64,000 nt of DNA from Microbacterium sp. MYb72 (GTDB taxonomy: Bacteria; Actinomycetota; Actinomycetes; Actinomycetales; Microbacteriaceae). The notes beneath the pieces are model-generated. The model did no database searches, was not told the origin of the DNA, and was given only the letters and a program-made list of their open reading frames with translations. Positions 1-64,000 of this stretch are shown here, one piece after another. The position numbers were made by a program, and so were the translations under genes. The stretch is from the NCBI RefSeq assembly GCF_002979415.1, contig NZ_PCOT01000023.1, positions 1-64,000 on the forward strand, in the 5' to 3' direction. The stretch's first letter is position 1. Each line of letters starts with the position of its first letter.

Positions 1-1
1 C

Positions 2-319
2 GCGAAGCCGATGTCTCCGCCAGACAGCAGCACCACGACGACCCCGACGACCAGGACGGATGCTGCGCAGACCGGGGAGATCGGCGACGGCACGATGTCG
101 GAGCTGCTGTCGTGGCTGGGGCGCGTGCTGGAGCCGGCGTACGGGTTCCGCTCGCTGCTGCGGTTCAAGGCCAAGTTCAATCCGGAGTACCGGCCCCTGT
201 ACATGGCCTACCCGGATCCCGGTCGGCTGCCGGCGATCGGGCTGGCGCTCGCCAGGGCCTATCTCCCGCACGTCACGGCGTCGGAGTACCTGGCACTGGC
301 GAGGACTCTGCGGCGCTGA
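2..319 (+). CDS. DUF2156 / phosphatidylglycerol lysyltransferase-like protein, C-terminal end
   Basis: The reading frame is open from base 2 to the TGA at 317-319, so this is the 3' end of a gene that begins left of the window. The visible tail (..LLRFKAKFNPEYRPLYM.., then AYPDP..LPAIGLALARAYLPH) matches what I know of the C-terminus of DUF2156/LPG-synthase-like proteins, which modify phosphatidylglycerol with amino acids or are uncharacterised relatives. The first 30 or so codons seen are Ser/Thr/Pro-rich linker. An ATG at 11 exists but has no reason to be the start. The catalytic acyltransferase fold lies outside the window, so function is by family only. Confidence 0.7.
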   Translation, partial: AKPMSPPDSSTTTTPTTRTDAAQTGEIGDGTMSELLSWLGRVLEPAYGFRSLLRFKAKFNPEYRPLYMAYPDPGRLPAIGLALARAYLPHVTASEYLALARTLRR

Positions 320-502
320 TCCTGCTCGCGTCGGTCCCTCACTTGTGCGGGATTCCACGTCTGGATGCTCAGCTCGCGACGCCTGCTTGTTACGCTCGCC
401 CATGCCGGTTCACGGGGGTGTGCCGGCTTCTGGGGGGCTGCTCACGTCGATCCGCATGCGGATCGTGCGCGGGCAGCCATGCTGTGGGGCAAGGGGGAAG
501 CG

Positions 503-1267
503 ATGGCTCTATTCGGGCGTCGGCGCCACGGAATCGACGTGCGCACAGAGCGTGCGGAACCGGCGGCGGGGGCGGCATCGGGTGGTGATGCGCTCGCGGT
601 GATCGAGGAGCTCTTCGCGCCGACCGTGTCGTCTGCTGCGGATTCGCTCACGTTCTCGTGGACGGCCTCCGAATCGGAGACCGTCAGCGCTGCGCATCAT
701 GTCGCGCTGAGCGCTTCGGACGCGGGACTTCCTGCTCTCGATGTCGATCGAGGCGACGGTGCGGCGAAACGGGCACGAGCGGCCGCGACGGAGACGATCC
801 CGAGCCTTCACGTGACCCCGGACAACTCTGCGATGCGGGATCGAACCCTGCGCGCAGCATCCATCAGCCACACCGGCAGCGAACAAGAAAGAGCAGCAAT
901 GGCACATCTCGAACAGTCCGTTCAGGACCTCCTGTCGATCGACGGCGCGACCGGAGCGGCCATCGTCGACTCCGCGTCCGGCATGGCACTCGGACAGGGA
1001 GGGCACCCCGGATTCGATCTGGGCGTCGCGGCCGCCGGCAACTCGAACGTCGTCCGCGCGAAGCTGCAGACGATGAAGGAGCTGGGGCTCGCCGGGCAGA
1101 TCGACGACATCCTCATCACGCTCGACGAGCAGTATCACCTGATCAACGTGCTGAACGGCGCGGGCGCCGAAGGCCTGTTCATCTACCTGGTTCTCGACCG
1201 GTCGAAGGCCAACCTCGCCCTGGCCAGGCACAAGCTGGCCGCCGTCTCGGCGCAGATCGAGATCTGA
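503..1267 (+). CDS. Roadblock/LC7-domain protein with long disordered N-terminus
   Basis: 254 aa. ATG 503 is chosen because AAGGGGG lies about 6 bases upstream; the longer frame from 365 adds an unlikely N-terminus. Residues 1-130 are polar, Ala/Ser/Glu-rich and low in complexity. Residues 133-254, beginning MAHLEQSVQDLL, look like a Roadblock/LC7 fold: 'SIDGATGAAIVDSASGMALG' followed by 'DDILITLDEQYHLINVL' and 'FIYLVLDRSKANLALARHKL'. In actinobacteria such proteins often act with small GTPases or modulate signalling kinases, but no GTPase partner is adjacent. ATG 899 is an internal alternative start that would give the domain alone, with purine-rich AAGAAAGAG upstream, so two products are possible. 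Confidence 0.75.
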   Translation: MALFGRRRHGIDVRTERAEPAAGAASGGDALAVIEELFAPTVSSAADSLTFSWTASESETVSAAHHVALSASDAGLPALDVDRGDGAAKRARAAATETIPSLHVTPDNSAMRDRTLRAASISHTGSEQERAAMAHLEQSVQDLLSIDGATGAAIVDSASGMALGQGGHPGFDLGVAAAGNSNVVRAKLQTMKELGLAGQIDDILITLDEQYHLINVLNGAGAEGLFIYLVLDRSKANLALARHKLAAVSAQIEI

Positions 1268-1285
1268 GGGCGAGAGTCCGACCGA

Positions 1286-1327
1286 CGAGGAGACCCCCTG
1301 CCTCGGCCGAGGCAGGGGGTCTCCTCG
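1286..1327. terminator. Bidirectional intrinsic terminator
   Basis: Perfect inverted repeat with 21-base arms (CGAGGAGACCCCCTGCCTCGG and its reverse complement) and no spacer, lying between the stop of the Roadblock gene and the stop of the convergent YegP-like gene. Its position and symmetry suit termination from both sides. There is no clear U-tract, as is common in high-GC actinobacteria. Confidence 0.8.
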
Positions 1328-1346
1328 CGAATCTGAGGACCGACGG

Positions 1347-1526
1347 TCAGTCGGTCTCGACGATCTCGGAGTCGGCGTTCCGGCGGATCGAGTCGATGCC
1401 GTTGAGCGCTCCCGACTTCGAGGAGTAGCCCTCGCTGGACAGCGCGATGACCTCGCCGTTGCCCGCCTTCAGACGGAACCGGTACTCGCCGGACTTGTCG
1501 GTGTACAGCTCCCACTTGCCTGCCAT
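1347..1526 (-). CDS. YegP-like DUF1508 protein
   Basis: 59 aa, a single DUF1508 unit: MAGKWELYTDKSGEYRFRL.., G-EVIA-S-GY-SK-GA--GI-S, ending IVETD. This family consists of one or two repeats of about 50 residues; its biochemical function is unknown. The start at 1526 is preferred over the longer frame because AAGGA lies 6 bases upstream and the DUF1508 fold begins at once. It converges on the Roadblock gene across the terminator. The gene is likely monocistronic, since the ABC importer to its right ends at 1635 and has its own reading direction and start signals. Confidence 0.85.
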   Translation of the reverse strand: MAGKWELYTDKSGEYRFRLKAGNGEVIALSSEGYSSKSGALNGIDSIRRNADSEIVETD

Positions 1527-1634
1527 GAGGCGTCCTTTCTCTTCGGATCGAGGGAACGACGCCCCTCCCGGGAACACGCTAGCCCCGGGATGCAGCGGGG
1601 GGAAGGGCGTCGTCACGAATCGTCGCGGCGGTGT

Positions 1635-2714
1635 TCAGCCGCGCGGATGCACCGCGACGGGTTCGGGGGACACGGCGATGCGCACGCGGTCCCCGAAGGC
1701 GGGGTGGATGCCGGGGGAGTGCTGCAGACGCACCAGCTCACCCGACTCCGTGCGCACCAGGGTGCGCCGCATGCTGCCGAGGAAGGTGCTCTCCTCGACG
1801 AGGGCGTCGGTGGCGGCATCCGCCTCCGATGCGAAGTACACGTTCTCCGGGCGCAGGTACACGTCGACGGGGCCGTCCGCGGGGTTCTGGAGCGGAAGCC
1901 GCTGCCCCCACACCGTGACGTGATCGCCCTCGGCCACTCCGGAGACGACGCTGGAGAGCCCGACGAATGCGGCCACCCCTGCCGTGGACGGCGTCGTGTA
2001 CAGCTGCTCGGGAGAGCCGATCTGCTCGATGCGGCCGGAGTTCATCACCGCGATCCGATCGGACACCGCGAGGGCCTCCTCCTGGTCGTGGGTGACGAAC
2101 ACCGTCGTGATGCCGAGCCGCAGCTGGATGCGGCGGATCTCGTCGCGCAGCTGCACCCTGACCTTCGCGTCGAGCGCGGAGAGCGGCTCGTCGAGCAGGA
2201 GCACCTTCGGCTCGGTGACGAGAGCCCTGGCGAGTGCCACGCGCTGCTGCTGGCCGCCGGAGAGCTGATGCGGGAAACGGTCGGCGAAGTCTGCGAGGCC
2301 GACGAGAGCGAGGGCGTCGAGGGCCCGCGCCGCGGCATCCGCCTTGCCTGCCCCACGACGACGCAGCCCGAAGGCGGTGTTGTCGACCACCCTCAGATGC
2401 GGGAACAGCGAGTACGACTGGAACACCATTCCGATGTCGCGCTTGTTCGTCGGCACGCGGGAGACGTCCCCTCCGCCGAGGAGCACGGCGCCCTGGTCGG
2501 CGCCCTCGAGGCCGGCGAGCACCCGCAGGAGCGTGGTCTTGCCGCAGCCCGACGGGCCCAGCAGCGAGACGAACTCGCCCGGAGCGATGTCGAGGTCGAC
2601 GCCGTGCAGCACGGTGGTGCCGGCATAGCTCTTCACGATGCCCTGCAGCTGCACGCGGGTGCCCTCTCCCGCCTCGGCGAGGAGGATGTTGTCGGCAGTC
2701 CGGGGAAGAGTCAT
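1635..2714 (-). CDS. ABC importer ATPase (PotA/AfuC type)
   Basis: 359 aa. Walker A GPSGCGKTT at residues 53-61, Q-loop Gln99, signature LSGGQ at 151-155, Walker B VLLLDEP at 171-177, switch His in VFVTHDQEE, and a C-terminal TOBE-like regulatory region from about residue 245. This is the architecture of importers for polyamines, ferric iron or thiamine. It is the last gene of a four-gene operon (solute-binding protein, two permeases, ATPase) in which each start overlaps the preceding stop; here ATG 2714 overlaps TGA of the permease (ATGA). It powers import from the cytoplasmic face of the membrane. Substrate cannot be assigned from sequence. Confidence 0.92.
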   Translation of the reverse strand: MTLPRTADNILLAEAGEGTRVQLQGIVKSYAGTTVLHGVDLDIAPGEFVSLLGPSGCGKTTLLRVLAGLEGADQGAVLLGGGDVSRVPTNKRDIGMVFQSYSLFPHLRVVDNTAFGLRRRGAGKADAAARALDALALVGLADFADRFPHQLSGGQQQRVALARALVTEPKVLLLDEPLSALDAKVRVQLRDEIRRIQLRLGITTVFVTHDQEEALAVSDRIAVMNSGRIEQIGSPEQLYTTPSTAGVAAFVGLSSVVSGVAEGDHVTVWGQRLPLQNPADGPVDVYLRPENVYFASEADAATDALVEESTFLGSMRRTLVRTESGELVRLQHSPGIHPAFGDRVRIAVSPEPVAVHPRG

Positions 2715-3505
2715 GAGCGGGCCTTTCGGGTGCCGCGGGCGAGGCGGCCGATGAGGAGGAGCAGGGCGAAGACGAGCAGCAGCGCCAGCAGCGTGAAGAT
2801 CGCCGGGGCATACGGGTCCTGCTTTCCGACCACGACCATGGCGGTCTGGAACACGGGCCGGTTCAGCAGCGATGCGATCGTGAACTCGCCGAGGACCACG
2901 GCGATCGAGATGAGGGAAGCGGCGAGCAGCCCCTGGCGCAGGTTGGGTGCGAGCACCCGGAGGACGACGGTCGGCCAGCTGGCACCGAGCGAGCGCGCGG
3001 CCTCCGAGAGGGTGCGCAGATCGGCCGCGTCGATGGATGCCTGGATCGAGCGGTAGGCGAAGGGCAGAACCGTGATGCCGTATGCGAACGCGAGTGTCCA
3101 GGTCCCGGTGCCGAGTGCCCGCCCGATCTGCAGGTAGATCGGGGCGAGGCCGACGACGAGCACGATCGCGGGGATCGAGATCGGCAACAGGGCGACGAAC
3201 TCGAACACCGGCTTGAGCCTCGTGAAACGAAGATTCACGAGGATCATGGTCGGTGCGAGGATCAGCAGCACGATCACGACCGTGACGAGGGCGAGCACCA
3301 GCGAATTGCCGAGACCGATCCAGATCGGCTTGATCGCGGCGGACTTCACCGGGTCGAACAGGGCGATCCAGCGCGCGAACGAGAGCCCGCCCTTCGGATC
3401 GCGCAGCGTGTACAGCAGCGTGGAGAACAAAGGGATCGCGAAGAACGCACCGACGAGGATGCCGATGATCCAGCGGGTCAGTGGCGAGGGGCCGAGGCGG
3501 TTCAT
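2711..3505 (-). CDS. ABC importer permease, second subunit
   Basis: 264 aa with about six membrane segments, starting MNRLGPSPLTRWIIGILVG. The binding-protein-dependent transport (EAA) region is visible as 'LSEAARSLGASWPTVVLRVLAPNLR' split across the cytoplasmic loop (residues 172-196). It belongs to the PotC/AfuB-like permease class. ATG 3505 overlaps the stop of the upstream permease by ATGA, and its own stop overlaps the ATPase start, so translation is coupled throughout. It forms the channel with the protein encoded just upstream. Confidence 0.9.
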   Translation of the reverse strand: MNRLGPSPLTRWIIGILVGAFFAIPLFSTLLYTLRDPKGGLSFARWIALFDPVKSAAIKPIWIGLGNSLVLALVTVVIVLLILAPTMILVNLRFTRLKPVFEFVALLPISIPAIVLVVGLAPIYLQIGRALGTGTWTLAFAYGITVLPFAYRSIQASIDAADLRTLSEAARSLGASWPTVVLRVLAPNLRQGLLAASLISIAVVLGEFTIASLLNRPVFQTAMVVVGKQDPYAPAIFTLLALLLVFALLLLIGRLARGTRKARS

Positions 3506-4431
3506 GCCTGCCACCTCGCAGCCCGACGCTGGATGGACGAGTACAGCGCCATCACGATGCCGACGATGACGATCATGCCGAGAGCGAGGGCCCCTGCGAG
3601 GTTCTCGCGGCCGAGCACGGTCTCGCTGGTCAGCGCCGTGCGGATCTGCAGGGGAACGATCTGCGACCCCTGGCTGGCGAGGGCCGCCGCGGTCGCGTAC
3701 GACGAGAACGCGTTGGCGAACAGCAGCAGCAGGCTGGCGAGGAACGAGGGCGCGAGCACCGGGATGCCGATGCGCAGCCAGAAGCTCGTCCTGGTGCCGC
3801 CGAGCGTGAGGTTGGCCTCGGCCCACTGCGGCTTGAGAGCGGCGAGGGCGGGCATGAAGGTGATGACCATGAGCGGGACCTGGAAGTAGATGTAGGGCAG
3901 GATCAGCCCGGGCAGCTCGTACAGCCACGTGCCGTTCTCGTAGATGTTGAGACCGAACGTGTCCTTGAGGAGGAGCGTCATGACGCCCTGGATGCCGATC
4001 GTCGCGATGAAGGCGAAGGCGAGCATGACGCCGCCGAACTGGGCGAGCACGCCGGCCGCGGCATCCACCGTCTGACGGACGATGCCCTCGGGGTTCATGC
4101 CGAGGAGCGCGTAGCAGACGAGAGCGCCGACGACCGCTCCGACGGCGGCGGTCAGCAGCGACAGCCAGGCGGAGTTGGCGAAGGTCGTGAGCACGACCGG
4201 GTCGACGAGGGCGGTCAGGTTCGTCCAGGTGAAGCTGCCGTCCTTCGTGAAGAAGCCCGAGCCGATGGAGAGCACCGTCGGGACGGCGAGGAACAGGACC
4301 ACGTAGACGGCGAAGGGGACGAGTCCCAGCCAGGAGAGGGAAGGGGCGAACCGCCGGACCCGCGAGGGTCCGGCGGTCGGGGTGGGGGCGGATGCCGCGG
4401 CATCCGCCCCCGTCAGCGCAGTCGAGGTCAC
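3502..4431 (-). CDS. ABC importer permease, first subunit
   Basis: 309 aa. GTG 4431 is the start: it overlaps the TGA of the binding-protein gene (GTGA) and is followed by a low-complexity Thr/Ala/Pro segment (VTSTALTGADAAASAPTPTAG) before the first membrane helix at about residue 35. Six or so membrane segments and an EAA-like loop (..QWAEANLTLGGTRTSFWLRIGIPVL) identify a PotB/AfuB-type permease. The nonconserved N-terminal codons encode a 28-base perfect palindrome (4384-4411). Function: transmembrane half of the importer with the downstream permease. Confidence 0.88.
   Translation of the reverse strand: MTSTALTGADAAASAPTPTAGPSRVRRFAPSLSWLGLVPFAVYVVLFLAVPTVLSIGSGFFTKDGSFTWTNLTALVDPVVLTTFANSAWLSLLTAAVGAVVGALVCYALLGMNPEGIVRQTVDAAAGVLAQFGGVMLAFAFIATIGIQGVMTLLLKDTFGLNIYENGTWLYELPGLILPYIYFQVPLMVITFMPALAALKPQWAEANLTLGGTRTSFWLRIGIPVLAPSFLASLLLLFANAFSSYATAAALASQGSQIVPLQIRTALTSETVLGRENLAGALALGMIVIVGIVMALYSSIQRRAARWQA
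4384..4411 (-). promoter_or_regulatory. Perfect 28-base palindrome at the binding-protein/permease junction
   Basis: Arms of 14 bases (GGGGGCGGATGCCG and its reverse complement) without mismatch, located in codons 7-16 of the permease and 17 bases after the binding-protein stop codon. In mRNA it would form a very stable GC hairpin able to protect the upstream lipoprotein message from 3'-5' decay or to lower permease translation. Three other lipoprotein/membrane-gene junctions in the window have equivalents. Confidence 0.6.
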
Positions 4432-5567
4432 TGGACCGCCGCTGCCCACTTCTCGCCGAGGAGCTTTCCGGCGTCGGCGGACTGCTTCTCGGTCGGGACG
4501 ACCGTCTTCTCCGGGGCCTCGGGGAGCTTCGCGAGGAGGTCCTTGTCGATCGTTCCGGCCTCGGTCATCGCGTCGACGCGCGCCGGGCGTGCGCCGCCCT
4601 TGAGCCACAGGTTCTGCACGTCGTCGCTGTACAGGAACTCCTGCCACAGGCGCGCGGCCGCCGGGTGCGGGGCGTCGGCGTTGATCGCCTGGTTGTAGTA
4701 GCTGGAGTAGCCGGTGCCCGGGAGGACGACGACCTTCCAGTTCTCGTTGTCCTTCTGGTGCGACGTGTTCAGGTAGTCCCAGTCGAAGACGACGGGCGTC
4801 TCACCGCTCGCGACGGTCGAGGTGGTCACGTCGACCTTGAGCAGGTTGCCGGCCTTCTGCAGCTTCGAGAAGAAGTCGATGCCGGGCTCGAAGTCGTCGA
4901 GGGTGCCGTCGGACTGCACGGTGGCGAGGCCGACCGCCGCGAAGGCCGCTCCGGCCTGCGTCGGGTCGCCGTTCAGCGCCACGGCGCCCTTGTAGTCGGC
5001 GCCGAGCAGGTCGTCGAGGGTCTTCGGGGCGTCGTACTTCGACGAGTCGTAGCCGATCGACATGTACCCGCCGTAGTCGCCGACGAAGAGACCCGTGGAC
5101 TCCTTGAGGTTGTCGGGGATCTCGTCCCACGTCTGCACCTTGTAGGGGGCGAAGCTCTTCGTGTTCTGCAGGGCGACCGCGATGCCGAGGTCGAACACGT
5201 CGGGTGCGGTGTCGAGGCCCTTGTTCGTCTCGGCGGCCTGGATCTCCTCGGCGCTGGACACGTCGGGGGAGGCCTCGTTGATGGTGATCTCCGGGTACTT
5301 CTTCGCGAAGAGATCGAGGATCTCGCCGTAGTTCGCCCAGTCGCGGGGGAGGGCGATGACGTTGAGCGCGCCCTCGGCCTTGGCTGCGGCCTCGAGGTCG
5401 GCGAACGTGCCGAAGTCGGAGACGGAGGTCGCGGATGCCGCGTCGACCTTGTCGCCGTCAGCGGCGGGAGCGTCGCCGCCGGATGCGCATCCGGCCAGGA
5501 CGAGCGCGGCCGTGGCGGCGAGGGCGATGCCGGCGCCGAAGCGGGCGCGGCGGGGGAAGTGTGCCAT
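4428..5567 (-). CDS. ABC importer solute-binding lipoprotein (extracellular family 1)
   Basis: 379 aa. Signal peptide MAHFPRRARFGAGIALAATAALVLAGC with lipobox LAGC (Cys26), so a membrane-anchored lipoprotein. The mature part is a family-1 binding protein (..GALNVIALPRDWANYG.. LFAKKYPEI.. FDWDYLNTSHQ..), the class that binds ferric iron, polyamines or similar small ligands. SD-like AGAGGA precedes ATG 5567. It is the first gene of the importer operon and should be the most abundant product. The lipobox region contains a second palindrome (5479-5494) made of GGATGC/GCATCC, likely an accident of that over-represented word. Substrate unknown. Confidence 0.9.
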   Translation of the reverse strand: MAHFPRRARFGAGIALAATAALVLAGCASGGDAPAADGDKVDAASATSVSDFGTFADLEAAAKAEGALNVIALPRDWANYGEILDLFAKKYPEITINEASPDVSSAEEIQAAETNKGLDTAPDVFDLGIAVALQNTKSFAPYKVQTWDEIPDNLKESTGLFVGDYGGYMSIGYDSSKYDAPKTLDDLLGADYKGAVALNGDPTQAGAAFAAVGLATVQSDGTLDDFEPGIDFFSKLQKAGNLLKVDVTTSTVASGETPVVFDWDYLNTSHQKDNENWKVVVLPGTGYSSYYNQAINADAPHPAAARLWQEFLYSDDVQNLWLKGGARPARVDAMTEAGTIDKDLLAKLPEAPEKTVVPTEKQSADAGKLLGEKWAAAVQ

Positions 5568-5715
5568 GAGGGTCCTCTCGGTGTCCGGCGCGGGTACGCC
5601 GGGTCGGGTTGCGAGTGGACGCTACGGGGTGGAGGTTGCCGATCGTCGCGGGTCGGGTGAACGACAGATGACCGGGTGGTGGCTGACGGATGCTGCGGGT
5701 CGGCTGACGCCCCGG

Positions 5716-5754
5716 GGAGAGGCGCCGCGGAGAGGCGCCGGGAAGAGGCGCCGG
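5716..5754. repeat. Three tandem 13-base repeats
   Basis: Three adjacent copies of GGAGAGGCGCCG(C/G), each holding the palindrome GGCGCC, lie directly after the GNAT stop codon. They are bracketed by CTGACGCCCCGG (5704-5715) and CCGGGGTCAG (5751-5760), which can pair and act as a terminator. The rest of the 189-base gap (5568-5756) holds the promoter of the importer operon; I see nothing else in it. Confidence 0.55.
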
Positions 5755-5756
5755 GG

Positions 5757-6272
5757 TCAGTCCTGAGGGATGCGGAGCTTGAAGCCCACGTGCGAGCCCG
5801 TGTAGCCCAGCCGCTCGTAGAAGCGGTGCGCGTCGACGCGGGCGGCATCCGAGGTGAGCTGGACCATCGCCGCATCCAGCGCGGGGGCCGCGGCATCCGC
5901 CACCCAGCGCATCATCGCCGACCCGATCCCCGATGAGCGCAGATCGCTCCGGACCCGGACGGCTTCGACGAGGAGCCGCCGTGCGCCGCGGCGGGCCATG
6001 CCGGGGATGGACGTCAGCTGCATCGTGCCGACGACGCGGCCGGCGAGCTCGACGACCACAAGGTCATTCGACGCCTCGGCGAGGATCTCTGCGAGGGCGG
6101 TCTCGTACGCGGGACGGTCCTCGGCCGAGGCCACGTCGCCCCGCGCCGCGCTGATCGGATCGTCGGAGAGCAGAGTGATGAGAGCATCCGCATCGTCAGC
6201 CGTCGCGCGCCTCAGCGTGGCCCGTCCGGCTCGGGATTCGAAGACGTGCGGCAGCGGCAGGGCGTCGAGCAT
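5757..6272 (-). CDS. GNAT-family N-acetyltransferase
   Basis: 171 aa. GNAT fold: N-terminal ATLRRATADDADALITLL, central strand VVELAGRVVGTMQLT, acetyl-CoA loop VRSDLRSSGIGSAMM (R/Q-x-x-G-x-G/A in the form RSSGIG), and C-terminal DAHRFYERLGYTGSHVGFKL. It probably acetylates a small-molecule amine; the substrate is not deducible. ATG 6272 is chosen because the GNAT fold starts immediately. No Shine-Dalgarno is present, but CAGACT lies 6 bases upstream as a -10 element, implying a leaderless mRNA. It is divergent from the TSUP gene with only 25 bases between starts. Confidence 0.85.
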   Translation of the reverse strand: MLDALPLPHVFESRAGRATLRRATADDADALITLLSDDPISAARGDVASAEDRPAYETALAEILAEASNDLVVVELAGRVVGTMQLTSIPGMARRGARRLLVEAVRVRSDLRSSGIGSAMMRWVADAAAPALDAAMVQLTSDAARVDAHRFYERLGYTGSHVGFKLRIPQD

Positions 6273-6297
6273 GCTCCCAGTCTGACATCCTGGGCGG
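6273..6297. promoter_or_regulatory. Back-to-back leaderless promoters
   Basis: The 25 bases between two divergent ATGs hold CAGACT on the minus strand (6284-6279) and CATCCT on the plus strand (6286-6291), each exactly 6 bases from its start codon. Neither gene has a Shine-Dalgarno sequence. The two polymerase footprints must overlap, and each -35 region must lie in the other's coding sequence. Confidence 0.55.
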
Positions 6298-7128
6298 ATG
6301 GACATCGGCGCTGTGCTCGGGCTGGAGCAGCTCACCTGGGGCACGCTGATCCTCGTCGTGATCGCCGCGTTCGCCGCCGGCTGGATCGACGCCGTCGTGG
6401 GTGGCGGCGGTCTGCTGCAGCTGCCCGCCCTGCTCCTGATCCCCGGGATGGCTCCGGTGCAGGCCCTCGCGACGAACAAGCTCGCCTCTGTCTTCGGCAC
6501 GGCGACGAGCAGCATCACCTACTACCGCAGGGCCAAGCCCGACATCCGCACGGCGGTGCCGATGGCGGTGATCGCGCTCATCGGGTCGTTCGGCGGGGCG
6601 GCGGTCGCGACGGTGCTCCCGTCCGCCGCGTTCAAGCCGATCATCGTCGTCGCGCTCTTGGCCGTGGCGCTGTTCACGGCCTTCCGCCCGCAGATGGGGG
6701 CCGCGACGCAGCTGCGCTTCAGCGGCCACCGGCATCACATCGCGGCGGGGGCGGCCGGCCTCGGAATCGGCTTCTACGACGGCATGATCGGCCCCGGTAC
6801 CGGCACGTTCCTCGTGATCACCCTGGTCGCTCTCCTGGGATACGACTTCCTGCAGGCGAGCGCGAAGGCGAAGATCGTGAACTTCGCGACCAACGCCGGG
6901 GCGCTGCTGCTGTTCATCCCGCACGGCTCGGTGCTGTGGCTGCTGGGCGGCATCCTCGCCGTCGCGAACGTGGCGGGGAGCTACCTCGGGTCGCGCATGG
7001 CCATCTCCCGCGGCACGACGTTCATCCGCGTCGTCTTCCTCATCGTGGTCATCGGCCTCATCGCGAAGCTCGGCGTCGACGTCTGGAACGAGAACATCGC
7101 CCCGGCGCTCGGCCTGCCCGGTCGGTGA
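6298..7128 (+). CDS. TSUP (TauE/SafE-type) membrane transporter
   Basis: 276 aa with about eight membrane segments. The two family repeats are visible: 'GWIDAVVGGGGLLQLPALLL.. ATNKLASVFGT' near residues 28-70 and 'GIGFYDGMIGPGTGTFLVI.. AKAKIVNFATNAGAL' near 158-205. This family exports or imports sulfonates, sulfite or other organic anions. It reads divergently from the GNAT gene. Its stop is followed by a REP-like element at the convergence with aspS. Substrate not assigned. Confidence 0.9.
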   Translation: MDIGAVLGLEQLTWGTLILVVIAAFAAGWIDAVVGGGGLLQLPALLLIPGMAPVQALATNKLASVFGTATSSITYYRRAKPDIRTAVPMAVIALIGSFGGAAVATVLPSAAFKPIIVVALLAVALFTAFRPQMGAATQLRFSGHRHHIAAGAAGLGIGFYDGMIGPGTGTFLVITLVALLGYDFLQASAKAKIVNFATNAGALLLFIPHGSVLWLLGGILAVANVAGSYLGSRMAISRGTTFIRVVFLIVVIGLIAKLGVDVWNENIAPALGLPGR

Positions 7129-7143
7129 GCGGCTCCCTGTCAC

Positions 7144-7237
7144 CGGTCGTTGAGCGAGGAGCGAAGCGACGAGACGAAACGCCCCATGCTCCGGGGAACA
7201 TGAGGCATTTCGTCTCGCTTCGCTCGCTCAACGACCG
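7144..7237. repeat. REP-like palindromic element, copy 1
   Basis: A 94-base imperfect inverted repeat: left arm begins CGGTCGTTGAGCGAGGAGCG, right arm ends CTCGCTCAACGACCG. The left arm carries small insertions relative to the right. It lies between the convergent TSUP and aspS stops. The first 39 bases are identical to the copy at 63540. A truncated third right arm (GTCGCTCAACGAGCGGG) follows near 7249. It may serve as a terminator here. Confidence 0.8.
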
Positions 7238-7285
7238 GGTGGCTGGGGTCGCTCAACGAGCGGGTGGTCGGGCGCCGTGCGAGGG

Positions 7286-9067
7286 TCAGGCCTCGTCGTC
7301 CTCCGGGACGAAGTCGACGCCGGCCTCGGCGCGCTGCTCGGGGCTGATGGGCGCCGGAGCCGAGGTGAGCGGGTCGAAGCCGCCGCCCGACTTCGGGAAG
7401 GCGATCACGTCGCGGATCGACTCGCTCTTCGACAGGTGCTGCAGCACGCGGTCCATGCCCAGCGCGATGCCGCCGTGCGGCGGTGCGCCGAACTTGAACG
7501 CGTCGAGCAGGAAGCCGAACTGCTCCTGTGCGACCTCGTCGCTGATGCCCATGACCTCGAACACGCGCTTCTGCACGTCTTCGCGGTGGATGCGGATCGA
7601 TCCGCCGCCGAGCTCGGAGCCGTTGCACACGATGTCGTACGCGTAGGCGAGAGCCGAGCCGGGGTCGGTGTCGAAGGTGTCCTCGAACTCGGGCTTCGGG
7701 CCCGTGAAGGCGTGGTGCACGGCGGTCCATGCCCCTGCGCCCACGGCGACGTCACCCGAGGCGACGGCATCCGCTGCGGACTCGAACATCGGAGCGTCGA
7801 CGACCCAGGTGAACGCGAATTCGTCCGGGTTCAGGTAGCCGAGGCGGCGGCCGATCTCGACGCGCGCGGCGCCGAGGAGCGCGCGGCTCTCCTTCGCCGA
7901 ACCCGCGGCGAAGAACACGCAGTCACCGGACTCGGCGCCGACGAGCGCCGCGAGCCCTGCCTGCTCGGCCTCGGACAGGTTCTTGGCGGCGGGGCCGCCG
8001 AGCGAACCATCCTCGTTGAAGAGCACGTAGGCGAGGCCGCGGGCGCCGCGCTGCTTGGCCCAGTCCTGCCAGGCGTCGAGCTGCTTGCGGGGCTGTGAGG
8101 CTCCGCCGGGCATGCGAACGGCGCCGACGTACTCCGCCTGGAACACGCGGAACGGCGTCTCAGCGAAGTACTCGGTGGCCTCGACGAGCTCCAGGCCGAA
8201 GCGCAGGTCGGGCTTGTCAGAGCCGTACTTCGCCATGGCGTCGGCGTACGTGATGCGCGGCAGCGGGGTCTGCACCTCGACGCCGATCGTCTTCCACATG
8301 GCGACGACGAGCGACTCCATGAGGGCGATGACGTCTTCCTGGTCGACGAAGCTCATCTCGATATCGAGCTGCGTGAACTCCGGCTGACGGTCGGCGCGGA
8401 AGTCCTCGTCGCGGTAGCAGCGCGCGATCTGGAAGTACTTCTCCACGCCGCCGACCATGAGCAGCTGCTTGAACAGCTGCGGCGACTGGGGCAGCGCGTA
8501 CCAGCTGCCCGGGTGCAGGCGCGCGGGCACGACGAAGTCGCGGGCGCCCTCGGGAGTGGAACGCGTGAGCGTCGGCGTCTCCACCTCGGTGAAGTCCTCG
8601 GCGTGCAGCACGTCGCGGATCGCCTTGTAGACGTTCGAGCGCAGACGCAGAGCGGATGCCGTCGCAGGACGCCGCAGGTCGAGATAGCGGTACTTGAGGC
8701 GAGCCTCCTCGCCCACGTTCTCGGTCTCGGCGAGAGCCGTGGAGACCTGGAACGGCAGCGGGGCCGACTCGTTCAGCACGACGACGTCGCTCGCGATGAG
8801 CTCGATCTCGCCGGTCGGCAGGTTCGGGTTCTCGTTGCCGTCCGGGCGACGCGACACCTCTCCGGTGACCTTGAGGACGAACTCGTTGCGCAGCGGGTGG
8901 GCCACCTCTTCGTCGCGGATGACGACCTGGGCGATGCCCGAAGCATCCCGAAGATCGATGAACGCGACTCCTCCGTGATCACGACGACGATCGACCCAGC
9001 CCGTGAGGGTGACGGTCTGACCGATGTTCTCGGCTCGCAGGGAGCCTGCGGAGTGAGTGCGAAGCAC
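7286..9067 (-). CDS. aspS: Aspartyl-tRNA synthetase
   Basis: 593 aa, the normal bacterial length. N-terminal OB-fold anticodon-binding domain ([23 protein letters not shown]), class II core with motif 2 ([17 protein letters not shown]) near residue 215, a GAD insertion in the middle (about 290-420), and motif 3 (GGIALGMDR) near 540. It charges tRNA(Asp) in the cytoplasm. The start is GTG 9067 with AGGAGGA 7 bases upstream; this SD sits inside GGAGGA-T-TCCTCC (9069-9081). Whether it is discriminating or also charges tRNA(Asn) cannot be settled without the rest of the genome. Confidence 0.97.
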
Positions 9068-9136
9068 GGAGGATTCCTCCTGATCTGGGAAATGATGAAC
9101 CCGCCCATTCTACGTGGGCGCGGATCGCCTCCCCGC

Positions 9137-9184
9137 CTGTGTGGTGTCGATCAGTATGATCGCCTCGACACAGCCATCACACAG
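9137..9184 (+). promoter_or_regulatory. Nested dyads over the promoter of the 9197 gene
   Basis: Three concentric inverted repeats share one region: CTGTGTG (9137-9143)/CACACAG (9178-9184), GTGTCGA (9144-9150)/TCGACAC (9165-9171), and GATCA/TGATC (9149-9161). A good -10, TATGAT (9155-9160), sits at the centre. This looks like an operator or a structured leader rather than a terminator. Confidence 0.45.
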
Positions 9185-9196
9185 AAAGGATGCATC

Positions 9197-9571
9197 GTGG
9201 ACTCCAACGGCATCTCCGATCTCTACGCATCGATCTTCTCCGGCACGACCGGTCTGATCGCGCTCGTCTTCTACGTCCTGGTGGCCATCGGCCTGTGGAA
9301 GGTGTTCTCCAAGGCGGGGTACCCCGGCATCCTCGCGATCATCCCGATCGTGAACATCGTCATCCTGGTGCGCATCGCCGGGATGTCCGGATGGCTCGCA
9401 CTGCTGTACCTCATCCCGATCGTCGGTTTCGTGTTCGGCATCATCGTGGCGATCAAGCTCGGTGAGCGCTTCGGCAAGGGCGGCGTCTTCTCGTTCTTCC
9501 TGCTGTTCCTGTTCCCCTACATCGGCTACCTGATCCTCGGTTTCGGCGAGTCCCGCTACAGCAAGGCCTGA
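9197..9571 (+). CDS. Small membrane protein, DUF5684-like
   Basis: 124 aa from GTG 9197, preceded by AGAAAGGA at 7 bases. Four hydrophobic segments with the pattern 'FYVLVAIGLWKVFSKAGYPGILAIIPIVNIVILVRIAGMSGW' and 'KLGERFGKGG', which I associate with DUF5684-type proteins of unknown function. The longer open frame upstream is the shadow of aspS. The stop is separated by one base from the GTG start of the histidine phosphatase, so the two may be co-transcribed. Confidence 0.75.
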   Translation: MDSNGISDLYASIFSGTTGLIALVFYVLVAIGLWKVFSKAGYPGILAIIPIVNIVILVRIAGMSGWLALLYLIPIVGFVFGIIVAIKLGERFGKGGVFSFFLLFLFPYIGYLILGFGESRYSKA

Positions 9572-9572
9572 C

Positions 9573-10202
9573 GTGCCGGCGAAGCGACTGCACCTCGTCC
9601 GCCACGGCGAGGTGCACAATCCCGCGCGGGTGCTCTACGGGCGGCTGCCCGACTACCACCTGAGCACCGCGGGACGTCGCATGGCGCAGGCGGCGGCCGA
9701 TCACGTGGCCTCGTTGGATCGGCCCGTCGCCGCCCTGTACTCCTCGCCGCTGGAGCGGGCGCAGGAGTCGTCGGAGCCCTTCGCGGTGCGGTTCGACCTG
9801 GTGCCGGAGATCGACATCCGCATCATCGAGCCGACCAACGTGTTCGAGGGCACTCGGATGCGGCGCTCGCTCATGAATCCTCTCAACTGGTGGCACCTGC
9901 GACAGCCGTCGCTGCCGAGCTGGGGCGAGCCGTACACCTCGATCGCGGAGCGGATGCTGGGCGCCATGGGCGAGGCCTGGCAGGCAGCCGATGACGGCGA
10001 CGTGGTGATGGTCTCGCACCAGGCGCCGATCTGGATCACGCATCTCCGCGTGGCAGGCCTGCCGTTGCGGCACGACCCGCGCACGCGGAGATGTGCGCTG
10101 TCGAGCGTCACGTCGTTCGAGCTCGTCGGCGATGTGTGGCGCGAGGTCGCCTATGCGGAACCGGCGACCACCGAGGGCGCAGTGGACGTCGGCGCCGTCT
10201 GA
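9573..10202 (+). CDS. Histidine phosphatase family protein
   Basis: 209 aa. N-terminal LHLVRHGEVHNPARVLYGRLP carries the catalytic RHG motif (His about residue 11), SSPLERAQESSEPF is the second conserved block, and VVMVSHQAPIW contains the second catalytic His. These phosphoglycerate-mutase-like phosphatases act on small phosphorylated metabolites. In actinobacteria a gene of this kind commonly heads the cytochrome c maturation cluster (phosphatase, ResA-like, CcdA, ResB, CcsB); here the same order is kept but is interrupted by the oxidoreductase/MerR pair. Start GTG 9573, one base after the previous stop. Confidence 0.88.
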   Translation: MPAKRLHLVRHGEVHNPARVLYGRLPDYHLSTAGRRMAQAAADHVASLDRPVAALYSSPLERAQESSEPFAVRFDLVPEIDIRIIEPTNVFEGTRMRRSLMNPLNWWHLRQPSLPSWGEPYTSIAERMLGAMGEAWQAADDGDVVMVSHQAPIWITHLRVAGLPLRHDPRTRRCALSSVTSFELVGDVWREVAYAEPATTEGAVDVGAV

Positions 10203-10227
10203 CCCCTGACGCCCTCGACGCTCCGGG

Positions 10228-11133
10228 TCAGTGCTCGGCGGCGAGCAGCGACTGGATGATCCCCACCGCGGCGAGCTGGCCGGCCGTCGCCGCCAGCATC
10301 ACGGCGGCCATCGGTCCCGGCAGCGTCGCGCGGTGCGCGAGATCGCCGGCCGCGAAGACGCCGGGCGCGGAGGTACGTCCGAAGTCGTCGATCTCGATCG
10401 CACCGGACTCGAGCATCCGCAGGTCGAGCTGCGCCGCGAACGGTGCGCGCTGGCGCATCGTCCCCGAGGCGACGAAGACACCGGCGACGGTGTGCTCGGC
10501 GTCGGACGTGCGCACCACGACACCGGCGTCAGCAGCCGAGACCGCGACGACCGCCGAGCCGCTCCCCCTGGCGCCGCGGGCCTCAAGGGACACGACCTCC
10601 TCGGTCGTGAAGGCGGTCCCCACGGGGATGACCGTGATCTCGCTCACGATCCGTCCGAGCATGCCGATCAGGTGCTCGGCGCGCGCCGCTCCACCGAGAA
10701 CCGCGATCGGCTTCCCCGCGTGCTCGTGGCCGTCGCAGAAGGGGCAGGAGAACGCTCGGGTGCCCCAGAGTTCCGACAGCCCGGCGATCTCGGGCAGGTC
10801 GTCGACCACCCCGGTCGCGAGGATGATGTTCCGCCCCGATGCCGTGGAGCCGTCGGCGAGCGCCACGGTGAAGTCCCCCTCGCCGCCGGACACGCGGTCG
10901 GCGCGGACATCGCGGATCTCCACGTCGTCGTAGGCGCCGAGCTGTGCGCGTGCGGTCGCTCGGAACTCGGCGGGAGGGGTGCCGTCGTTCGCTATGACGT
11001 TGTGCATGTGCAGCACCGTGCCGTTGCGGTATTCGCCCGAGTCCAGGAGCAGCACCGACCGGTGCATGCGTCCGAGCGTGAGTGCCGCCTGCAGGCCCGC
11101 GGGGCCTGCGCCGATGACGATCGCGTCGTACAT
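10228..11133 (-). CDS. Thioredoxin-reductase-like FAD oxidoreductase
   Basis: 301 aa. FAD-binding GAGPAG at residues 8-13, redox pair in CPFCDGHE near residue 135, a second Rossmann stretch 'IAVLGGAARAEHLIGML' and C-terminal GVFAAGDLAHR, the FAD-interacting segment. The second nucleotide-binding motif is weak (GGAARA), so NADPH use is uncertain. Members are found with MerR regulators or mycothiol/thioredoxin systems. ATG 11133 has GGAAGGA about 10 bases upstream. It is divergent from the MerR gene over a 24-base palindrome, so it is probably that regulator's target, suggesting a thiol- or metal-stress role. Confidence 0.85.
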   Translation of the reverse strand: MYDAIVIGAGPAGLQAALTLGRMHRSVLLLDSGEYRNGTVLHMHNVIANDGTPPAEFRATARAQLGAYDDVEIRDVRADRVSGGEGDFTVALADGSTASGRNIILATGVVDDLPEIAGLSELWGTRAFSCPFCDGHEHAGKPIAVLGGAARAEHLIGMLGRIVSEITVIPVGTAFTTEEVVSLEARGARGSGSAVVAVSAADAGVVVRTSDAEHTVAGVFVASGTMRQRAPFAAQLDLRMLESGAIEIDDFGRTSAPGVFAAGDLAHRATLPGPMAAVMLAATAGQLAAVGIIQSLLAAEH

Positions 11134-11179
11134 GTGCGGGTGTCCTTCCGTGGATGGGGTTGCGTTCCCGCTCAGTCTG

Positions 11180-11203
11180 TGACTTCATGTCGACATGAAG
11201 TCA
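11180..11203. promoter_or_regulatory. MerR operator, perfect 24-base palindrome
   Basis: Half-site TGACTTCATGTC followed immediately by its exact reverse complement. On the minus strand it lies between TTGACT (11204-11199) and CAGACT with a 19-base spacer, the over-long spacer typical of MerR-controlled promoters. On the plus strand it covers the start codon of the MerR gene (ATG 11195-11197), so binding should block that gene's own expression. Confidence 0.75.
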
Positions 11204-11599
11204 AGCGCCGAGCATCCGTGGTCCGTCGGCGAGGTCGCCGCCCGCTTCGACCTCCCCACCAACGTGCTGCGGCACTGGGAGGTGGTGGGCCTGCTGCGGC
11301 CCGAACGCGACACGGCCGACCGGCGCCGCTACGGCGAGGACGAGGTCGTCCGCATCGCCGTGATCCAGCGCAGCAAGGCGGCGGGGATGAGCCTCGAGCA
11401 GATCGGGGTGCTGCTCGACGACGGGAGCGCTGGTCGGCATCAGGTGCTGCAGGAGCACCTCGACGATCTGGACCGGCGCATGGAGGAGATGCGCCGGTCG
11501 AGAGAGATGACCGAGCACGCGATGCGCTGCCGGTCGCACGACATCGCCACCTGCCCGCGTTTCCGCGAGGGCGTCGCCGACGTCCTCGCCCGGTTCTGA
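11195..11599 (+). CDS. MerR-family regulator with C-terminal cysteine pair
   Basis: 134 aa. N-terminal winged helix (WSVGEVAARFDLPTNVLRHWEVVGLL.. RRYGEDEVVRI), a dimerisation coiled coil (about residues 85-108, LQEHLDDLDRRMEEMRRS), then Cys-x7-Cys in RCRSHDIATCPRF. The paired cysteines suggest metal or redox sensing; the SoxR iron-sulfur pattern is absent. No in-frame alternative start and no Shine-Dalgarno exists near ATG 11195, so translation is probably leaderless. The palindrome overlapping the start predicts tight autoregulation, together with activation of the divergent oxidoreductase. Confidence 0.85.
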   Translation: MKSSAEHPWSVGEVAARFDLPTNVLRHWEVVGLLRPERDTADRRRYGEDEVVRIAVIQRSKAAGMSLEQIGVLLDDGSAGRHQVLQEHLDDLDRRMEEMRRSREMTEHAMRCRSHDIATCPRFREGVADVLARF

Positions 11600-11686
11600 C
11601 GTCCCTCCGGACGCCCTCGAGAACGGGCCCGCGGAGGCCCCACCCGTCCGGCTCACGCATAGGAACCCTTGCGTAGACTGGGAATC

Positions 11687-12337
11687 GTGCCACTCGCCTC
11701 GACGGTTCGCCCGATCCGCAGCGGCCGCCGCTCCCGCATTCGCGTCCTTCGTGGTGCGGTCGGAGCCGCGCTCGCCGCGGTGTTCGCCATCGGCCTCAGC
11801 GCCTGCGCCCCCGATGCCGTCAGCGACTCGTTCCTGAGCGGCGAGAACACCGGCTACGTGGCGGCCGACGGCGCGATCGTCGAGATCCCCGTCGCCGAGC
11901 GCGGCGACCCCGTCGACTTCGCAGGCGTCACCGAGGCGGGGGAGAAGTTCTCCAGCGCCGACATCGCCGGCAAGGTCGCCGTCGTGAACTTCTGGTACGC
12001 GGGCTGCGCGCCGTGCCGCGTCGAGGCGGGCGACCTCGAAGCGGTCTGGCAGAAGTTCGGCGACCAGGGCGTCTCGTTCATCGGCATCAACACGAGGGAT
12101 CAGGCCGACACCGCCAAGGCCTTCTCCGACGAGTACGGCATCACCTACCCGAGCCTGATCGACGTCGACACCGCGGAGGCGAAGCTCGCGTTCGCCGAGG
12201 TCGTGCCGATCCAGGCCACGCCGACCACGCTGGTGCTCGACAAGCAGGGCCGCGTCGCCGCCCGCATCATCGGGCCGATCGACAGTCCGTCGATCCTCTC
12301 CACGCTCGTCAAGGACGCGCTCGCGGAGACCTCGTGA
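11687..12337 (+). CDS. TlpA/ResA-like thiol-disulfide protein (membrane-anchored)
   Basis: About 216 aa from GTG 11687. Signal sequence with lipobox-like IGLSAC, then a thioredoxin fold with the active site WYAGCAPCRVE (CAPC) and the cis-Pro region QATPTTLVLD. It keeps apocytochrome c haem-binding cysteines reduced on the outer face of the membrane, supplied with electrons by CcdA, the next gene. A TTG 18 bases upstream could extend the frame, but TAGACT (11674-11679) lies 7 bases before the GTG and suggests leaderless initiation there. It is the first gene of the ccdA-resB-ccsB series. Confidence 0.9.
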   Translation: MPLASTVRPIRSGRRSRIRVLRGAVGAALAAVFAIGLSACAPDAVSDSFLSGENTGYVAADGAIVEIPVAERGDPVDFAGVTEAGEKFSSADIAGKVAVVNFWYAGCAPCRVEAGDLEAVWQKFGDQGVSFIGINTRDQADTAKAFSDEYGITYPSLIDVDTAEAKLAFAEVVPIQATPTTLVLDKQGRVAARIIGPIDSPSILSTLVKDALAETS

Positions 12338-12353
12338 GCGCGCGGGGTGCGCT

Positions 12354-13115
12354 GTGAACCCCGAGGTCATCATCAACTCGGGTGCGCTCTGGTTGGCGAT
12401 CCCTGTGGCGATGCTGGCGGGGCTCATCTCCTTCCTCTCCCCGTGCGTGCTCCCGCTCGTCCCCGGATACCTCGGCTTCCTCGGTGGTGCGGTGTCGCCG
12501 CGCGCTGCGCAGGGACGAACGGATGCCGTCGCACCAGGGCGCGGTCGTCTCGTGCTGGGAGTGCTGCTCTTCATCCTCGGCTTCAGCGTCGTCTTCGTCG
12601 CCATCACGGCACTCGGCGGCGTCGCGAACGTGTTCCTGATCCGATGGGGCGATCTGATCACCCGCATCCTCGGCGTCGTGATCATCATCATGGGCCTGGT
12701 GTTCCTCGGGCTCTTCGGCTTCGCCCAGCGCGAGTTCCGATTCCACGTCGACTCGAAGCTCGGCGTCGCCGGAGCCCCGCTGCTCGGCGTCGCGCTCGGC
12801 ATCGGCTGGGCGCCCTGTCTCGGGCCCACTCTCACGGCGATCTTCGCGCTCTCGTTCAATGCGGGCGACCCGGTGCGCGCCGGATTCCTCGGGCTCGCGT
12901 ACTCGCTCGGCCTCGGCATCCCGTTCCTGCTCGTCGCCCTCGGTTTCGGCTGGGCGACGAGGGCCATCGGCTTCCTGCGCCGCCACATCCGCGTGGTGAA
13001 CGTCATCGGCGGCGTCCTGCTCATCGTGCTCGGCATCCTCATGGTGACCGGGCTGTGGACCGACATCATGTCCCGGCTGACGGCGGTGATGAACAGTGTC
13101 ATCCTCCCGCTCTGA
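12354..13115 (+). CDS. ccdA: Cytochrome c biogenesis protein CcdA
   Basis: 253 aa with six membrane segments. Both conserved cysteine sites are visible: SFLSPCVLPLVPGY near residue 30 and GWAPCLGPTLTAIF near 157. It transfers reducing equivalents from cytoplasmic thioredoxin across the membrane to the ResA/TlpA-like protein encoded just upstream. Start GTG 12354 is 17 bases after the upstream stop. It overlaps only the less likely longer form of resB. Confidence 0.93.
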   Translation: MNPEVIINSGALWLAIPVAMLAGLISFLSPCVLPLVPGYLGFLGGAVSPRAAQGRTDAVAPGRGRLVLGVLLFILGFSVVFVAITALGGVANVFLIRWGDLITRILGVVIIIMGLVFLGLFGFAQREFRFHVDSKLGVAGAPLLGVALGIGWAPCLGPTLTAIFALSFNAGDPVRAGFLGLAYSLGLGIPFLLVALGFGWATRAIGFLRRHIRVVNVIGGVLLIVLGILMVTGLWTDIMSRLTAVMNSVILPL

Positions 13116-13137
13116 CCTGAACGACCAGAAGGACCCC

Positions 13138-14862
13138 GTGGACACCGACCCGCTGCGCCCGTCCGACCACATCGACGGCGACGACACGATCGTCCAGCCC
13201 AAGCTCGGTTTCGTCGGCTGGCTGCGGTGGGGATGGCGCCAGCTCACCTCGATGCGCACGGCCCTGATCCTGCTGCTCGTGCTCGCGATCGCGGCGATCC
13301 CCGGCTCGATCTTCCCCCAGCGCATGGCCGACCCCAACGGCGTGACGCAGTGGGAGCGCAACAACCCCGACATCTTCCCGGTGCTCGACTCGCTGAAGAT
13401 GTTCGACGTCTACCTGTCGCCGTGGTTCTCGGCGATCTACCTGCTGCTGTTCACCTCTCTCGTCGGCTGCGTGATCCCGCGCATCAAGCACCACCTCAAA
13501 GCCCTGCAGGCGCGCCCGCCGCGCACCCCCGCACGGCTGAAGAGGCTCGCCGACTTCCGCGCGGTGGAGCGCACGAGCACGGATGCCGCCGCCGACGCGG
13601 CCGCGTCCATCGACATCGCCCAGAAGCAGCTGAAGGCACTCGGGTACCGCGTCGAGCGCTACGACGCCGGGCGCACCTTCTCGGTCTCCGCCGAGCGCGG
13701 GTACTGGCGTGAGACGGGCAACCTGCTCTTCCACATCGCGCTGGTCGGAGTGCTCATCACGGTCGGCGTCGGCGGCGGCTTCGCCTACACCGGCCAGCGC
13801 GTGCTGGTCGAGGGGGAGACCTTCGCGAACACCCTTCTCGACTACGACTCCATGAACCGCGGCCGCTTCGTCGGCGACGGGGCTCTCACGCCCTACTCGA
13901 TGCGGCTCGACAGCTTCGACGTCACCTACCAGCCGTTCGGAGAGCCCGGATCGGGGCAGGCCGGCGACTTCTCCGCCAACGTCACGCTCAAGGAGAACGG
14001 CGACACGCGCACCGGCTCGGTGAAGGTGAACCACCCGCTCGAGGTCGGGGGCGACCGGATCTACCTGCTCGGCAACGGCTACGCGCCGACCATCACGGTC
14101 CGCAACGCCGACGGCAAGGTCGTCTTCAAGAACAGCGTCCCCTTCCTCCCGCAGGACACGAGCATGACCTCGCTCGGCGTCGTCAAGGTCACCGACGGGA
14201 TGCCGGAGCAGCTCGGTCTCCTCGGGTTCTTCTACCCCACCACCGGCGTGCTCGACACGGGGGCCTTCTTCTCCGCGTACGGCGATCTGACCAACCCCAC
14301 GCTCACCCTCGACGTCTACTCGGGTGACCTCGGGATCAACGAGGGCACGCCCCGCTCGGTCTACGTGCTCGACACCACGGGGATGACGAAGCTCACCGGC
14401 CGCACCACGGACGTCGAATCGATCAAGCTGACCCCGGGCAAGACCGCAGACCTCCCGAACGGTCTCGGCACCGTGACCTTCGAAGACGAGTCTCCCGCTG
14501 GGGCGACCGACCTCACGCACTCGGTGAAGAGGTTCGCGTCGCTGCAGATCCACCACGACGCGTCGTCGGTGTGGGTGCTCGTGTTCGCCCTCCTGGCCCT
14601 CGGCGGGCTGATGCTGGCGCTCTTCGTGCCGCGCCGTCGCGTGTGGGTCAAGGCCACCCACTCCGGTGACGGGGTCGCCCTGGAGTACGCCGGTCTGGCG
14701 CGAGGCGAGGACCCCACGCTCGGCGCCGCCGTCGACGACCTCGTGGCCGGGCACGCACGGCTGCTCGACGCCGCCGGTGTCACGGCCGCCCGCGAGGCGG
14801 AAGACGAATCCGAGCCCCCGGCATCCGAGCCCCCGGCATCCGACACTCCGAAAGTAGACTGA
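13138..14862 (+). CDS. resB: Cytochrome c biogenesis protein ResB
   Basis: 574 aa. Membrane helices near residues 38-58 (TALILLLVLAIAAIPGSIFPQ), 100-120 and 195-217 flank a large extracytoplasmic domain, with a last helix near 475-495. ResB with CcsB forms the System II haem-delivery and cytochrome c synthase complex. GTG 13138 is chosen because AGAAGG lies 5-6 bases upstream; a GTG at 13096 would overlap ccdA by 20 bases. The C-terminus ends with a short repeat, Glu-Pro-Pro-Ala-Ser twice, encoded by tandem GAGCCCCCGGCATCC. Confidence 0.93.
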   Translation: MDTDPLRPSDHIDGDDTIVQPKLGFVGWLRWGWRQLTSMRTALILLLVLAIAAIPGSIFPQRMADPNGVTQWERNNPDIFPVLDSLKMFDVYLSPWFSAIYLLLFTSLVGCVIPRIKHHLKALQARPPRTPARLKRLADFRAVERTSTDAAADAAASIDIAQKQLKALGYRVERYDAGRTFSVSAERGYWRETGNLLFHIALVGVLITVGVGGGFAYTGQRVLVEGETFANTLLDYDSMNRGRFVGDGALTPYSMRLDSFDVTYQPFGEPGSGQAGDFSANVTLKENGDTRTGSVKVNHPLEVGGDRIYLLGNGYAPTITVRNADGKVVFKNSVPFLPQDTSMTSLGVVKVTDGMPEQLGLLGFFYPTTGVLDTGAFFSAYGDLTNPTLTLDVYSGDLGINEGTPRSVYVLDTTGMTKLTGRTTDVESIKLTPGKTADLPNGLGTVTFEDESPAGATDLTHSVKRFASLQIHHDASSVWVLVFALLALGGLMLALFVPRRRVWVKATHSGDGVALEYAGLARGEDPTLGAAVDDLVAGHARLLDAAGVTAAREAEDESEPPASEPPASDTPKVD

Positions 14863-14866
14863 CAGC

Positions 14867-15847
14867 ATGCTCGAGCTCACCGTGATCTCGCCCGTCCTCC
14901 TGTGGACCGCGATCGCGATCTACGCGGCCTCCTTCGTGGCGTACGCCTTCGACCTGGCGCGCCGCTCGCAGGCGACGGCCGATGCGAAGACCGTCCGCGA
15001 GGGCGAGCTCGTCGGCGTCGGCGCCCGTGGGGGAGCGCCGACGGTCACCGCGACCGGCGCCGCCGCGGATCCCGCGCCGCAGCGCTTCGTGATGGCGCGC
15101 ATCGGCACCTCGCTGACGATCCTCGCCTGGGTGTTCCACCTCGCCGCCGTCGTCACCCGCAGCATCGCGGCCGGACGCGTGCCATGGGCCAACCTCTACG
15201 AGTTCGCGATGATCGGCACGCTCCTGATCGTCCTCGTCTACCTCGTCGTGCTCACCCGCATCGACCTCCGCTACCTCGGCACCTTCATCACCGGTCTCGT
15301 CGTGGTCCTGCTCGGACTCGCGGCGACGAACTTCTACGTCGCCGTCACGCCGCTGATGGACCCGCTGAAGAGCATCTGGCTGATCATCCACGTGTTCGTC
15401 GCGTCGCTCGCCACCGCGTTCTTCGCGCTCGCGTTCGCACTCTCGGTGATCCAGCTCATGCAGGCCCGCCGCGAGCGGCTGGTGCGCGAGGAGGCCGCGA
15501 AGACCGGTCCCGGATTCCTCCGCACGCTGCCGGGGTCCGACCGCCTCGAGAGCCTCGCCTACCGCTTCACGATCATCGGCTTCATCCTGTGGACGTTCAC
15601 GCTGATCGCAGGGTCCATCTGGGCGCAGGACGCCTGGGGTCGCTACTGGGGCTTCGACGTCAAGGAGACCTGGACTTTCGTGATCTGGGTCGTGTACGCG
15701 GGCTACATCCACGCCAGGGCGACGCGTGGCTGGCGCGGCAACCCGTCGGCATGGCTGTCGATCGTCGGCTTCGCGTCGGTGATGTTCAACTTCACCATCG
15801 TGAATGTCTTCTTCAAGGGTCTGCACGCGTACTCGGGCCTCAGCTGA
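14867..15847 (+). CDS. ccsB: Cytochrome c biogenesis protein CcsB (CcsA family)
   Basis: 326 aa with about eight membrane segments. The haem-handling WWD-type signature is clear near residues 250-285: WGRYWGFDVKETWTFVIWVVYAGYIHAR. Conserved histidines occur before and after it. It acts with ResB in attaching haem to apocytochrome c outside the membrane. Four bases separate the resB stop from ATG 14867. TAGACT, which overlaps the resB stop, lies 6 bases before the ATG, so a leaderless internal promoter could supplement operon transcription. Confidence 0.93.
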   Translation: MLELTVISPVLLWTAIAIYAASFVAYAFDLARRSQATADAKTVREGELVGVGARGGAPTVTATGAAADPAPQRFVMARIGTSLTILAWVFHLAAVVTRSIAAGRVPWANLYEFAMIGTLLIVLVYLVVLTRIDLRYLGTFITGLVVVLLGLAATNFYVAVTPLMDPLKSIWLIIHVFVASLATAFFALAFALSVIQLMQARRERLVREEAAKTGPGFLRTLPGSDRLESLAYRFTIIGFILWTFTLIAGSIWAQDAWGRYWGFDVKETWTFVIWVVYAGYIHARATRGWRGNPSAWLSIVGFASVMFNFTIVNVFFKGLHAYSGLS

Positions 15848-15867
15848 GCGCGGAGCCCCGCTCTCAG
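15844..15867. terminator. Short convergent terminator hairpin
   Basis: CTGAGCGCGG and CCGCTCTCAG pair with one mismatch around a 4-base loop, spanning the stop codons of ccsB and the convergent SLC13 gene. Confidence 0.45.
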
Positions 15868-17426
15868 AACGGCCAGATCAGCGGCACGTAGAACACCGCC
15901 ACCGCGAAGAACAGCGCCATCAGAGGCAACCCGAGCTTGGCGTAGTCGCCGAAGCGGTAGCCCCCGGGCTCCATCACCATGAGGTTCGCGGGGGTGGCGA
16001 CCGGCGTGAGGAACGCCGCCGCCCCGGCCACCGTCAGCGCCATCATGAACGGCATCACTGACGCGTCCATGGCCGAGGCGAGGGCCACGGCCACCGGTGC
16101 GACGATGAGCACCGTGGCGGTGTTGCTGATGAGCTGGCCGAGCACGAGCGTGATCAGCACGATGACGGCGACCGCCGCATGAGGACCGGCTTCTCCGAGG
16201 AACGAGCGCAGCCCGTCGGCGATCAGCTGCGCCGCGCCCGTCTCCTGGAAGGCGGTCGAGAGCGGGATCATCCCGGCGACGAGGATCACCGTGGTCCAGG
16301 AGATCGCGCGGTAGGCCCGGGTGATCGAGACGACTCCGGTGAGGATCAGGGCGCCGGCGGCGAGGAGCCCGGCGATCGCCGCCGGCACGATGCCCGTCGC
16401 GAGCAGCACGATCATCGCGAGCAGGATCACGGCCGTCCGCTTGGCTCCGGCCCCGAGTGGCACGGAGCGACGCAGGGTCAGCGGCGCGTCCACCACGAGC
16501 ACCTCCTCGCGCTTCGCGGTGTGCCGCTGCAGATCGTCCCATGACCCGTCGAGCAGCAGGGCGTCTCCGGCGCTGAGCTCGGTGCCCGATTCGTCGAAGG
16601 CCTCCTCGCCGCGACGGACGCCCAGGATGACGAGGTCGCCGCTGGGCGTGCACATTCCAGGGAACACGTGCAGCCCGATCAGCGAGGACCGAGGAGGCAC
16701 GACGACCTCGGCGACGCCGCGCGCCGGAGACATCAGCGCACGCTCGGGGGCGATCTCGTAGTCGGCCCGCAGCGCCGCGGCGAGCTGCTCCAGGTCGACC
16801 GGGGCCGACACCGGGCTGCGCGTCGGCAGCAGGCGCGAACCGAGCAGCAGGATGATCGCGAGAGTTCCGACGAGCAGGGGGAGACCGGCCAGAGCGAACT
16901 CGAAGAACCCGAACTGCCTGCCGCCGTTCTCGGCGGCGATGTCGGAGACGATGATGTTCACCGGGGTCCCGGTCAGGGCGAGCATCGAACCGGCGTGCGC
17001 GGAGAACGCCAGCGGCATCAGCATCTGCGAGGGCGCGATGCCCGCGCGCGCCGCCACCACGACCACGAGGGGCAGCAGCGAGGCGACCGACCCGTTCACG
17101 CTGATCACTGCGGTCAGCACGGCGGTGAGCAGCCCGATCGTCAGCAGCAGTCTCCGGCGCCGGGTGCCGGTCCTGGCGATGACCTCCTGTCCGGCCCATG
17201 CGACGATGCCGGTGGCCTCCAGAGCCTCGCTCACGACGAAGAGCGAGGCGATGAACAGCACCGTCGGATCGCCGAACCCTGACAGCGCGGTGTTCAGATC
17301 GAGGACGCCGAAGAGGTACAGCGCGATCGAGACGCCCACGGCGACGACCCCGAGCGGGATCCGGTTCGAGACGAACGCGATCACCGCGCAGAGCAGGATG
17401 ACGAGGGTGGAGGTGATCGGATCCAT
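15864..17426 (-). CDS. SLC13-family anion permease with RCK_C/TrkA-C domains
   Basis: 520 aa. N- and C-terminal membrane halves with signature motifs (SVNGSVASLLPLVV.., LTGTPVNIIVSD in the first half; GQLISNTATVLIVAPVAVALA and LTPVATPANLMVMEPGGY in the second) separated by a cytoplasmic stretch (about residues 205-325) resembling two TrkA-C modules, one of them 'SSLIGLHVFPGMCTPSGDLVILGVRRG'. Such SLC13 members carry sulfate, dicarboxylates or similar anions. ATG 17426 is preferred to TTG 17438. It is divergent from the AbgT gene over a palindrome at 17461. Confidence 0.88.
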   Translation of the reverse strand: MDPITSTLVILLCAVIAFVSNRIPLGVVAVGVSIALYLFGVLDLNTALSGFGDPTVLFIASLFVVSEALEATGIVAWAGQEVIARTGTRRRRLLLTIGLLTAVLTAVISVNGSVASLLPLVVVVAARAGIAPSQMLMPLAFSAHAGSMLALTGTPVNIIVSDIAAENGGRQFGFFEFALAGLPLLVGTLAIILLLGSRLLPTRSPVSAPVDLEQLAAALRADYEIAPERALMSPARGVAEVVVPPRSSLIGLHVFPGMCTPSGDLVILGVRRGEEAFDESGTELSAGDALLLDGSWDDLQRHTAKREEVLVVDAPLTLRRSVPLGAGAKRTAVILLAMIVLLATGIVPAAIAGLLAAGALILTGVVSITRAYRAISWTTVILVAGMIPLSTAFQETGAAQLIADGLRSFLGEAGPHAAVAVIVLITLVLGQLISNTATVLIVAPVAVALASAMDASVMPFMMALTVAGAAAFLTPVATPANLMVMEPGGYRFGDYAKLGLPLMALFFAVAVFYVPLIWPF

Positions 17427-17460
17427 TGGTTCACACAATAGAAGGCCCCGACGTCAAGGG

Positions 17461-17482
17461 GACCCCCTAGTTCTAGGGGGTC
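17461..17482. promoter_or_regulatory. 22-base palindrome between divergent transporter genes
   Basis: GACCCCCTAG, two bases TT, then the exact reverse complement of the arm. It lies 34 bases from the SLC13 start and 39 from the AbgT start, a position suited to an operator controlling one or both genes. It is too far from any stop codon to be a terminator. Confidence 0.5.
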
Positions 17483-17521
17483 AGCTTGCCCCGGCATCCC
17501 TCGCGCCAAGATCATGGGGCT

Positions 17522-19183
17522 ATGGCTGGCGATATGACGCTGAGTGCCCCCGACGCCGATCGCAAGGGGTTCCTGAACTGGATCGAGAAGGTCGGCAACA
17601 AAGTCCCTGATCCGACGATCATGTTCGTCTATCTGATCGGGTTCATCGCCGTCCTCTCCTTCCTGCTCGCCTGGGCCGGAGTCTCCGTCACCGACGAGGT
17701 GGTCGTCCCCGGTCCGCAGAGCCAGCTGGACGAGCTCAACGAGCAGTTCGGCGGCGGCTGGCAGATCTACGACACCACCACCGGGCTGCCGGCCGAGACG
17801 CCCGACTACACGATCGAGGAGCGCACCTTCGAGGTGCGCAACCTCCTCTCCATCGAGGGCGCCCGCTTCTTCTTCTCCTCCTTCGTCGACAACTTCGCAG
17901 GCTTCGGAGTGGTCGCCGTCGTGCTGATCGCGATGGCGGGCGTCGGCGTCGCCGAGCACGCCGGTCTCATGGGGGCGATGATCCGTCGCGTCGTGAAGGT
18001 CGCGCCGCGCCGCTGGATCGCCGCGATCCTCATCTTCGTCGGCGTGCTCTCCTCGGTCGCCACGGATGCCGGGTATCTGATCCTGGTCCCGCTCGCGGCC
18101 GCGGCCTTCCTCACCGTCGGGCGGCATCCGCTCGCGGGGCTCGCCGGGGCGTTCGCGGGCGTCGGAGCCGCGTTCGGCGCCAACATCCTGATCACCCCGA
18201 GCGACAGCATGCTCACCGAGATCACCAACGAGGTGCTCACCGCTGCGGGCATGCAGCCGATCGAGGTGACCCAGAACTGGTACTTCGGCATCGTGTCGAC
18301 GCTGCTGCTGACCACAGTCGCCCTGCTCGTGACCATGTTCATCACCGAGAAGCGGCTCGGTTCGTACGACCGCTCGGAGATGACCGTCGCCGACGAGGCC
18401 GACGGCGTCGACCACGATGCCGAGGCCCGGGGACTCCGCTTCTCCTTCTGGGCGCTGCTCGGCTACCTCGCCGTGATCCTGCTGCTGACCCTTCCCCCTG
18501 GCGCGCCGCTGCGCGACCCCGAGACGGGCGACATCATCGGCACCACGCCGTTCATGGCGAGTCTCGTGTTCATCATCTCGCTCGCGTTCCTCGTGTGCGG
18601 TGTCGCCTACGGCGCCGGGGCGAAGACGCTCAGGGGAGGCTCGGCCGCGGTCGGAGCCATCGCGAAGACGTTCGCCAGCCTCGGCGGACTGCTGGTGATG
18701 TTCCTGATGATCGCCCAGTTCATCGCGCTGTTCAACTGGACCAACCTGCCCACCGTGGCCGCGGTGTCAGCCGCCGAGCTCCTGCAGCAGGCGAGCGTGC
18801 CGGCGATCGTGCTCCTGCTCGCGTTCATCCTCGTGATCGTGATCCTCGACTTCATCCTCCCGGGGCTCGTGCCCAAGTGGGTGATCTTCGCTCCGGTGTT
18901 CATCCCGATCTTCGCCTCGCTCGACGTCGCGCCCCAGACGCTGCTGGCGGCGTATCGGGTGGGCGACTCCCCGGTCAACGTGCTCACCCCGCTGATGGTG
19001 TATCTGCCGTTCATGGTGACGGTCGCGCAGCGCTACAAGAAGGACGCGGGCATCGGCACGATCATCGCGCTGATGATCCCGTACGCGGTCTGGATGCTGA
19101 TCTCCTGGGTCGCGCTCTACGTCGTGTGGTTCCTCCTCGGCATCCCGTGGGGACCCGGCTCACCGGTCGACGTCGTCGGCTGA
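17522..19183 (+). CDS. AbgT-family transporter (p-aminobenzoyl-glutamate type)
   Basis: 553 aa with about 11-13 membrane segments. Family signatures: NWIEKVGNKVPDPTIMFVYLIG at the N-terminus, 'GVGVAEHAGLMGAMIRRVVK', 'SVATDAGYLILVPLAAAAF', and the C-terminal block 'DFILPGLVPKWVIFAPVFIPIF.. YRVGDSPVNVLTPLMVYLP'. AbgT proteins import p-aminobenzoyl-glutamate or export sulfonamides. ATG 17522 begins at the conserved N-terminal region. The leucyl aminopeptidase gene follows 80 bases downstream, so peptide or amidated amino-acid use is a reasonable joint role; this is inference. Confidence 0.9.
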   Translation: MAGDMTLSAPDADRKGFLNWIEKVGNKVPDPTIMFVYLIGFIAVLSFLLAWAGVSVTDEVVVPGPQSQLDELNEQFGGGWQIYDTTTGLPAETPDYTIEERTFEVRNLLSIEGARFFFSSFVDNFAGFGVVAVVLIAMAGVGVAEHAGLMGAMIRRVVKVAPRRWIAAILIFVGVLSSVATDAGYLILVPLAAAAFLTVGRHPLAGLAGAFAGVGAAFGANILITPSDSMLTEITNEVLTAAGMQPIEVTQNWYFGIVSTLLLTTVALLVTMFITEKRLGSYDRSEMTVADEADGVDHDAEARGLRFSFWALLGYLAVILLLTLPPGAPLRDPETGDIIGTTPFMASLVFIISLAFLVCGVAYGAGAKTLRGGSAAVGAIAKTFASLGGLLVMFLMIAQFIALFNWTNLPTVAAVSAAELLQQASVPAIVLLLAFILVIVILDFILPGLVPKWVIFAPVFIPIFASLDVAPQTLLAAYRVGDSPVNVLTPLMVYLPFMVTVAQRYKKDAGIGTIIALMIPYAVWMLISWVALYVVWFLLGIPWGPGSPVDVVG

Positions 19184-19188
19184 CCCTC

Positions 19189-19230
19189 CCCGCCGTCCGG
19201 CCTCGCCCTCCCCCGGGACCGGGCGGCGGG
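19189..19230 (+). terminator. Intercistronic hairpin between AbgT and pepA genes
   Basis: CCCGCCGTCCGG and CCGGGCGGCGGG form a 12-base stem with one G-U pair and an 18-base loop, 5 bases after the transporter stop. It may terminate or attenuate transcription into the aminopeptidase gene. Confidence 0.5.
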
Positions 19231-19263
19231 CCTCGACATCACCACCGCACGCAAGGAGCCATC

Positions 19264-20769
19264 ATGGAACGCAGACCGAACAAGCTGATCCCCGCCGACC
19301 TCCCGACCGTGCCGGGCCTCGACGCGCTCGACGCCGCGACGATCACGGTCGGGGTCGTGCCAGACGACATCGAGGCGCTCGGCATCGGAGTGCACTCCGA
19401 TGGCGACGTGCCGGCGGAGCTCGGCTTCGACAGAGCGGCGCTCGAGCAGGCCGGCTTCACCGGCGCGGCGGGGTCGTCTCTCCTGCTCCCTCAGGCGGGT
19501 GCGGCCGACATCGTCGCCGTAGGGCTCGGAGCACGGGGCGAGACGACGGCGAATGCGCTGCGGGATGCCGCCGCGACGTTCGTGCGCGCGGCATCCCGCC
19601 GTTCGCGACTGGGTCTCCGCATCGACGACCTCGACGACGTCGACGCGGACACCGCTGTTCGGATGCTGGCGGAGGGGGCCCTGCTCGCCCGCTACCAGTA
19701 CACCGTGCTGCGCGGCTCCTCGCCGCACGTCCCGCTCGCCTCGCTCGTGCTCGATGTGCCAGGGGGTGCGGATGCCGCCATCGCCGAAGCACGCACGGGT
19801 GCGCGGGCGGCCGTGGTCGCGCGCGACCTCGCCAACACCCCGCCGGGGCACCTCACCGCCGTGAACCTCGGAGAGATCGCGACGGAGCTCGGAGAGCGAT
19901 TCGGGTTCCAGGTGGAGCTGTTCGACAAGCAGGCGCTCATCGATCTCGGCTGCGGTGGCCTGCTCGGCGTCAACCAGGGCTCCGTGGAGGAGCCGCGGAT
20001 GGTGAAGCTGAGCTACACCCCGTCGGGCGGAGCGACCGGCCACCTCGGGCTGGTCGGCAAGGGCATCATGTACGACTCCGGAGGCATCAGCCTCAAGCCC
20101 AGCGACCCCATGCACCTGCTCATGAAGATGGACATGGGAGGAGCCGCGGCGGTGCTCGGGGCCTTCACCGGCCTCCGCGACGCGGGCGTGACCGCTCAGG
20201 TCACCGGGTGGCTGATGTGCACCGACAACATGCCCTCGGGCACCTCGTACAAGCTCGGCGACGTGCTGACCGCCCGAGGGGGGACGACTGTGGAGGTCAA
20301 GAACACCGACGCCGAAGGACGACTGGTGATGATGGACGCTCTCGTGCTCGCGAACGAGGACGGCGTGGACGCCATCATCGACATCGCGACGCTCACCGGC
20401 GCCGCGCTGGTGTCGCTCGGCCCCGCGACCGCGCCGGTGCTCGGCAACGACCAGAAGACGATCGACCTCGTCCGCACGGCATCCGCCGCGGTGGACGAAT
20501 CCGTGTGGCAGCTGCCGCTGGAGCGCAAGTACCGGCCGCAGCTCGACTCGGAGATCGCCGACATCGCCAACCTCGGCGGGCCGTTCGCCGGGGCGACGAC
20601 TGCGGCGCTCTTCCTCGCGCACTTCGTGGGGGAGACCCCGTGGGCGCACCTCGACATCGCCGGCACGATGCAGACCGAGAAGGACGACTCCTGGCGGACG
20701 GCGGGGGCGACGGGCTTCGGCGCGCGCATCCTGCTGGAGTCCGCGCGCGCGTTCCGGGCGGGGGAGTGA
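19264..20769 (+). CDS. pepA: Leucyl aminopeptidase (M17, PepA)
   Basis: 501 aa, the family length. N-terminal macro-like domain (1-160), catalytic C-terminal domain with GLVGKGIMYDSGGISLKP (metal-binding Lys/Asp, near residue 262), the signature NTDAEGRL near 348, and GPFAGATTAALFLAHFVG near the end. A dinuclear-metal cytoplasmic enzyme that releases N-terminal residues from peptides. ATG 19264 has AAGGAG 6 bases upstream. It sits behind the AbgT transporter gene and a hairpin, and is followed 5 bases later by the small DUF6325-like gene. Confidence 0.95.
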   Translation: MERRPNKLIPADLPTVPGLDALDAATITVGVVPDDIEALGIGVHSDGDVPAELGFDRAALEQAGFTGAAGSSLLLPQAGAADIVAVGLGARGETTANALRDAAATFVRAASRRSRLGLRIDDLDDVDADTAVRMLAEGALLARYQYTVLRGSSPHVPLASLVLDVPGGADAAIAEARTGARAAVVARDLANTPPGHLTAVNLGEIATELGERFGFQVELFDKQALIDLGCGGLLGVNQGSVEEPRMVKLSYTPSGGATGHLGLVGKGIMYDSGGISLKPSDPMHLLMKMDMGGAAAVLGAFTGLRDAGVTAQVTGWLMCTDNMPSGTSYKLGDVLTARGGTTVEVKNTDAEGRLVMMDALVLANEDGVDAIIDIATLTGAALVSLGPATAPVLGNDQKTIDLVRTASAAVDESVWQLPLERKYRPQLDSEIADIANLGGPFAGATTAALFLAHFVGETPWAHLDIAGTMQTEKDDSWRTAGATGFGARILLESARAFRAGE

Positions 20770-20774
20770 CCACC

Positions 20775-21173
20775 ATGACCACGTCGAACTACGTCGGACC
20801 GCTGAGCTTCGCGGTCTTCGCTGTGCCGGCCGACGCGGAGCTCGTCTCCGTCATCGACGAGCTGCAGAGCCTGCAGCTCTCGCACGCCGTCGAGGTGCTC
20901 GATCTCGAGCTGGTGGAGCTCTCCGACGACGGGACGGTGCGCCGGCTGACCTTCGCAGACGAGACTGCGGCCGCCGCGGAGACCGATCTGCTCGATGACG
21001 ACGACCTCTCCGAGATCGGACGCGAACTGCGAGCGGGCGAGCGGGCGCTCGTCGTCGTCTACGAGGACCGCAGCCTTGCGACGGTCGCCGACCGCATCAC
21101 GGCGCTCGGCGGACGCGAGGCATGGGCGGGCGGCATCGACGCCGCCGATCTGGACGAGGGAGTCGCATCATGA
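20775..21173 (+). CDS. DUF6325-like small protein
   Basis: 132 aa, soluble and acidic. The pattern 'GPLSFAVFAVPADAELVSVIDELQSL..VEVLDLELVELSDDGTV' and the later 'LRAGERALVVVYEDRSLATVADRITALGG' resembles DUF6325/DUF1269-like proteins, usually encoded beside a SHOCT-domain gene as here. Function unknown. ATG 20775 is 5 bases after the pepA stop; its own stop overlaps the next start (ATGA at 21170). Confidence 0.7.
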   Translation: MTTSNYVGPLSFAVFAVPADAELVSVIDELQSLQLSHAVEVLDLELVELSDDGTVRRLTFADETAAAAETDLLDDDDLSEIGRELRAGERALVVVYEDRSLATVADRITALGGREAWAGGIDAADLDEGVAS

Positions 21174-21481
21174 GTCTGCTCCGCACGGCCGCACGCGCGG
21201 CGGTCGCCACCCGGGTGGTCGGCAACGTCCAGCGACGGCAGCACCAGCAGTGGGCGGCCCAGGACGCCGCCGTGGCCGCGCAGCAGGCGCAGGCGGCGGA
21301 TGACGCCGCTGCTCGCCTCGCGGCCACCGCCGCTCCTGCACCGGCCGCTCCGGCGCCGGTCGCTGCGCCGGACATGACCCAGGTGATCGCACAGCTCCAG
21401 CAGCTCGGCCAGCTGCGGGACGCCGGCGTGCTCACCGACGCGGAGTTCGAGGCGCAGAAGCAGCGGCTCCTCGGCGCCTGA
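21170..21481 (+). CDS. SHOCT-domain protein
   Basis: 103 aa. An Ala/Gln/Arg-rich N-terminal half (possible helix or coiled coil, residues 8-48), an Ala/Pro linker, and a C-terminal SHOCT motif (MTQVIAQLQQLGQLRDAGVL then TDAEFEAQKQRLLG) of about 30 residues. SHOCT is a short oligomerisation or binding domain. ATG 21170 overlaps the preceding stop, so it is translationally coupled to the DUF6325-like protein, and the pair probably act together. Confidence 0.8.
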   Translation: MSLLRTAARAAVATRVVGNVQRRQHQQWAAQDAAVAAQQAQAADDAAARLAATAAPAPAAPAPVAAPDMTQVIAQLQQLGQLRDAGVLTDAEFEAQKQRLLGA

Positions 21482-21558
21482 GCCCGACCCATGACCCAGG
21501 ATGCCGCACCTGCGGCATCCGTCACGAACGCCGCAGACGCGGCAAGGAGTACAACAGC

Positions 21559-21963
21559 ATGCATTTCTGGTCCTCGATCGTCGACATCCTCTGGTGGTCT
21601 CTCACGGTCTTCGTCTTCGTCGCCTATCTGATGGCGTTGTTCTCGATCATCAGCGACCTGTTCCGCGACCGCGCGCTCAACGGCTTCGCGAAGGCGGTCT
21701 GGCTGCTCTTCCTGGTGTTCCTGCCCTTCCTCACCGCGCTGGTGTACCTCATCGTGCGCGGCAAGGGCATGGGCGAGCGCGCCGCGCAGCAGTCCGCCGC
21801 CGCGCAGTCCGCTGCCGAGGACTACGTCCGCTCGGTTGCCGGGACGGCCGCGACGCCCACCGACGAGATCGAGCGGGCCAAGCGCTTGTTCGACGCCGGT
21901 GCGATCAGCGAGGCCGAGTTCGCCTCGTTGAAGCAGTCCGCGCTGCGTCGCGCCTCGGCGTGA
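21559..21963 (+). CDS. PLDc_N-type membrane protein with SHOCT tail
   Basis: 134 aa. Two membrane helices (WWSLTVFVFVAYLMALFSII and AVWLLFLVFLPFLTALVYLIV) matching the PLDc_N-like membrane anchor, then an Ala/Gln segment and a C-terminal SHOCT motif (DEIERAKRLFDAGAISEAEFASLKQ). ATG 21559 has AAGGAG upstream at about 9 bases. Two SHOCT proteins in a row suggest that the soluble one (21170) and this membrane one bind through their SHOCT ends. Function unknown; related proteins occur in envelope-stress clusters. Confidence 0.8.
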   Translation: MHFWSSIVDILWWSLTVFVFVAYLMALFSIISDLFRDRALNGFAKAVWLLFLVFLPFLTALVYLIVRGKGMGERAAQQSAAAQSAAEDYVRSVAGTAATPTDEIERAKRLFDAGAISEAEFASLKQSALRRASA

Positions 21964-21967
21964 TGCG

Positions 21968-22546
21968 GTGCAGCGGCTGATCGGGCAGGCGATGCGCGAT
22001 CACGACGAGGCCCCGGTCGGCGGCGCCCCCTTCTCCGGAAGGGGGATGCCGTCGGCCGGCGCCTCGTGGGCCGGCCGGCTGGCCACCTCCGCCGAGGGGA
22101 TCTACGGGCTGATCATCGTCGCCGGCATGATCGTCGTCAGCCGCAACCTCACCGCGAGCTCCGGAGACGCCCTGATCTCGGTCGTGACGACGCTGCTGGT
22201 GTTCTTCGCGGCGCACGTCTACTCCTCGGCGGTCTCCTGGATGGCCAGGGGGTCCGAGCGCCGATCGCTCGGCGAGGCGCTCGCGCACGGGATCGGGGAG
22301 TCGTCCGGAATGATCGTCGTCGGTGCGGTTCCCGTCGTCATCCTGCTGCTCGGTGTGATCGGTGTCCTCCGCGATGCGGACGCCGTGTGGCTCGCCCTCG
22401 GCGCCGATGTGATGCTGCTCGGGCTGCTGGGCTGGTTCATCGCCGCCTCCCGCAGCGACAGCCTGTGGGTGCGCCTCGGGAGCATGCTCGTCACCGCCGC
22501 GTTCGGCGGGGTGCTCATCGCGCTGAAGGCGCTCGTCCATCATTGA
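21968..22546 (+). CDS. Polytopic membrane protein of unknown function
   Basis: 192 aa from GTG 21968 (4 bases after the previous stop), or 184 aa from ATG 21992. About five hydrophobic segments (IYGLIIVAGMIVV, ALISVVTTLLVFFAAHVY, GMIVVGAVPVVILLLGVIGVL, VWLALGADVMLLGLLGWF, LVTAAFGGVLIALKAL). I do not recognise a family. Position after the SHOCT genes, and 4 bases before the following hydrolase gene, suggests the same transcription unit. Confidence 0.6.
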   Translation: MQRLIGQAMRDHDEAPVGGAPFSGRGMPSAGASWAGRLATSAEGIYGLIIVAGMIVVSRNLTASSGDALISVVTTLLVFFAAHVYSSAVSWMARGSERRSLGEALAHGIGESSGMIVVGAVPVVILLLGVIGVLRDADAVWLALGADVMLLGLLGWFIAASRSDSLWVRLGSMLVTAAFGGVLIALKALVHH

Positions 22547-22550
22547 TGCC

Positions 22551-24185
22551 ATGAAGGATTCGGACTCGCCCCGCCGTCGCTGGTGGCACGTCGATCCGGG
22601 CGGAGCGCTCGGCGGCCTGCTGCTGGCGGTGCTGTCGGCGACCCCGTCGTTGCTCCCTCGTGCGGCGCTGTTCCAGGGGCTCATCACGGCGGTCGCCTTC
22701 GCTGTGGGCTATGGAGTCGGCACGGCGGCGTGGCTCGGCATCCGACGCCTCGTGCCGATGCGCAGCCGACCGATCCTCTGGATCGCGTACGGGGTGCTCT
22801 GGCTCGTCGCGGTCGGAGCGCTGTCCGTGCTCGCCGTCGCATGGCAGAACGAGGTGCGCAGAGCAGTGGAGATGCCTCCGCTGGACGCCGTGGACCTCGC
22901 CGGGTTCCTGCTCGGATTCCTCCCGGTCGTCGTCATCCTGATCGCGGTCGGAAAGCTCAACCGTCGCGTCTTCCGTGCCCTCCAGCGCATGTCGGGCACA
23001 CCGGTGGCGCTGCTCGGCACCCTCACCGCGCTGATCGCGGGCATCGCCGCGACCGTGCTCGTCGTCATGTTCGGCGTGGACGCCGTGTACAAGGGACTCA
23101 ACGGAGCCCCGGATGCCGAGGCCGTCGAGCCGTCGAGCGAGTTCCGCTCCGCCGGGGCCGGGTCAGCGATCCGCTGGGAGGACCTGGGGCGGCACGGCAG
23201 CGCCTTCATCGGCGGTGGACCCACGGCGTCGGAGATCACGGCGCTCACCGGAGTGGAGGCGAAGGACCCCATCCGCGTCTACGCGGGGCTGGAGTCCGCG
23301 GAGACCCCGGAGGCGAGGGCGCAGCTCGTCGTCGACGAGTTGGAGCGGACGGGCGCGTTCGACCGCTCGGTGCTCGTCGTCGCGACGACCACCGGGTCGG
23401 GCTGGCTGGAGGCGCAGACCGTCGACGCGATCGAGTACCTGCACGCCGGTGACACCGCGATCGCCGCGATGCAGTACGCCTACACCCCGAGCTGGGTGTC
23501 GTTCCTGTTCGATCCGGACGCTCCCGTCGAGTCGGCGCGGGCGCTGTTCGACGCGGTCGAGGAGCGGTGGTCCCGGCTCCCCGCCGATGACCGCCCCGAG
23601 CTGATCGTGTACGGTCTGAGCCTCGGCGCTCACGGCGGACAGGCGGTGTTCGACGGCCTCGGCGATCTGCGGTCTCGTGCGGACGGGGCGATGTTCGTCG
23701 GCAGCCCCAACGGATCGGCGCTGTGGCGCACACTGCAGGGGGCGCGCGATCCCGGGAGCCCGGTGTGGCAGCCGGTGCTCGCAGACGGACGAGAGGTGCG
23801 GTGGATCTCCCGCGCGGGGGACGAGAGCCTGCTGCCAGGGCCCTGGTCGGAGCCGCGCGTGCTGTACCTGCAGCACGCGACCGACCCGGTGACCTGGCTC
23901 ACTCCCGAGCTGATCTGGAGTCCGCCCGAGTGGCTGGATCCGTCGCAGCGAGCGGATGACGTCAGCCCGGAGATGCGGTGGATACCGGTCGTGACCGCCG
24001 TGCAGGTCGGCATCGACATGCTCGGCGGCGAGGCCGTGCCCGCACGGCACGGACACAACTTCGGCGATGTCGTCACGACGGGCTGGCGCGAGGTCGCCGG
24101 CGACGCGGGTCTCGACCAGGCGGCCGTGGACCGCATCCAGGAGGAGATCGAGGGCTACGCGCCCATCCAGCCCTACCTGGAGTGA
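22551..24185 (+). CDS. Membrane-anchored alpha/beta-hydrolase (Abhydrolase_9 type)
   Basis: 544 aa. N-terminal membrane region of four to five helices (residues 15-185), then a hydrolase domain beginning near 'HGSAFIGGGPTASEITAL'. The nucleophile elbow is GLSLGAHGG near residue 360 (Ser in GxSxG), and a late His occurs in PARHGHNFGD near 505. This two-part layout is that of the Abhydrolase_9 (N and C) families, common in actinobacteria; substrate unknown. ATG 22551 begins the frame 4 bases after the preceding stop. The gene converges on the 2H phosphoesterase with one base between stop codons. Confidence 0.82.
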   Translation: MKDSDSPRRRWWHVDPGGALGGLLLAVLSATPSLLPRAALFQGLITAVAFAVGYGVGTAAWLGIRRLVPMRSRPILWIAYGVLWLVAVGALSVLAVAWQNEVRRAVEMPPLDAVDLAGFLLGFLPVVVILIAVGKLNRRVFRALQRMSGTPVALLGTLTALIAGIAATVLVVMFGVDAVYKGLNGAPDAEAVEPSSEFRSAGAGSAIRWEDLGRHGSAFIGGGPTASEITALTGVEAKDPIRVYAGLESAETPEARAQLVVDELERTGAFDRSVLVVATTTGSGWLEAQTVDAIEYLHAGDTAIAAMQYAYTPSWVSFLFDPDAPVESARALFDAVEERWSRLPADDRPELIVYGLSLGAHGGQAVFDGLGDLRSRADGAMFVGSPNGSALWRTLQGARDPGSPVWQPVLADGREVRWISRAGDESLLPGPWSEPRVLYLQHATDPVTWLTPELIWSPPEWLDPSQRADDVSPEMRWIPVVTAVQVGIDMLGGEAVPARHGHNFGDVVTTGWREVAGDAGLDQAAVDRIQEEIEGYAPIQPYLE

Positions 24186-24186
24186 G

Positions 24187-24777
24187 TCAGCCGCCGAGCG
24201 GGATGATCTCGGCGTACTCCCCGCCCTCGTCGTACCAGACGAACTCGGCCTCGGTTATGGTCTCGGTCGGCGGGAGCTCGAATGCGCGACGCGCCGCGCG
24301 CTCCAGAACCTCCCACTCCGCAGCGCCGAGGGAGCGTGCGTAGACGAGGGAGAGGTGGAACGTCCAGTCGTCGACGCTCAGCTCATCGAGCCGCCGGTAG
24401 TCGGTCGGCTCGAGCCTGTCCGTGAGACGGGAGTACGCCTGGACCAGGGACGCAGACCGCGCCGCGCGGAGGATGACGACCTGCCAGGGAGACGGGAACG
24501 CGTCGACGGCATCCGCCGTCACCTCGATCGGAGGCTGTTCAGCAGCCCACTCGCGGACCAGCCCCGCGACCTCTTCTCGGCGCCCCGCCTCGAAGAATCC
24601 GCGCAGCGTCACATGTCCGGTGTGCGGATGCTTCAGGTCGCGTGCGGGCCCGTCGAGCAGCGCGCGCTGCGTGCTCTCGTACTCGTGCGCGACGGCCGCG
24701 GAAGGCCGCAGCACGAGGTACTGCTGGCCCTGCAGCGAGGCGAGCTGATCCGGGGTGTCCATGAACGGTCGTCGCAT
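24187..24777 (-). CDS. 2H phosphoesterase (2'-5' RNA ligase-like)
   Basis: 196 aa. The two H-x-T/S motifs that define the superfamily are present: HVTLRGF near residue 55 and HLSLVYAR near 141. These enzymes open or close cyclic phosphates of RNA or nucleotides; the true substrate is often unknown. ATG 24777 is preferred over the Met at 24762 because TACCCT (24789-24784) lies 6 bases upstream, matching the leaderless pattern seen elsewhere in the window, and no Shine-Dalgarno is visible for either. Confidence 0.8.
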   Translation of the reverse strand: MRRPFMDTPDQLASLQGQQYLVLRPSAAVAHEYESTQRALLDGPARDLKHPHTGHVTLRGFFEAGRREEVAGLVREWAAEQPPIEVTADAVDAFPSPWQVVILRAARSASLVQAYSRLTDRLEPTDYRRLDELSVDDWTFHLSLVYARSLGAAEWEVLERAARRAFELPPTETITEAEFVWYDEGGEYAEIIPLGG

Positions 24778-24882
24778 GGGTCGAGGGTACGTGAGTCCGG
24801 TCGCCCCCGTGCGTCACATGACGGTGACGTTCCGGAGAAGCGCGGTCGACGACCGGGCGGCGACTCGAAGGTGCTGCCGACG

Positions 24883-25530
24883 TCAGGGGGCGACGGCGGG
24901 AGCGGGAGCGTCGATGGCGAGTTTCACGCCGATCGCGCCGAGCAGCGTGCCGGTGACCCGTTTCTGCCATCGCATCCACGTGGGCCTGCGCTGAAGGAAG
25001 GTGGCGACGGAGCCGGCGACGACGATGATCGCGCCGTTGACCACCACCCCGACGAGGATCTGGATCGCGCCGAGCTGGAATCCCTGCGCCACAATGCTGC
25101 CGGCGGCGGGATCGATGAACTGCGGAATGAGCGCGAGATAGAGGATCGCGACCTTCGGGTTCAACAGGTTCGTCAGAAGCCCCATGCGGAAGAGCGTGCC
25201 GAACGAATCGCGAGGCAGATCATCGGTCTCGAACGGGGACCTCCCACCCGGGCGAAGCGTCTTGTAGGCGAGCCAGAGGAGGTACAGGGCGCCCGCGATC
25301 TTCACAACGATGAACAGCCAGGGGACGACGAGGAAGACCGCCGCCAACCCGAGGTTGGCCATGACGAGGTACACGACGAAGCCCACAGCCGTCCCGGACA
25401 GCGACATCATCCCGGCACGCCATCCCTGGCTGATGCTGCGAGAGACCAGATACATCATGTTCGGTCCGGGGGTGAGGGCGAGCCCGAGCTCGATGAGCGC
25501 GATACCGAGGGCGGCGGACAACGAGATCAT
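24883..25530 (-). CDS. LysE/RhtB-family amino-acid exporter
   Basis: 215 aa with six membrane segments. Family marks: ALTPGPNMMYLVSRSISQGWRAG near residue 20, LWLAYKTLR near 70, and the central GLLTNLLNPKVAILYLALIPQF near 118. Such proteins export amino acids or derivatives. ATG 25530 is used because AAGAAG lies 6 bases upstream; an ATG at 25545 adds five residues but lacks an SD. The gene has no operon partner on either side. Confidence 0.88.
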   Translation of the reverse strand: MISLSAALGIALIELGLALTPGPNMMYLVSRSISQGWRAGMMSLSGTAVGFVVYLVMANLGLAAVFLVVPWLFIVVKIAGALYLLWLAYKTLRPGGRSPFETDDLPRDSFGTLFRMGLLTNLLNPKVAILYLALIPQFIDPAAGSIVAQGFQLGAIQILVGVVVNGAIIVVAGSVATFLQRRPTWMRWQKRVTGTLLGAIGVKLAIDAPAPAVAP

Positions 25531-25657
25531 GCACGCTTCTTTCATCAGGAGGATTCACACGCGCATCCCCCTCGACGCTGCACCCAGTCTCGCATCCGAT
25601 CTACGTATGAGCTCGCACACGCTCCGATGCGCCGGGGGAGATCTGTGCCGGCGCCGA

Positions 25658-25697
25658 CGAGAACGCCTCCGCAGGTCGCTGTGCGGAGGCGTTCTCG
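25658..25697. terminator. Intrinsic terminator after the YhgE/MmpL operon
   Basis: Perfect 16-base arms (CGAGAACGCCTCCGCA and its reverse complement) around the 8-base loop GGTCGCTG, 30 bases past the stop of the YhgE gene. It could also limit transcription entering from the other side. The rest of 25531-25727 shows nothing further. Confidence 0.75.
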
Positions 25698-25727
25698 GTC
25701 CCCCGGAGGGCGACGGTCGATGGATGC

Positions 25728-27707
25728 TCAGGCGGTCGCGAGCACCGTCTTCGCAGAGGTCGTCCGGCGAAGGGCGATCGCGAGGGTCGTGACGATCAGG
25801 GACAGCACACCCCAGACCACGAGCCCCGCTGCGGCCCCGCCGTTCGCGGCGATCAGACCCGTGAACGCGGGCGCCGTGGGCAGGGAGGCCCCGATCGCCG
25901 AGAGCCACCCGGGAACGGTCGAGATGAGCCCGGTCGCGACGGCCAGCACACCGACCAGAGCGCCGATCCAGCGGCCGATCCCGCCGAAGACCGCGACGAG
26001 CGCCTGGTTCACCGCGGCGAACACGACGCCGGCGAGCACAGCCGTGCCCGCGAACGCCCACCAGGTCGCCGCGTCATAGCTCGCCACGATCTGCACGATG
26101 AGCGCCACGAGCACGCCCTGACCGGCGCCGATCAGCGCGGCCGGCGCGAAGGAGCGCAGAGCGAGACCGGCCGAGGAGCGGCGGGACGTGAGGGTGCGCG
26201 CCGTGTGCGCCCGCATCACGATGAACGAGGCGAGTCCGCCGAACCACAGCACGACGGCGGCGAGCAGCGGGATCGCGGTCGGGCCGAAGATCGTGTCCAT
26301 CTTCGAGTTCGAGGTGACCGGGTCGGCCATCACCGTCGCCAGCGACTTCGACTCGCCGTCGGTGAACGACGGCAGGGAGTCGGAGGCCTTGCGCAGTCCA
26401 CCGGCGAGATCACCGGTGCCCGTCGCCAGGGTGTCGAGCCCGGTGGCGAGCTCGGTCGCTCCGGTGGACAGCTGCGTGGCGCCGTCCGACAGCTGCGTCG
26501 CCCCGTCGGCGAGCTGGCGGGCGCCGCTCGCGGACTTGTCGATGCCGTCGGTGGCGAGCTGGTTGAGGCCGGCGGAGATGGATGAGGCGGCGGTGCCGGC
26601 ATCGCGCATGCTCGTCGCGAGCGTGGTAAATGTTCCGGGGAGGGCGGTGAGGCCGTTCTGGACGTCTTGATTGCTCAGGATGGCCGACGCGGTACCCGCG
26701 GACGTCGCGGCGTTTCCGGCCAGGCCCGAGGCCTCTTTGACCTGCGCGCACAGGTCGTCCGCTGTGGCGGACACACACGTCGCGGCCATCATGCCGAGGT
26801 CTTCAGCGAGCTTCGCCGTGTCCTTGGCGGCGCTTCCGGCCGATGTCGTCGCGATCTTGAGGTTGTCCACCAGCCCAGGCATGCCGGCCGTGTCGGTCGT
26901 GAGCTTCGACGCCCCGCCGAGCAGCCCGGACCCGAGCTGTCCCGCGCCGGCGGCGATCTGACGGGTGCTGCCGGCGATCGTGCCGAGGCCGTTCGCGAGA
27001 TCGGAGGCGCCGGATCCGAGACCGGACGCGCCGGTGGCCAGCTTCGCGGCGCCGTCCGGGATCGCGGCCGCACCGGTCGCGGCATCCCGTGCTCCGGAGG
27101 CGAGTTGCAGCGCGCCGTCAGCCGCTTCGCCGATCTGGTCGCCGAGGGTGGTGAAGCCGACCAGCACGTTGCTCATGGTCGCCTCGCTGAGCATCGAGCC
27201 CATCGTCGACGTCGCGACCGAGGCGATCTGGCTGGTGATGAGATCGTCGGCGACGAGGCCGTCGGGTGGAGTGGTGACCGTGATGGTCGCCTTCTCAGCC
27301 TTGTCGGAGGCGGCGCCGCCTCCGTCGGAGATCGCCTGGCCTGCGGAGGTCGCGGCGGCGGAGAAGTCCTCGGGGATCGTGATGACGGCCTGGTAGGTGC
27401 CGTCGGCGAGCCCGTCGGCGGCGTCGTCCTTGTTGGAGATGACCCAGGTGAGGTTGGAGTCGAGGTCGTCCGAGCCCTCGACGAGCCCCGCAGAGAGCTG
27501 TCGGCCCAGCGGGGTCAGCTGCCCGTCGATCGTGACCGGGTCGTCGAGGTTCACGATCGCGGCGGTCATGGAGTCCAGCCGCTCGGTCGGGTTCTGCAGC
27601 GCCGCGACGAGGATGCCCCCGACGGCTGCGGGGAGCAGCAGGATGCCGAGGATCGTCAGCCACGTGATGGGCTTGCGGGAGCGTGCGCGCTCGATGGGGA
27701 GGGTCAT
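25728..27707 (-). CDS. YhgE/Pip-family membrane protein
   Basis: 659 aa. One N-terminal helix (ITWLTILGILLLPAAVGGILVAAL), a long extracellular region rich in Ala/Gly/Ser/Asp with repeated G-A-x-x-L-A-x-G-type units (about residues 190-480, e.g. LATGASGLGSGASDLANGLG), then five to six C-terminal helices. This is the YhgE/Pip layout (phage-infection-protein family), related to type VII-like and MmpL-associated envelope proteins. The start overlaps the MmpL stop by ATGA, so the two are coupled. It probably works with the MmpL protein in export; substrate unknown. Confidence 0.88.
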   Translation of the reverse strand: MTLPIERARSRKPITWLTILGILLLPAAVGGILVAALQNPTERLDSMTAAIVNLDDPVTIDGQLTPLGRQLSAGLVEGSDDLDSNLTWVISNKDDAADGLADGTYQAVITIPEDFSAAATSAGQAISDGGGAASDKAEKATITVTTPPDGLVADDLITSQIASVATSTMGSMLSEATMSNVLVGFTTLGDQIGEAADGALQLASGARDAATGAAAIPDGAAKLATGASGLGSGASDLANGLGTIAGSTRQIAAGAGQLGSGLLGGASKLTTDTAGMPGLVDNLKIATTSAGSAAKDTAKLAEDLGMMAATCVSATADDLCAQVKEASGLAGNAATSAGTASAILSNQDVQNGLTALPGTFTTLATSMRDAGTAASSISAGLNQLATDGIDKSASGARQLADGATQLSDGATQLSTGATELATGLDTLATGTGDLAGGLRKASDSLPSFTDGESKSLATVMADPVTSNSKMDTIFGPTAIPLLAAVVLWFGGLASFIVMRAHTARTLTSRRSSAGLALRSFAPAALIGAGQGVLVALIVQIVASYDAATWWAFAGTAVLAGVVFAAVNQALVAVFGGIGRWIGALVGVLAVATGLISTVPGWLSAIGASLPTAPAFTGLIAANGGAAAGLVVWGVLSLIVTTLAIALRRTTSAKTVLATA

Positions 27708-30538
27708 GCGGTCACCTCGGTGGATTCTGCGGAGTCTTCGGCGTCGAGGCCGGCGGCATCCGTTGCGTCTGCGGCGGAGTCGGGGTGGGCGGCGGGCGCG
27801 TCGGCGAGGCGAGGAGCGGGTGCGCTCACGTCGACGAGGTCCGTGGTCTCGCGCCCGGCGGACGCGAGGATGTCGAGCGCCGCGGCGGGAGCAGCGGCGG
27901 TGAGAAGCACGGCCGTGGCGGCATCCGCGTCGCGCAGTCGCGCAGCGAGCTGATCGCGCGCCGCCTGCGGAAGCAGGTCGACGCCGTCGATCACGACGAG
28001 TGCGGGGCGGCCGCGCAGGGCTTCGGAGAGATCGGATGCCGTGGCTCCGGCATCCGTCGCGATCACCGTTCCGACGTGCGCCCTGACCCACGCTGCGCGT
28101 CCGGGGAGGAGGTGGCCGGCGACCCGCAGTCGACCGTCGTCGGGGGTGACGCGTCCGGCGATCGCGAGGGCGAGCGCGCGGAGTGTACCGGGGGCGGCTC
28201 CGGTGAGGACCGCCGATCCGCCGGGTGCGACGCGCAGGTGCAGTCCGTCGATGCCGGTGTCGGCGAGAACGAGACCGTCGGCGGCGACGACCGAGTCGTC
28301 TCCGGGCCAGGAGGAGAGGTGCCGCTCACGCTCCACGGCCTCGCCCTCGATGTCGACGCTGGGGAGGATCCGTTCGAGCCACGCGGGGATCTGCCAGGCG
28401 CGCTCGCCGAGGATGGCCATGAGCGCCGGGATCAGCGTCATCCGCACGAGGAAGGCGTCGATCGCGATGCCCGCGGCGAGCCCCAGCGCGATCGGCTTGA
28501 GCGAGGAGTCGCCCTCGGGGACGAACGCGACGAACACCGCGAACATGATGAGTCCTGCGGCGGTGACGACCTTCGCCGAGCCCGTGAAGCCAGTGCGCAC
28601 GGCTCGGAGGGCCGCGGCCCGGCGCGCCGAGCGGTCGGGGTTCTTCGAGTCCTTGTCGTGCACGAAGTCCTCGCGCATGCGGGAGACGAGGAACACCTGG
28701 TAGTCCATCGCGAGTCCGAACAGCACGCCCATCAGGATGATCGGCATGAAGCTGATGATCGGGCCGACCTTCGCGACGTGCAGGAGGTCGGCGAACCAGC
28801 CCCACTCGAAGACGGCGCCGACGATGCCGAACGCCGCGACGATCGAGAGCAGGTAGCCGAGGGCGGCGGTGACGGGGACCCAGATCGAGCGGAACACGAT
28901 GGTCAGCAGGATCAGCGAGAGGCCGATCACGAAGATGCCGAACGGCAGCAGCGCGTTGCCGAGCTGGTCGGAGATGTCGATCCCGACGGCGGTGAAGCCC
29001 GTGACCTTGAGATCGATGCCGAACTCCTTCAGCCACTCGTCGTGGTGGGAGCGGAGCTCGCGCACGAGATCGGCTGTCGCGGGGGCGTCGGGCGCCGTCT
29101 CGGGGATGATCTGCACGATGCCGGTGTCGGCGGTCTCGTTGGGGGTCGAGAGAGCGACCTCCTTCACGCCGTCGACCTTCGCGACGGCGTCTCCGAGATC
29201 CTCCATGAGGCCCAGCGGATCGGTCGACGTGACGATCGTGCCGGTGAGGATCAGCGGACCGTTGAAGCCGGCGCCGAACTCCTCGCCGACGAGGTCGTAG
29301 GTCTGCCGCGCCTCGGAGTCCTTCGGCAGCACGCCCGCGTTCGGGAGCGCGAGGTTCAGGCTCAGCGCGGGCACCGCGACGATGCCGAGGCCGATCACGA
29401 CCGCGAGCGACACGAGGATCGGGCGCTTCGTGACGCCGGAGACCCAGCGCTGGCTGAACGAGCGACGGGCCTCGGGTGCGGAGGCGCCCTTGCGCGCCTT
29501 GCGCTCGCGGCGCGGCCAGCCGGTGACCCGGCCCTTGACGAAGCCGAGCACGGCCGGGGTGAGGGTCACGGCGATCGCCACGGCGACGGCGACCGCGACG
29601 GATGCCGCGATGCCCATGGTCGTGAGGAAGGGGATGCCGGCGAATCCGAGGCCGATCAGCGCGATCAGCACGGTGACTCCGGCGAACACGACCGCAGACC
29701 CCGCTGTGCCCACGGCGCGCGACGCGGACTCCTCGGGGTCGACGCCCTCGCGCACCTGATCCTGGTGTCTCGCCATGATGAACAGGGCGTAGTCGATGCC
29801 GACGGCGAGCCCGAGCATGAGCGCCAGGAGCGGCGTGGTCGAGGAGACGGTCGCGAAGGCCGTGGCGGCGAAGATGCCGGCCATGGAGATGCCGACGCCG
29901 AGGATCGCGGTGAGCAGCGGGAGTCCTGCGACGACGAAGGAGCGGAACGTGACGATGAGGACGAGCAGGGCGATCAGCAGGCCGACGGCCTCGGTGAGCG
30001 TCACGCCGGGGATGGACATCGCGAAGAGGTCTCCGCCGAGGGAGGTCTGCGAGCCGTCGGGGAGCGCTGCGGAGAGCTCGTCGACGGTGCGGGTGAGAGC
30101 ATCCTTCGTCTCTGCCGAGACGTCGGTCGCCTGCCCTTCGAACTGCAGGCGCACGATCGCGGCGGTCTTGTCGTCGTTGATCATGCCCTTGACCATCTCG
30201 TCATAGGGCGAGGTGATGGCGAGCACGCCCTTCATCGTCGACAGCTCGTCGACGGCGTGCTCCACGTCTGTGCGGTAGGCGTCATCCGTGATGTGGTCGC
30301 CGTCGGCCGCGACGACGATGAACTGCGCGTTGGTGCCGCTCACCTGGGGGAACGAGCGGGACAGCTGCTCGAGGCCGGCCTGCGATTCGGTCCCGGGGAT
30401 CGAGAAGGTGTTGTCGGTGCCCTGCCCCAGAGCCAGCGCACCGGCGCCGGCGATGCCGAGCACGATGAGCCAGGAGACGAGCACGCGCCAGGGGTGCCGG
30501 AACGACCAGCGCCCGAGCGAGGACAGGAGAGTGGACAC
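27704..30538 (-). CDS. MmpL/RND transporter with degenerate ABC-ATPase-like tail
   Basis: 944 aa. Two RND halves, each with one helix, an external domain and five helices: the first begins LGRWSFRHPWRVLVSWLIV and contains GLAVGIDYALFIMARHQDQVREG (about 265); the second contains GVLFGLAMDYQVFLVSRMREDFVHD (about 610). The tail from about residue 745 reads like an ABC nucleotide-binding domain with the Walker A lysine lost (LTGAAPGTLRALALAIAG, about 778-795), RVTPDDGRLRVAGHLLP after it, and a Walker-B-like PALVVIDGVD (845-854). Start GTG 30538 has GGAGGA upstream. It heads the operon with YhgE/Pip and is divergent from the TetR gene, its likely repressor. Confidence 0.88.
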   Translation of the reverse strand: MSTLLSSLGRWSFRHPWRVLVSWLIVLGIAGAGALALGQGTDNTFSIPGTESQAGLEQLSRSFPQVSGTNAQFIVVAADGDHITDDAYRTDVEHAVDELSTMKGVLAITSPYDEMVKGMINDDKTAAIVRLQFEGQATDVSAETKDALTRTVDELSAALPDGSQTSLGGDLFAMSIPGVTLTEAVGLLIALLVLIVTFRSFVVAGLPLLTAILGVGISMAGIFAATAFATVSSTTPLLALMLGLAVGIDYALFIMARHQDQVREGVDPEESASRAVGTAGSAVVFAGVTVLIALIGLGFAGIPFLTTMGIAASVAVAVAVAIAVTLTPAVLGFVKGRVTGWPRRERKARKGASAPEARRSFSQRWVSGVTKRPILVSLAVVIGLGIVAVPALSLNLALPNAGVLPKDSEARQTYDLVGEEFGAGFNGPLILTGTIVTSTDPLGLMEDLGDAVAKVDGVKEVALSTPNETADTGIVQIIPETAPDAPATADLVRELRSHHDEWLKEFGIDLKVTGFTAVGIDISDQLGNALLPFGIFVIGLSLILLTIVFRSIWVPVTAALGYLLSIVAAFGIVGAVFEWGWFADLLHVAKVGPIISFMPIILMGVLFGLAMDYQVFLVSRMREDFVHDKDSKNPDRSARRAAALRAVRTGFTGSAKVVTAAGLIMFAVFVAFVPEGDSSLKPIALGLAAGIAIDAFLVRMTLIPALMAILGERAWQIPAWLERILPSVDIEGEAVERERHLSSWPGDDSVVAADGLVLADTGIDGLHLRVAPGGSAVLTGAAPGTLRALALAIAGRVTPDDGRLRVAGHLLPGRAAWVRAHVGTVIATDAGATASDLSEALRGRPALVVIDGVDLLPQAARDQLAARLRDADAATAVLLTAAAPAAALDILASAGRETTDLVDVSAPAPRLADAPAAHPDSAADATDAAGLDAEDSAESTEVTA

Positions 30539-30560
30539 GACGTTCCTCCGAGGATCCCAG

Positions 30561-30595
30561 TTGGATACACAGGTGTATCCAATACATAGATGTAT
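30561..30595. promoter_or_regulatory. Tandem TetR operators
   Basis: Two adjoining palindromes in the divergent region: TTGGATACAC-AG-GTGTATCCAA (30561-30582) and ATACAT-AG-ATGTAT (30582-30595). They share the consensus ATACAyAGrTGTAT and their centres are 17 bases apart. The block is unusually AT-rich for this genome and contains possible -35 boxes TTGGAT on both strands. It is very probably bound by the adjacent TetR protein. Confidence 0.8.
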
Positions 30596-30660
30596 CGTAA
30601 AGGTGTCGGCCCGCGAAAGTCTGTGTGCCGGGTGTGAGAATGAGGGGGCAGGAGGATTCG

Positions 30661-31284
30661 ATGACGACATCCACGACGCGCAGTCGCGAGAACACACTAG
30701 CCAGGCTGCTCGATGCCGCAGCACAGGTGTTCGCCGAGGTGGGCCTCGACGGCGCATCGGTCGAGGCCGTGTGCGAGCGCGCAGGCTTCACCCGCGGAGC
30801 CTTCTACTCCAACTTCGAGTCCAAGGACGAGCTCTTCCTCACGCTCGCCGCCAGTGTGGGCGAGGTGCGCGTGAAGGCGGTCCGCGCCCGCGTCGAGGAG
30901 ATGACGGCCGACGGCGCGCTCGCCGAGGGGTGCGATCCCGTCGAGCTCGTGCAGGACGTCATGGACTCGGGCGGCGACGACCGTCTCGGCGTGATGCTCA
31001 TGAGCGAGATCCGCATCCGAGCACTTCGGGACGAGGCCTTCGGCGCCGCCTATCTCGCCCAGGAGCGCGAGATGGTCGCCAGCATCGCGCAGATCATCAC
31101 CGACATCGTCGCCGCCGGTCTCCTGCGGCTGCGAGTGCCCGCCGAGGCCGCCGCGCGCATGCTCATGATCGTGTGGGAGGGAATGACCGTCCGCGGCGCG
31201 ATGGACGGGCAGGATGCCGCGCAGCTTCGCCGCTCCGGCGGCGTCGAGCTCGGACGCCTGGTGCAGCTGCTCATCGAGGAGTGA
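30661..31284 (+). CDS. TetR/AcrR-family regulator
   Basis: 207 aa. N-terminal helix-turn-helix (LLDAAAQVFAEVGLDGASVEAVCERAGFTRGAFYSNFESKDELFL, residues 18-62) followed by an all-helical ligand domain. ATG 30661 has GCAGGAGG at 6 bases; the longer frame to 30625 is less likely. It is divergent from the MmpL-YhgE operon over two operator-like palindromes, so it should repress both the operon and itself, released by an inducer that is perhaps a substrate of the exporter. Confidence 0.92.
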   Translation: MTTSTTRSRENTLARLLDAAAQVFAEVGLDGASVEAVCERAGFTRGAFYSNFESKDELFLTLAASVGEVRVKAVRARVEEMTADGALAEGCDPVELVQDVMDSGGDDRLGVMLMSEIRIRALRDEAFGAAYLAQEREMVASIAQIITDIVAAGLLRLRVPAEAAARMLMIVWEGMTVRGAMDGQDAAQLRRSGGVELGRLVQLLIEE

Positions 31285-31305
31285 GTCCGCGCCGCGAGGC
31301 GAGGA

Positions 31306-31620
31306 TCACGATGCGGCGCGCGCTGCCCGCTTCTCCTGCTGGAACACGCGGATCGCTTCGTAGCGCTCAGCGGATCGGGCCTGGCGCTTCGCCGCCTCCT
31401 CCGCACGGTTCTTCGGCGGCGCCGGGGTGACGAGCTCGTCGAGCAGACGACGCGTCGACTCCGCGATCTCGGCGACGGCGCGGTCGAACACCTCCTGATT
31501 CGCTCGCGAGGGCTTCGTCGTGCCCGCGATCTTGCGCACGAACTGGAGCGCGGCGTCGTGGCACTCCTCGTCGGTGGCGGCCGGTTCGAGGTTGTTCAGA
31601 GGGACGATGTTGCGGCACAT
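31306..31620 (-). CDS. DUF2277 protein
   Basis: 104 aa, matching the short family closely: MCRNIVPLNNLEPAATDEE, then AALQFVRKIAGTTKPSRANQ and LVTPAPPKNRAEEAAKRQARSAERY. The conserved N-terminal MCRNI is its hallmark; function is unknown. TAGCCT (31632-31627) lies 6 bases before ATG 31620 with no Shine-Dalgarno, so a leaderless transcript is likely. Downstream it converges on the TetR gene with 21 bases between stops. Confidence 0.88.
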   Translation of the reverse strand: MCRNIVPLNNLEPAATDEECHDAALQFVRKIAGTTKPSRANQEVFDRAVAEIAESTRRLLDELVTPAPPKNRAEEAAKRQARSAERYEAIRVFQQEKRAARAAS

Positions 31621-31629
31621 GCAGCCAGG

Positions 31630-32631
31630 CTAGGACGCATCTCCGACGCCGCCAAGCACCTCGTGGCAGCGGCCGAGGCGGGCCAGCCACCAGTCGCGGC
31701 GCTCGTCGGAGGCCGCGAGCCGCGTGAGCGCCGCGGCATCCGGTGCCACCCTGCCCACCGGGATCGAGCCGTCGACCGGACGGAGGTCGGCGACGTCGTC
31801 GAGGAACAGCGACGCCGTTCCGAGACCGCAGTCGAAGTCGAGCCGCGGCAGCGCGGCGGCGAGGGCGGCGCCCTGGGAGAGCCCGATCGCGGTGTCGAGG
31901 GCGCTCGACACGACCACGGGGAGTCCGGCGGCGGTCACGATCTGGAGCGCGTGCGTGACGCCGCCGAGCGGCTGCGCCTTCACGACGAGGAGGTCGGCCG
32001 CCTTCGCGCGGGCGACGGCGAGCGGGTCGGACGACTTGCGCACGCTCTCGTCGGCGGCGACCGGGATGCCCATGTACTTCACCCGTCGGCGCAGCTCGGC
32101 GAGCTCGTCGACCGTCGCGCACGGCTGCTCGACGTACTCCAGGTCGAACTCGTTGAGGGCGTGCACGGCGTGCTCGGCCTCGTCGACGTTCCACAGACCG
32201 TTCGCATCGACGCGGATGCGGCCCTCCGGACCCATGACCTCGCGCACGGCGCGCACGCGGGCCACGTCGTCGGCGAGCGTCTGACCGGGCTCGGCGACCT
32301 TGACCTTGGCGGTGCGGCACCCGGGGAACCGGGCGAGCACCTCGGCCACCTTCGACGCGTCGACCGCGGGGACGGTGGCATTGACCGGGATGCGGTCGCG
32401 CAGCGGCTCCGGCTGGGCGTTCCAGGCGAAGTCGATCGCCGCGGCGAGCCAGGTCGAGGCCTCGGCATCCGCGTACTCCACGAAGGGGGAGAACTCCGCC
32501 CAGCCCTCGGGGCCCTCGAAGAGCAGGGCCTCTCTCGTGTCGACGCCGCGGAAGCGCGTGTGCATCGGGAGGGAGACGACCCGTGCCGAGTCGATCAGGT
32601 CTGCGAGCGGCGGGAGCGTCATAGGGTCCAT
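31630..32631 (-). CDS. menC: o-Succinylbenzoate synthase (MenC)
   Basis: 333 aa, enolase superfamily. The catalytic Lys pair is in CRTAKVKVAEP (about residue 105-112), metal ligands follow in RIRVDANGLWN (Asp near 138), EYVEQP and VAADES, and the second catalytic Lys is in LLVVKAQPLGG near 218. The enzyme dehydrates SHCHC to o-succinylbenzoate in menaquinone synthesis. ATG 32631 (GGAG 5 bases upstream) or ATG 32622 could start it. menB and menE lie 10-12 kb away on the other strand. The gene diverges from metH. Confidence 0.9.
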   Translation of the reverse strand: MDPMTLPPLADLIDSARVVSLPMHTRFRGVDTREALLFEGPEGWAEFSPFVEYADAEASTWLAAAIDFAWNAQPEPLRDRIPVNATVPAVDASKVAEVLARFPGCRTAKVKVAEPGQTLADDVARVRAVREVMGPEGRIRVDANGLWNVDEAEHAVHALNEFDLEYVEQPCATVDELAELRRRVKYMGIPVAADESVRKSSDPLAVARAKAADLLVVKAQPLGGVTHALQIVTAAGLPVVVSSALDTAIGLSQGAALAAALPRLDFDCGLGTASLFLDDVADLRPVDGSIPVGRVAPDAAALTRLAASDERRDWWLARLGRCHEVLGGVGDAS

Positions 32632-32684
32632 CTTGCTCCGTCGCGGGCCGAAACATGGCGGGAACTCGCCCCTAGGCTGGGAGC

Positions 32685-35600
32685 ATGTCGCACCCCCGTC
32701 ACGCCCTCGACATCGAGGCCTTCGACCGCCCGGCCCGCTCGCAGGCGCTGCTGGATGCCGTGCACTCGCGCGTGGTCATCGCCGACGGCGCGATGGGCAC
32801 CATGCTGCAGCAGCACGATCTGTCTATCGAGGCCGACTTCCAGGGGCTCGAGGGGTGCAACGAGATCCTCAACGTCACCCGCCCCGACGTGATCGGCGGC
32901 ATCCATGACGCGTACTTCGCGACGGGCATCGACGCGGTCGAGACCAACACGTTCGGGGCCAACTGGTCGAACCTGTCGGACTACGGCATCGACGACCGCA
33001 TCCATGAGCTCGCCGAGCGCGGCGCGCGCATCGCCCGCGAGCGCGCGGAGGCCGCCGAGGCCGTGGACGGTCGCGTGCGCTGGGTGCTGGGGTCGATGGG
33101 GCCAGGCACCAAGCTGCCGACCCTCGGCCACACCACGTACGACCATCTCAAGCAGACGTTCGCGCTGCAGGCGGAGGGCCTGATCGACGGAGGCGCCGAC
33201 GCGTTCCTCATCGAGACCAGCCAGGACCTGCTGCAGACGAAGGCCGCGGTGAACGGATGCCGTCAGGCGATCGTGGCGCGCGGCATCCGTCTGCCGATCT
33301 TCGTCGAGGTGACCGTCGAGACCACCGGCACCATGCTGATGGGGTCGGAGATCGGCGCCGCGCTGACGGCGCTGGAACCGCTCGGGGTCGACGCGATCGG
33401 CCTGAACTGCGCCACCGGCCCCGCCGAGATGAGCGAGCACCTGCGCCACCTGTCGAAGCACTCCACGGTGCCGATCGCGTGCATGCCCAACGCGGGGCTG
33501 CCCGTGCTCGGCGCGAACGGCGCGCACTACCCGCTGACCCCTGCGGAGCTGGCGACCGCGCACGAGCAGTTCGTGCGCGAGTTCGGTCTGGGGCTGGTGG
33601 GCGGATGCTGCGGCACCACCCCCGAGCACCTCGCCGCCGTGGTCGAGCGGCTGGAGCCGTACCGCACCCGCGCGCTGACCACTCGCACGCCCGAGGTCGA
33701 GTCGGGCGTCGCGTCGCTCTACCAGCACGTGTCGTTCGATCAGGACGCCTCGTACCTCGCGATCGGCGAGCGCACGAACGCGAACGGCTCGAAGGCGTTC
33801 CGCGAGGCGATGCTGGAGGAGCGCTGGGACGACTGCGTCGAGATCGCCCGCAACCAGATCCGCGTCGGCGCGCACCTGCTCGACGTGTGCGTGGACTACG
33901 TGGGGCGCGACGGCGTCGCCGACATCCGCGAGGTCGTCTCGCGCTTCGCCTCGCAGTCGACGCTGCCGCTCGTGATCGACTCGACCGAGCCGCCCGTGAT
34001 CCAGGCGGGACTGGAGCTCATCGGAGGGCGCCCCGTCGTCAACTCCGTGAACCACGAAGACGGCGACGGCGCCGACAGCCGGTTCGGCCGCATCATGCCG
34101 CTCGTGAAGGAGCACGGCACCGCGGTCGTCGCGCTCACGATCGACGAACAGGGACAGGCCCGCACGACCGAGGGCAAGGTCGCGATCGCCTCGCGCCTGA
34201 TCGACTCGCTGGTGGGCGAGTGGGGCATGCGCGTGGAGGACATCATCGTCGACGCGCTGACGTTCCCGATCGCCACAGGCCAGGAGGAGACCCGGCGCGA
34301 CGGCATCGAGACGATCGAGGCCATCCGGCAGATCACGCAGAAGTACCCCGGCATCCACACCACCCTCGGCGTCTCGAACGTGTCGTTCGGGCTCAACCCC
34401 GCCGCGCGCATGGTGCTGAACTCGGTGTTCCTGCACGAGGCGTCGGAGGCGGGACTGTCGAGCGGCATCATCGACGCCGCCAAGATCGTGCCCCTGGCCT
34501 CGCTGCCCGAAGAGCAGCGCAAGGTCGCGCTCGACCTGGTGTGGGACCGCCGCGAGTACGACGTCGACGGGAACGTCACCTACGACCCGCTGTCGACCAT
34601 GCTCGACCTGTTCGCCGGAGTCGACACCGCGGCCCTGCGCGACCAGCGCGCCGCCGAGCTCGCGGCACTCCCCGTCGGCGAGCGGCTGGAGCGGCGCATC
34701 ATCGACGGCGAGGGCAAGGGTCTCGAAGCCGACCTCGACCTCGCACGTGCCGAGGGCAAGACCGCGCTCGGCATCATCAACGACCACCTGCTCGAGGGCA
34801 TGAAGATCGTGGGTGAGCGGTTCGGCGCGGGTGAGATGCAGCTGCCGTTCGTGCTGCAGTCGGCCGAGGTCATGAAGACCGCGGTCGCGCTGCTCGAACC
34901 GCACATGGAGAAGTCGGATGCCTCGGGCAAGGGCACCATGGTGATCGCGACCGTGCGCGGAGACGTGCACGACATCGGCAAGAACCTCGTCGACATCATC
35001 CTCACGAACAACGGCTACAGGGTGATCAACCTCGGCATCAAGCAGCCGATCGCCGACATCATCGCGGCGGCCGAGGAGCACGACGCCGACGTGATCGGCA
35101 TGTCGGGCCTGCTCGTGAAGTCGACCGTCGTGATGAAGGAGAACCTGCTCGAACTGCAGTCCCGCGGGCTCGCGAAGAAGTGGCCCGTGATCCTCGGAGG
35201 CGCCGCCCTCACTCGCGCCTACGTCGAGGACGATCTGGCGGGCATGTTCGACGGCGAGGTGCGCTACGCCAAGGACGCGTTCGAGGGGCTCGCGCTCATG
35301 GAGCCGCTCGTGCGGGTCGCGCGCGGCGAGGACCCCTCCGAAGTCGGACTGCCGGCGCTCAAGAAGCGCATCCACGCGCGCGGCGCCCAGCTCACGCTGA
35401 CGGAGCCCGAGGCGATGCCCGGCCGCTCCGACGTGGCATCCGACAACGAGGTCCCTGCGCCGCCGTTCTGGGGCACCCGCATCGTGCGCGGCATCGCGCT
35501 CGCCGACTACGCTGCCTTCCTCGACGAGCGCGCCACCTTCATGGGGCAGTGGGGTCTCAAGCCCGGCCGCGGCGAAGACGGAGCGTCCTACGAGCAGCTC

Positions 35601-36311
35601 GTCGAGTCCGAGGGGCGCCCGCGCCTGCGGTACTGGCTCGACCGGATCCTCGGCGAGGGGATGCTCGACGCCTCCGTCGCCTACGGCTACTTCCCTGTGG
35701 TGTCGGAGGGGGATGACGTCGTGGTGCTGCACCACGGCGACGACCCGACCGGCACCCTGGGCGTGCCCGGACTGCTCGCGCCGGACGGCGGATCGGGCGG
35801 CCCGCTCGGGTCGGACCGCCTGCGGTTCACGTTCCCGCGCCAGCGTCGCGATCGACACCTGGACCTCGCCGACTTCGTGCGCTCGCGCGAGTCGGGGCAG
35901 GTCGATGTGCTCCCCGTGCAGCTCGTCACCGCGGGCGCCGCGATCGACAAGGTCACCGCGAAGCTGTTCGCCGAGGACCGGTACCGCGACTACTACGAGC
36001 TCAACGGCCTCGTGATGCAGCTCACGGAGGCGCTCGCCGAGTTCTGGCACGCGCGCATCCGCTCCGAACTCGGCTTCTCGGCCGAAGACCCCACCGACAC
36101 GGCCGGTCTGTTCAAGCTCGAGTACCGTGGCGCCCGCTTCTCGCTGGGCTACCCCGCGTGCCCCGACATGGAGGACCGCCGCAAGGTCGTCGAGCTGCTG
36201 CGCCCCGAGCGCATGGGCGTCGAGCTCAGCGACGAGCTGCAGCTGCACCCGGAGCAGTCCACCGACGCGTTCGTGTTCCACCACCCCGAGGCGAAGTACT
36301 TCTCGGTCTGA
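32685..36311 (+). CDS. metH: Cobalamin-dependent methionine synthase (MetH)
   Basis: 1208 aa, full length with all four modules: homocysteine domain (1-330; zinc cysteines in GLNCATG and GGCCGTTPEH near 305), pterin-binding domain (about 345-630, starting YLAIGERTNANGSKAF), cobalamin cap and Rossmann module (650-880) with the axial His in RGDVHDIGKN near 760, and the AdoMet reactivation domain (890-1208) with RFSLGYPACPDMEDRR. It transfers the methyl group of methyltetrahydrofolate to homocysteine. TAGGCT (32673-32678) is 6 bases from ATG 32685, implying a leaderless mRNA and leaving no room for a cobalamin riboswitch. It converges on the ECF gene. Confidence 0.97.
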   Translation: MSHPRHALDIEAFDRPARSQALLDAVHSRVVIADGAMGTMLQQHDLSIEADFQGLEGCNEILNVTRPDVIGGIHDAYFATGIDAVETNTFGANWSNLSDYGIDDRIHELAERGARIARERAEAAEAVDGRVRWVLGSMGPGTKLPTLGHTTYDHLKQTFALQAEGLIDGGADAFLIETSQDLLQTKAAVNGCRQAIVARGIRLPIFVEVTVETTGTMLMGSEIGAALTALEPLGVDAIGLNCATGPAEMSEHLRHLSKHSTVPIACMPNAGLPVLGANGAHYPLTPAELATAHEQFVREFGLGLVGGCCGTTPEHLAAVVERLEPYRTRALTTRTPEVESGVASLYQHVSFDQDASYLAIGERTNANGSKAFREAMLEERWDDCVEIARNQIRVGAHLLDVCVDYVGRDGVADIREVVSRFASQSTLPLVIDSTEPPVIQAGLELIGGRPVVNSVNHEDGDGADSRFGRIMPLVKEHGTAVVALTIDEQGQARTTEGKVAIASRLIDSLVGEWGMRVEDIIVDALTFPIATGQEETRRDGIETIEAIRQITQKYPGIHTTLGVSNVSFGLNPAARMVLNSVFLHEASEAGLSSGIIDAAKIVPLASLPEEQRKVALDLVWDRREYDVDGNVTYDPLSTMLDLFAGVDTAALRDQRAAELAALPVGERLERRIIDGEGKGLEADLDLARAEGKTALGIINDHLLEGMKIVGERFGAGEMQLPFVLQSAEVMKTAVALLEPHMEKSDASGKGTMVIATVRGDVHDIGKNLVDIILTNNGYRVINLGIKQPIADIIAAAEEHDADVIGMSGLLVKSTVVMKENLLELQSRGLAKKWPVILGGAALTRAYVEDDLAGMFDGEVRYAKDAFEGLALMEPLVRVARGEDPSEVGLPALKKRIHARGAQLTLTEPEAMPGRSDVASDNEVPAPPFWGTRIVRGIALADYAAFLDERATFMGQWGLKPGRGEDGASYEQLVESEGRPRLRYWLDRILGEGMLDASVAYGYFPVVSEGDDVVVLHHGDDPTGTLGVPGLLAPDGGSGGPLGSDRLRFTFPRQRRDRHLDLADFVRSRESGQVDVLPVQLVTAGAAIDKVTAKLFAEDRYRDYYELNGLVMQLTEALAEFWHARIRSELGFSAEDPTDTAGLFKLEYRGARFSLGYPACPDMEDRRKVVELLRPERMGVELSDELQLHPEQSTDAFVFHHPEAKYFSV

Positions 36312-36343
36312 GCAGGCTGCATCACTGATGCCCGTCTGAGTCT

Positions 36344-36381
36344 CGACGCCCGCTGGCAGACGTCAGCGAAGCGGGGCGTCG
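36344..36381. terminator. Hairpin at the metH/ECF convergence
   Basis: CGACGCCCGCT pairs with AGCGGGGCGTCG, with one bulged base and a loop of about 15 bases. It begins 33 bases after the metH stop and runs through the ECF stop codon. Confidence 0.5.
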
Positions 36382-39263
36382 ACGGCCAGGTGGGGCGTCG
36401 ACCGGGTACGGCGGGCCGCCACGGGCTTCGCGCGGCGGAGGGCGGTGAGCACGGGGCGGCCGATCAGCGCGACGCCCACGATCGTCGTGATCGCGCGCAG
36501 GGTGTCCCAGCCCGCGCTCGAGGTGACGAGCGAGTACAGCAGGAAGCTGCCGAGGTTCTGCCCGATCGGCGCACCCGGCGCGTAGGAGATGGCCGTGTCC
36601 GATCCGATCGCGAAGGGCCAGAACCACAGGTTCAGCAGCAGGCCGAACAGGTAGGAGGCGAGGGCTCCGTATGCGCACAGCATCACGATCTCGCCCCAGC
36701 CCCGGACCCTGCGGGGGAGGAGCCCTGCACCGGCTCCCACCCAGGCGCACGCGAACATCTGGAAGGGCGTCCACGGGCCGAACCCGCCGAACACGGTCGA
36801 CGACAGCAGGATGGTGGACACCCCGAGCAGCATGCCGAACCGGGCGCCGAACGTGCGACCGGCGAGCACGAGCAGGATGAACACGGCCTCGACGCCGCCC
36901 ACGCCGGTGCTCGCGATGCGCAGGGCCGTGCCGATCGCCGCGAGCACGCCGAGGTACGCGAGCACGTGCGCTGATCGCACGGTCTGGTCGAGGGCCGCGA
37001 CGGCGACGACCACGGCGATCGGCGCCAGCGCGAGAGCGACCCACGGGACCGCCGCGTCGGCCTGCGCGGGCACCGCCGCGGCGACGAAGGGCCAGGTGAA
37101 GGATGCCAGGGCCACGAGGTTCGCGGCGAGAAGTGTGAGCGGTGTCCAGCGCGCGGCGGGACGAGGAGCGGCAGACCCCGCCACGCGCCCACCGGTCACG
37201 CGCGGTGAACGAGCCGGAGCGGGGGCGCCGGCCACGGCATCCGCCGCTCGCGGATCCGTGCGCAGCGCCGCGTCGATCCGCGATGCACGGCTCTTGCCCG
37301 CCCGCTCGACGAGGGAGGGCAGAGACGGCGCTGCGACGGATGCCGGGACGATGCCGTCCCGCATCGGCAGCACCTTCGCGCCGAGTGCCGCCGCGAAGTC
37401 GGCGTCGTGCGTCGCCATGAGCACGGCGGCGCCGGCATCCGCCGCCTGCTCCAGCGCGGAGCGCACCTGCTCGCGGGCGCGGGAGTCGAGTCCGCGCGTG
37501 GGCTCGTCGATCATCAGCGCCTCGGGGGAGCGCGCGAGCTGCAGGGCGATCGCCAGGCACCTGCGCTCGCCGAGGGAGAGATCGCGGGGATGCCGCGGCA
37601 TCCGCTCTGCGAGACCTGCGGCGTCGAGGCTGAGGAATGCCGCGAATCGGTCGGCCGTGGACGTGGGGGAGTGGATGCCGTGCCGCTGCGCCGAGCGGTC
37701 GGCCCGCGCGCACTCGGCGGCGACGGTGTCGCGCGTGAACAGATCGTCGGAGGCGTCGGGGACGAGCACGGGGGCGCCGACGACCTCCAGGCCGTGCGGC
37801 GGCAGGGCGAGGGCCGTGAGCAGCGACGACTTGCCCGCGCCGTTCGGTCCGATCAGCGCGGCGATCTCGCCGTTCCCGAGAGCGAGGGAGGCGTCGTGCA
37901 CCGCGACGACGTCGCCGTGGGCGATGCGGACGTGCGACGCCGCGAGGACAGGCGACGGAGACGCTGACTGAGGGAGAGGGTCCGACGCGGTGCGGTGCGG
38001 TGCAGCTTCCGGAAGGATGACGTTCGGCGTCGCGCTGCGCTCGGTCGACCCCGTCGACACCGTGCCCTGCTCGATCGACCGCCACTCGTCGGCGACGCCG
38101 TCGAACGCGGCGGCCCTGTGCTCGGCGACGAGCACGCAGGATCCGCCCTCGTGAGCCAGAGCATCCAAGGCGGCGACGACGCGCACGCGCGCCTCTGCGT
38201 CCAGATCGGCGAGCGGCTCATCCACGAGCAGCAGGATCGGCTGCTCGACCACCGCGGCGGCGATCGCGACCATCGTCGCCTCCCCCGCGGAGAGCGTGTG
38301 CACGGAGCGGTCCCGCAGGCCGGCGATGTCCAGGCGCTCCATCACCTCGTCGACGCGGGCGCTCACGATCACGGCGGCGACGCCGCGCAGCTGCAGCGAC
38401 AGGCCGATCTCGTCGCGGACGAGCTCGCTGCAGAACGCCTCACGGGGGTTCTGCAGCACCACGCCGACCAGCCGCGAGGAGTCGCGCGGCGGCATCCGCC
38501 GTCGGTCCCGGCCTGCGACCTCGACGACGCCCGTCGACCAGCCCCCGTCGACGTGGTCCACGAGGCCGGCGAGCCCGCGAAGCAGCGTCGACTTGCCCGA
38601 GCCGGTCGGTCCGGTGACGACGGTGAGCGCTCCGGTGCCGAGGGCGAGCTCGGGCACCGTCAGCACCGCGTCGTCGCCGAACCCGAACGCCGCCTCCTGC
38701 AGCCGGACCGGGCTCGTGCACTCCCCGTCGACGGGGTCGCCGCCGAAGCCGCGCAGCTCCAGCCCGTTCGCGACGGCGGCGGCGCGTTCCAGGGTGCGTT
38801 CGAGCACCGGCACCAGCATCCGCGGTCCCGGCCTCTCGCCGCGAAGACGCTGGGCGGTGTGCACCGTGCGAACGGCCTGACCGAGCCCGGGGAGCGTGGA
38901 CCAGGCGACGGCGAGAGCACGGGCGATGCCGCGCAGCGGACCGCGCCTCGCGAGCAGCCCGAACGCCCTGGACACGTCGAAGATCGCGTTCAGCAGCCCG
39001 AACAGCAGGATGACGGCGGCGATCGGCAGTGCGGACAGCGCGGCATCCGCGAGCCCGTCGACCGTCACGGGGCCGAGGAGTGTCACCCAGCTGAACGGCG
39101 CGGGGAGGCGGATCGCGGGCAGAGGGAGCAGCACCGGGCCGCTGCCGGCGGCTCCGTTGAAGAGCACGCGGTAGAGGATGCGGGCGACGACGAACACCGC
39201 CGCCAGCCCCGCCGCCGCGCGCAGCGGGCCGGGTCTCAGTCTGAGCCGGCCCGCATCGCTCAC
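36363..39263 (-). CDS. Single-polypeptide ECF transporter (EcfT-EcfA-EcfA-EcfS fusion)
   Basis: 966 aa carrying all four parts of an energy-coupling-factor importer in one chain. Residues 1-180: EcfT-like membrane part ending in the coupling segment ANGLELRGFG. Residues 185-400: first ATPase (Walker A GPTGSGKST 218-226, signature LSAGE 324-328, Walker B LLLVDEP 344-350). Residues 440-640: second ATPase (GPNGAGKSS 472-480, LSLGE 562-566, LMIDEP 583-588). Residues 705-945: six-helix substrate-capture (S) part. GTG 39263 overlaps the DUF4430 lipoprotein stop (GTGA). ECF systems import vitamins; the neighbours metH and DUF4430 favour cobalamin, but the S part itself does not prove it. Confidence 0.9.
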   Translation of the reverse strand: MSDAGRLRLRPGPLRAAAGLAAVFVVARILYRVLFNGAAGSGPVLLPLPAIRLPAPFSWVTLLGPVTVDGLADAALSALPIAAVILLFGLLNAIFDVSRAFGLLARRGPLRGIARALAVAWSTLPGLGQAVRTVHTAQRLRGERPGPRMLVPVLERTLERAAAVANGLELRGFGGDPVDGECTSPVRLQEAAFGFGDDAVLTVPELALGTGALTVVTGPTGSGKSTLLRGLAGLVDHVDGGWSTGVVEVAGRDRRRMPPRDSSRLVGVVLQNPREAFCSELVRDEIGLSLQLRGVAAVIVSARVDEVMERLDIAGLRDRSVHTLSAGEATMVAIAAAVVEQPILLLVDEPLADLDAEARVRVVAALDALAHEGGSCVLVAEHRAAAFDGVADEWRSIEQGTVSTGSTERSATPNVILPEAAPHRTASDPLPQSASPSPVLAASHVRIAHGDVVAVHDASLALGNGEIAALIGPNGAGKSSLLTALALPPHGLEVVGAPVLVPDASDDLFTRDTVAAECARADRSAQRHGIHSPTSTADRFAAFLSLDAAGLAERMPRHPRDLSLGERRCLAIALQLARSPEALMIDEPTRGLDSRAREQVRSALEQAADAGAAVLMATHDADFAAALGAKVLPMRDGIVPASVAAPSLPSLVERAGKSRASRIDAALRTDPRAADAVAGAPAPARSPRVTGGRVAGSAAPRPAARWTPLTLLAANLVALASFTWPFVAAAVPAQADAAVPWVALALAPIAVVVAVAALDQTVRSAHVLAYLGVLAAIGTALRIASTGVGGVEAVFILLVLAGRTFGARFGMLLGVSTILLSSTVFGGFGPWTPFQMFACAWVGAGAGLLPRRVRGWGEIVMLCAYGALASYLFGLLLNLWFWPFAIGSDTAISYAPGAPIGQNLGSFLLYSLVTSSAGWDTLRAITTIVGVALIGRPVLTALRRAKPVAARRTRSTPHLAVDAPLR
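39224..39254 (-). promoter_or_regulatory. Hairpin at the DUF4430/ECF junction
   Basis: GCGGGCCGG and CCGGCCCGC enclose a smaller CTC/GAG stem with loop AGTCT. The element starts 5 bases after the lipoprotein stop codon and lies in codons 4-14 of the ECF gene. It occupies the same position as the hairpins at the other lipoprotein/membrane junctions here. Confidence 0.55.
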
Positions 39264-39808
39264 GACGCGGGTGCGGCGGGAGCGCCGTTCAGCGTGAAGA
39301 GCAGCTCGACGCTGTCGCCGGGGTTGAGCTCGAGGGCGGAGAGACCCGTCTGCGCGTAGTCCCACGTGCCGCCTGCGGGCTTGACCCACAGGCCCCAGTA
39401 CGCGGCGGCCGGAGGCATGTCGGCGCAGGTCTCGTGGTAGGCGGCGCCGTCGTCGCCGGTCAGCTCGGTGTCTTCGGCGGGCACGCCGTTCACACGGCAG
39501 ATCACGTCGTCGGGGTACGTCGTGGTGCCGACGGTGGTGAACCCGGCTTCGGAGACGGCATCCGTCCCCAGGATCTTCCCGTCCGTGTCGACGCAGACCG
39601 AGGCGGAGGGATCGTCGGAGACGTCGAGGTCGCCCGTGTCGACGACCACGGTCACCCCGGCGCACGACTCAGCAGACGCGGTCGACGAGGACGACGGCGA
39701 CGACGTGGGCTCGGAGGAGGGCGTCGGCGGCGTACAGGCGGTCAACGCGAGCGTCAGGGCGGATGCCGCGACGAGGGACAGGGCGAGGTGGCGGGTCTTC
39801 GGGGTCAC
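39260..39808 (-). CDS. DUF4430 (transcobalamin-like C-terminal domain) lipoprotein
   Basis: 182 aa. Signal peptide with lipobox LTAC (Cys25), then a Pro/Ser/Thr linker, then a DUF4430-like domain from about residue 50: CAGVTVVVDTGDLDVSD near its start, AAYWGLWVKPAGGTWDYAQTG and a final LNPGDSVELLF. DUF4430 is related to the C-terminal half of the animal cobalamin carriers intrinsic factor and transcobalamin. GTG 39808 is the start, with TAGGGT 6 bases upstream and no Shine-Dalgarno. Its stop overlaps the ECF start, so the pair is one system: this protein probably captures ligand outside the membrane for the ECF S domain. Confidence 0.8.
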   Translation of the reverse strand: MTPKTRHLALSLVAASALTLALTACTPPTPSSEPTSSPSSSSTASAESCAGVTVVVDTGDLDVSDDPSASVCVDTDGKILGTDAVSEAGFTTVGTTTYPDDVICRVNGVPAEDTELTGDDGAAYHETCADMPPAAAYWGLWVKPAGGTWDYAQTGLSALELNPGDSVELLFTLNGAPAAPAS

Positions 39809-39887
39809 CGTTACACCCTACGGAATCGGGGACATCTCGCCCGTCCGTCGTGTCACATTCGGCCGCGCGCCCCGTCGCGCGGAGCCC

Positions 39888-40901
39888 TCACCTCAGGCGC
39901 TTCTGCAGCTCGCCCATCCGCTCCCGAGGGCGGAAGCCGAGCAGGGTGTTCACGGCGAGCATGTGCGCATTGGACTCCGCGTTGTACGTGTACACGCAGG
40001 GGGTCCCCGGTGACTCGTGCTGCAGCATCCTGAGGTTCGCGACCTTGACGGCCGTTCCCAGTCGGTGCCCTCGATCCTCACGGCGCACGAGCGTGCCCCA
40101 CTGGTAGGCGTTGCCGTCGTCGCCCGAGACCACGATCTGCGTGTAGGCGGCGACAGCGCCGTCCGAGGCCAGCGCGACGGTGCCGAAGGAGATGCGGTGC
40201 TGCAGCACGAGCAGGTCCTCGGTCTCGCGGATGCCGGCGATGTCCGGCGTCGCGGGCTCGATGTCGAGCTCGCCGCTGGGGGCCTCGGTCTCGATCGACG
40301 CGTCCAGCGACGCCCAGCCCTCGACCACGTCGTCGGGTACAGGGCCGATCCAGCTCCGCAGCGTGTAGCCCTCGTCGGGGACTCCGGCCTGCAGTCGGTC
40401 GAGCAGCGCGGGGTCGACGGGCAGGTCCAGCCGGTTCTGCACGTCGCCGAGGGCGAGGGAGTAGCCGTGACGGCGCGCGAACTCGCGCCCCGGTGAACCG
40501 GAGCCGTCGGGTCCGAGCTCGTACAGCCAACTCGTCGTGGACTGCGCGGTGGTGCGTCCGGCAGCCACGGCCTCGCCTTCGAGGAAGGCAAGTGCGTGCG
40601 AGCCGTAGCCTCGACGCCGATGACGGGGCGGCACGCCGAGGCCGAGGTGCGCCACGTGCGTGTTGTCCTTGAGGGGCAGCGCGAGGCTCGCGGCGCCGAT
40701 GCACTCGCCGTCCGAGCGCAGCAGGTAGGTCCGCCGCTCCACGGCCGACGAGTCCTGCTGCAGCTCTCGCCTGGTCTCCTCGCGGGTCCATACCGGGGTG
40801 CCCTTCGCGCGGTCGGCGCGCTCGGCCGCGGCGTACGCGTCCCACCACTCGTCGACCGTCGCATCGTCGAAAGGGTCGACCCGGCTGATCTCGAGACTCA
40901 T
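39888..40901 (-). CDS. Tandem GNAT acetyltransferase
   Basis: 337 aa with two GNAT domains. The first (1-160) has LGVPPRHRRRGYGSHALAFLEG as its acetyl-CoA loop; the second (170-337) has GTLVRREDRGHRLGTAVKVANLRML and ends YNAESNAHMLAVNTLLGFRPRERMGELQKRL, a typical ending for this double-domain actinobacterial group (Eis/MshD-like layout). Substrate unknown. TAGCGT (40913-40908) is 6 bases from ATG 40901; GGAGGG touches the start too closely to act as an SD. Confidence 0.87.
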   Translation of the reverse strand: MSLEISRVDPFDDATVDEWWDAYAAAERADRAKGTPVWTREETRRELQQDSSAVERRTYLLRSDGECIGAASLALPLKDNTHVAHLGLGVPPRHRRRGYGSHALAFLEGEAVAAGRTTAQSTTSWLYELGPDGSGSPGREFARRHGYSLALGDVQNRLDLPVDPALLDRLQAGVPDEGYTLRSWIGPVPDDVVEGWASLDASIETEAPSGELDIEPATPDIAGIRETEDLLVLQHRISFGTVALASDGAVAAYTQIVVSGDDGNAYQWGTLVRREDRGHRLGTAVKVANLRMLQHESPGTPCVYTYNAESNAHMLAVNTLLGFRPRERMGELQKRLR

Positions 40902-40974
40902 CCCTCCACGCTACCCGGCGCCCTCTCCGGCCTCGGCAGGTGGGGAGCAGTGAAGGAATCTCATCAATGTGCGC

Positions 40975-41011
40975 TTGACTATAGTGTGTGACACACAGTA
41001 ATGTGATGGGC
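40975..41011 (+). promoter_or_regulatory. PadR promoter with operator in the spacer
   Basis: -35 TTGACT (40975-40980), 18-base spacer, -10 TAATGT (40999-41004), then 7 bases to ATG 41012. The spacer contains the dyad TGTGTG-A-CACACA (40985-40997) flanked by TA-G and G-TA. It is a near-consensus leaderless promoter that a PadR dimer could close directly. Confidence 0.75.
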
Positions 41012-41344
41012 ATGAACGAGACGCTCGACACGCACCTGCAGGAACTGCGGCGCGGCACCGTCGTCCTGGCCTGCCTGCAGCTGCTGCGCACGCCCGGCTA
41101 CGGCTACGGACTGCTCGAAGAGCTGGAGGCGCGCGGCTTCGCGACCGACGCGAACACGCTGTACCCGCTGCTCCGCAGGCTGGAGAAGCAGGAGTACCTC
41201 ACCAGCGAGTGGAACACCGAAGAGGCCAGGCCCCGCAAGTTCTACCGCACCTCGGATGCCGGCATCCGGCTCGCCGACACCCTCACCGACGAATGGCGAT
41301 CGCTCACCACAGCGATCTCCGCCCTCACCGCAGAGGAGAACTGA
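41012..41344 (+). CDS. PadR-family regulator
   Basis: 110 aa. Winged helix typical of PadR: LRRGTVVLACLQLLRTPGYGYGLLEELEARG, TDANTLYPLLRRLEKQEYLTSEW, RPRKFYRTSDAGIRLADTLTDEW. This is the short PadR class that represses transporters and membrane stress genes. ATG 41012 is chosen because a promoter ends 7 bases upstream; ATG 41006 is also in frame. The membrane gene begins 2 bases after its stop. The promoter-embedded dyad predicts autoregulation of the two-gene operon. Confidence 0.9.
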   Translation: MNETLDTHLQELRRGTVVLACLQLLRTPGYGYGLLEELEARGFATDANTLYPLLRRLEKQEYLTSEWNTEEARPRKFYRTSDAGIRLADTLTDEWRSLTTAISALTAEEN

Positions 41345-41345
41345 C

Positions 41346-42332
41346 ATGACCACGACAGCCACTCTCACCGAGCGCTACATCGCCGCCACGGTCAAGGGCC
41401 TGCGACCCGAGACGCAGGACGATGTGCGGGCGGAGCTCGAAGCCTCCATCGCCGACGCGATCGAGGCGCGTCTCGAGCAGGGCGAGGCGCCGGATGACGC
41501 AGAGCGCGCCGTCCTCACGGAGCTCGGCGACCCCGGCATCCTCGCCGCCGGGTACGCGGATCGTCCGCTGCACCTGATCGGTCCGCGCTTCTACCTCACG
41601 TGGTGGCGGCTGCTGAAGCTGCTGCTGGCGATCGTCCCGGTGTGCGTGCTCGGCGCCGTCGCCCTCGGGCAGACGATCTCGGGCGCGGCTGTGGGCGAGG
41701 TCATCTCGACCTCGCTCGTCGCGGCAGGTGGCGCGATCATGCACATCTGCTTCTGGACGACCCTCGTGTTCGTCATCCTCGAGCGCACCGGGAGCACGAC
41801 GACGATCGACGAGTGGGATCTCGACAAGCTGCCCGAGATCACCGACGACGGGGTGGGGCGCAGCGAGCTGATCGCCTCGCTCGTCTTTCTCGGCATCGCG
41901 GCCGGTGCGCTGCTCTGGGACCGCTTCCGTGGCTTCGTCCCCGGTGAGGCGCTGCCGATCCTCGACCCGGCCCTGTGGCCGTGGGGCATCAGCGTCCTGT
42001 TCGCGCTCATCGTGGCCGAGGTCGTGTTCGCCGTCGTCGTGTTCCGTCGCGGCTGGAGCACCGGGCTGGCCGTGGTCAACACCGTCCTGGCGCTGGCCTT
42101 CCTCGCCTGGACGCTCGTCCTGCTGCTGGGCGGGCAGCTCGTCAACCCGGACTTCCTCTCGTACATCGTCGCCGTGGGCGGGGAGGGGTTCGCGGCCGGC
42201 GATGCCGGGGCCGCAGGCGAAGGCGGCGTCTTCCGCATCCTGGCCGTCCTCCTCGGGTTCGGCGTCGCGATCGGCGTCGGGTGGGACATCGTCGACGGAT
42301 GGCTCAAGACCGTCCGCCGCAGCCGCCGCTGA
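41346..42332 (+). CDS. HAAS/permease-prefix-domain membrane protein
   Basis: 328 aa. Residues 1-75 form the cytoplasmic HAAS (permease prefix) domain seen beside PadR regulators: LTERYIAATVKGLRPETQDDVRAELEASI.., AVLTELGDPGILAAGYADRP. Then about seven hydrophobic segments to residue 320. GAGGAG lies about 8 bases before ATG 41346. Such PadR-HAAS pairs respond to membrane-active compounds; the HAAS domain may bind the regulator or sense the membrane. No separate transport motor is encoded here. Confidence 0.82.
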   Translation: MTTTATLTERYIAATVKGLRPETQDDVRAELEASIADAIEARLEQGEAPDDAERAVLTELGDPGILAAGYADRPLHLIGPRFYLTWWRLLKLLLAIVPVCVLGAVALGQTISGAAVGEVISTSLVAAGGAIMHICFWTTLVFVILERTGSTTTIDEWDLDKLPEITDDGVGRSELIASLVFLGIAAGALLWDRFRGFVPGEALPILDPALWPWGISVLFALIVAEVVFAVVVFRRGWSTGLAVVNTVLALAFLAWTLVLLLGGQLVNPDFLSYIVAVGGEGFAAGDAGAAGEGGVFRILAVLLGFGVAIGVGWDIVDGWLKTVRRSRR

Positions 42333-42340
42333 CGGCATCC

Positions 42341-42383
42341 ATGCAGAAGGCGCTGTTCCCCGGGGGAGCAGCGCCTTCCGCAT
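42341..42383 (+). terminator. Intrinsic terminator after the PadR/HAAS operon
   Basis: Stem of about 21 bases: ATGC, one mismatch, GAAGGCGCTG, a T-G wobble, TCCCC, then the complementary arm, with almost no loop. It separates this operon from menB. Confidence 0.7.
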
Positions 42384-42415
42384 GTCCACGCGGTCACGGG
42401 AATAGGCTGGATGCC

Positions 42416-43327
42416 GTGACCACACCCTTCGTCTCCGACCTGTTCGATCCCGAGGAGTGGGTGCTCGCGCCCGGTGCCGAGGACTACACCGACATCACGG
42501 CGCACGTCACGCACGACGGCGGGGTCGCGCGCATCGCGTTCAACCGGCCGGAGGTGCGCAACGCGTTCCGTCCGCACACGGTCGACGAGCTGTATCGCGC
42601 CCTCGACATCGCCCGGCAGGACCCGCGCATCGGAGCCGTGCTGCTCACGGGCAACGGCCCCAGCCCGAAGGACGGCGGCTGGGCGTTCTGCTCAGGCGGC
42701 GACCAGCGCATCCGCGGACGCGACGGCTACAAGTACTCCGATTCAGAGACCACCGTGCACGACTCCGCACGAGGCGGGCGTCTGCACATCCTCGAGGTGC
42801 AGCGGCTCATCCGCTTCATGCCCAAGGTCGTCATCGCGGTCATCCCCGGGTGGGCCGCGGGGGGCGGGCACTCGCTGCACGTCGTGTGCGACCTCTCGGT
42901 GGCATCGGCGGAGGAGGCGCGCTTCAAGCAGACGGATGCCGACGTCGGCAGCTTCGACGCGGGATACGGTTCCGCGTACATGGCGCGGCAGACCGGCCAG
43001 AAGATCGCGCGAGAGGTGTTCTTCCTCGCTGAGGAGTACTCGGCGCAGCGCGCGTACGAGATGGGCGCGGTCAACCGCGTCGTGCCGCACGCGGAGCTGG
43101 AGCGCGAAGCACTGGCGATGGCCAGGACGGTGCTCACCAAGTCGCCGACCGCGATCCGCATGCTGAAGTTCGCCTTCAACGCCGTCGACGACGGACTCGT
43201 CGGCCAGCAGGTGTTCGCGGGGGAGGCGACCCGTCTCGCCTACGGCACGGACGAGGCCGTGGAGGGTCGCGACTCCTTCCTCGAGAAGCGCGCTCCCGAC
43301 TGGTCGTCCTTCCCGTACCACTACTGA
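42416..43327 (+). CDS. menB: 1,4-Dihydroxy-2-naphthoyl-CoA synthase (MenB)
   Basis: 303 aa crotonase. The MenB-specific stretch is present: WAFCSGGDQRIRGRDGYKY near residue 85, IPGWAAGGGHSLHVVCDLSVAS near 143 (oxyanion Gly), and VGSFDAGYGSAYMARQTGQKIAREVFFL. It closes the second ring of menaquinone from o-succinylbenzoyl-CoA. GTG 42416 is preceded at 7 bases by TAGGCT (42403-42408) and has no Shine-Dalgarno. menE lies 82 bases downstream on the same strand. Confidence 0.95.
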   Translation: MTTPFVSDLFDPEEWVLAPGAEDYTDITAHVTHDGGVARIAFNRPEVRNAFRPHTVDELYRALDIARQDPRIGAVLLTGNGPSPKDGGWAFCSGGDQRIRGRDGYKYSDSETTVHDSARGGRLHILEVQRLIRFMPKVVIAVIPGWAAGGGHSLHVVCDLSVASAEEARFKQTDADVGSFDAGYGSAYMARQTGQKIAREVFFLAEEYSAQRAYEMGAVNRVVPHAELEREALAMARTVLTKSPTAIRMLKFAFNAVDDGLVGQQVFAGEATRLAYGTDEAVEGRDSFLEKRAPDWSSFPYHY

Positions 43328-43409
43328 TCCCGCTCATGGTCTCGACGATCTTCGACCCTCTCCACCCCGGCATCGTGGGGGAAAAGCCCCGTGCTCGGCG
43401 GGGCGACCG

Positions 43410-44552
43410 ATGATCGCGCTCAGGCCCACGGATGCCGACGACCCGGTCGCGCTGCGTGAGGCGCTGGCTCGGGCGCTCGACGGCGGACCCGCTCTGGGCT
43501 TCGGCATGCTCGACGGCGCCCCTGAGCGCGTGCCAGACGGCACGGCCGCGGTCATCGCGACCTCCGGGTCGAGCGGCATCCCGAAGCGGGTGGTCCTGAG
43601 CGGGGAGGCGCTGCGCTCCAGCGCCGAGGCCACCGCGTCGCGGATCGGCAGCGGCCGCTGGCTGCTCGCCCTCCCCGCGACCTATGTGGCCGGGCTCCAG
43701 GTGCTCGTCCGCTCCGTCGTCGCCGGCACCGAGCCCGCCGTGCTCGAGGGCCGGTTCTCGGCGGAGACGTTCGCGCAGACCACCCTGTCCATGCTGCGCA
43801 CGGGGGAGGAGAGGCTCTACACCTCCCTCGTGCCCGCGCAGCTCGCGACGCTGCTGGATGCCGCGGACAGCATCCCCGTCCGTGCGGCGCTGCAGGCCTA
43901 CCGCGCCATCCTGGTCGGCGGTCAGGCGCTGCCGGAGCCGCTCCGCGACCGTGCGGGAGAGCTCGGTGCGCGCCTGGTCCGCACCTACGGATCGAGCGAG
44001 ACGAGCGGGGGCTGCGTGTACGACGGCGAGCCCCTCGACACGGTCGCCGTCCGCTCCGTCGACGGAGAGCTGCACATCGCCGGACCCATGCTCGCCGACG
44101 GCTACCTCGGAGACGAGGAGCTCACCGCCCGCTCCTTCACCCGAGACGAGCACGGCATCCGCTGGTACCGCACCGGCGACCTCGGACTGGTGGAGGACGG
44201 CATCGTGCGGGTGCACGGCCGTGCGGACAATGTGATCGTGTCCGGCGGCATCAACATCTCCCTCGACCGGGTCGAGCGGATCGTCCGGCGCGTCCCCGGA
44301 CTCAGCGGCGCCGTCGTCGTCGGCGTCGCGGACGAGCGCTGGGGTGAGGCCTCCGTGATCGTCGCCGCCCGTGGTGAAGCGCTCCGCCGCAGCGAGTCCG
44401 AGCAGCTCGCCCACGCGAGGGATGCCGTCGCCGAAGAGCTCGGCAGGCACGCGCGCCCCGCGCGGCTCATCCTCGTCGACGAGCTCGACGTCCTGACCTC
44501 GGGCAAGCCCGACCGCGAGTCGATCCGCAGGGCCGTCTCCGAGCTGCGCTGA
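43410..44552 (+). CDS. menE: o-Succinylbenzoate-CoA ligase (MenE)
   Basis: 380 aa, short for an adenylate-forming enzyme but normal for actinobacterial MenE. P-loop ATSGSSGIPKRV near residue 50, YGSSETSGG near 195, YRTGDLGLVEDG near 252, hinge and GGINISLDRVE near 280, and the C-terminal catalytic Lys in SGKPDRESIRR. It activates o-succinylbenzoate with CoA using ATP, the step between MenC and MenB. GGGGCG lies shortly before ATG 43410. Together with menB this is a partial menaquinone cluster; other men genes are outside the window. Confidence 0.9.
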   Translation: MIALRPTDADDPVALREALARALDGGPALGFGMLDGAPERVPDGTAAVIATSGSSGIPKRVVLSGEALRSSAEATASRIGSGRWLLALPATYVAGLQVLVRSVVAGTEPAVLEGRFSAETFAQTTLSMLRTGEERLYTSLVPAQLATLLDAADSIPVRAALQAYRAILVGGQALPEPLRDRAGELGARLVRTYGSSETSGGCVYDGEPLDTVAVRSVDGELHIAGPMLADGYLGDEELTARSFTRDEHGIRWYRTGDLGLVEDGIVRVHGRADNVIVSGGINISLDRVERIVRRVPGLSGAVVVGVADERWGEASVIVAARGEALRRSESEQLAHARDAVAEELGRHARPARLILVDELDVLTSGKPDRESIRRAVSELR

Positions 44553-44598
44553 TCGTCGCCGTGGCGGGCGCGGTCTCCGGCAGGTGCCAGACTGGAGC

Positions 44599-45390
44599 AT
44601 GGCCACGTACACGCATGGACACCACTCGTCCGTCCTCCGCTCCCACAGCAGCCGCGACATCTCGAACTCCGCCGAGTACCTCCGCCCGCACCTCACCCCG
44701 TCGACGCGGCTCCTCGACGTCGGGGCCGGTCCCGGATCGATCACGGTCGACTTCGCCGGACTCGTGGCCCGCGTCACGGCCACCGAGATCGACGAGAACG
44801 CCCTGGCGCTGTCGCGCGGGCTCGCGGAGAGCCGGGGCGTCGCGAACATCGACTTCTCGGTCGAGGACGTGCACGCGCTGAGCTTCGCCGACGACAGCTT
44901 CGACGTGGTGCACGCGCACCAGGTGCTGCAGCACGTCGGCGACCCGGTGCAGGCGCTGCGGGAGATGCGCAGGGTCACCGTGCCCGGCGGCGTCGTCGCG
45001 GCGCGGGACGCCGACTACGCGGGCTTTCACTGGTTCCCGATGCTGCCGGAGCTCGACCGCTGGCTCGACCTGTACCGGCGCGCGGCGCAGGCCAACGGCG
45101 GTGAACCGGACGCCGGGCGACGTCTGCTGTCGTGGGCGCGCGCCGCCGGCTTCGTCGACGTCACGGCGACGGCATCCACCTGGTGCTACGCGAACCCCGA
45201 GGATCGGGCGTGGTGGGGCGGCATGTGGGCCGACCGCATCCTGGAATCCGCGCTGACCCGTCAACTGCTCGACAGCGGCATGGCGACCGACGCGGAACTG
45301 CGCGGCATCAGCGAGGCCTGGCATCGCTGGGCCGACGACGGCGACGGCTGGTTCCTCGTGCCGCACGGGGAGATCATCGCGCGCGCCTGA
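44599..45390 (+). CDS. SAM-dependent methyltransferase
   Basis: 263 aa, class I fold. Motif I LLDVGAGPGSITVDFA near residue 37, acidic loop in VTATEIDENALAL, motif II DDSFDVVHAHQVLQHVGDP near 97, motif III LREMRRVTVPGGVVAARDAD. It is of the UbiE/Methyltransf_11 type. Position after menB-menE raises the idea of a quinone methylase, but sequences of this type are generic and the UbiE/MenG-specific motifs are not clear. Start ATG 44599 has CAGACT 5 bases upstream and no SD. Followed by the inverted-repeat element at 45392. Confidence 0.8.
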   Translation: MATYTHGHHSSVLRSHSSRDISNSAEYLRPHLTPSTRLLDVGAGPGSITVDFAGLVARVTATEIDENALALSRGLAESRGVANIDFSVEDVHALSFADDSFDVVHAHQVLQHVGDPVQALREMRRVTVPGGVVAARDADYAGFHWFPMLPELDRWLDLYRRAAQANGGEPDAGRRLLSWARAAGFVDVTATASTWCYANPEDRAWWGGMWADRILESALTRQLLDSGMATDAELRGISEAWHRWADDGDGWFLVPHGEIIARA

Positions 45391-45391
45391 G

Positions 45392-45477
45392 GTTCACAAC
45401 TCCTCAAGAATCGGGCCGGGATGCCGCGACGGCGTCTTCGCAGCGCCCGATCATCGGATTCTTGAGGAGTTGTGAAC
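45392..45477. repeat. 86-base element with 21-base terminal inverted repeats
   Basis: Perfect arms GTTCACAACTCCTCAAGAAT(C) at 45392-45412 and the exact reverse complement at 45457-45477, with a 44-base interior holding a second pair (ATCGGGC/GCCCGAT). The arms are AT-richer than their surroundings. It begins one base after the methyltransferase stop. It may be a terminator, a REP-like element or a short nonautonomous mobile element. No target-site duplication is obvious. The rest of the gap to 45541 holds the kinase promoter. Confidence 0.65.
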
Positions 45478-45541
45478 GCGGCGGATCGGATACATCCGCA
45501 GACGGATGCGGCGTCCTGACGCGGCCCCGTACCGTAGGAGG

Positions 45542-46729
45542 GTGTTCCGCCCCGTCTCCCGAGCCTGGCTCGTCGTCGACATCATCGGCGCCGTCTTCGG
45601 CTTCGTCGTCACCACCCCGCTGACGTTCATCGCCGGCTCCAGCTGGCTCAGCGCGTGGATCGGCGCCGAGCCGGTGGCCGTCGTGATGTACGTCATCGTC
45701 GGCCTCATCCTGTGGGGAGCCGCGGCGATCAGCCGCCTGTCTCCCACCCTCGCGATCGGCATCGCCTGGTTCGGCGCCGTCGTGCAGATGGCGGCAGGGC
45801 TGCCTCCGAGCGCCTACGACGCGGGCATCCTCGTGGTGCTCTTCGCGACAGCCGCGTGGGGCACGCGGCGGATCCTCTGGATCGGCGGCGTCTCGGCGCT
45901 GGGCGGCGGGATTATCGGCGGCCTGTACTTCGCGGTCATCTGGTCGGGAGAGCTGCTGACGGATGCCGCGAGCACTATGCGCGCGGCGCTGATCGGCTCG
46001 CTGATGGCCTCCGTCTTCGTGCTCGCGATGGTGATGTCCTGGGGCACCGGGCTCCTCTGGCGCGTGGTGCTGAACGGACGGGAGACGCAGGTCGCCCGTG
46101 CCCAGGCCGAACTGCTGGCGGCCGAGGAGCAGGAGCGCGTGCGGATCGCGCGCGACATGCACGACATCGTGGCGCACTCGCTGGCCGTCGTGATCGCGCA
46201 GGCCGACGGCGCGCGGTATGCGGCGGCGGTCAAACCCGAGATGGCGACCGAGGCGCTGAGCACGATCGCGCAGACGGCTCGCGGGGCGCTGTCGGACGTG
46301 CGGCTGCTCCTCACCCAGCTGCGGCATCGGCAGGGAGACGGCCCTCAGCCGACCCTCGCCGACCTCGAGACGCTCTTCGCGCAGGTGCGTCAGGCGGGCG
46401 TCGAACCGCGCATCACCGTCGATCCGATGCCGCCGGGGGAGCCGCCGGGGGCGATCCAGCTCGCCGTCTACCGGATCCTGCAGGAGGCGCTCACGAACGC
46501 CATCCGACACGGCGACGGCGCGGTCGACGTGCGGCTCGCGTGGCTCCCCGACCGCGTCGACGTCGTCGTCGCCAACGCCTTCGAGAAGGAGACCGCGTCG
46601 CTCGGGGGCGGCCACGGCGTCATCGGCATGCGTGAGCGCGCCCAGCTCGTGGGCGGTAGCCTTCAGGCGGGGCAGGAGGGCGAACGGTTCGTCGTGCGCG
46701 CCTCGCTTCCCATCGGAGGAGCCGCATGA
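45542..46729 (+). CDS. Sensor histidine kinase (NarL-type partner)
   Basis: 395 aa. About five to six membrane helices (residues 8-175) with little extracellular sequence, then a HisKA_3 dimerisation segment EQERVRIARDMHDIVAHSLAVVI (phospho-His near 212) and a HATPase domain (LQEALTNAIRHGDG, later GGHGVIGMRERAQLVGG). It autophosphorylates and passes phosphate to the regulator encoded next. GTG 45542 has TACCGT 6 bases upstream. Stop and next start overlap (ATGA). The membrane-embedded sensor and the nearby ABC exporter fit an envelope-stress role; the signal is unknown. Confidence 0.92.
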   Translation: MFRPVSRAWLVVDIIGAVFGFVVTTPLTFIAGSSWLSAWIGAEPVAVVMYVIVGLILWGAAAISRLSPTLAIGIAWFGAVVQMAAGLPPSAYDAGILVVLFATAAWGTRRILWIGGVSALGGGIIGGLYFAVIWSGELLTDAASTMRAALIGSLMASVFVLAMVMSWGTGLLWRVVLNGRETQVARAQAELLAAEEQERVRIARDMHDIVAHSLAVVIAQADGARYAAAVKPEMATEALSTIAQTARGALSDVRLLLTQLRHRQGDGPQPTLADLETLFAQVRQAGVEPRITVDPMPPGEPPGAIQLAVYRILQEALTNAIRHGDGAVDVRLAWLPDRVDVVVANAFEKETASLGGGHGVIGMRERAQLVGGSLQAGQEGERFVVRASLPIGGAA

Positions 46730-47361
46730 TCAGGGTCGTACTCGTCGATGACCAGGCGCTGTTCCGCGCCGGCATCCGCATGCTCGTCGCGTCGCAGCCC
46801 GACCTCGACGTCGTGGGCGAGGCGGGCGACGGGCGAGAGGCGATCGACGTCGTCCGGGCCACGCGCCCCGACGTCGTGCTGATGGACATCCGGATGCCGG
46901 TCATGGACGGCCTCACGGCCACCGCCGAGATCCTCACCCAGCCCGACGCCCCTCGCATCGTGATGCTGACGACCTTCGACCTCGACGAGGCGGCGGCCAG
47001 AGCCATCCGTCAGGGGGCCAGCGGGTTCCTCCTGAAGGACGCCGACCCCGAGTTCCTGCTCGCGGCGATCCGCACCGTGCACGGAGGGTCGAGCGTGATC
47101 GCGGCATCCGCCACCCGTGATCTCTTCGCGCACTTCGCCGAGGCTCCCAAGCCCGTCCCCGCGCAGTACGCCGACCTCACCGACCGGGAGAGGGAGATCT
47201 TCGCGCTCGCGGCGAGGGGCCTCTCGAACTCCGAGATCGCCGCGCGCGAGTACCTCAGCGAGGCGACCGTGAAGACGCACATCAGCCGGATCCTCACCAA
47301 GCTCTCCCTGCGCGACCGGGTGCAGCTCGTCGTGTTCGCGTTCGAGCACGGGCTCACCTGA
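46726..47361 (+). CDS. LuxR/NarL-family response regulator
   Basis: 211 aa. Receiver domain (1-120): acidic pair VDDQ, phospho-acceptor Asp in VVLMDIRMPVMDG near residue 54, Thr in MLTTFD, Lys in GFLLKDADPE. C-terminal LuxR helix-turn-helix (150-211): LTDREREIFALAARGLSNSEIAAREYLSEATVKTHISRIL. It is translationally coupled to the kinase (ATGA). Targets are unknown; the ABC exporter at 48074 is a candidate from proximity. Confidence 0.95.
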   Translation: MIRVVLVDDQALFRAGIRMLVASQPDLDVVGEAGDGREAIDVVRATRPDVVLMDIRMPVMDGLTATAEILTQPDAPRIVMLTTFDLDEAAARAIRQGASGFLLKDADPEFLLAAIRTVHGGSSVIAASATRDLFAHFAEAPKPVPAQYADLTDREREIFALAARGLSNSEIAAREYLSEATVKTHISRILTKLSLRDRVQLVVFAFEHGLT

Positions 47362-47415
47362 CCCGATCCGCGGTCCTGGGCGCCGGATGTCGGCGGACGG
47401 GAGGATGCTGTCGTC

Positions 47416-47886
47416 ATGACAGAACCTCTCGTCCCGATCTCCGTCCGCCTCGACATCGACACCGTCGCCCCGCATTTCTCCCGGGCGCTCGCCCATCTCG
47501 ACAACGCGATGGTCCGCGAGCTCGACGCGGTGGGCTTCGAGAGCCGCCTGCGCGAGCTGGTGCGTCTCAGAGCCTCCCAGCTGAACGGCTGCAGTTACTG
47601 CGTCGAGCTGCACTCCGGCGATGCCCTCACGGCGGGCGACACCCCGCAGCGGATCAACGCGGTCGCGGTGTGGCGCGAGTCCCCGCTGTTCACCGCCCGC
47701 GATCGCGCCGCCCTCGCGCTGACCGAGAGCATCACGAGGACGTCGGAGACGCACGTCCCCGACGCCGACTGGGATGCGGCCGCCGCCGTCTTCTCGACCG
47801 AGGAGCTGGGGGCGCTCGTGGCGCTCATCGTCACGATCAACGCCTGGAACGCGGTCGGTGTGTCGACGCACGCCTGGGTGGGGTGA
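47416..47886 (+). CDS. Carboxymuconolactone decarboxylase/AhpD-like protein
   Basis: 156 aa. CMD-family core with the redox pair in GCSYCVELHS near residue 61 and a downstream conserved His in the same helix; then RDRAALALTESITRT and the terminal VSTHAWVG. Such proteins act as alkylhydroperoxidase-type reductases or are uncharacterised. GATGCT lies 6 bases before ATG 47416. Its last codons merge into the 26-base repeat array that follows, so the stop codon is part of the first repeat. Confidence 0.87.
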   Translation: MTEPLVPISVRLDIDTVAPHFSRALAHLDNAMVRELDAVGFESRLRELVRLRASQLNGCSYCVELHSGDALTAGDTPQRINAVAVWRESPLFTARDRAALALTESITRTSETHVPDADWDAAAAVFSTEELGALVALIVTINAWNAVGVSTHAWVG

Positions 47887-47999
47887 CGGCCACAGACGTC
47901 TGTGCGGGGTGAAGGCCACAGACGCCTGTGTGGGATGAAGGCCGCAGAAGCCTGTGTGGGGTGAAGGCCACGGACGCTTGTTTCGGGGTGACGGCGAAG
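47881..47999. repeat. Array of 26-base tandem repeats
   Basis: Four full units (starting 47881, 47907, 47933, 47959) and a partial fifth, consensus GGGTGAAGGCCACAGACGCC then TGTGTG. Unit 1 contains the perfect 14-base palindrome CACAGACGTCTGTG; later units are progressively less symmetric. The array fills most of the gap before the ABC exporter (promoter TAGCGT at 48061). Binding-site iterons or a decaying minisatellite are both possible. Confidence 0.75.
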
Positions 48000-48073
48000 T
48001 CATCCTCCAGATGTACGCGGATGCGCCGCACGGGCGACGCGCCCGCTGATGCCGCCGAAATAGCGTCGAAGGC

Positions 48074-48835
48074 ATGGAGATCACGACCACAGACCTGGGG
48101 CTCGCCGCCCGCGTCCAGCACCTGAAGAAGACCTACGGCGCCGTCGAGGGCACCGTGCGCGCCCTCGACGATGTGAGCGTCGGCATCCGTCGCGGTCAGT
48201 TCACCGCGATCATGGGCCCATCGGGCTCCGGCAAGTCCACGCTCATGCACATCATGGCCGGACTCGACACCCCCACCGAGGGGCGTGCCTGGATCGGAGA
48301 CACCGAGATCACCGGACTCGGAGACCTCGACCTCACGATCCTGCGCCGACGCCGTGTCGGCTTCATCTTCCAGGCGTTCAACCTCGTGCCCACGCTCACG
48401 GCGCTCGGCAACATCATGCTGCCCTTCGAGCTCGACGGGCGTCGTCCGAGCGCGATCGAGAAGGCTCGCATCGACGGCCTCATCGACACCCTCGGACTCG
48501 GCGCGCGCCTGGACCACCGCCCGCACCAGCTCTCGGGCGGCCAGCAGCAGCGCGTCGCGATCGCCCGCGCCCTCGCCACGGCCCCCGACCTCGTCTTCGC
48601 CGACGAGCCGACGGGCAACCTCGACTCCAAGACCGGTCGTGAGGTGCTCCAGCTGCTCGCCACCGCCAGCCGCGAGCACGGCCAGTCCATCGCGATGGTC
48701 ACGCACGACGCGATCGCCGCAAGCCATGCCGACCGCGTGCTCTTCCTCGGCGACGGCCGCATCGTCGCCGATCACCCGCGGCAGACCGCCGAGGAGATCT
48801 CGGCGTACATGCTCGCCGCCGAGGTGGCGGCGTGA
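48074..48835 (+). CDS. MacB/LolD-type ABC ATPase
   Basis: 253 aa. Walker [10 protein letters not shown] near residue 49, signature LSGGQQQR near 156, Walker [13 protein letters not shown] near 177, the combination seen in MacB/LolD/FtsE-like exporters. It is coupled to the FtsX-type permease (GTGA overlap at 48832). TAGCGT (48061-48066) lies 7 bases before ATG 48074, so a leaderless mRNA is probable. With the permease it likely exports peptides or antibiotics or detoxifies the envelope, controlled perhaps by the upstream two-component system. Confidence 0.93.
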
Positions 48836-50289
48836 GCGCGGTCGCGACGGTCGTTCCTCAGACATCGGCGACCGGTCCTCGGCTGGCCTGGCTCAGTGAC
48901 AGGGGCATGGGCGCCAGCATCCTCGTGGCGACGCTGTCGGCCGCGTTCGGCGTGCTCCTGGTGGAGACGACGGTGTTCATCGGCGCGGTGCTGCAGGCCG
49001 ACCCCTTCATCGGAGACAGCGAGACGCTCGCCATCGTCGTCGGCATCCTGTCGGTGCTGCTGACGGGCGTCGCGATGTACGTCGCCGCGATCGTCACCGC
49101 CAACACGTTCTCCACGATCATCGCGGGGCGCACCAGGCAGATCGCCCTCATGCGCCTGATCGGGGCCACGGCGCGCTCGCAGCGCGGTGAGGTGGGACGT
49201 CAGGGGCTGATCGTCGGCATCATCGGCGCCGCGCTCGGACTGCTCGTCGGGCTGCTCGCCTCCGTCGCCGGCGTGCAGATCGCCTCTGGGCTGCTCGCCA
49301 ACCCTCCCGTCGGCTTCTCGCTCGCGCAGCCGTTCATCGTGCTGCCCGCCGTCGGCGTCGCGCTCACGACCTGGGCTGCGGCCTGGGCGGGATCCCGCCG
49401 TGTGCTGGCGGTGACCCCGCTGCAGGCGATCGGCGGCTCCGTCGAGCGCACGCACGACGAGGTCTCCCGCCCCGGCCGTCACATCGGCGCGTGGGTGCTT
49501 CTGGCCATCGGCGCGGCCCTCCTCGCCGGCGGCGTGCTGGTCGGACTCGCGAGCCCGCTCGGCGTCGTCGTCGCGTTCTTCGGCGGTCTGCTGTCGTTCA
49601 CCGGGCTCGCCCTGGGCTCGGTGCTCTTCATGCCTCCGGTGCTCCGCCTCGTCGGCCGTCTCTTCGGGCGCAGTGCGACGGCGCGCCTCGCCGCCGAGAA
49701 CGCCCTCCGGTACCCGGAGCGCTCCTCGCGCATGGCCATCGGCGTCGTGATGGGCGTGACGCTCGTGACGATGTTCGCCGTCGCGCTCGAGTCGGTGAAG
49801 CAGATGATGATCAACCAGGTGGAGGGCGAGGTGCCCGCGGAGTTCTTCGCGCCCTTCGACGCCTTCGCCTCGGTCATGATGGTGCTCGTCGCGGTCTCCG
49901 CGGTGATCGCCGCCGTCGGACTCGTGAACCTGCTCACGATCGGCGTGGTGCAGCGCCGTCGGGAGCTTGGGCTGCTCCGTTCGATCGGGCTGTCCAACGG
50001 TCAGGTGCGCCGCATGGTGCTGCTGGAGGCGACGCACATCACCGTCGCGGCGACGCTGACCGGACTCGTGCTGGGCGTCGTGTACGGCTGGATCGCCGCG
50101 CAGTCGCTGCTGGGGTCGGTCCCCACGCTGCCTGACTTCGTGCCGGCGGGTCTCGTGCCTCCGCACGTCCCGTGGCTGCCGATCGTGATCATCGTCGCCG
50201 CGACCGCGGTGCTGACGCTCGTCGCGGCGGCCACCCCCACGCGTCTCGCGACCCGCGTCGCTCCGGTCGAGGCGCTGGCCGCCGACTGA
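48832..50289 (+). CDS. FtsX-family ABC permease
   Basis: 485 aa. Two FtsX units: helices near residues 30-50, 65-90 and 125-160 for the first, 215-260 for the second core, and 345-470 for the last, which includes GVVQRRRELGLLRSIGLSNGQVRRMVLLEA, the cytoplasmic signature. The extracellular part is small, unlike MacB proper with its large domain, so it resembles BceB-like or antimicrobial-peptide-type permeases in part. GTG 48832 overlaps the ATPase stop. A terminator follows at 50346. Confidence 0.9.
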   Translation: MSAVATVVPQTSATGPRLAWLSDRGMGASILVATLSAAFGVLLVETTVFIGAVLQADPFIGDSETLAIVVGILSVLLTGVAMYVAAIVTANTFSTIIAGRTRQIALMRLIGATARSQRGEVGRQGLIVGIIGAALGLLVGLLASVAGVQIASGLLANPPVGFSLAQPFIVLPAVGVALTTWAAAWAGSRRVLAVTPLQAIGGSVERTHDEVSRPGRHIGAWVLLAIGAALLAGGVLVGLASPLGVVVAFFGGLLSFTGLALGSVLFMPPVLRLVGRLFGRSATARLAAENALRYPERSSRMAIGVVMGVTLVTMFAVALESVKQMMINQVEGEVPAEFFAPFDAFASVMMVLVAVSAVIAAVGLVNLLTIGVVQRRRELGLLRSIGLSNGQVRRMVLLEATHITVAATLTGLVLGVVYGWIAAQSLLGSVPTLPDFVPAGLVPPHVPWLPIVIIVAATAVLTLVAAATPTRLATRVAPVEALAAD

Positions 50290-50345
50290 ACGTCTCCGGA
50301 ACCGATGCGGGAGCCGATCTCGCGTGCGGGGCCCCGGTGACGGAG

Positions 50346-50376
50346 ACGGACGCCTCTGCGGTGCGGAGGCGTCCGT
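50346..50376 (+). terminator. Intrinsic terminator after the ABC exporter
   Basis: ACGGACGCCTC and GAGGCGTCCGT form a perfect 11-base stem with a 9-base loop, followed by TTTCG. Confidence 0.75.
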
Positions 50377-50451
50377 TTCGGGCACTCCGTGGCGGCGGGC
50401 CTGGCTTCCTGGGGCGGCGGGCCCGCTCTCCGGGACGCATAGGCTGGACGG

Positions 50452-51108
50452 ATGGCTTCGCCGTTCGATCAGTCCACCTATCAGGTCCGCCACGAGTGGG
50501 GTGTCGCCGGGCTCGCGCGCCTGGCGGCGGCCGACATCGTCGTGGTGGTCGACGTGCTGCGGTTCTCCTCGACGCTCCCGGACGCCGTGGCGTCGGGGAC
50601 CGCCGTCGCGCTCGCAGACGCCGTCGAGTGGTCGAGCAACGGCGCCGCCGTGGCCGCATCGGCGGGCGACGCTCTCGTCCTGGTGGGCGGGCTGCGCAAC
50701 GCCGCGGCGGTGGCGAGAGCCGTGCAGACCGTGCAGGAGCGACGACAGGCGCGCACCTCGGTCGCCGTGATCGCGGCGGGCGAGAAGGCGGATGACGGGT
50801 CGCTGCGCTTCGCGGTGGAGGATCAGCTCGGGGCGGGTGCGGTGATCGCCGCGCTCACCGACCTCGGCATCGATCACACCGCGCCGGATGCGGCGGTCGC
50901 CGCCGAGGGTTTCCGCGCCCTGCGGCGGGCTCTGGGCCACCTGCTCAGCGCCAGCGGCTCCGCCCGAGAGCTGGAGATCGGCGTGGCCTCCACCGCGCGG
51001 ATGGCGGAGTCCGGCATCCGCCCCGCGTCCGTCGCCGAGGCGGCTGCCCTGGACTCGAGCGATGTCGTCCCTGTTCTTCGCGAGGGCCTGTTCGTCCGGT
51101 TCGAGTAG
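50452..51108 (+). CDS. ComB-like 2-phosphosulfolactate phosphatase family protein
   Basis: 218 aa. The family hallmark is IVVVVDVLRFSST near residue 30; 'LVLVGGLRNAAAVA' and 'VAVIAAGEKADDGSLRFAVEDQLGAGAVIAAL' follow. ComB hydrolyses 2-phosphosulfolactate in coenzyme M synthesis of archaea, but bacterial members without that pathway are common and their substrate is unknown. TAGGCT (50440-50445) lies 6 bases from ATG 50452 with no Shine-Dalgarno, so a leaderless message is likely. Confidence 0.82.
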   Translation: MASPFDQSTYQVRHEWGVAGLARLAAADIVVVVDVLRFSSTLPDAVASGTAVALADAVEWSSNGAAVAASAGDALVLVGGLRNAAAVARAVQTVQERRQARTSVAVIAAGEKADDGSLRFAVEDQLGAGAVIAALTDLGIDHTAPDAAVAAEGFRALRRALGHLLSASGSARELEIGVASTARMAESGIRPASVAEAAALDSSDVVPVLREGLFVRFE

Positions 51109-51228
51109 GCCGCGGCATCCGCCCCGCCGCGACGTAGGGTGGCGGCGCACGGCGCGACCATCCGTCGCAGTCCTCAACAGGCCGTGCGTCCGGCGAGGAA
51201 TCCGCCGCCGCGGACGTAGGGTCGTGGC

Positions 51229-51648
51229 ATGAGGTACCTCCCCGCCTTCCTCGTCGACGCCGTGCTCGTTCTGATCTTCGCCGTGATCGGACGTGCGTCC
51301 CACGGCGAGAGTCCGATCGGCTTCCTCCTCACGGCTTGGCCGTTCCTCGTCGCCCTCGTCGTCGGACATGCCCTCGCCGCCCTGATGGGCAGCGGACCGC
51401 GCAAGCCGTGGTCGATCCTGTGGGGCGCCGTCGTCTGGGTCGTGACCGTGGCCGGCGGGATGCTGTTGCGCGTGGTCTCGGGCGACACGGCGCAGGTGCC
51501 GTTCATCATCGTCGCCACGATCGTGCTCGGTGTCTTCCTGGTCGGATGGCGGGCGCTCGCCGCCCTGCTGCGTCGCAGGCGGGGCGTGCAGGAGAGCACG
51601 ACGGATGCTGCGGCATCCGATGCTCCCGAGGAGCCGACGTCGGTCTGA
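51229..51648 (+). CDS. DUF3054 membrane protein
   Basis: 139 aa with four membrane helices: YLPAFLVDAVLVLIFAVIGRASH at the N-terminus, TAWPFLVALVVGHALA, WGAVVWVVTVAGGMLLR, PFIIVATIVLGVFLVGWRAL. The short loop after the first helix (GRASHGE) is typical of DUF3054, a family of unknown function. TAGGGT (51217-51222) is 6 bases from ATG 51229. GACGTAGGGT also occurs about 91 bases upstream (near 51131), perhaps an older duplicated promoter. Confidence 0.82.
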   Translation: MRYLPAFLVDAVLVLIFAVIGRASHGESPIGFLLTAWPFLVALVVGHALAALMGSGPRKPWSILWGAVVWVVTVAGGMLLRVVSGDTAQVPFIIVATIVLGVFLVGWRALAALLRRRRGVQESTTDAAASDAPEEPTSV

Positions 51649-51667
51649 GCCCGCGGGCCGCCGTCGG

Positions 51668-52156
51668 TCAGCGTGCGGACTGTGCCGCCAGCCGCACGTC
51701 GGCGGTGATCTCGCGTCGCGTCCAGGTGAACTGATGCCGGGCGTCGAAGGACCGCGAGCAGCGGGCGCACGAGGTCGCACGCGTCGGACGGCGGTGTCGA
51801 TAGGTCACGTGCCCTGCGGGGCAGGTGCCGACCCAGGGGGCGAGCTCCACCGCCGTCTCGCCGTGATGCGTGGTGCCGCCGACGTAGCCCAGATCGCGCG
51901 CGACGCGCTTCCACGTCGGGCCGTGCGCCGCTCGATGCCCGGCGAGCGCGTGGGCCACCTCGTGCAGCAGCACCTGATGGATCTCATCGTCGTCGAATCG
52001 CGCGGCGAGATAGCGCGACACGGTGATCCGCTTGTTCGTGTAATCGCACTGTCCTGCACGGCGCTTCGCATTGTCGAAGCCGAACGACCAGCTGTCATCG
52101 AGATGCAGCGTGATCAGTGCTTCGCCCCAGACGCGCACACGGTCGAGTTCCGCCAT
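51668..52156 (-). CDS. SprT-like zinc metalloprotease family protein
   Basis: 162 aa. HEVAH (65-69) with following histidines (AGHRAAHG) is the zinc-binding helix; SWSFGFDNAKRRAGQCDYTNKRITVSRYL precedes it as in SprT folds; a C-terminal zinc ribbon is suggested by TCPAGH.. and CARCSRSF. SprT/Spartan relatives act in protein quality control or DNA-protein crosslink repair; bacterial members are poorly studied. TAGCCT (52168-52163) is 6 bases from ATG 52156, so a leaderless start is likely. Confidence 0.85.
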   Translation of the reverse strand: MAELDRVRVWGEALITLHLDDSWSFGFDNAKRRAGQCDYTNKRITVSRYLAARFDDDEIHQVLLHEVAHALAGHRAAHGPTWKRVARDLGYVGGTTHHGETAVELAPWVGTCPAGHVTYRHRRPTRATSCARCSRSFDARHQFTWTRREITADVRLAAQSAR

Positions 52157-52227
52157 GCGCCCAGGCTAAGCCATGACGGGGACGTTGAGGTCGGCTCGAC
52201 GCACCGCGTCAGGGGGAATGGGCGGAT

Positions 52228-52755
52228 TCAGCCCGCCACGAGCTGCGTCGAGCGACGACGCTCCGCCGCGTCGATGGCGAGCAGCGCCGTCTCCAGCTCG
52301 CGGTCCTCGGCGCCGGCCTCGCGGCGCAGGAAGAGCGACCTCTTGAAGCTCTCGCGCGCAGTCTCGTAGTCCTCGGCCTCGTACGCGTTCTTGCCGTGGT
52401 GCTGGTGGGCGAAGGCGGCGATCGACAGCCACCGCTGTCCTTCGGCCTCGTCGGCGCAGGTGGCGAGCTCCTGTTCGGCCGCCGCGTGGGCGCCGCGGAA
52501 CTGCAGGACGGTCGCATGCAGCACGCGGGCGCGCAGAACGTCCTTGCGGGTGCCGGCCATGCGGGCCTGGCGCACGGCCTCGTCCGCCAGCGCGAGCGCA
52601 TCGTCGAGGCGTCCGAGCACCTTCAGCAGCCACACGCGCTCCAGCAGAGCCGGAAGGCTGCGCTGATACTCGATCTCGGCGAGCCTCGTCTCGCACTCAT
52701 CGAGATCGACCAGCTCGCGGAGGGTGTCCTGGTCGTATCCCCGGATGAAACTCAT
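52228..52755 (-). CDS. TPR-like helical protein of unknown function
   Basis: 175 aa, all predicted helix. Repeating amphipathic units of about 34-40 residues (e.g. LERVWLLKVLGRLDDALALADEAVRQARMAG; VLRARVLHATVLQFRGAHAAAEQELATCADEA; FAHQHHGKNAYEAEDYETARESFKRSLFLRREAG) fit three to four degenerate tetratricopeptide repeats. Such proteins bind partner peptides. ATG 52755 has GGAAGGAG at a good distance. No partner is obvious from neighbours. Confidence 0.7.
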   Translation of the reverse strand: MSFIRGYDQDTLRELVDLDECETRLAEIEYQRSLPALLERVWLLKVLGRLDDALALADEAVRQARMAGTRKDVLRARVLHATVLQFRGAHAAAEQELATCADEAEGQRWLSIAAFAHQHHGKNAYEAEDYETARESFKRSLFLRREAGAEDRELETALLAIDAAERRRSTQLVAG

Positions 52756-52963
52756 TGCTCTCCTTCCGCAGCGTCCCGCGTTCCAGTCTGCATCGCCTCG
52801 CCGTGGTCGCGGGGGCGGCGCGCCCCGCTCCTCGGCATCCGATTCCGCAGGTCGTGCTCCGCCCGGGCTGAGGAGCCGAGAATCGTCGGATGCAGAGCCC
52901 TCGAAGGGACATGGTGTGACCCCTCAGCCCGGCAGAGCGGCGCGCGCGAGCGAAGGCGGCGGG
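52756..52963. other. Intergenic region without a recognisable gene
   Basis: 208 bases between two minus-strand genes. It holds the SD of the TPR-like gene and an imperfect inverted repeat (GGCATCCGATTC with GAATCGTCGGATGC) between about 52835 and 52900. I see no open frame or RNA gene. Confidence 0.4.
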
Positions 52964-53824
52964 TCAGCGCAGGAAGAGGGAGGCGTCGGGGCGAGGGGAT
53001 GCCACGGCATCCGCGTCCGTCACCACTCGCGCACCCTGGATGAACGAGGCGACCTCCGCACCCTGGGCGATCTTCGCGGGATGCGGACCCGCCGCGAGCA
53101 TCCTCGGCAGCCACTCGGTGGGCAGCGGGGTGGCGGATGCCGCGATCACGAGGTTGCCGAAGCGGCGGCCCTTGAGCACCTGGGTGTCGGCGAGGATGCC
53201 GATCTCTGGGAGCACCTCCGCGACCGTCGCGGCCTGGCGTCGGGCGAAAGCGAGCCCTGGGCCGTCGGCCACATTCACGAGCAGCACGCCGGATGGCGCC
53301 AGCAGCTCGCGCAGCTCCCGGTAGAACTCGACGCTCGTGAGGTGCGCGGGAGTCTGCGCTCCGGAGTAGACGTCGGAGACGACGAGGTCGCAGGCGCCCG
53401 TGAGCGCCGGTGGCAGCTTCTGCACGCCCGCCCTCGCGTCGCCGATGCGCACGCGGATCGCCGCGCCCCGGGGCAGCGGCAGGTGTTCGCGCACGAGTGC
53501 CGCGAGCGGACCCTCGAGCTCGATGACCTGCTGACGGGATCCGGGCCGCGTGGCCTCGACGTAGCGAGGGATCGTCATGGCGCCCGCACCCAGGTGCACG
53601 GCCGTCAGCGGGCCAGGGGGCAGCTGGTCGATCACGGCGCCCATGCGCACGATGTACTCGAAGTGCAGATGCGTCGGGTCGTCGAGATCGACGTGCGACT
53701 GCGGGGTGTCGTCGACGATCAGCTCGAACCCGCTCGTGAACTCCGAGGGCACGATGCGGGCGAGGCCTCCCTGGTCGAGTCGGGCCTGCGGATGCTCGGT
53801 GTCTCGTGCGCGCGTCCTGCCCAT
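52964..53824 (-). CDS. Spermidine-synthase-like methyltransferase-fold protein
   Basis: 286 aa. Rossmann core as in polyamine aminopropyltransferases: VDLDDPTHLHFEYIVRMGAVID, LTAVHLGAGAMTIPRYVEAT, QQVIELEGPLAALVREHLPLP, VRIGDARAGVQKLP, DLVVSDVYSGAQTPAHLTSVEFYRELRELLAPSGVLLVNVADG. The catalytic acidic residue in true spermidine synthases (DGGDG-type motif) is not evident, so the reaction is uncertain. ATG 53824 is preceded 6 bases upstream by TAGTCT, and this whole promoter stretch is tandemly duplicated (53824-53874). Confidence 0.82.
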   Translation of the reverse strand: MGRTRARDTEHPQARLDQGGLARIVPSEFTSGFELIVDDTPQSHVDLDDPTHLHFEYIVRMGAVIDQLPPGPLTAVHLGAGAMTIPRYVEATRPGSRQQVIELEGPLAALVREHLPLPRGAAIRVRIGDARAGVQKLPPALTGACDLVVSDVYSGAQTPAHLTSVEFYRELRELLAPSGVLLVNVADGPGLAFARRQAATVAEVLPEIGILADTQVLKGRRFGNLVIAASATPLPTEWLPRMLAAGPHPAKIAQGAEVASFIQGARVVTDADAVASPRPDASLFLR

Positions 53825-53874
53825 GCTCCGAGACTACGCCGTCGTGCTCCGAGACTACGCGGTCGTGCTCCGAG
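53824..53874 (-). repeat. Tandemly duplicated leaderless promoter
   Basis: A 21-base unit (TGCTCCGAGACTACGCCGTCG, read on the plus strand) occurs twice and begins a third time. On the minus strand each unit carries TAGTCT-CGGAGC, but only the first copy is followed by ATG; the second has ACG. The tandem array therefore duplicates the -10 box 21 bases upstream. Confidence 0.7.
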
Positions 53875-53883
53875 CCCTTGCGG

Positions 53884-55140
53884 TCACTTCGACTGCCTGC
53901 CGTTGGAGCAGGTCTCCTGATCCACGGACTGTCCGGAGATCTCCGGGGGCAGCGTCGTGCGCACCTCGGGAGTCTCGGTGGGCGTCGCGGTCTCGACCGG
54001 AGGCGCGGTGGGCGCCGGGGTGACCAGCTCGACGCCGGAGTTCGTCGCCACGTCGCCGGAGAGGGCGATCGGCTGACCCGCGATCAGCGCCTGCCAGAGA
54101 TGCTCGGCGGCGGCTTCGTCGGGGACGACCTTGTCGCTGTCCGCCGGGTCTGCTCCGTTGGGGAACTGCACGAACACGAAGTCCGAGAACGGCACGTCCT
54201 TCAGGGCGAGGCCGAGCTGCGTCAGCGTGAGCGCGTTGTTGAGCGATTCGCTGGGGACGATGTTGTCGGCGACGGTGGTCGCCAGGCGCAGCACCTTCGC
54301 CGGATCGGTGAGCGTCTCGGCGCTGAGGATCTTCTTCGCCAGACGCGACATGTACTGCTGCTGGTTCGAGATGCGGGCGAGGTCGCTCTCGTCGCCGACG
54401 CCGTGCCTGGTGCGGATGAACGCGAGAGCGTCCGGGCCCGACACCGTGTGGGTGCCCGGCGGCAGGTTGATGCCGGCCTGCGAATCGCGGATGCCCTTGC
54501 CCGCGACGCAGACCTCGACGCCGCCGATCGCGTCGGTGATCTCGATCACGCCGTCGAAGCTGATCTTGGCGGCGAACCCGATGGGGATGCCGCTGAGCTC
54601 GGAGACGGTCTTCACGATGCAGGAGACGCCGGCGCGGTCGAACAGGCTGTTGAAGGCGACCCTGGGGGAGGAGGGCGCAGTGGAGCCGTCTTCTCTCGTG
54701 CACGACGGCACCTTGACCATGAGGTCGCGCGGGAAGGATACGACCGTGACGTTCCGCGGCTCGGCGGAGACGTGCACGAGGAGGTTCACGTCGTTGCGGA
54801 TGCCGTCGTCGACCTTCTCGCAGCGCTCGGCGAGGTACTGCTTCGAGATCTCCCCGCATTCGTCCGTGCCGACGACGAGGATGTCGAACGACTTGTCCGC
54901 CGGATAGGGGCCGAGAGCGGGTGGCGCGACCGTGGGTGCGCCCTCGAGGACGACGGCGCCATCGCCGATGCGGTTCGCGAAGTCGGCGACGAGGTATCCG
55001 GCCACGGCGATCGCCGACACGAGCACGACGCTCAGGGCGATGCCCGTCAGCTTGAGGCCAACGGAGAGGCGGGAGGGGGAGGGCAGATGTGCGTGACGTG
55101 CGACGGTCGAGCGATCGGTGCTGTCGTGGGGACGGCGCAT
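53884..55140 (-). CDS. LytR-CpsA-Psr (LCP) family protein
   Basis: 418 aa. Cytoplasmic N-terminus, one membrane helix (about 28-50), LCP domain from residue 85: DILVVGTDECG, GIRNDVNLLVHVS, VVSFPRDLMVKVP, then ALAFIRTRHGVGDESDLARISNQQQYM, the arginine-rich phospholipid/pyrophosphate-binding block. The C-terminal 60 residues are Thr/Pro-rich. LCP enzymes attach glycopolymers such as teichoic acids or arabinogalactan to peptidoglycan outside the membrane. TAGGCT (55152-55147) lies 6 bases from ATG 55140. It is divergent from the sugar importer. Confidence 0.92.
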   Translation of the reverse strand: MRRPHDSTDRSTVARHAHLPSPSRLSVGLKLTGIALSVVLVSAIAVAGYLVADFANRIGDGAVVLEGAPTVAPPALGPYPADKSFDILVVGTDECGEISKQYLAERCEKVDDGIRNDVNLLVHVSAEPRNVTVVSFPRDLMVKVPSCTREDGSTAPSSPRVAFNSLFDRAGVSCIVKTVSELSGIPIGFAAKISFDGVIEITDAIGGVEVCVAGKGIRDSQAGINLPPGTHTVSGPDALAFIRTRHGVGDESDLARISNQQQYMSRLAKKILSAETLTDPAKVLRLATTVADNIVPSESLNNALTLTQLGLALKDVPFSDFVFVQFPNGADPADSDKVVPDEAAAEHLWQALIAGQPIALSGDVATNSGVELVTPAPTAPPVETATPTETPEVRTTLPPEISGQSVDQETCSNGRQSK

Positions 55141-55191
55141 GGGCAGAGCCTACCTTTGGAAATTTGTGTCACAACGAGATGACGATCTTGA

Positions 55192-55227
55192 GAATTAGTT
55201 GCAGCGAATTAGTTAGTCGTAGATACT
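55192..55227 (+). promoter_or_regulatory. Promoter/operator of the sugar ABC operon
   Basis: TTGCAG (55199-55204), a 17-base spacer, and GATACT (55222-55227) form a promoter. The 9-base word GAATTAGTT occurs at 55192-55200 and 55206-55214, a direct repeat with 14-base period that overlaps -35 and spacer. It is the most AT-rich stretch nearby and a likely operator for the MurR/RpiR protein or another repressor. Confidence 0.55.
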
Positions 55228-55283
55228 TATCTCAGTTGGTGAGCACCCGATGCCGCCAGGACGTTTCAAAGAGGAGATCCCTG

Positions 55284-56585
55284 ATGCACAAGCGCATTCT
55301 CTCGGCTGTGGCGCTGGGCGCCGTGGCCACCCTGGGCCTTGCAGCCTGCTCGAGCGGTGGAGGAACCGGCTCCAGTGATGGCGGATCCGTCGACGGAAAG
55401 GGCAAGGAGCTCACCGTCTGGATCATGAAGGGCACCAACCCCGACTCGACCGCCTTCTACGACGCCGTCTCCAAGGAGTTCAAGAAGGAGACCGGCGCGA
55501 CGGTCAAGATCGAAGAGGTGCAGTGGGCGGATGCGCACGACCGCTTCGTGACCTCGATCGCGGGACAGACGACCCCCGACATCGCCGAGACCGGCACCAC
55601 CTGGACCGCCGAGTTCGCCGACGCCGGCGCACTGCTGCCCATCGACGACTACGTCGCCGCCGAGAAGGGCCTCGACAAGGACCTCGTCGAGGGCCTCAAG
55701 GTCGCGGGCACCTACGACGGCGAGCTCTACGGCATGCCGTGGTACGCCGGCGTCCGCTCGCTCGTGTACCGCACCGACGTCTTCGAGGAGCTCGGTCTCG
55801 ACGCTCCGAAGAACTGGGACGACATCGTCGCCGCCGGCGAGGCCATCAAGGCCGCCAAGCCCGACATGCTGCCCTTCCCGGTTCCGGGTGACGCCGAGTT
55901 CCAGGTCTACCCCTGGGTCTGGGGCGCGGGCGGAGAGGTCGCGACCCTCGACGGCAAGACGTGGACCAGCGAGCTCGACAGCAAGAAGTCCCAGGAGGGC
56001 ATCGAGTTCTACACCGACCTCGCGACGAAGCACGGCTTCTCGTCGGCCGGCGCCACGACCTGGAAGGAGACGGACCTCCGCGACGCCTTCACCCAGGGCA
56101 ACGTCGCCATGATGCTCTCGGGCTCGTGGACCCCCAAGGCCCTCATCGAGGCCAACCCCGAGCTCGACGGCAAGATCGGCGCCGCGGTCATCCCTGGCAA
56201 GGACGGCGGCATCGCCCCCTCCGTGCTGGGCGGCTCGCACCTGTCGATCTTCAACACGACCAAGAACGCCGACCTCGCCTGGAAGTTCGTCCAGCTCATG
56301 ACCACCGGCAAGTTCGCCGAGCAGTGGTCGCAGGAGACCGGCTACTTCCCCGGCGTGCAGTCGGCGATGGAAGAGGCCCTCGCCTCGACCGACCCGCTGG
56401 TCGCCCCGTTCGCGCAGCAGATGGTCGAGGGCGGCGCCTCCGTGCCCGTCACCCCGAACTTCGGCGCCGTGCAGGCGAAGAAGACCACCAACTCGATGAT
56501 CCAGGCCATCCTCAGCGGGCAGAAGGACGTCGCCACGGCGACGAAGGATGCCGCCGCTGAGATGACCGAGCTCCTCAACCAGTAG
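55284..56585 (+). CDS. Sugar ABC importer solute-binding lipoprotein (family 1, MalE-like)
   Basis: 433 aa. Signal peptide with lipobox LAAC (Cys near 22), a Gly/Ser linker, then a family-1 sugar-binding protein: LTVWIMKGTNPDSTAFYDAVSKEFKKETGATV, TPDIAETGTTWTAEFADAGAL, YGMPWYAGVRSLVYRTDVFEELGLDAPK, AFTQGNVAMMLSGSWTPKAL. Closest in feel to actinobacterial N-acetylglucosamine/chitobiose or generic oligosaccharide binders. GAGGAG is 8 bases upstream of ATG 55284. First gene of the operon to nagZ; it sits on the outer face of the membrane and delivers sugar to the two permeases. Confidence 0.92.
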   Translation: MHKRILSAVALGAVATLGLAACSSGGGTGSSDGGSVDGKGKELTVWIMKGTNPDSTAFYDAVSKEFKKETGATVKIEEVQWADAHDRFVTSIAGQTTPDIAETGTTWTAEFADAGALLPIDDYVAAEKGLDKDLVEGLKVAGTYDGELYGMPWYAGVRSLVYRTDVFEELGLDAPKNWDDIVAAGEAIKAAKPDMLPFPVPGDAEFQVYPWVWGAGGEVATLDGKTWTSELDSKKSQEGIEFYTDLATKHGFSSAGATTWKETDLRDAFTQGNVAMMLSGSWTPKALIEANPELDGKIGAAVIPGKDGGIAPSVLGGSHLSIFNTTKNADLAWKFVQLMTTGKFAEQWSQETGYFPGVQSAMEEALASTDPLVAPFAQQMVEGGASVPVTPNFGAVQAKKTTNSMIQAILSGQKDVATATKDAAAEMTELLNQ

Positions 56586-56599
56586 GAAAGTCTCCCTCC

Positions 56600-57568
56600 A
56601 TGTCGATGGTGCAAGCACCGCTGCCGGCCACGAAGGCGGAGTCCTCCTCCGCCTCCGTGGCCGGCAGGCCGCGCGGGTTCTCCCTGGTGAAGGCCCGCCC
56701 GTGGCTTCTTCTCGCTCCCGGCCTGATCATCCTCGCGGTGCTCATGCTGTGGCCCCTCGTGCAGGTGTTCCTCTTCTCGCTGCAGGACTACGGTCTGCGC
56801 GAGATCAACACCGGCGAGCAGAACTGGATCGGCATCGAGAACTACGCGAAGGCGCTCAGCGACCCGCAGCTGTGGACCGTCGTGCTGCCGAACACGGTCG
56901 GCTTCGCCGCCGTCGCGGTGTTCGTCACCGTCGCCGTCGGCACGCTCGTCGCCCTGCTGCTCGCGAAGCTCGGCCCGGTGTGGCGCACCATCGTCTCCAG
57001 CTGCATCATGGTCGCCTGGGCGATGCCCGCGGTGACCGGCACCTACGTCTGGACCTTCATCTTCGATGCCGACCGCGGCATCTTCAACGCAGTCCTGCAG
57101 GACCTCGGGCTGATCGACGAGCCCGTCAACTGGTTCACGAACCAGTGGTCGTTCTACGCGATCGTCCTCCTCAACGTCGTGCACCACGGCTTCCCGTTCG
57201 TCGCGATCACGGTGCTGGCCGGACTCCTCGGCGTCTCGAAGGAGATGCTCGAGGCTGCCGCCCTCGACGGTGCGAACGCCTGGCGCCGGTTCTGGCAGAT
57301 CGTCTTCCCGACGCTCAAGCCCGTGTTCTCGGTCGTCATCATCCTGTCGACGATCTGGGACTTCAAGGTCTTCGCTCAGGTGTATCTGATGCCCGGCGGA
57401 AACGGAGGCAACCGCTCCGTGCTCAACCTCGGCGTGTGGTCGTACGTCGAGTCCTTCGGCCAGAACAAGTACGGGTTCGGCGCCGCCCTCGCTGTGCTGC
57501 TGACCCTCGTGCTGATCGGCATCACGATCGTGTACATCCGCTCTCTCATGAAGGAGGACGAGCTGTGA
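56600..57568 (+). CDS. Sugar ABC importer permease (MalF-like)
   Basis: 322 aa, six membrane segments after a low-complexity N-terminus of about 30 residues. The EAA loop is KEMLEAAALDGANAWRRFWQIVFPTLKP near residue 215. It is the first permease of the CUT1-type pair. No separate ATPase gene is present; CUT1 importers in actinobacteria usually share a MsiK-type ATPase encoded elsewhere. The first 25 codons encode a 21-base-pair hairpin (56621-56667) positioned 35 bases after the binding-protein stop. Confidence 0.92.
   Translation: MSMVQAPLPATKAESSSASVAGRPRGFSLVKARPWLLLAPGLIILAVLMLWPLVQVFLFSLQDYGLREINTGEQNWIGIENYAKALSDPQLWTVVLPNTVGFAAVAVFVTVAVGTLVALLLAKLGPVWRTIVSSCIMVAWAMPAVTGTYVWTFIFDADRGIFNAVLQDLGLIDEPVNWFTNQWSFYAIVLLNVVHHGFPFVAITVLAGLLGVSKEMLEAAALDGANAWRRFWQIVFPTLKPVFSVVIILSTIWDFKVFAQVYLMPGGNGGNRSVLNLGVWSYVESFGQNKYGFGAALAVLLTLVLIGITIVYIRSLMKEDEL
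56621..56667 (+). promoter_or_regulatory. 21-base-pair hairpin at the binding-protein/permease junction
   Basis: CTGCCGGCCACGAAGGCGGA(G) pairs with CTCCGCCTCCGTGGCCGGCA(G), with one A-C mismatch and the loop TCCTC. It lies in codons 8-23 of the permease, in a nonconserved Ala/Ser-rich stretch. Its stability makes it a strong RNA element, probably protecting the upstream lipoprotein transcript or damping permease expression. Confidence 0.7.
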
Positions 57569-58398
57569 GCTCCCGTCGGTCTGTCATGTCGAGGGTCGGC
57601 ACCGGCGTCGCGATCGCCGCCGTCCTGATCTTCACCCTGTTCCCGGTGTACTGGATGGTCTCCAGCGCCCTCGACGCCAAGGCGTCCAGCGGCGGGCAGT
57701 CGCTGCTGCCGCAGGAGTTCAGCCTCGAGAACTTCGAGTTCGTGCTCACCGACGGCGGCTTCGGCACCTACCTGCGCAACTCGGCGATCGTGGCCCTGGT
57801 CACCGTCCTCGTCAGCGCGCTGGTCTGCCTGCTCGCGGCGGTCGCCGTCGCCCGGTTCCGCTTCAAGTTCCGCACCACCATCCTCATGATGATCCTCGTG
57901 GTGCAGATGGTGCCGCTCGAGGCGCTCGTCATCCCGCTGTTCCTCCAGGTCAAGAGCCTCGGGCTGCTCAACAGCATCCTGGGTCTGATGGTCGTCTACG
58001 TGGCGCTCTCGCTCGCCTTCGGCATCTGGATGCTGCGCGGCTTCGTCGCCGCGGTCCCGGTCGAGCTCGAGGAGGCCGCGTACATCGACGGTGCGAGCTG
58101 GTGGCGGATGTTCCGCTCGATCCTGCTGCCGCTGGTCATGCCCGGCCTCGTCGCGACGAGCATCTTCAGCTTCATCACGGCGTGGAACGAGTTCATCTTC
58201 GCCATGACGATCCTCGGCAGCGCGACCGACCAGTACACGGTGTCGATCGGACTCAAGTCGTTCTTCGGCCTGCACTCCAACGACTGGGGCAGCATCATGG
58301 CCGCGTCGACGATCATCACCATCCCGGTCATGATCTTCTTCGTGATCGTGCAGCGCCGCCTCTCGGCCGGCATGGTGGCGGGAGCGGTGAAGGGATGA
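57565..58398 (+). CDS. Sugar ABC importer permease (MalG-like)
   Basis: 277 aa, six membrane segments, with the EAA loop VELEEAAYIDGASWWRMFRSILLPLVMPG near residue 170 and the C-terminal AWNEFIFAMTIL motif of MalG-type permeases. GTG 57565 overlaps the previous stop (GTGA) and has AAGGAGG at 8 bases. It pairs with the preceding permease in the sugar importer, and its own stop overlaps the nagZ start (ATGA). Confidence 0.92.
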   Translation: MSSRRSVMSRVGTGVAIAAVLIFTLFPVYWMVSSALDAKASSGGQSLLPQEFSLENFEFVLTDGGFGTYLRNSAIVALVTVLVSALVCLLAAVAVARFRFKFRTTILMMILVVQMVPLEALVIPLFLQVKSLGLLNSILGLMVVYVALSLAFGIWMLRGFVAAVPVELEEAAYIDGASWWRMFRSILLPLVMPGLVATSIFSFITAWNEFIFAMTILGSATDQYTVSIGLKSFFGLHSNDWGSIMAASTIITIPVMIFFVIVQRRLSAGMVAGAVKG

Positions 58399-59864
58399 GC
58401 GACGACCTCACCCGCCTCGCCAACGGCGTGCTCTGGCCGGGCTTCTTCGGCACGACGGCCCCCGCGTGGCTCCTGGAGGAGCTCCGCGATGGTCTCGCCG
58501 GCGTCGTCTACTTCGGTCAGAACATCAGCGACGATCTCGCCTCCCTCAGCGAGGAGATCCTCGCCGCCCGACCGGACGCGCTGATCGGCATCGACGAGGA
58601 GGGCGGCAGCGTCACCCGCCTCGAGACGGCCACGGGCTCCACCCTCCCGGGGGCGGCTCAGCTCGGACGCCTCGACGACGTCGCGGCGACCGAGGCCACC
58701 GGCGCCGAGCTCGCACGACGCGTGCGTGCGATCGGCGGCAACGTCGTCCTCGGACCGGTCGCCGACGTGAACACCGACCCGCGCAACCCCGTGATCGGCG
58801 TCCGCTCCTTCGGCAGCGACGAGCAGCTCGTCTCCCGGCACACGGTGGCGGAGGTGCGCGGCATCCAGAACGGAGCGGTCGCGGCCTGCGTCAAGCACTT
58901 CCCCGGTCATGGGGACACCCACCTCGACTCGCATCATTCGCTTCCCGAGATCGCCCTGCCGGTCGAGGAGTTCGAGCGCGTGCACCTCGAGCCGTTCCGC
59001 GCCGCAATCGCCGCCGGCGTCGACACGATCATGACCGCGCACATCGTCGTCCCCGCATGGGGCGAGCGGCCGGCGACCCTGAATCCGCGGGTCCTGGGGA
59101 TGCTGCGCGACATGGGCTTCGAGGGCGTGATCATCACCGATGCGCTCGACATGGCCGCGATCCGCGAGACCGTCGGCATCGGCGGGGGAGCAGCCGAGGC
59201 GCTGGCCGCCGGAGCCGACCTGCTGTGCATCGGAAACCCGACCAACCCGGGCGAGGCCGCGCTTCCCGACCAGGATCTCCGCGACTTCCTCGCGGCGCGC
59301 GACGGCATCGTCGCCGCTCTCCGCGACGGCTCGCTGTCGGAGGAGCGGGTCCGTGAGGCCGCGGGTCGCGTCGCCGCGCTCGCCGCGAGACTGCGGGAGG
59401 CGGATGCCGTACAGGTCGCCGACTTCGACGCGGCCGAGGTGGTCCGCAGGGCCGTCGCCGACGCGGGCGTCGCACCGGCATCCGCTCTCTCCGTCGTCGA
59501 TGCGCGCCGCCGCTCGTCGCTCGCCGTCGACAGCGCTGCGGGCTATGTCGCCGCAGCGCTGGCCGGCGACGGCCACCGGGTGCGGCTCGACGTGGCGAGC
59601 ACCGGCGTCGAGGAGCAGGATGCCGCGCTGGACGCGGCGGTCGCCGCCGAGGGCACCACGGTGATCCTCGTCGACCGCCCCGACGCCGATCCGGCGCAGC
59701 GGGCCCTCGTGGAGCGCGCAGCGCAGCGCGATACGGCCGCCGTCGCCGTCAACGTCGGACTGGCCGCCGAGCGCCCGCTGGCACTGCCCACCGTCGAGGT
59801 GGGAGCCGCGAGTCGCATCGGGGCTCTGATCGCCAGGGAGACGCTGCTCGGCCGCGTAGGCTGA
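58395..59864 (+). CDS. nagZ: Glycoside hydrolase family 3, NagZ-type beta-N-acetylhexosaminidase
   Basis: 489 aa. NagZ-type signature CVKHFPGHGDTHLDSHHSLP (residues 166-184), including the Asp-His dyad peculiar to NagZ, and the nucleophile Asp in IITDALDMAAI near 249. After the barrel, residues 360-489 form an additional C-terminal domain. There is no signal peptide, so it acts in the cytoplasm on sugars brought in by the coupled importer. Expected reaction: release of N-acetylglucosamine from muropeptide- or chitin-derived disaccharides. The coupling ATGA with the permease ties the two strongly. Confidence 0.88.
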   Translation: MSDDLTRLANGVLWPGFFGTTAPAWLLEELRDGLAGVVYFGQNISDDLASLSEEILAARPDALIGIDEEGGSVTRLETATGSTLPGAAQLGRLDDVAATEATGAELARRVRAIGGNVVLGPVADVNTDPRNPVIGVRSFGSDEQLVSRHTVAEVRGIQNGAVAACVKHFPGHGDTHLDSHHSLPEIALPVEEFERVHLEPFRAAIAAGVDTIMTAHIVVPAWGERPATLNPRVLGMLRDMGFEGVIITDALDMAAIRETVGIGGGAAEALAAGADLLCIGNPTNPGEAALPDQDLRDFLAARDGIVAALRDGSLSEERVREAAGRVAALAARLREADAVQVADFDAAEVVRRAVADAGVAPASALSVVDARRRSSLAVDSAAGYVAAALAGDGHRVRLDVASTGVEEQDAALDAAVAAEGTTVILVDRPDADPAQRALVERAAQRDTAAVAVNVGLAAERPLALPTVEVGAASRIGALIARETLLGRVG

Positions 59865-59878
59865 GCGCGGAGGCCACC

Positions 59879-60742
59879 GTGGACGCTGACGTTCTCGCAC
59901 TGGTTCGGCGATCCCTTCCTCGGTTGAGCGCCGCCGAAGCGAGGGTCGCCGACACGATCCTGGGCGACCCGACGCTCGTCGTCGACCTCGCGATCAACGA
60001 CCTCGCGAAGCTGTGCCGCACCTCGGTCTCCACGGTCGCCCGCTTCGCGCAGTCGCTGGGCTTCAGCGGCTATCGCGAGCTGCGGGTCGCCGCCGCGCGC
60101 ACGATCACCCTCGCGCAGGCCCAGCAGGCGCGCTTCGGCCTCGACACGACGGCGATCGACCCGGAGGACGGGCCCACGGCGATCGGCGCGAAGATCGCCG
60201 CGCAGGAGATCGACGCGATCGAGAAGACGGCGCTGGGCGTCGATGCCGAGGCGCTCGACAGGGTCGCGCGCGCGGTCGTGGCGGCTCGCCACATCGACGT
60301 CTACGGGCAGGCGGCCTCGTCGCTCACCGCGCAGGATCTGCAGCAGAAGCTCGCGCGGATCGGCTGCTCGGTGGCGCACTCCGCCGATCCGCATCTGGCA
60401 CTCACCACGGCGTCGCTTCGCACATCCGACGACGTCGCGATCGCGTTCTCGCACGGCGGGGAGACCGCTGAGGTGGTGCGCGCGGTGGAGGTCGCCAGGG
60501 ATGCCGGCGCGCTCACGGTCGCCGTCACGAGCGTCGAGGAGTCGACGCTCGCCCTCGCCGCCGACGTGGTGCTGCTCACCCACGCGCAGGAGTCGCCCTT
60601 CCGGATGGCGGCGATGTCCAGCCGCATCGCACAGCTCGTGCTCGTCGACATCCTGTTCGTCAGGGTCGTGCAGCATCGCGGACTGCCCGTCGTGATCCCG
60701 CTCCAGCTGACGCACGACGCCGCGACCCGCCGAGGGCGCTGA
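59879..60742 (+). CDS. MurR/RpiR-family transcriptional regulator
   Basis: 287 aa. N-terminal RpiR helix-turn-helix (VADTILGDPTLVVDLAINDLAKLCRTSVSTVARFAQSLGFSGYRELR, residues 24-72) and C-terminal SIS sugar-phosphate-binding domain (about 120-250: DVYGQAASSLTAQDLQQKLARIG, DVAIAFSHGGETAEVVRAVEVARDAGA). In family members the effector is a phosphosugar such as MurNAc-6P or GlcNAc-6P. GTG 59879 follows GGAGG. It probably controls the importer-nagZ operon, and the kinase next door would make its ligand. Confidence 0.93.
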   Translation: MDADVLALVRRSLPRLSAAEARVADTILGDPTLVVDLAINDLAKLCRTSVSTVARFAQSLGFSGYRELRVAAARTITLAQAQQARFGLDTTAIDPEDGPTAIGAKIAAQEIDAIEKTALGVDAEALDRVARAVVAARHIDVYGQAASSLTAQDLQQKLARIGCSVAHSADPHLALTTASLRTSDDVAIAFSHGGETAEVVRAVEVARDAGALTVAVTSVEESTLALAADVVLLTHAQESPFRMAAMSSRIAQLVLVDILFVRVVQHRGLPVVIPLQLTHDAATRRGR

Positions 60743-60755
60743 GGCGGCCGCGTCC

Positions 60756-61676
60756 TCAGTCGACGTGGTCGCGCGTGCTCGCCAGGGCGCGCGTGGCGAT
60801 GCGGTGCGCGCGGGAGAGACTGCCGCTGAGTGACAGGCCCGTGAGGATGCCGGCCAGGAAACCGGCCGCGAAGGCGTCGCCGGCGCCGATCGTCTCCACG
60901 ACGGCGACGTCGAGGGCGTCGCTGTGCGTGCGCTCCGATCCGTCGAAGGCCTCGGCTCCGCGGGAGTGCGTCGCCAGCAGATATCGGGGTTCGGGGAACA
61001 GCTCGCGGAGGCGGTCAGGGTCGGAGGTGCCGAACACGGCCTCCGCATCCGGCCGGGTGCAGAACAGCACGTCGGAACGTCGCGCGTAGGCGGCGATCAG
61101 GGCCTTTCCCTCGTCTTCCCGCCCGCGCCACAGCGCAGGGCGCCAGTTCACGTCGAAGCTCACCAGACGCTCGCCCCGTGGGGCGTCGAACAGTGCGTCC
61201 TGCGCGGCACGGGCGCTCGCCGAGAGGGCGGGCGTGATGCCCGAGGTGTGTACGAGCGCGGCCTGATCGAGCAGAGCGGATGCTGCCGGAGACGCGAGGG
61301 TGCCGGGGGAGAGGGCGGATGCCGCAGAGCCCTTCCGGTAGTAGTGCATGGTGCCGTCGATCGAGCCGTCGGGCAGCGGGGACAGCTCCTTCACGTAGAG
61401 ACCGGTCGGGGCGTCGGGATCGACCTCGACCGCCGAGTCGTCGACGCCGTGGTCGCGCAGCTCGCTGCGCAGGAAGCGACCGAAGCCGTCGTCTCCGACG
61501 CGCGACACGACGGCGGTGCGGATGCCCGCCGAGGCGAGGGCGATCGCGGTGTTCCACTCGGCGCCGGCGAGTGATCTGCGGAAGGTTTTGCAGTCCTCGA
61601 GCGGGGCCGCCGCGACCGGTACGAGCGAGATCAGACCCTCGCCGACGCAGACGGCGAGGGGAGAGGTGTCGGGCAC
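60756..61676 (-). CDS. PfkB-family carbohydrate kinase
   Basis: 306 aa. GxGD-type active site ETIGAGDAFAAGFLAGIL near residue 258 with the catalytic Asp, N-terminal substrate region ..RSLAGAEWNTAIALASAGI near 30-48, and central FDVNWRPALWRG. It phosphorylates a sugar with ATP; candidates are 2-keto-3-deoxygluconate, fructose, or an amino sugar released by NagZ. GTG 61676 has TAGCGT 7 bases upstream and no SD. It converges on the regulator gene with 13 bases between. Confidence 0.88.
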   Translation of the reverse strand: MPDTSPLAVCVGEGLISLVPVAAAPLEDCKTFRRSLAGAEWNTAIALASAGIRTAVVSRVGDDGFGRFLRSELRDHGVDDSAVEVDPDAPTGLYVKELSPLPDGSIDGTMHYYRKGSAASALSPGTLASPAASALLDQAALVHTSGITPALSASARAAQDALFDAPRGERLVSFDVNWRPALWRGREDEGKALIAAYARRSDVLFCTRPDAEAVFGTSDPDRLRELFPEPRYLLATHSRGAEAFDGSERTHSDALDVAVVETIGAGDAFAAGFLAGILTGLSLSGSLSRAHRIATRALASTRDHVD

Positions 61677-61742
61677 GTCTCCGACGCTACCGGATCGCCC
61701 CGGCACCCGTGAGTCCGATACCGGATCGCAACCTGCAAGCAT

Positions 61743-61771
61743 TTGGCATCTATGGATTCGCTGGGTAGCGT
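61743..61771 (+). promoter_or_regulatory. Promoter of the peptide ABC operon
   Basis: TTGGCA (61743-61748), 17-base spacer, TAGCGT (61766-61771), giving a leader of about 70 bases before ATG 61848. The rest of 61677-61847 holds the kinase promoter on the other strand; nothing else is seen. Confidence 0.6.
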
Positions 61772-61847
61772 CGAGGGATCACCGTGTCCGGGGGCGAAGA
61801 GGCTCCCGGGTCGCGCAACGAAGCGCCCCAACAGGGAAGGTCACACC

Positions 61848-63521
61848 ATGCACCACACAGTCACACGACGGCGGGGTCTCATCGCCGTCACCGGAGCCGC
61901 TCTCGCCGCTCTCGTCCTGGCGGGTTGTGTCGCCAGCGAGCGCGGAGACAAGGGCGACACCGCCTCCGGCGACGTCGACGGCACGTTCGTCTTCGCCGCC
62001 TCCTCCGACCCGGCGAGCCTCGACCCCGCCTTCGCCCAGGACGGCGAGAGCTTCCGCGTCTCGCGTCAGATCTTCGAGGGTCTCGTCGGCACCAAGCCCG
62101 GCACCGCAGACCCGGCTCCGCTGCTCGCGGAGTCGTGGGAGTCGTCCGACGACGGCATGTCCCACACGTTCACGCTCAAGAAGGACGTCACCTTCCAGGA
62201 CGGCACCCCGTTCAACGCCGAGGCCGTCTGCGTCAACTTCGACCGCTGGTACAACTGGACGGGCCTGGCAGCGTCCGAGGCCTTCGGCTACTACTACAAC
62301 AAGCTGTTCCACGGCTACGCCTCCACCGCGGCTGACGCCGTCTACAAGTCCTGCACGCCCGACGGCGACGACAAGGTCACGATCGAGCTGAACAAGCCGT
62401 TCGCCGGCTTCGTCGCCTCGCTGTCCCTGCCTGCGTTCGCGATGCAGAGCCCCTCGGCGCTGAAGGAGTTCGGCGCAGACGAGGTGTCGGGATCCGCCGA
62501 GGCCCCCGTGCTCTCCGAGTACGCCATGGGCCACCCCGTGGGCACCGGTCCCTACCAGTTCGAGGAGTGGGCTCCGGGCGAGCAGGTCACGCTCAAGTCG
62601 TACGACGGCTACTGGGGTGACAAGGGCCAGATCGACGAGATCATCTTCCGCACGATCGACGACCCGACCGCACGCCGCCAGGCGCTCGAGTCCGGCTCGA
62701 TCGACGGTTACGACCTCGTCGGCCCCGCTGATACGAAGGCGCTCTCCGACGACGGCTTCACCATGGTCGCCCGTCCGCCGTTCACCATCCTCTACCTGGC
62801 GTTCAACCAGGCGGTTCCCGAGCTGCAGAACCCGAAGGTCCGCGAGGCGCTCTCCTACGCGATCGACAAGGATGCGCTGATCAGCCAGGTGCTCCCCGAG
62901 GGCACCAAGAAGGCCATCGAGTTCGTCCCCGAGGTCGTCAACGGCTACAACCCCGACGTCACGACCTACGACTTCGACCCCGAGAAGGCGAAGTCGCTGC
63001 TCGCCGAGGCCGGCTACACCGAGGCCAACCCCCTCAAGCTGACCTTCAACTACCCGGTCAACGTCTCGCGTCCGTACATGCCGGACCCCGAGCAGATCTT
63101 CACGGTGCTGTCCACGCAGCTCAAGGAGGTCGGCGTCGAGACCACCCCGGTGTCCGAGGAATGGGTCGAGTACCTCGACCGCACCACCGGCACGTCCGAC
63201 CACGGCATCCACCTGCTCGGCTGGACCGGCGACTACAACGACACCGACAACTTCGTCGGCGTCTTCTTCGGACAGAAGAGCTCCGAGTGGGGCTTCGACA
63301 ACCCCGAGCTGTTCCAGAAGCTGGCGGACGCCCGCGGCGTCTCCAACCTCGAGGAGCAGAGCAAGCTCTACGAGCAGATCAACGAGGATGTCGCGCAGTT
63401 CATCCCCGGTGTCCCGCTCGCGCACCCGGCGCCGACCCTGGCGTTCGACCCCCGCGTGAAGAGCTACCCGGCCAGCCCGGTGAACGACGAGGTCTTCACG
63501 GACATCGTCCTCACCAAGTAA
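61848..63521 (+). CDS. Peptide/nickel-type ABC solute-binding lipoprotein (family 5)
   Basis: 557 aa. Signal peptide with lipobox LAGC (Cys near 25), then SBP_bac_5: VFAASSDPASLDPAFAQDGESFRVSRQIFEGLVG, the hallmark stretch 'HTFTLKKDVTFQDGTPFNAEAV', GTGPYQFEEWAPGEQVTLK, and EALSYAIDKDALI. The class binds di- and oligopeptides, including muropeptides, or nickel chelates. GGGAAGG is 7 bases before ATG 61848; the longer frame is unlikely. It is followed by a REP-like element and then the permease gene. Confidence 0.92.
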   Translation: MHHTVTRRRGLIAVTGAALAALVLAGCVASERGDKGDTASGDVDGTFVFAASSDPASLDPAFAQDGESFRVSRQIFEGLVGTKPGTADPAPLLAESWESSDDGMSHTFTLKKDVTFQDGTPFNAEAVCVNFDRWYNWTGLAASEAFGYYYNKLFHGYASTAADAVYKSCTPDGDDKVTIELNKPFAGFVASLSLPAFAMQSPSALKEFGADEVSGSAEAPVLSEYAMGHPVGTGPYQFEEWAPGEQVTLKSYDGYWGDKGQIDEIIFRTIDDPTARRQALESGSIDGYDLVGPADTKALSDDGFTMVARPPFTILYLAFNQAVPELQNPKVREALSYAIDKDALISQVLPEGTKKAIEFVPEVVNGYNPDVTTYDFDPEKAKSLLAEAGYTEANPLKLTFNYPVNVSRPYMPDPEQIFTVLSTQLKEVGVETTPVSEEWVEYLDRTTGTSDHGIHLLGWTGDYNDTDNFVGVFFGQKSSEWGFDNPELFQKLADARGVSNLEEQSKLYEQINEDVAQFIPGVPLAHPAPTLAFDPRVKSYPASPVNDEVFTDIVLTK

Positions 63522-63539
63522 CGGGCTGACGCCGACAAC

Positions 63540-63634
63540 CGGTCGTTGAGCGAGGAGCGAAGCGACGAGACGAAACGCAGCAGCAGAGACCTGCGGAAGC
63601 TGCGTTTCGTCTCGCTTCGCTCGCTCAACGACCG
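63540..63634. repeat. REP-like palindromic element, copy 2
   Basis: 95-base inverted repeat, 39 bases of its left arm identical to the copy at 7144. It starts 18 bases after the stop of the peptide-binding protein and ends just before the Shine-Dalgarno (AGGAG) of the permease, so it lies inside an operon. Confidence 0.82.
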
Positions 63635-63651
63635 GGTGATAGGAGATCTTC

Positions 63652-64000
63652 GTGCTGCGCACCATCGGCAGGCGACTGCTGTTCCTCATCCCCACCCTGA
63701 TCGGCCTCAGCATCCTGCTGTTCGCCTGGGTCAGGGCCCTTCCCGGCGGCCCCGCCGTCGCTCTTCTCGGTGAGAAGGCGACACCGGAGGCCATCGCCAG
63801 AGTCAACGAGCTGTACGGCTTCAACCGACCGCTCATCGAGCAGTACTTCGTCTGGGTCGGCCGTCTCCTGCAGGGAGACTTCGGCACCTCCATCCAGACG
63901 AACCGACCGGTCGTCGAGGAGTTCTTCCGTCGCTTCCCCGCGACCATCGAGCTCAGCGTGATGGCGCTCATCTTCGCGGTGGGCGTCGGCGTCCCGCTCG
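63652..64000 (+). CDS. Peptide ABC importer permease (DppB/OppB-like), partial
   Basis: The first 116 codons of a permease cut by the window edge. VLRTIGRRLLFLIPTLIGLSILLFAWVRALPGGPA is the characteristic DppB N-terminus, followed by EATPEAIARVNELYGFNRPLIEQYFVWVGRLLQGDFGTSIQ, the GDFGxS block of this family. GTG 63652 has AGGAG at 6 bases. It should continue into the second permease and ATPases to the right. Confidence 0.9.
   Translation, partial: MLRTIGRRLLFLIPTLIGLSILLFAWVRALPGGPAVALLGEKATPEAIARVNELYGFNRPLIEQYFVWVGRLLQGDFGTSIQTNRPVVEEFFRRFPATIELSVMALIFAVGVGVPL

Follow-up and report, generated by a model that had tools for sequence, protein, structure and literature searches.

A single-chain ECF transporter, likely for cobalamin, encoded beside metH in Microbacterium sp. 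MYb72

ECF importers normally comprise three or four proteins. Among the described systems, the group II cobalamin transporter ECF-CbrT was reported in 2018 to transport cobinamide as well (PMC5997447), and Burroughs et al. (2007; PMC1796856) proposed that ECF operons with transcobalamin-like SLBB proteins scavenge B12 in hosts lacking key B12 synthesis enzymes. The T component has four membrane helices in BioN and five in NikQ, CbiQ2, and EcfT (PMC6828968), and a small-xxx-Ala motif has been described in helix 1 of the S component (PMC11109136, PMC5037267). Here we describe a locus from Microbacterium sp. MYb72, found in a stretch of 64,000 nucleotides (contig NZ_PCOT01000023.1, positions 1 to 64,000; hereafter the window), in which all four ECF parts form one polypeptide. 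We consider it highly probable that this is a dedicated cobalamin importer of the group I type that became one chain by two fusions, is fed by a lipoprotein, and serves MetH. No description of the full T-A-A'-S fusion was found in the literature searched, though older published ECF tables may list it.

Organization of the fused chain

The transporter is encoded on the minus strand from 39263 to 36363 as one uninterrupted frame; the plus-strand reading of 36363-39263 is interrupted by stops. A previous sequence-only reading had placed the gene correctly, leaving the strand unstated. The longest mechanical open reading frame extends to 39665 (1100 aa), and the GTG at 39263 was preferred because it overlaps the stop codon of the upstream lipoprotein gene (GTGA) and because orthologue alignments begin there. 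The features of the locus are as follows.

36363..39263, minus strand: fused ECF transporter T-A-A'-S, 966 aa, GTG start at 39263
38739..39263, minus strand: reduced T component, residues 1-175, predicted helices
38013..38717, minus strand: ATPase A, residues 183-417; Walker A GPTGSGKST, Q-loop Q271, Walker B LLLVDE, H-loop H382
38277-38294, minus strand: signature LSAGEA of ATPase A
37344..37949, minus strand: ATPase A', residues 439-640; Walker A GPNGAGKSS, signature LSLGER, Walker B ALMIDE, H-loop H619
37755-37757, minus strand: Q-loop position D503 of A', aspartate replacing glutamine
37161..37343, minus strand: Ala/Pro/Arg-rich tether from A' to S, residues 641-701; pLDDT below 50 over residues 644-701
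36423..37160, minus strand: S component, residues 702-947; predicted six-helix core preceded by two additional hydrophobic helices at its N-terminal side
39260..39808, minus strand: lipoprotein, 182 aa, with a predicted transcobalamin/intrinsic-factor-type beta domain at residues 50-174
32685..36311, plus strand: metH, B12-dependent methionine synthase (TIGR02082, 1343 bits), convergent with the transporter gene

The 966-residue translation reads T, A, A', S. A domain search, as the sequence-only reading had suggested, gave a CbiQ-like T match and two ABC_tran stretches (E 5.8e-37); Pfam and NCBIfam gave no match to the S domain. The T match (PF02361) covers residues 43-175 (E 4.6e-5, 23.6 bits; 26.9 bits in another Pfam search; cut-off 25) and starts only at model position 66-68 of 216. 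Membrane helices are predicted at residues 11-34 and 68-94, followed by predicted coupling helices at 111-140 and 147-170 with the motifs QRLRG and ELRGF. Four or more membrane helices are usual for ECF T components without defining them, and the two in the structural model suggest that T is not a full T component and consists of about two membrane helices plus the coupling helices.

Walker A, Walker B, signature-type, and H-loop motifs were found in both ATPases, as was the catalytic Glu. The sequence-only reading had described the motifs of both ATPases as intact and the parts as complete. The former holds for Walker A and B, whereas both signatures (LSAGEA, LSLGER) are non-canonical; the latter is not supported, as T retains about two membrane helices and aspartate has taken the place of glutamine in the A' Q-loop. 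None of the NCBIfam ATPase models reached its cut-off. FtsE ranked first (169.8 bits, 264.85 needed), cbiO second, and the ECF ATPase model TIGR04521 third (168.8 bits, cut-off 330); TIGR04521, TIGR04520, and cbiO were all among the 25 best models and all far below cut-off. Fold comparison placed FtsE chains level with ECF ATPases.

The S part, described earlier as six-helix, is predicted to have some eight hydrophobic helices, of which two lie ahead of the six-helix core; the predicted helices, at residues 703-945, are of modest confidence. Its identity to four unfused S proteins is 41-47%, and of seven S sequences scanned, three matched PF12822, two PF07155, and four TIGR04518, the window sequence matching neither PF12822 nor PF07155. 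An AxxxA-type motif, AIGTA, is present in putative helix 1, in keeping with the small-xxx-Ala motif of ECF systems. Among the best 80 of 580 relatives, alanine occupies both motif positions in all 23 one-gene loci, but the second alanine is kept in only 9 of the 13 two-gene loci and 23 of the 37 three-gene ones. A PDB sequence search with the S-family profile gave nothing meaningful, no ECF S component being among the matches listed, and whole-chain fold searches were dominated by the ATPase domains.

With S built into the motor chain, the module is dedicated rather than shared, as had been implied earlier. It might be argued that the chain is made fused and then cut in the tether, leaving S free as in other ECF systems. 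The predicted disorder of the tether and the spread of the A'-to-S gap, 22 to 234 residues between HMM edges in the 23 one-gene loci among the best 80 of 580 relatives, would suit cleavage. We regard it as improbable, however, as none of the present results shows it, and a fusion undone by cleavage would bring little benefit when two-gene relatives already make S separately.

Two successive gene fusions

The T-A-A'-S order in one frame was kept by all nine orthologues from a whole-genome search and by 23 of 73 complete named loci, the named loci being the best 80 of 580 confirmed relatives. Some loci, such as L042 and L068, belong to both sets, and because the named loci are the best 80 the frequencies of gene states below are not frequencies in nature. 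Seven of the 80 loci without one or more of the four domains (L071, L086, L100, L101, L110, L118, and L120) entered neither the tree nor the state counts, and the short-contig relative G050 was left out of the examination of operon structure. A plasmid search with the A'-S half matched five records, none covering 80% of the query, the best being an Arthrobacter record.

Separate-gene versions of the same parts exist in other Actinomycetota, which could be taken to mean that a frameshift, readthrough, or assembly error has joined separate genes here, a possibility that the sequence-only reading had also raised. We consider such an error next to impossible. The same single frame recurs in nine other genomes and in at least 23 named loci, which form one clade of the S tree, and an assembly artefact was rejected on the strength of these independent genomes. 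Codon-position GC is also steady over the chain, with GC3 per 60-codon block of 0.87-0.98, the exceptions being the linker rich in Ala/Pro/Arg (0.73) and the final few codons (0.71). The central claim of the sequence-only reading, one stop-free chain of T, A, A', and S, was thereby borne out.

Relatives occur in three states: three genes (T / A-A' / S), two genes (T-A-A' / S), and one gene. In an S-domain tree (n = 74, from the best 80 of 580 relatives) these states require two changes, the minimum, compared with a mean of 31 after shuffling, and the one-gene loci form a single clade (support 95/96). T, A, A', and S therefore became one chain through two successive gene fusions. Among the same best 80 of 580 relatives, both xRG coupling motifs are present in all 23 one-gene loci, R and G being invariant at each. 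Hydropathy gave two to three hydrophobic segments in the T regions of one- and two-gene loci (three rather than two in 10 of the 23 one-gene loci) as opposed to four to eight in three-gene loci, and the A' Q-loop residue is glutamine in all 37 three-gene loci.

The lipoprotein, metH, and the likely substrate

The product of the gene overlapping the transporter start carries LTAC at residues 22-25, which we take to be lipobox-like. Its AF2 model (pLDDT 80.7) was compared with known folds, and rows 1-14 of the VIA fold list were transcobalamin, intrinsic factor, and haptocorrin (Z 9.4-10.2, rmsd 2.5-3.0, 92-99 residues), followed by an R. gnavus protein (PDB 3u7z; Z 9.4) in row 15. Z then falls to 5.8 in row 16, an OPX protein; OPX proteins have been placed in the SLBB superfamily together with transcobalamin-like domains (PMC1796856). 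The top seven Foldseek matches were all transcobalamin (probability 1.00, E 5e-3 to 2.5e-2, query TM 0.35-0.40). The lipoprotein is thus predicted to have the beta-grasp fold of the transcobalamin/intrinsic factor beta domain, a likeness of fold that alone shows no function. At the sequence level, the window lipoprotein had no Pfam match at E up to 1 and no NCBIfam match, 20 aligned lipoprotein sequences gave nothing convincing in Pfam, and a PDB search with the lipoprotein profile gave nothing meaningful.

A convergent metH lies downstream in 21 of 22 one-gene, 12 of 13 two-gene, and 0 of 34 three-gene informative loci among the best 80 of 580 relatives. One one-gene and three three-gene loci with too little downstream sequence were omitted from this count, for which 4-10 kb was covered in the three-gene loci; L056 and L084 had no MetH within about 10 kb downstream. 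Of 35 same-genus genomes, MetH also exceeded its cut-off in exactly the eight that carry the fusion, this co-occurrence and the adjacency being a single linked event and not two proofs. Among MetH, methylmalonyl-CoA mutase, and NrdJ, MetH is the only B12-dependent enzyme in the window genome, which also encodes MetE. Across the 35 same-genus genomes there was no match to methylmalonyl-CoA mutase, CbiC, or a PduO-type adenosyltransferase (PF01923), and none to NrdJ over cut-off. Weak matches to TIGR02504 were seen in most genomes and exceeded the cut-off in 7 of 58, none of these in the genus; we read the weak ones as other ribonucleotide reductases.

MetH is the likely user of the imported cofactor, and the substrate is likely cobalamin. 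No substrate had been named in the sequence-only reading. A corrinoid precursor such as cobinamide is an unlikely alternative cargo. In its favor are the transport of cobinamide by ECF-CbrT noted above (PMC5997447) and the unfused operon L049, which adjoins CobQ and CbiB genes that pass the cut-off and a CobU-type match that narrowly misses it. Against it, CbiC and the PF01923 adenosyltransferase went unmatched in all 35 same-genus genomes, and finished cobalamin best suits a genome in which MetH is the sole user among the three enzymes sought. Cobalt uptake by an importer of the CbiMQO kind was likewise considered on account of the PF02361 match, T being in the "cobalt transport protein" family. 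However, the S sequences scanned match vitamin S-component families, the three Pfam families listed for them do not include CbiM, and the adjoining lipoprotein has a predicted transcobalamin-type fold. As CbiC is unmatched in the genus, there is also no sign of a de novo B12 pathway with a need for cobalt. With the synthesis marker absent and the S family differing, the cobalt reading is very improbable and was rejected in favor of cobalamin.

The unfused operons also point to cobalamin, in part through the CobQ, CbiB, and CobU-type genes beside L049. A cobalamin riboswitch (RF00174) match lies close upstream of the first gene in all six examined, five of these matches being below the Rfam gathering score. 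No riboswitch at gathering score was found in the window or in seven fused loci (L035-L041), nor, under stricter filters, in the 35 same-genus genomes, and riboswitch control of the fused gene was rejected on these grounds. Head genes were tested in two unfused loci, L049 matching NF040672 over cut-off and L045 matching NF040672 and NF053823 below it.

Proposed mechanism and comparison with known systems

We propose that the externally anchored lipoprotein catches cobalamin with its transcobalamin-type beta domain and passes it to the S domain. Held to the motor by the disordered tether of about 60 residues, S would reach the coupling helices of the pared-down T by toppling and release cobalamin inside the cell; A and A' would then reset the transporter by binding and hydrolyzing ATP, and the imported cofactor would serve the MetH encoded next door. 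It is possible, although we hold this tentatively, that the cycle is completed without release of S, the tethered S rocking on a two-helix T while one composite ATPase site is degenerate. The proposed basis of the degenerate site is the change of the A' Q-loop residue from Q through E to D and of the partner signature from LSGGQ to LSAGEA. In that case, S would be expelled because modules are shared and not because ECF transport itself demands it, and most of the T membrane domain would be dispensable.

The sequence-only reading had taken the domain order to fix the stoichiometry at one S per motor. This is an inference; a monomer would have that ratio, but the chains may also swap domains or form homodimers. 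There is some chance, if a modest one, that the working unit is a homodimer in which two short T parts supply the scaffold and S to motor is not a simple 1:1 monomer. Such an arrangement would accommodate a T with only about two predicted membrane helices and has a precedent in the crosslinked BioN dimers of a group I system (PMC3246461). Each chain, however, already holds two ATPases, and the pTM of 0.80 for the predicted full-chain monomer suggests a defined single-chain arrangement. We take one S per motor to be likely.

The fused chain provides a minimal T component, and nature has set up in it a test of the need for a vitamin-carrying S to leave its motor, S here being covalently tied and the vitamin probably the same as that of ECF-CbrT. 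The cassette brings together a transcobalamin-type domain, a one-chain importer, and a B12-using enzyme in a bacterium. Living two- and three-gene relatives allow the fusions, the shrinking of T, and the change in the Q-loop to be tested one step at a time.

ECF-CbrT of Lactobacillus delbrueckii (group II, cobalamin) shares with the fused chain the ECF class, the A/A', T, and S parts, and likely the substrate; its S is a free protein that shares a module with other S components (PMC5997447), whereas S is covalently tied to its own module here. The SLBB operons of Burroughs et al. have in common a surface beta-grasp protein of the B12-binding type alongside ECF parts, with CbiO and CbiQ as separate genes (PMC1796856); the present locus instead has a beta-domain-only lipoprotein and a one-chain transporter linked to metH. 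The group I thiamine transporter YkoEDC resembles the three-gene relatives in its dedicated S and its fused pair of ATPases, and differs from the fused chain in that T, A-A', and S are three proteins; its T, which has a membrane helix H5 (PMC5037267), is not reduced to two helices. The order of parts is shared with the unfused Actinomycetota T / A-A' / S operons with SCO2322/SCO2321-family head genes (NF040672, NF053823), which differ from the fused locus in their longer T, the glutamine in the A' Q-loop, and the absence of metH within the 4-10 kb covered downstream (34 of 34 informative loci among the best 80 of 580 relatives).

Reading frame and predicted architecture

The fused gene is a 966-codon frame on the minus strand, running from a GTG at 39263 to a stop at 36363-36365, and the plus-strand translation of 36363-39263 is interrupted by stops. 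It shares four bases (GTGA) with a 182-codon lipoprotein gene, whose stop overlaps this GTG start. Searching 58 whole genomes recovered nine full-length orthologues besides that of the window, seven within the genus and two in another family. All nine have the order T-A-A'-S in a single frame, bearing out the sequence-only reading of T, A, A' and S in one uninterrupted chain, with the lipoprotein gene upstream and metH downstream on the opposite strand. The window genome comprises 67 contigs at 99.99% completeness. Elsewhere in the window, long ORFs overlap on opposite strands (57996-59900, minus; 58101-59864, plus) with near-equal codon-position GC.

Pfam identified two ABC_tran stretches, in agreement with that reading, and a borderline CbiQ match, close to the cut-off for that family. 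No NCBIfam ATPase model reached cut-off against the chain, the FtsE, cbiO and ECF ATPase models scoring near-equally, and the ECF assignment therefore rests on T, S, part order and context, not on the ATPases. The S part of the window chain had no Pfam or NCBIfam match of its own. Its identity to four unfused S proteins in alignment is 41-47%, and among seven aligned S rows PF12822 was found in three, PF07155 in two and TIGR04518 in four. The AlphaFold2 model of the whole chain (mean pLDDT 80.6, pTM 0.80) predicts the following features.

Predicted features of the fused chain (minus strand; AlphaFold2, residue numbering)
Residues 11-34 and 68-94: two membrane-length helices
Residues 111-140 and 147-170: two long coupling helices, followed by ATPase A and ATPase A'
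Residues 644-701: disordered stretch between A' and S
Residues 703 to 945: helix run (S)

The six helices originally assigned to S would form its core, preceded in the model by two further hydrophobic helices, also found in aligned unfused relatives, giving a predicted total of about eight. CbiQ-family T components at three other loci of the window genome (L001, L002 and L003 on contigs C2, C4 and C45; 89, 70.6 and 58.1 bits) match more strongly than the fused chain does, and from these matches other ECF systems probably accompany the fused transporter.

Distribution and origin of the fusion

Among the best 80 of 580 relatives in a scan of named genomes, 73 loci carried all four domains. This survey of fused ECF architectures confirmed the one-gene form (T-A-A'-S) in 23 loci (14 Microbacterium, 7 Arthrobacter or Pseudarthrobacter, 2 Agromyces), 13 being two-gene (T-A-A' with separate S) and 37 three-gene (T, A-A' and S). 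Gene structure changes state twice on the S-domain tree (74 rows), the minimum possible, with supports of 100/100 for three-gene versus other rows and 95/96 for the one-gene clade. The nearest S to that of the window is from Microbacterium mangrovi (79% identity), and together with the 14 Microbacterium entries among the 23 one-gene loci this probably places the window in that genus. Micrococcaceae sequences fall inside the one-gene clade of Microbacterium with supports of 87/80 and 92/79, a placement suggestive of horizontal transfer. The Micrococcaceae copies (Arthrobacter/Pseudarthrobacter; L056, L062-L065, L076 and L104) retain the lipoprotein in 7/7 cases and metH in 6/7, suggesting joint transfer of the whole cassette between families.

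In a family sample of 150 genomes, 29 had the S domain, five of them (window included) as part of an open frame exceeding 1000 codons, a length compatible with fusion but no proof of it. One contig labelled Acidobacteria (L085, from a MAG) clusters with Microbacteriaceae two-gene systems; the label is probably a binning error.

Lipoprotein and B12 context

Within the best 80 of 580, a same-strand lipoprotein HMM match lies within 5 kb of 23/23 one-gene, 13/13 two-gene and 32/37 three-gene loci, the last a hand count including scores down to 24 bits. In a fold comparison, the model of the lipoprotein (pLDDT 80.7) resembles the beta domain found in transcobalamin, intrinsic factor and haptocorrin, and entries for these three proteins fill rows 1-14 (Z 9.4-10.2). 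Row 15 is a Ruminococcus gnavus protein (Z 9.4), followed by a gap to an OPX protein at 5.8, a class grouped in the same superfamily by PMC1796856. Foldseek ranked transcobalamin entries 1-7 with probability 1.00, at E-values of only 5e-3 to 2.5e-2. In one unfused operon (L045), an alpha-toroid-like gene (4798-6525; SCO2321 family and Prenyltrans matches, both below cut-off) adjoins a separate beta-domain-like gene (6525-7367), a pair resembling the two halves of transcobalamin. Beside the fused transporter the beta half is seen alone, without the alpha-toroid half.

Convergent downstream metH is present at 21/22 one-gene, 12/13 two-gene and 0/34 three-gene informative loci (best 80 of 580). 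Across 35 genomes of the genus, three of them <90% complete, the set with MetH above the family cut-off coincides exactly with the eight fusion carriers; random-carriage odds of 1 in 23.5 million are overstated owing to relatedness and physical linkage. In none of these genomes was CbiC, methylmalonyl-CoA mutase or the PF01923 adenosyltransferase matched, and no NrdJ match exceeded cut-off. Of the three B12-using families looked for, this leaves MetH alone. The window genome encodes MetE as well.

Six three-gene operons of same-order relatives begin with a cobalamin-riboswitch match, L046 alone reaching Rfam's gathering score, and each has a long ORF starting within 150 nt. That ORF is probably spurious in L045, where the alpha-toroid-like ORF begins 75 nt downstream of the match. 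Another of these loci, L049, also adjoins CobQ and CbiB genes and a CobU-type gene just under cut-off.

Altered T and motor, and comparison with known transporters

Fusion was accompanied by changes in T and the ATPases (best 80 of 580). In three-gene loci the T region is 323-410 residues long and has 4-8 hydrophobic segments; in two- and one-gene loci its length is 177-216 residues and its segments number 2-3 (two-gene: two segments in 12, three in 1; one-gene: two in 13, three in 10), the part kept being CbiQ model positions from about 66-68 onward. The A' Q-loop residue is Gln (CAG or CAA) in 37/37 three-gene loci, Glu (GAG) in 11/13 and Asp in 2/13 two-gene loci, and Asp (GAT/GAC) in 23/23 one-gene loci; counts by alignment differ only by a single gapped row in the two-gene group and another in the one-gene group. 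The A signature is LSGGQQ in 36/37 three-gene loci and LSAGEA in 11/13 two-gene and 23/23 one-gene loci. As the A' Q-loop and A signature face the same ATP in the ABC sandwich, one composite ATP site looks degenerate. The catalytic Glu and H-loop His are retained in both ATPases. The two-gene loci with Asp, L083 (Agromyces agglutinans) and L072 (Glaciibacter flavus), are also those closest to the one-gene clade in the S tree, and are likely intermediates toward the one-gene form.

Beyond the observed gene structure, conservation, linkage and motif changes, we infer a cycle in which the lipoprotein would capture cobalamin and pass it to S, S would topple onto the coupling helices, and ATP would reset the system, the disordered tether leaving S free to move yet kept with its own motor. 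Two T helices would keep the T-A junction cytosolic, and the cytosol-facing S termini of ECF transporters, as given in PMC12075633, fit the placement of S after A' in one chain.

In 2007, PMC1796856 proposed B12-scavenging operons in which a transcobalamin-like protein is paired with CbiO- and CbiQ-like partners, and PMC6828968 and PMC5037267 already describe both ATPase pairs fused in one polypeptide and group I modules that have their own dedicated S. The literature searched, the key 2009 survey lying outside it, held no account of a complete T-A-A'-S fusion in the text available. S expulsion is debated, and group I possibly differs (PMC10368641, PMC12075633), making the fused transporter useful for this open question of ECF mechanism. 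The fused gene encodes a real and conserved variant within a known class of transporter, set in a functional context, and its stripped T and altered motor are more unusual than the fusion alone.
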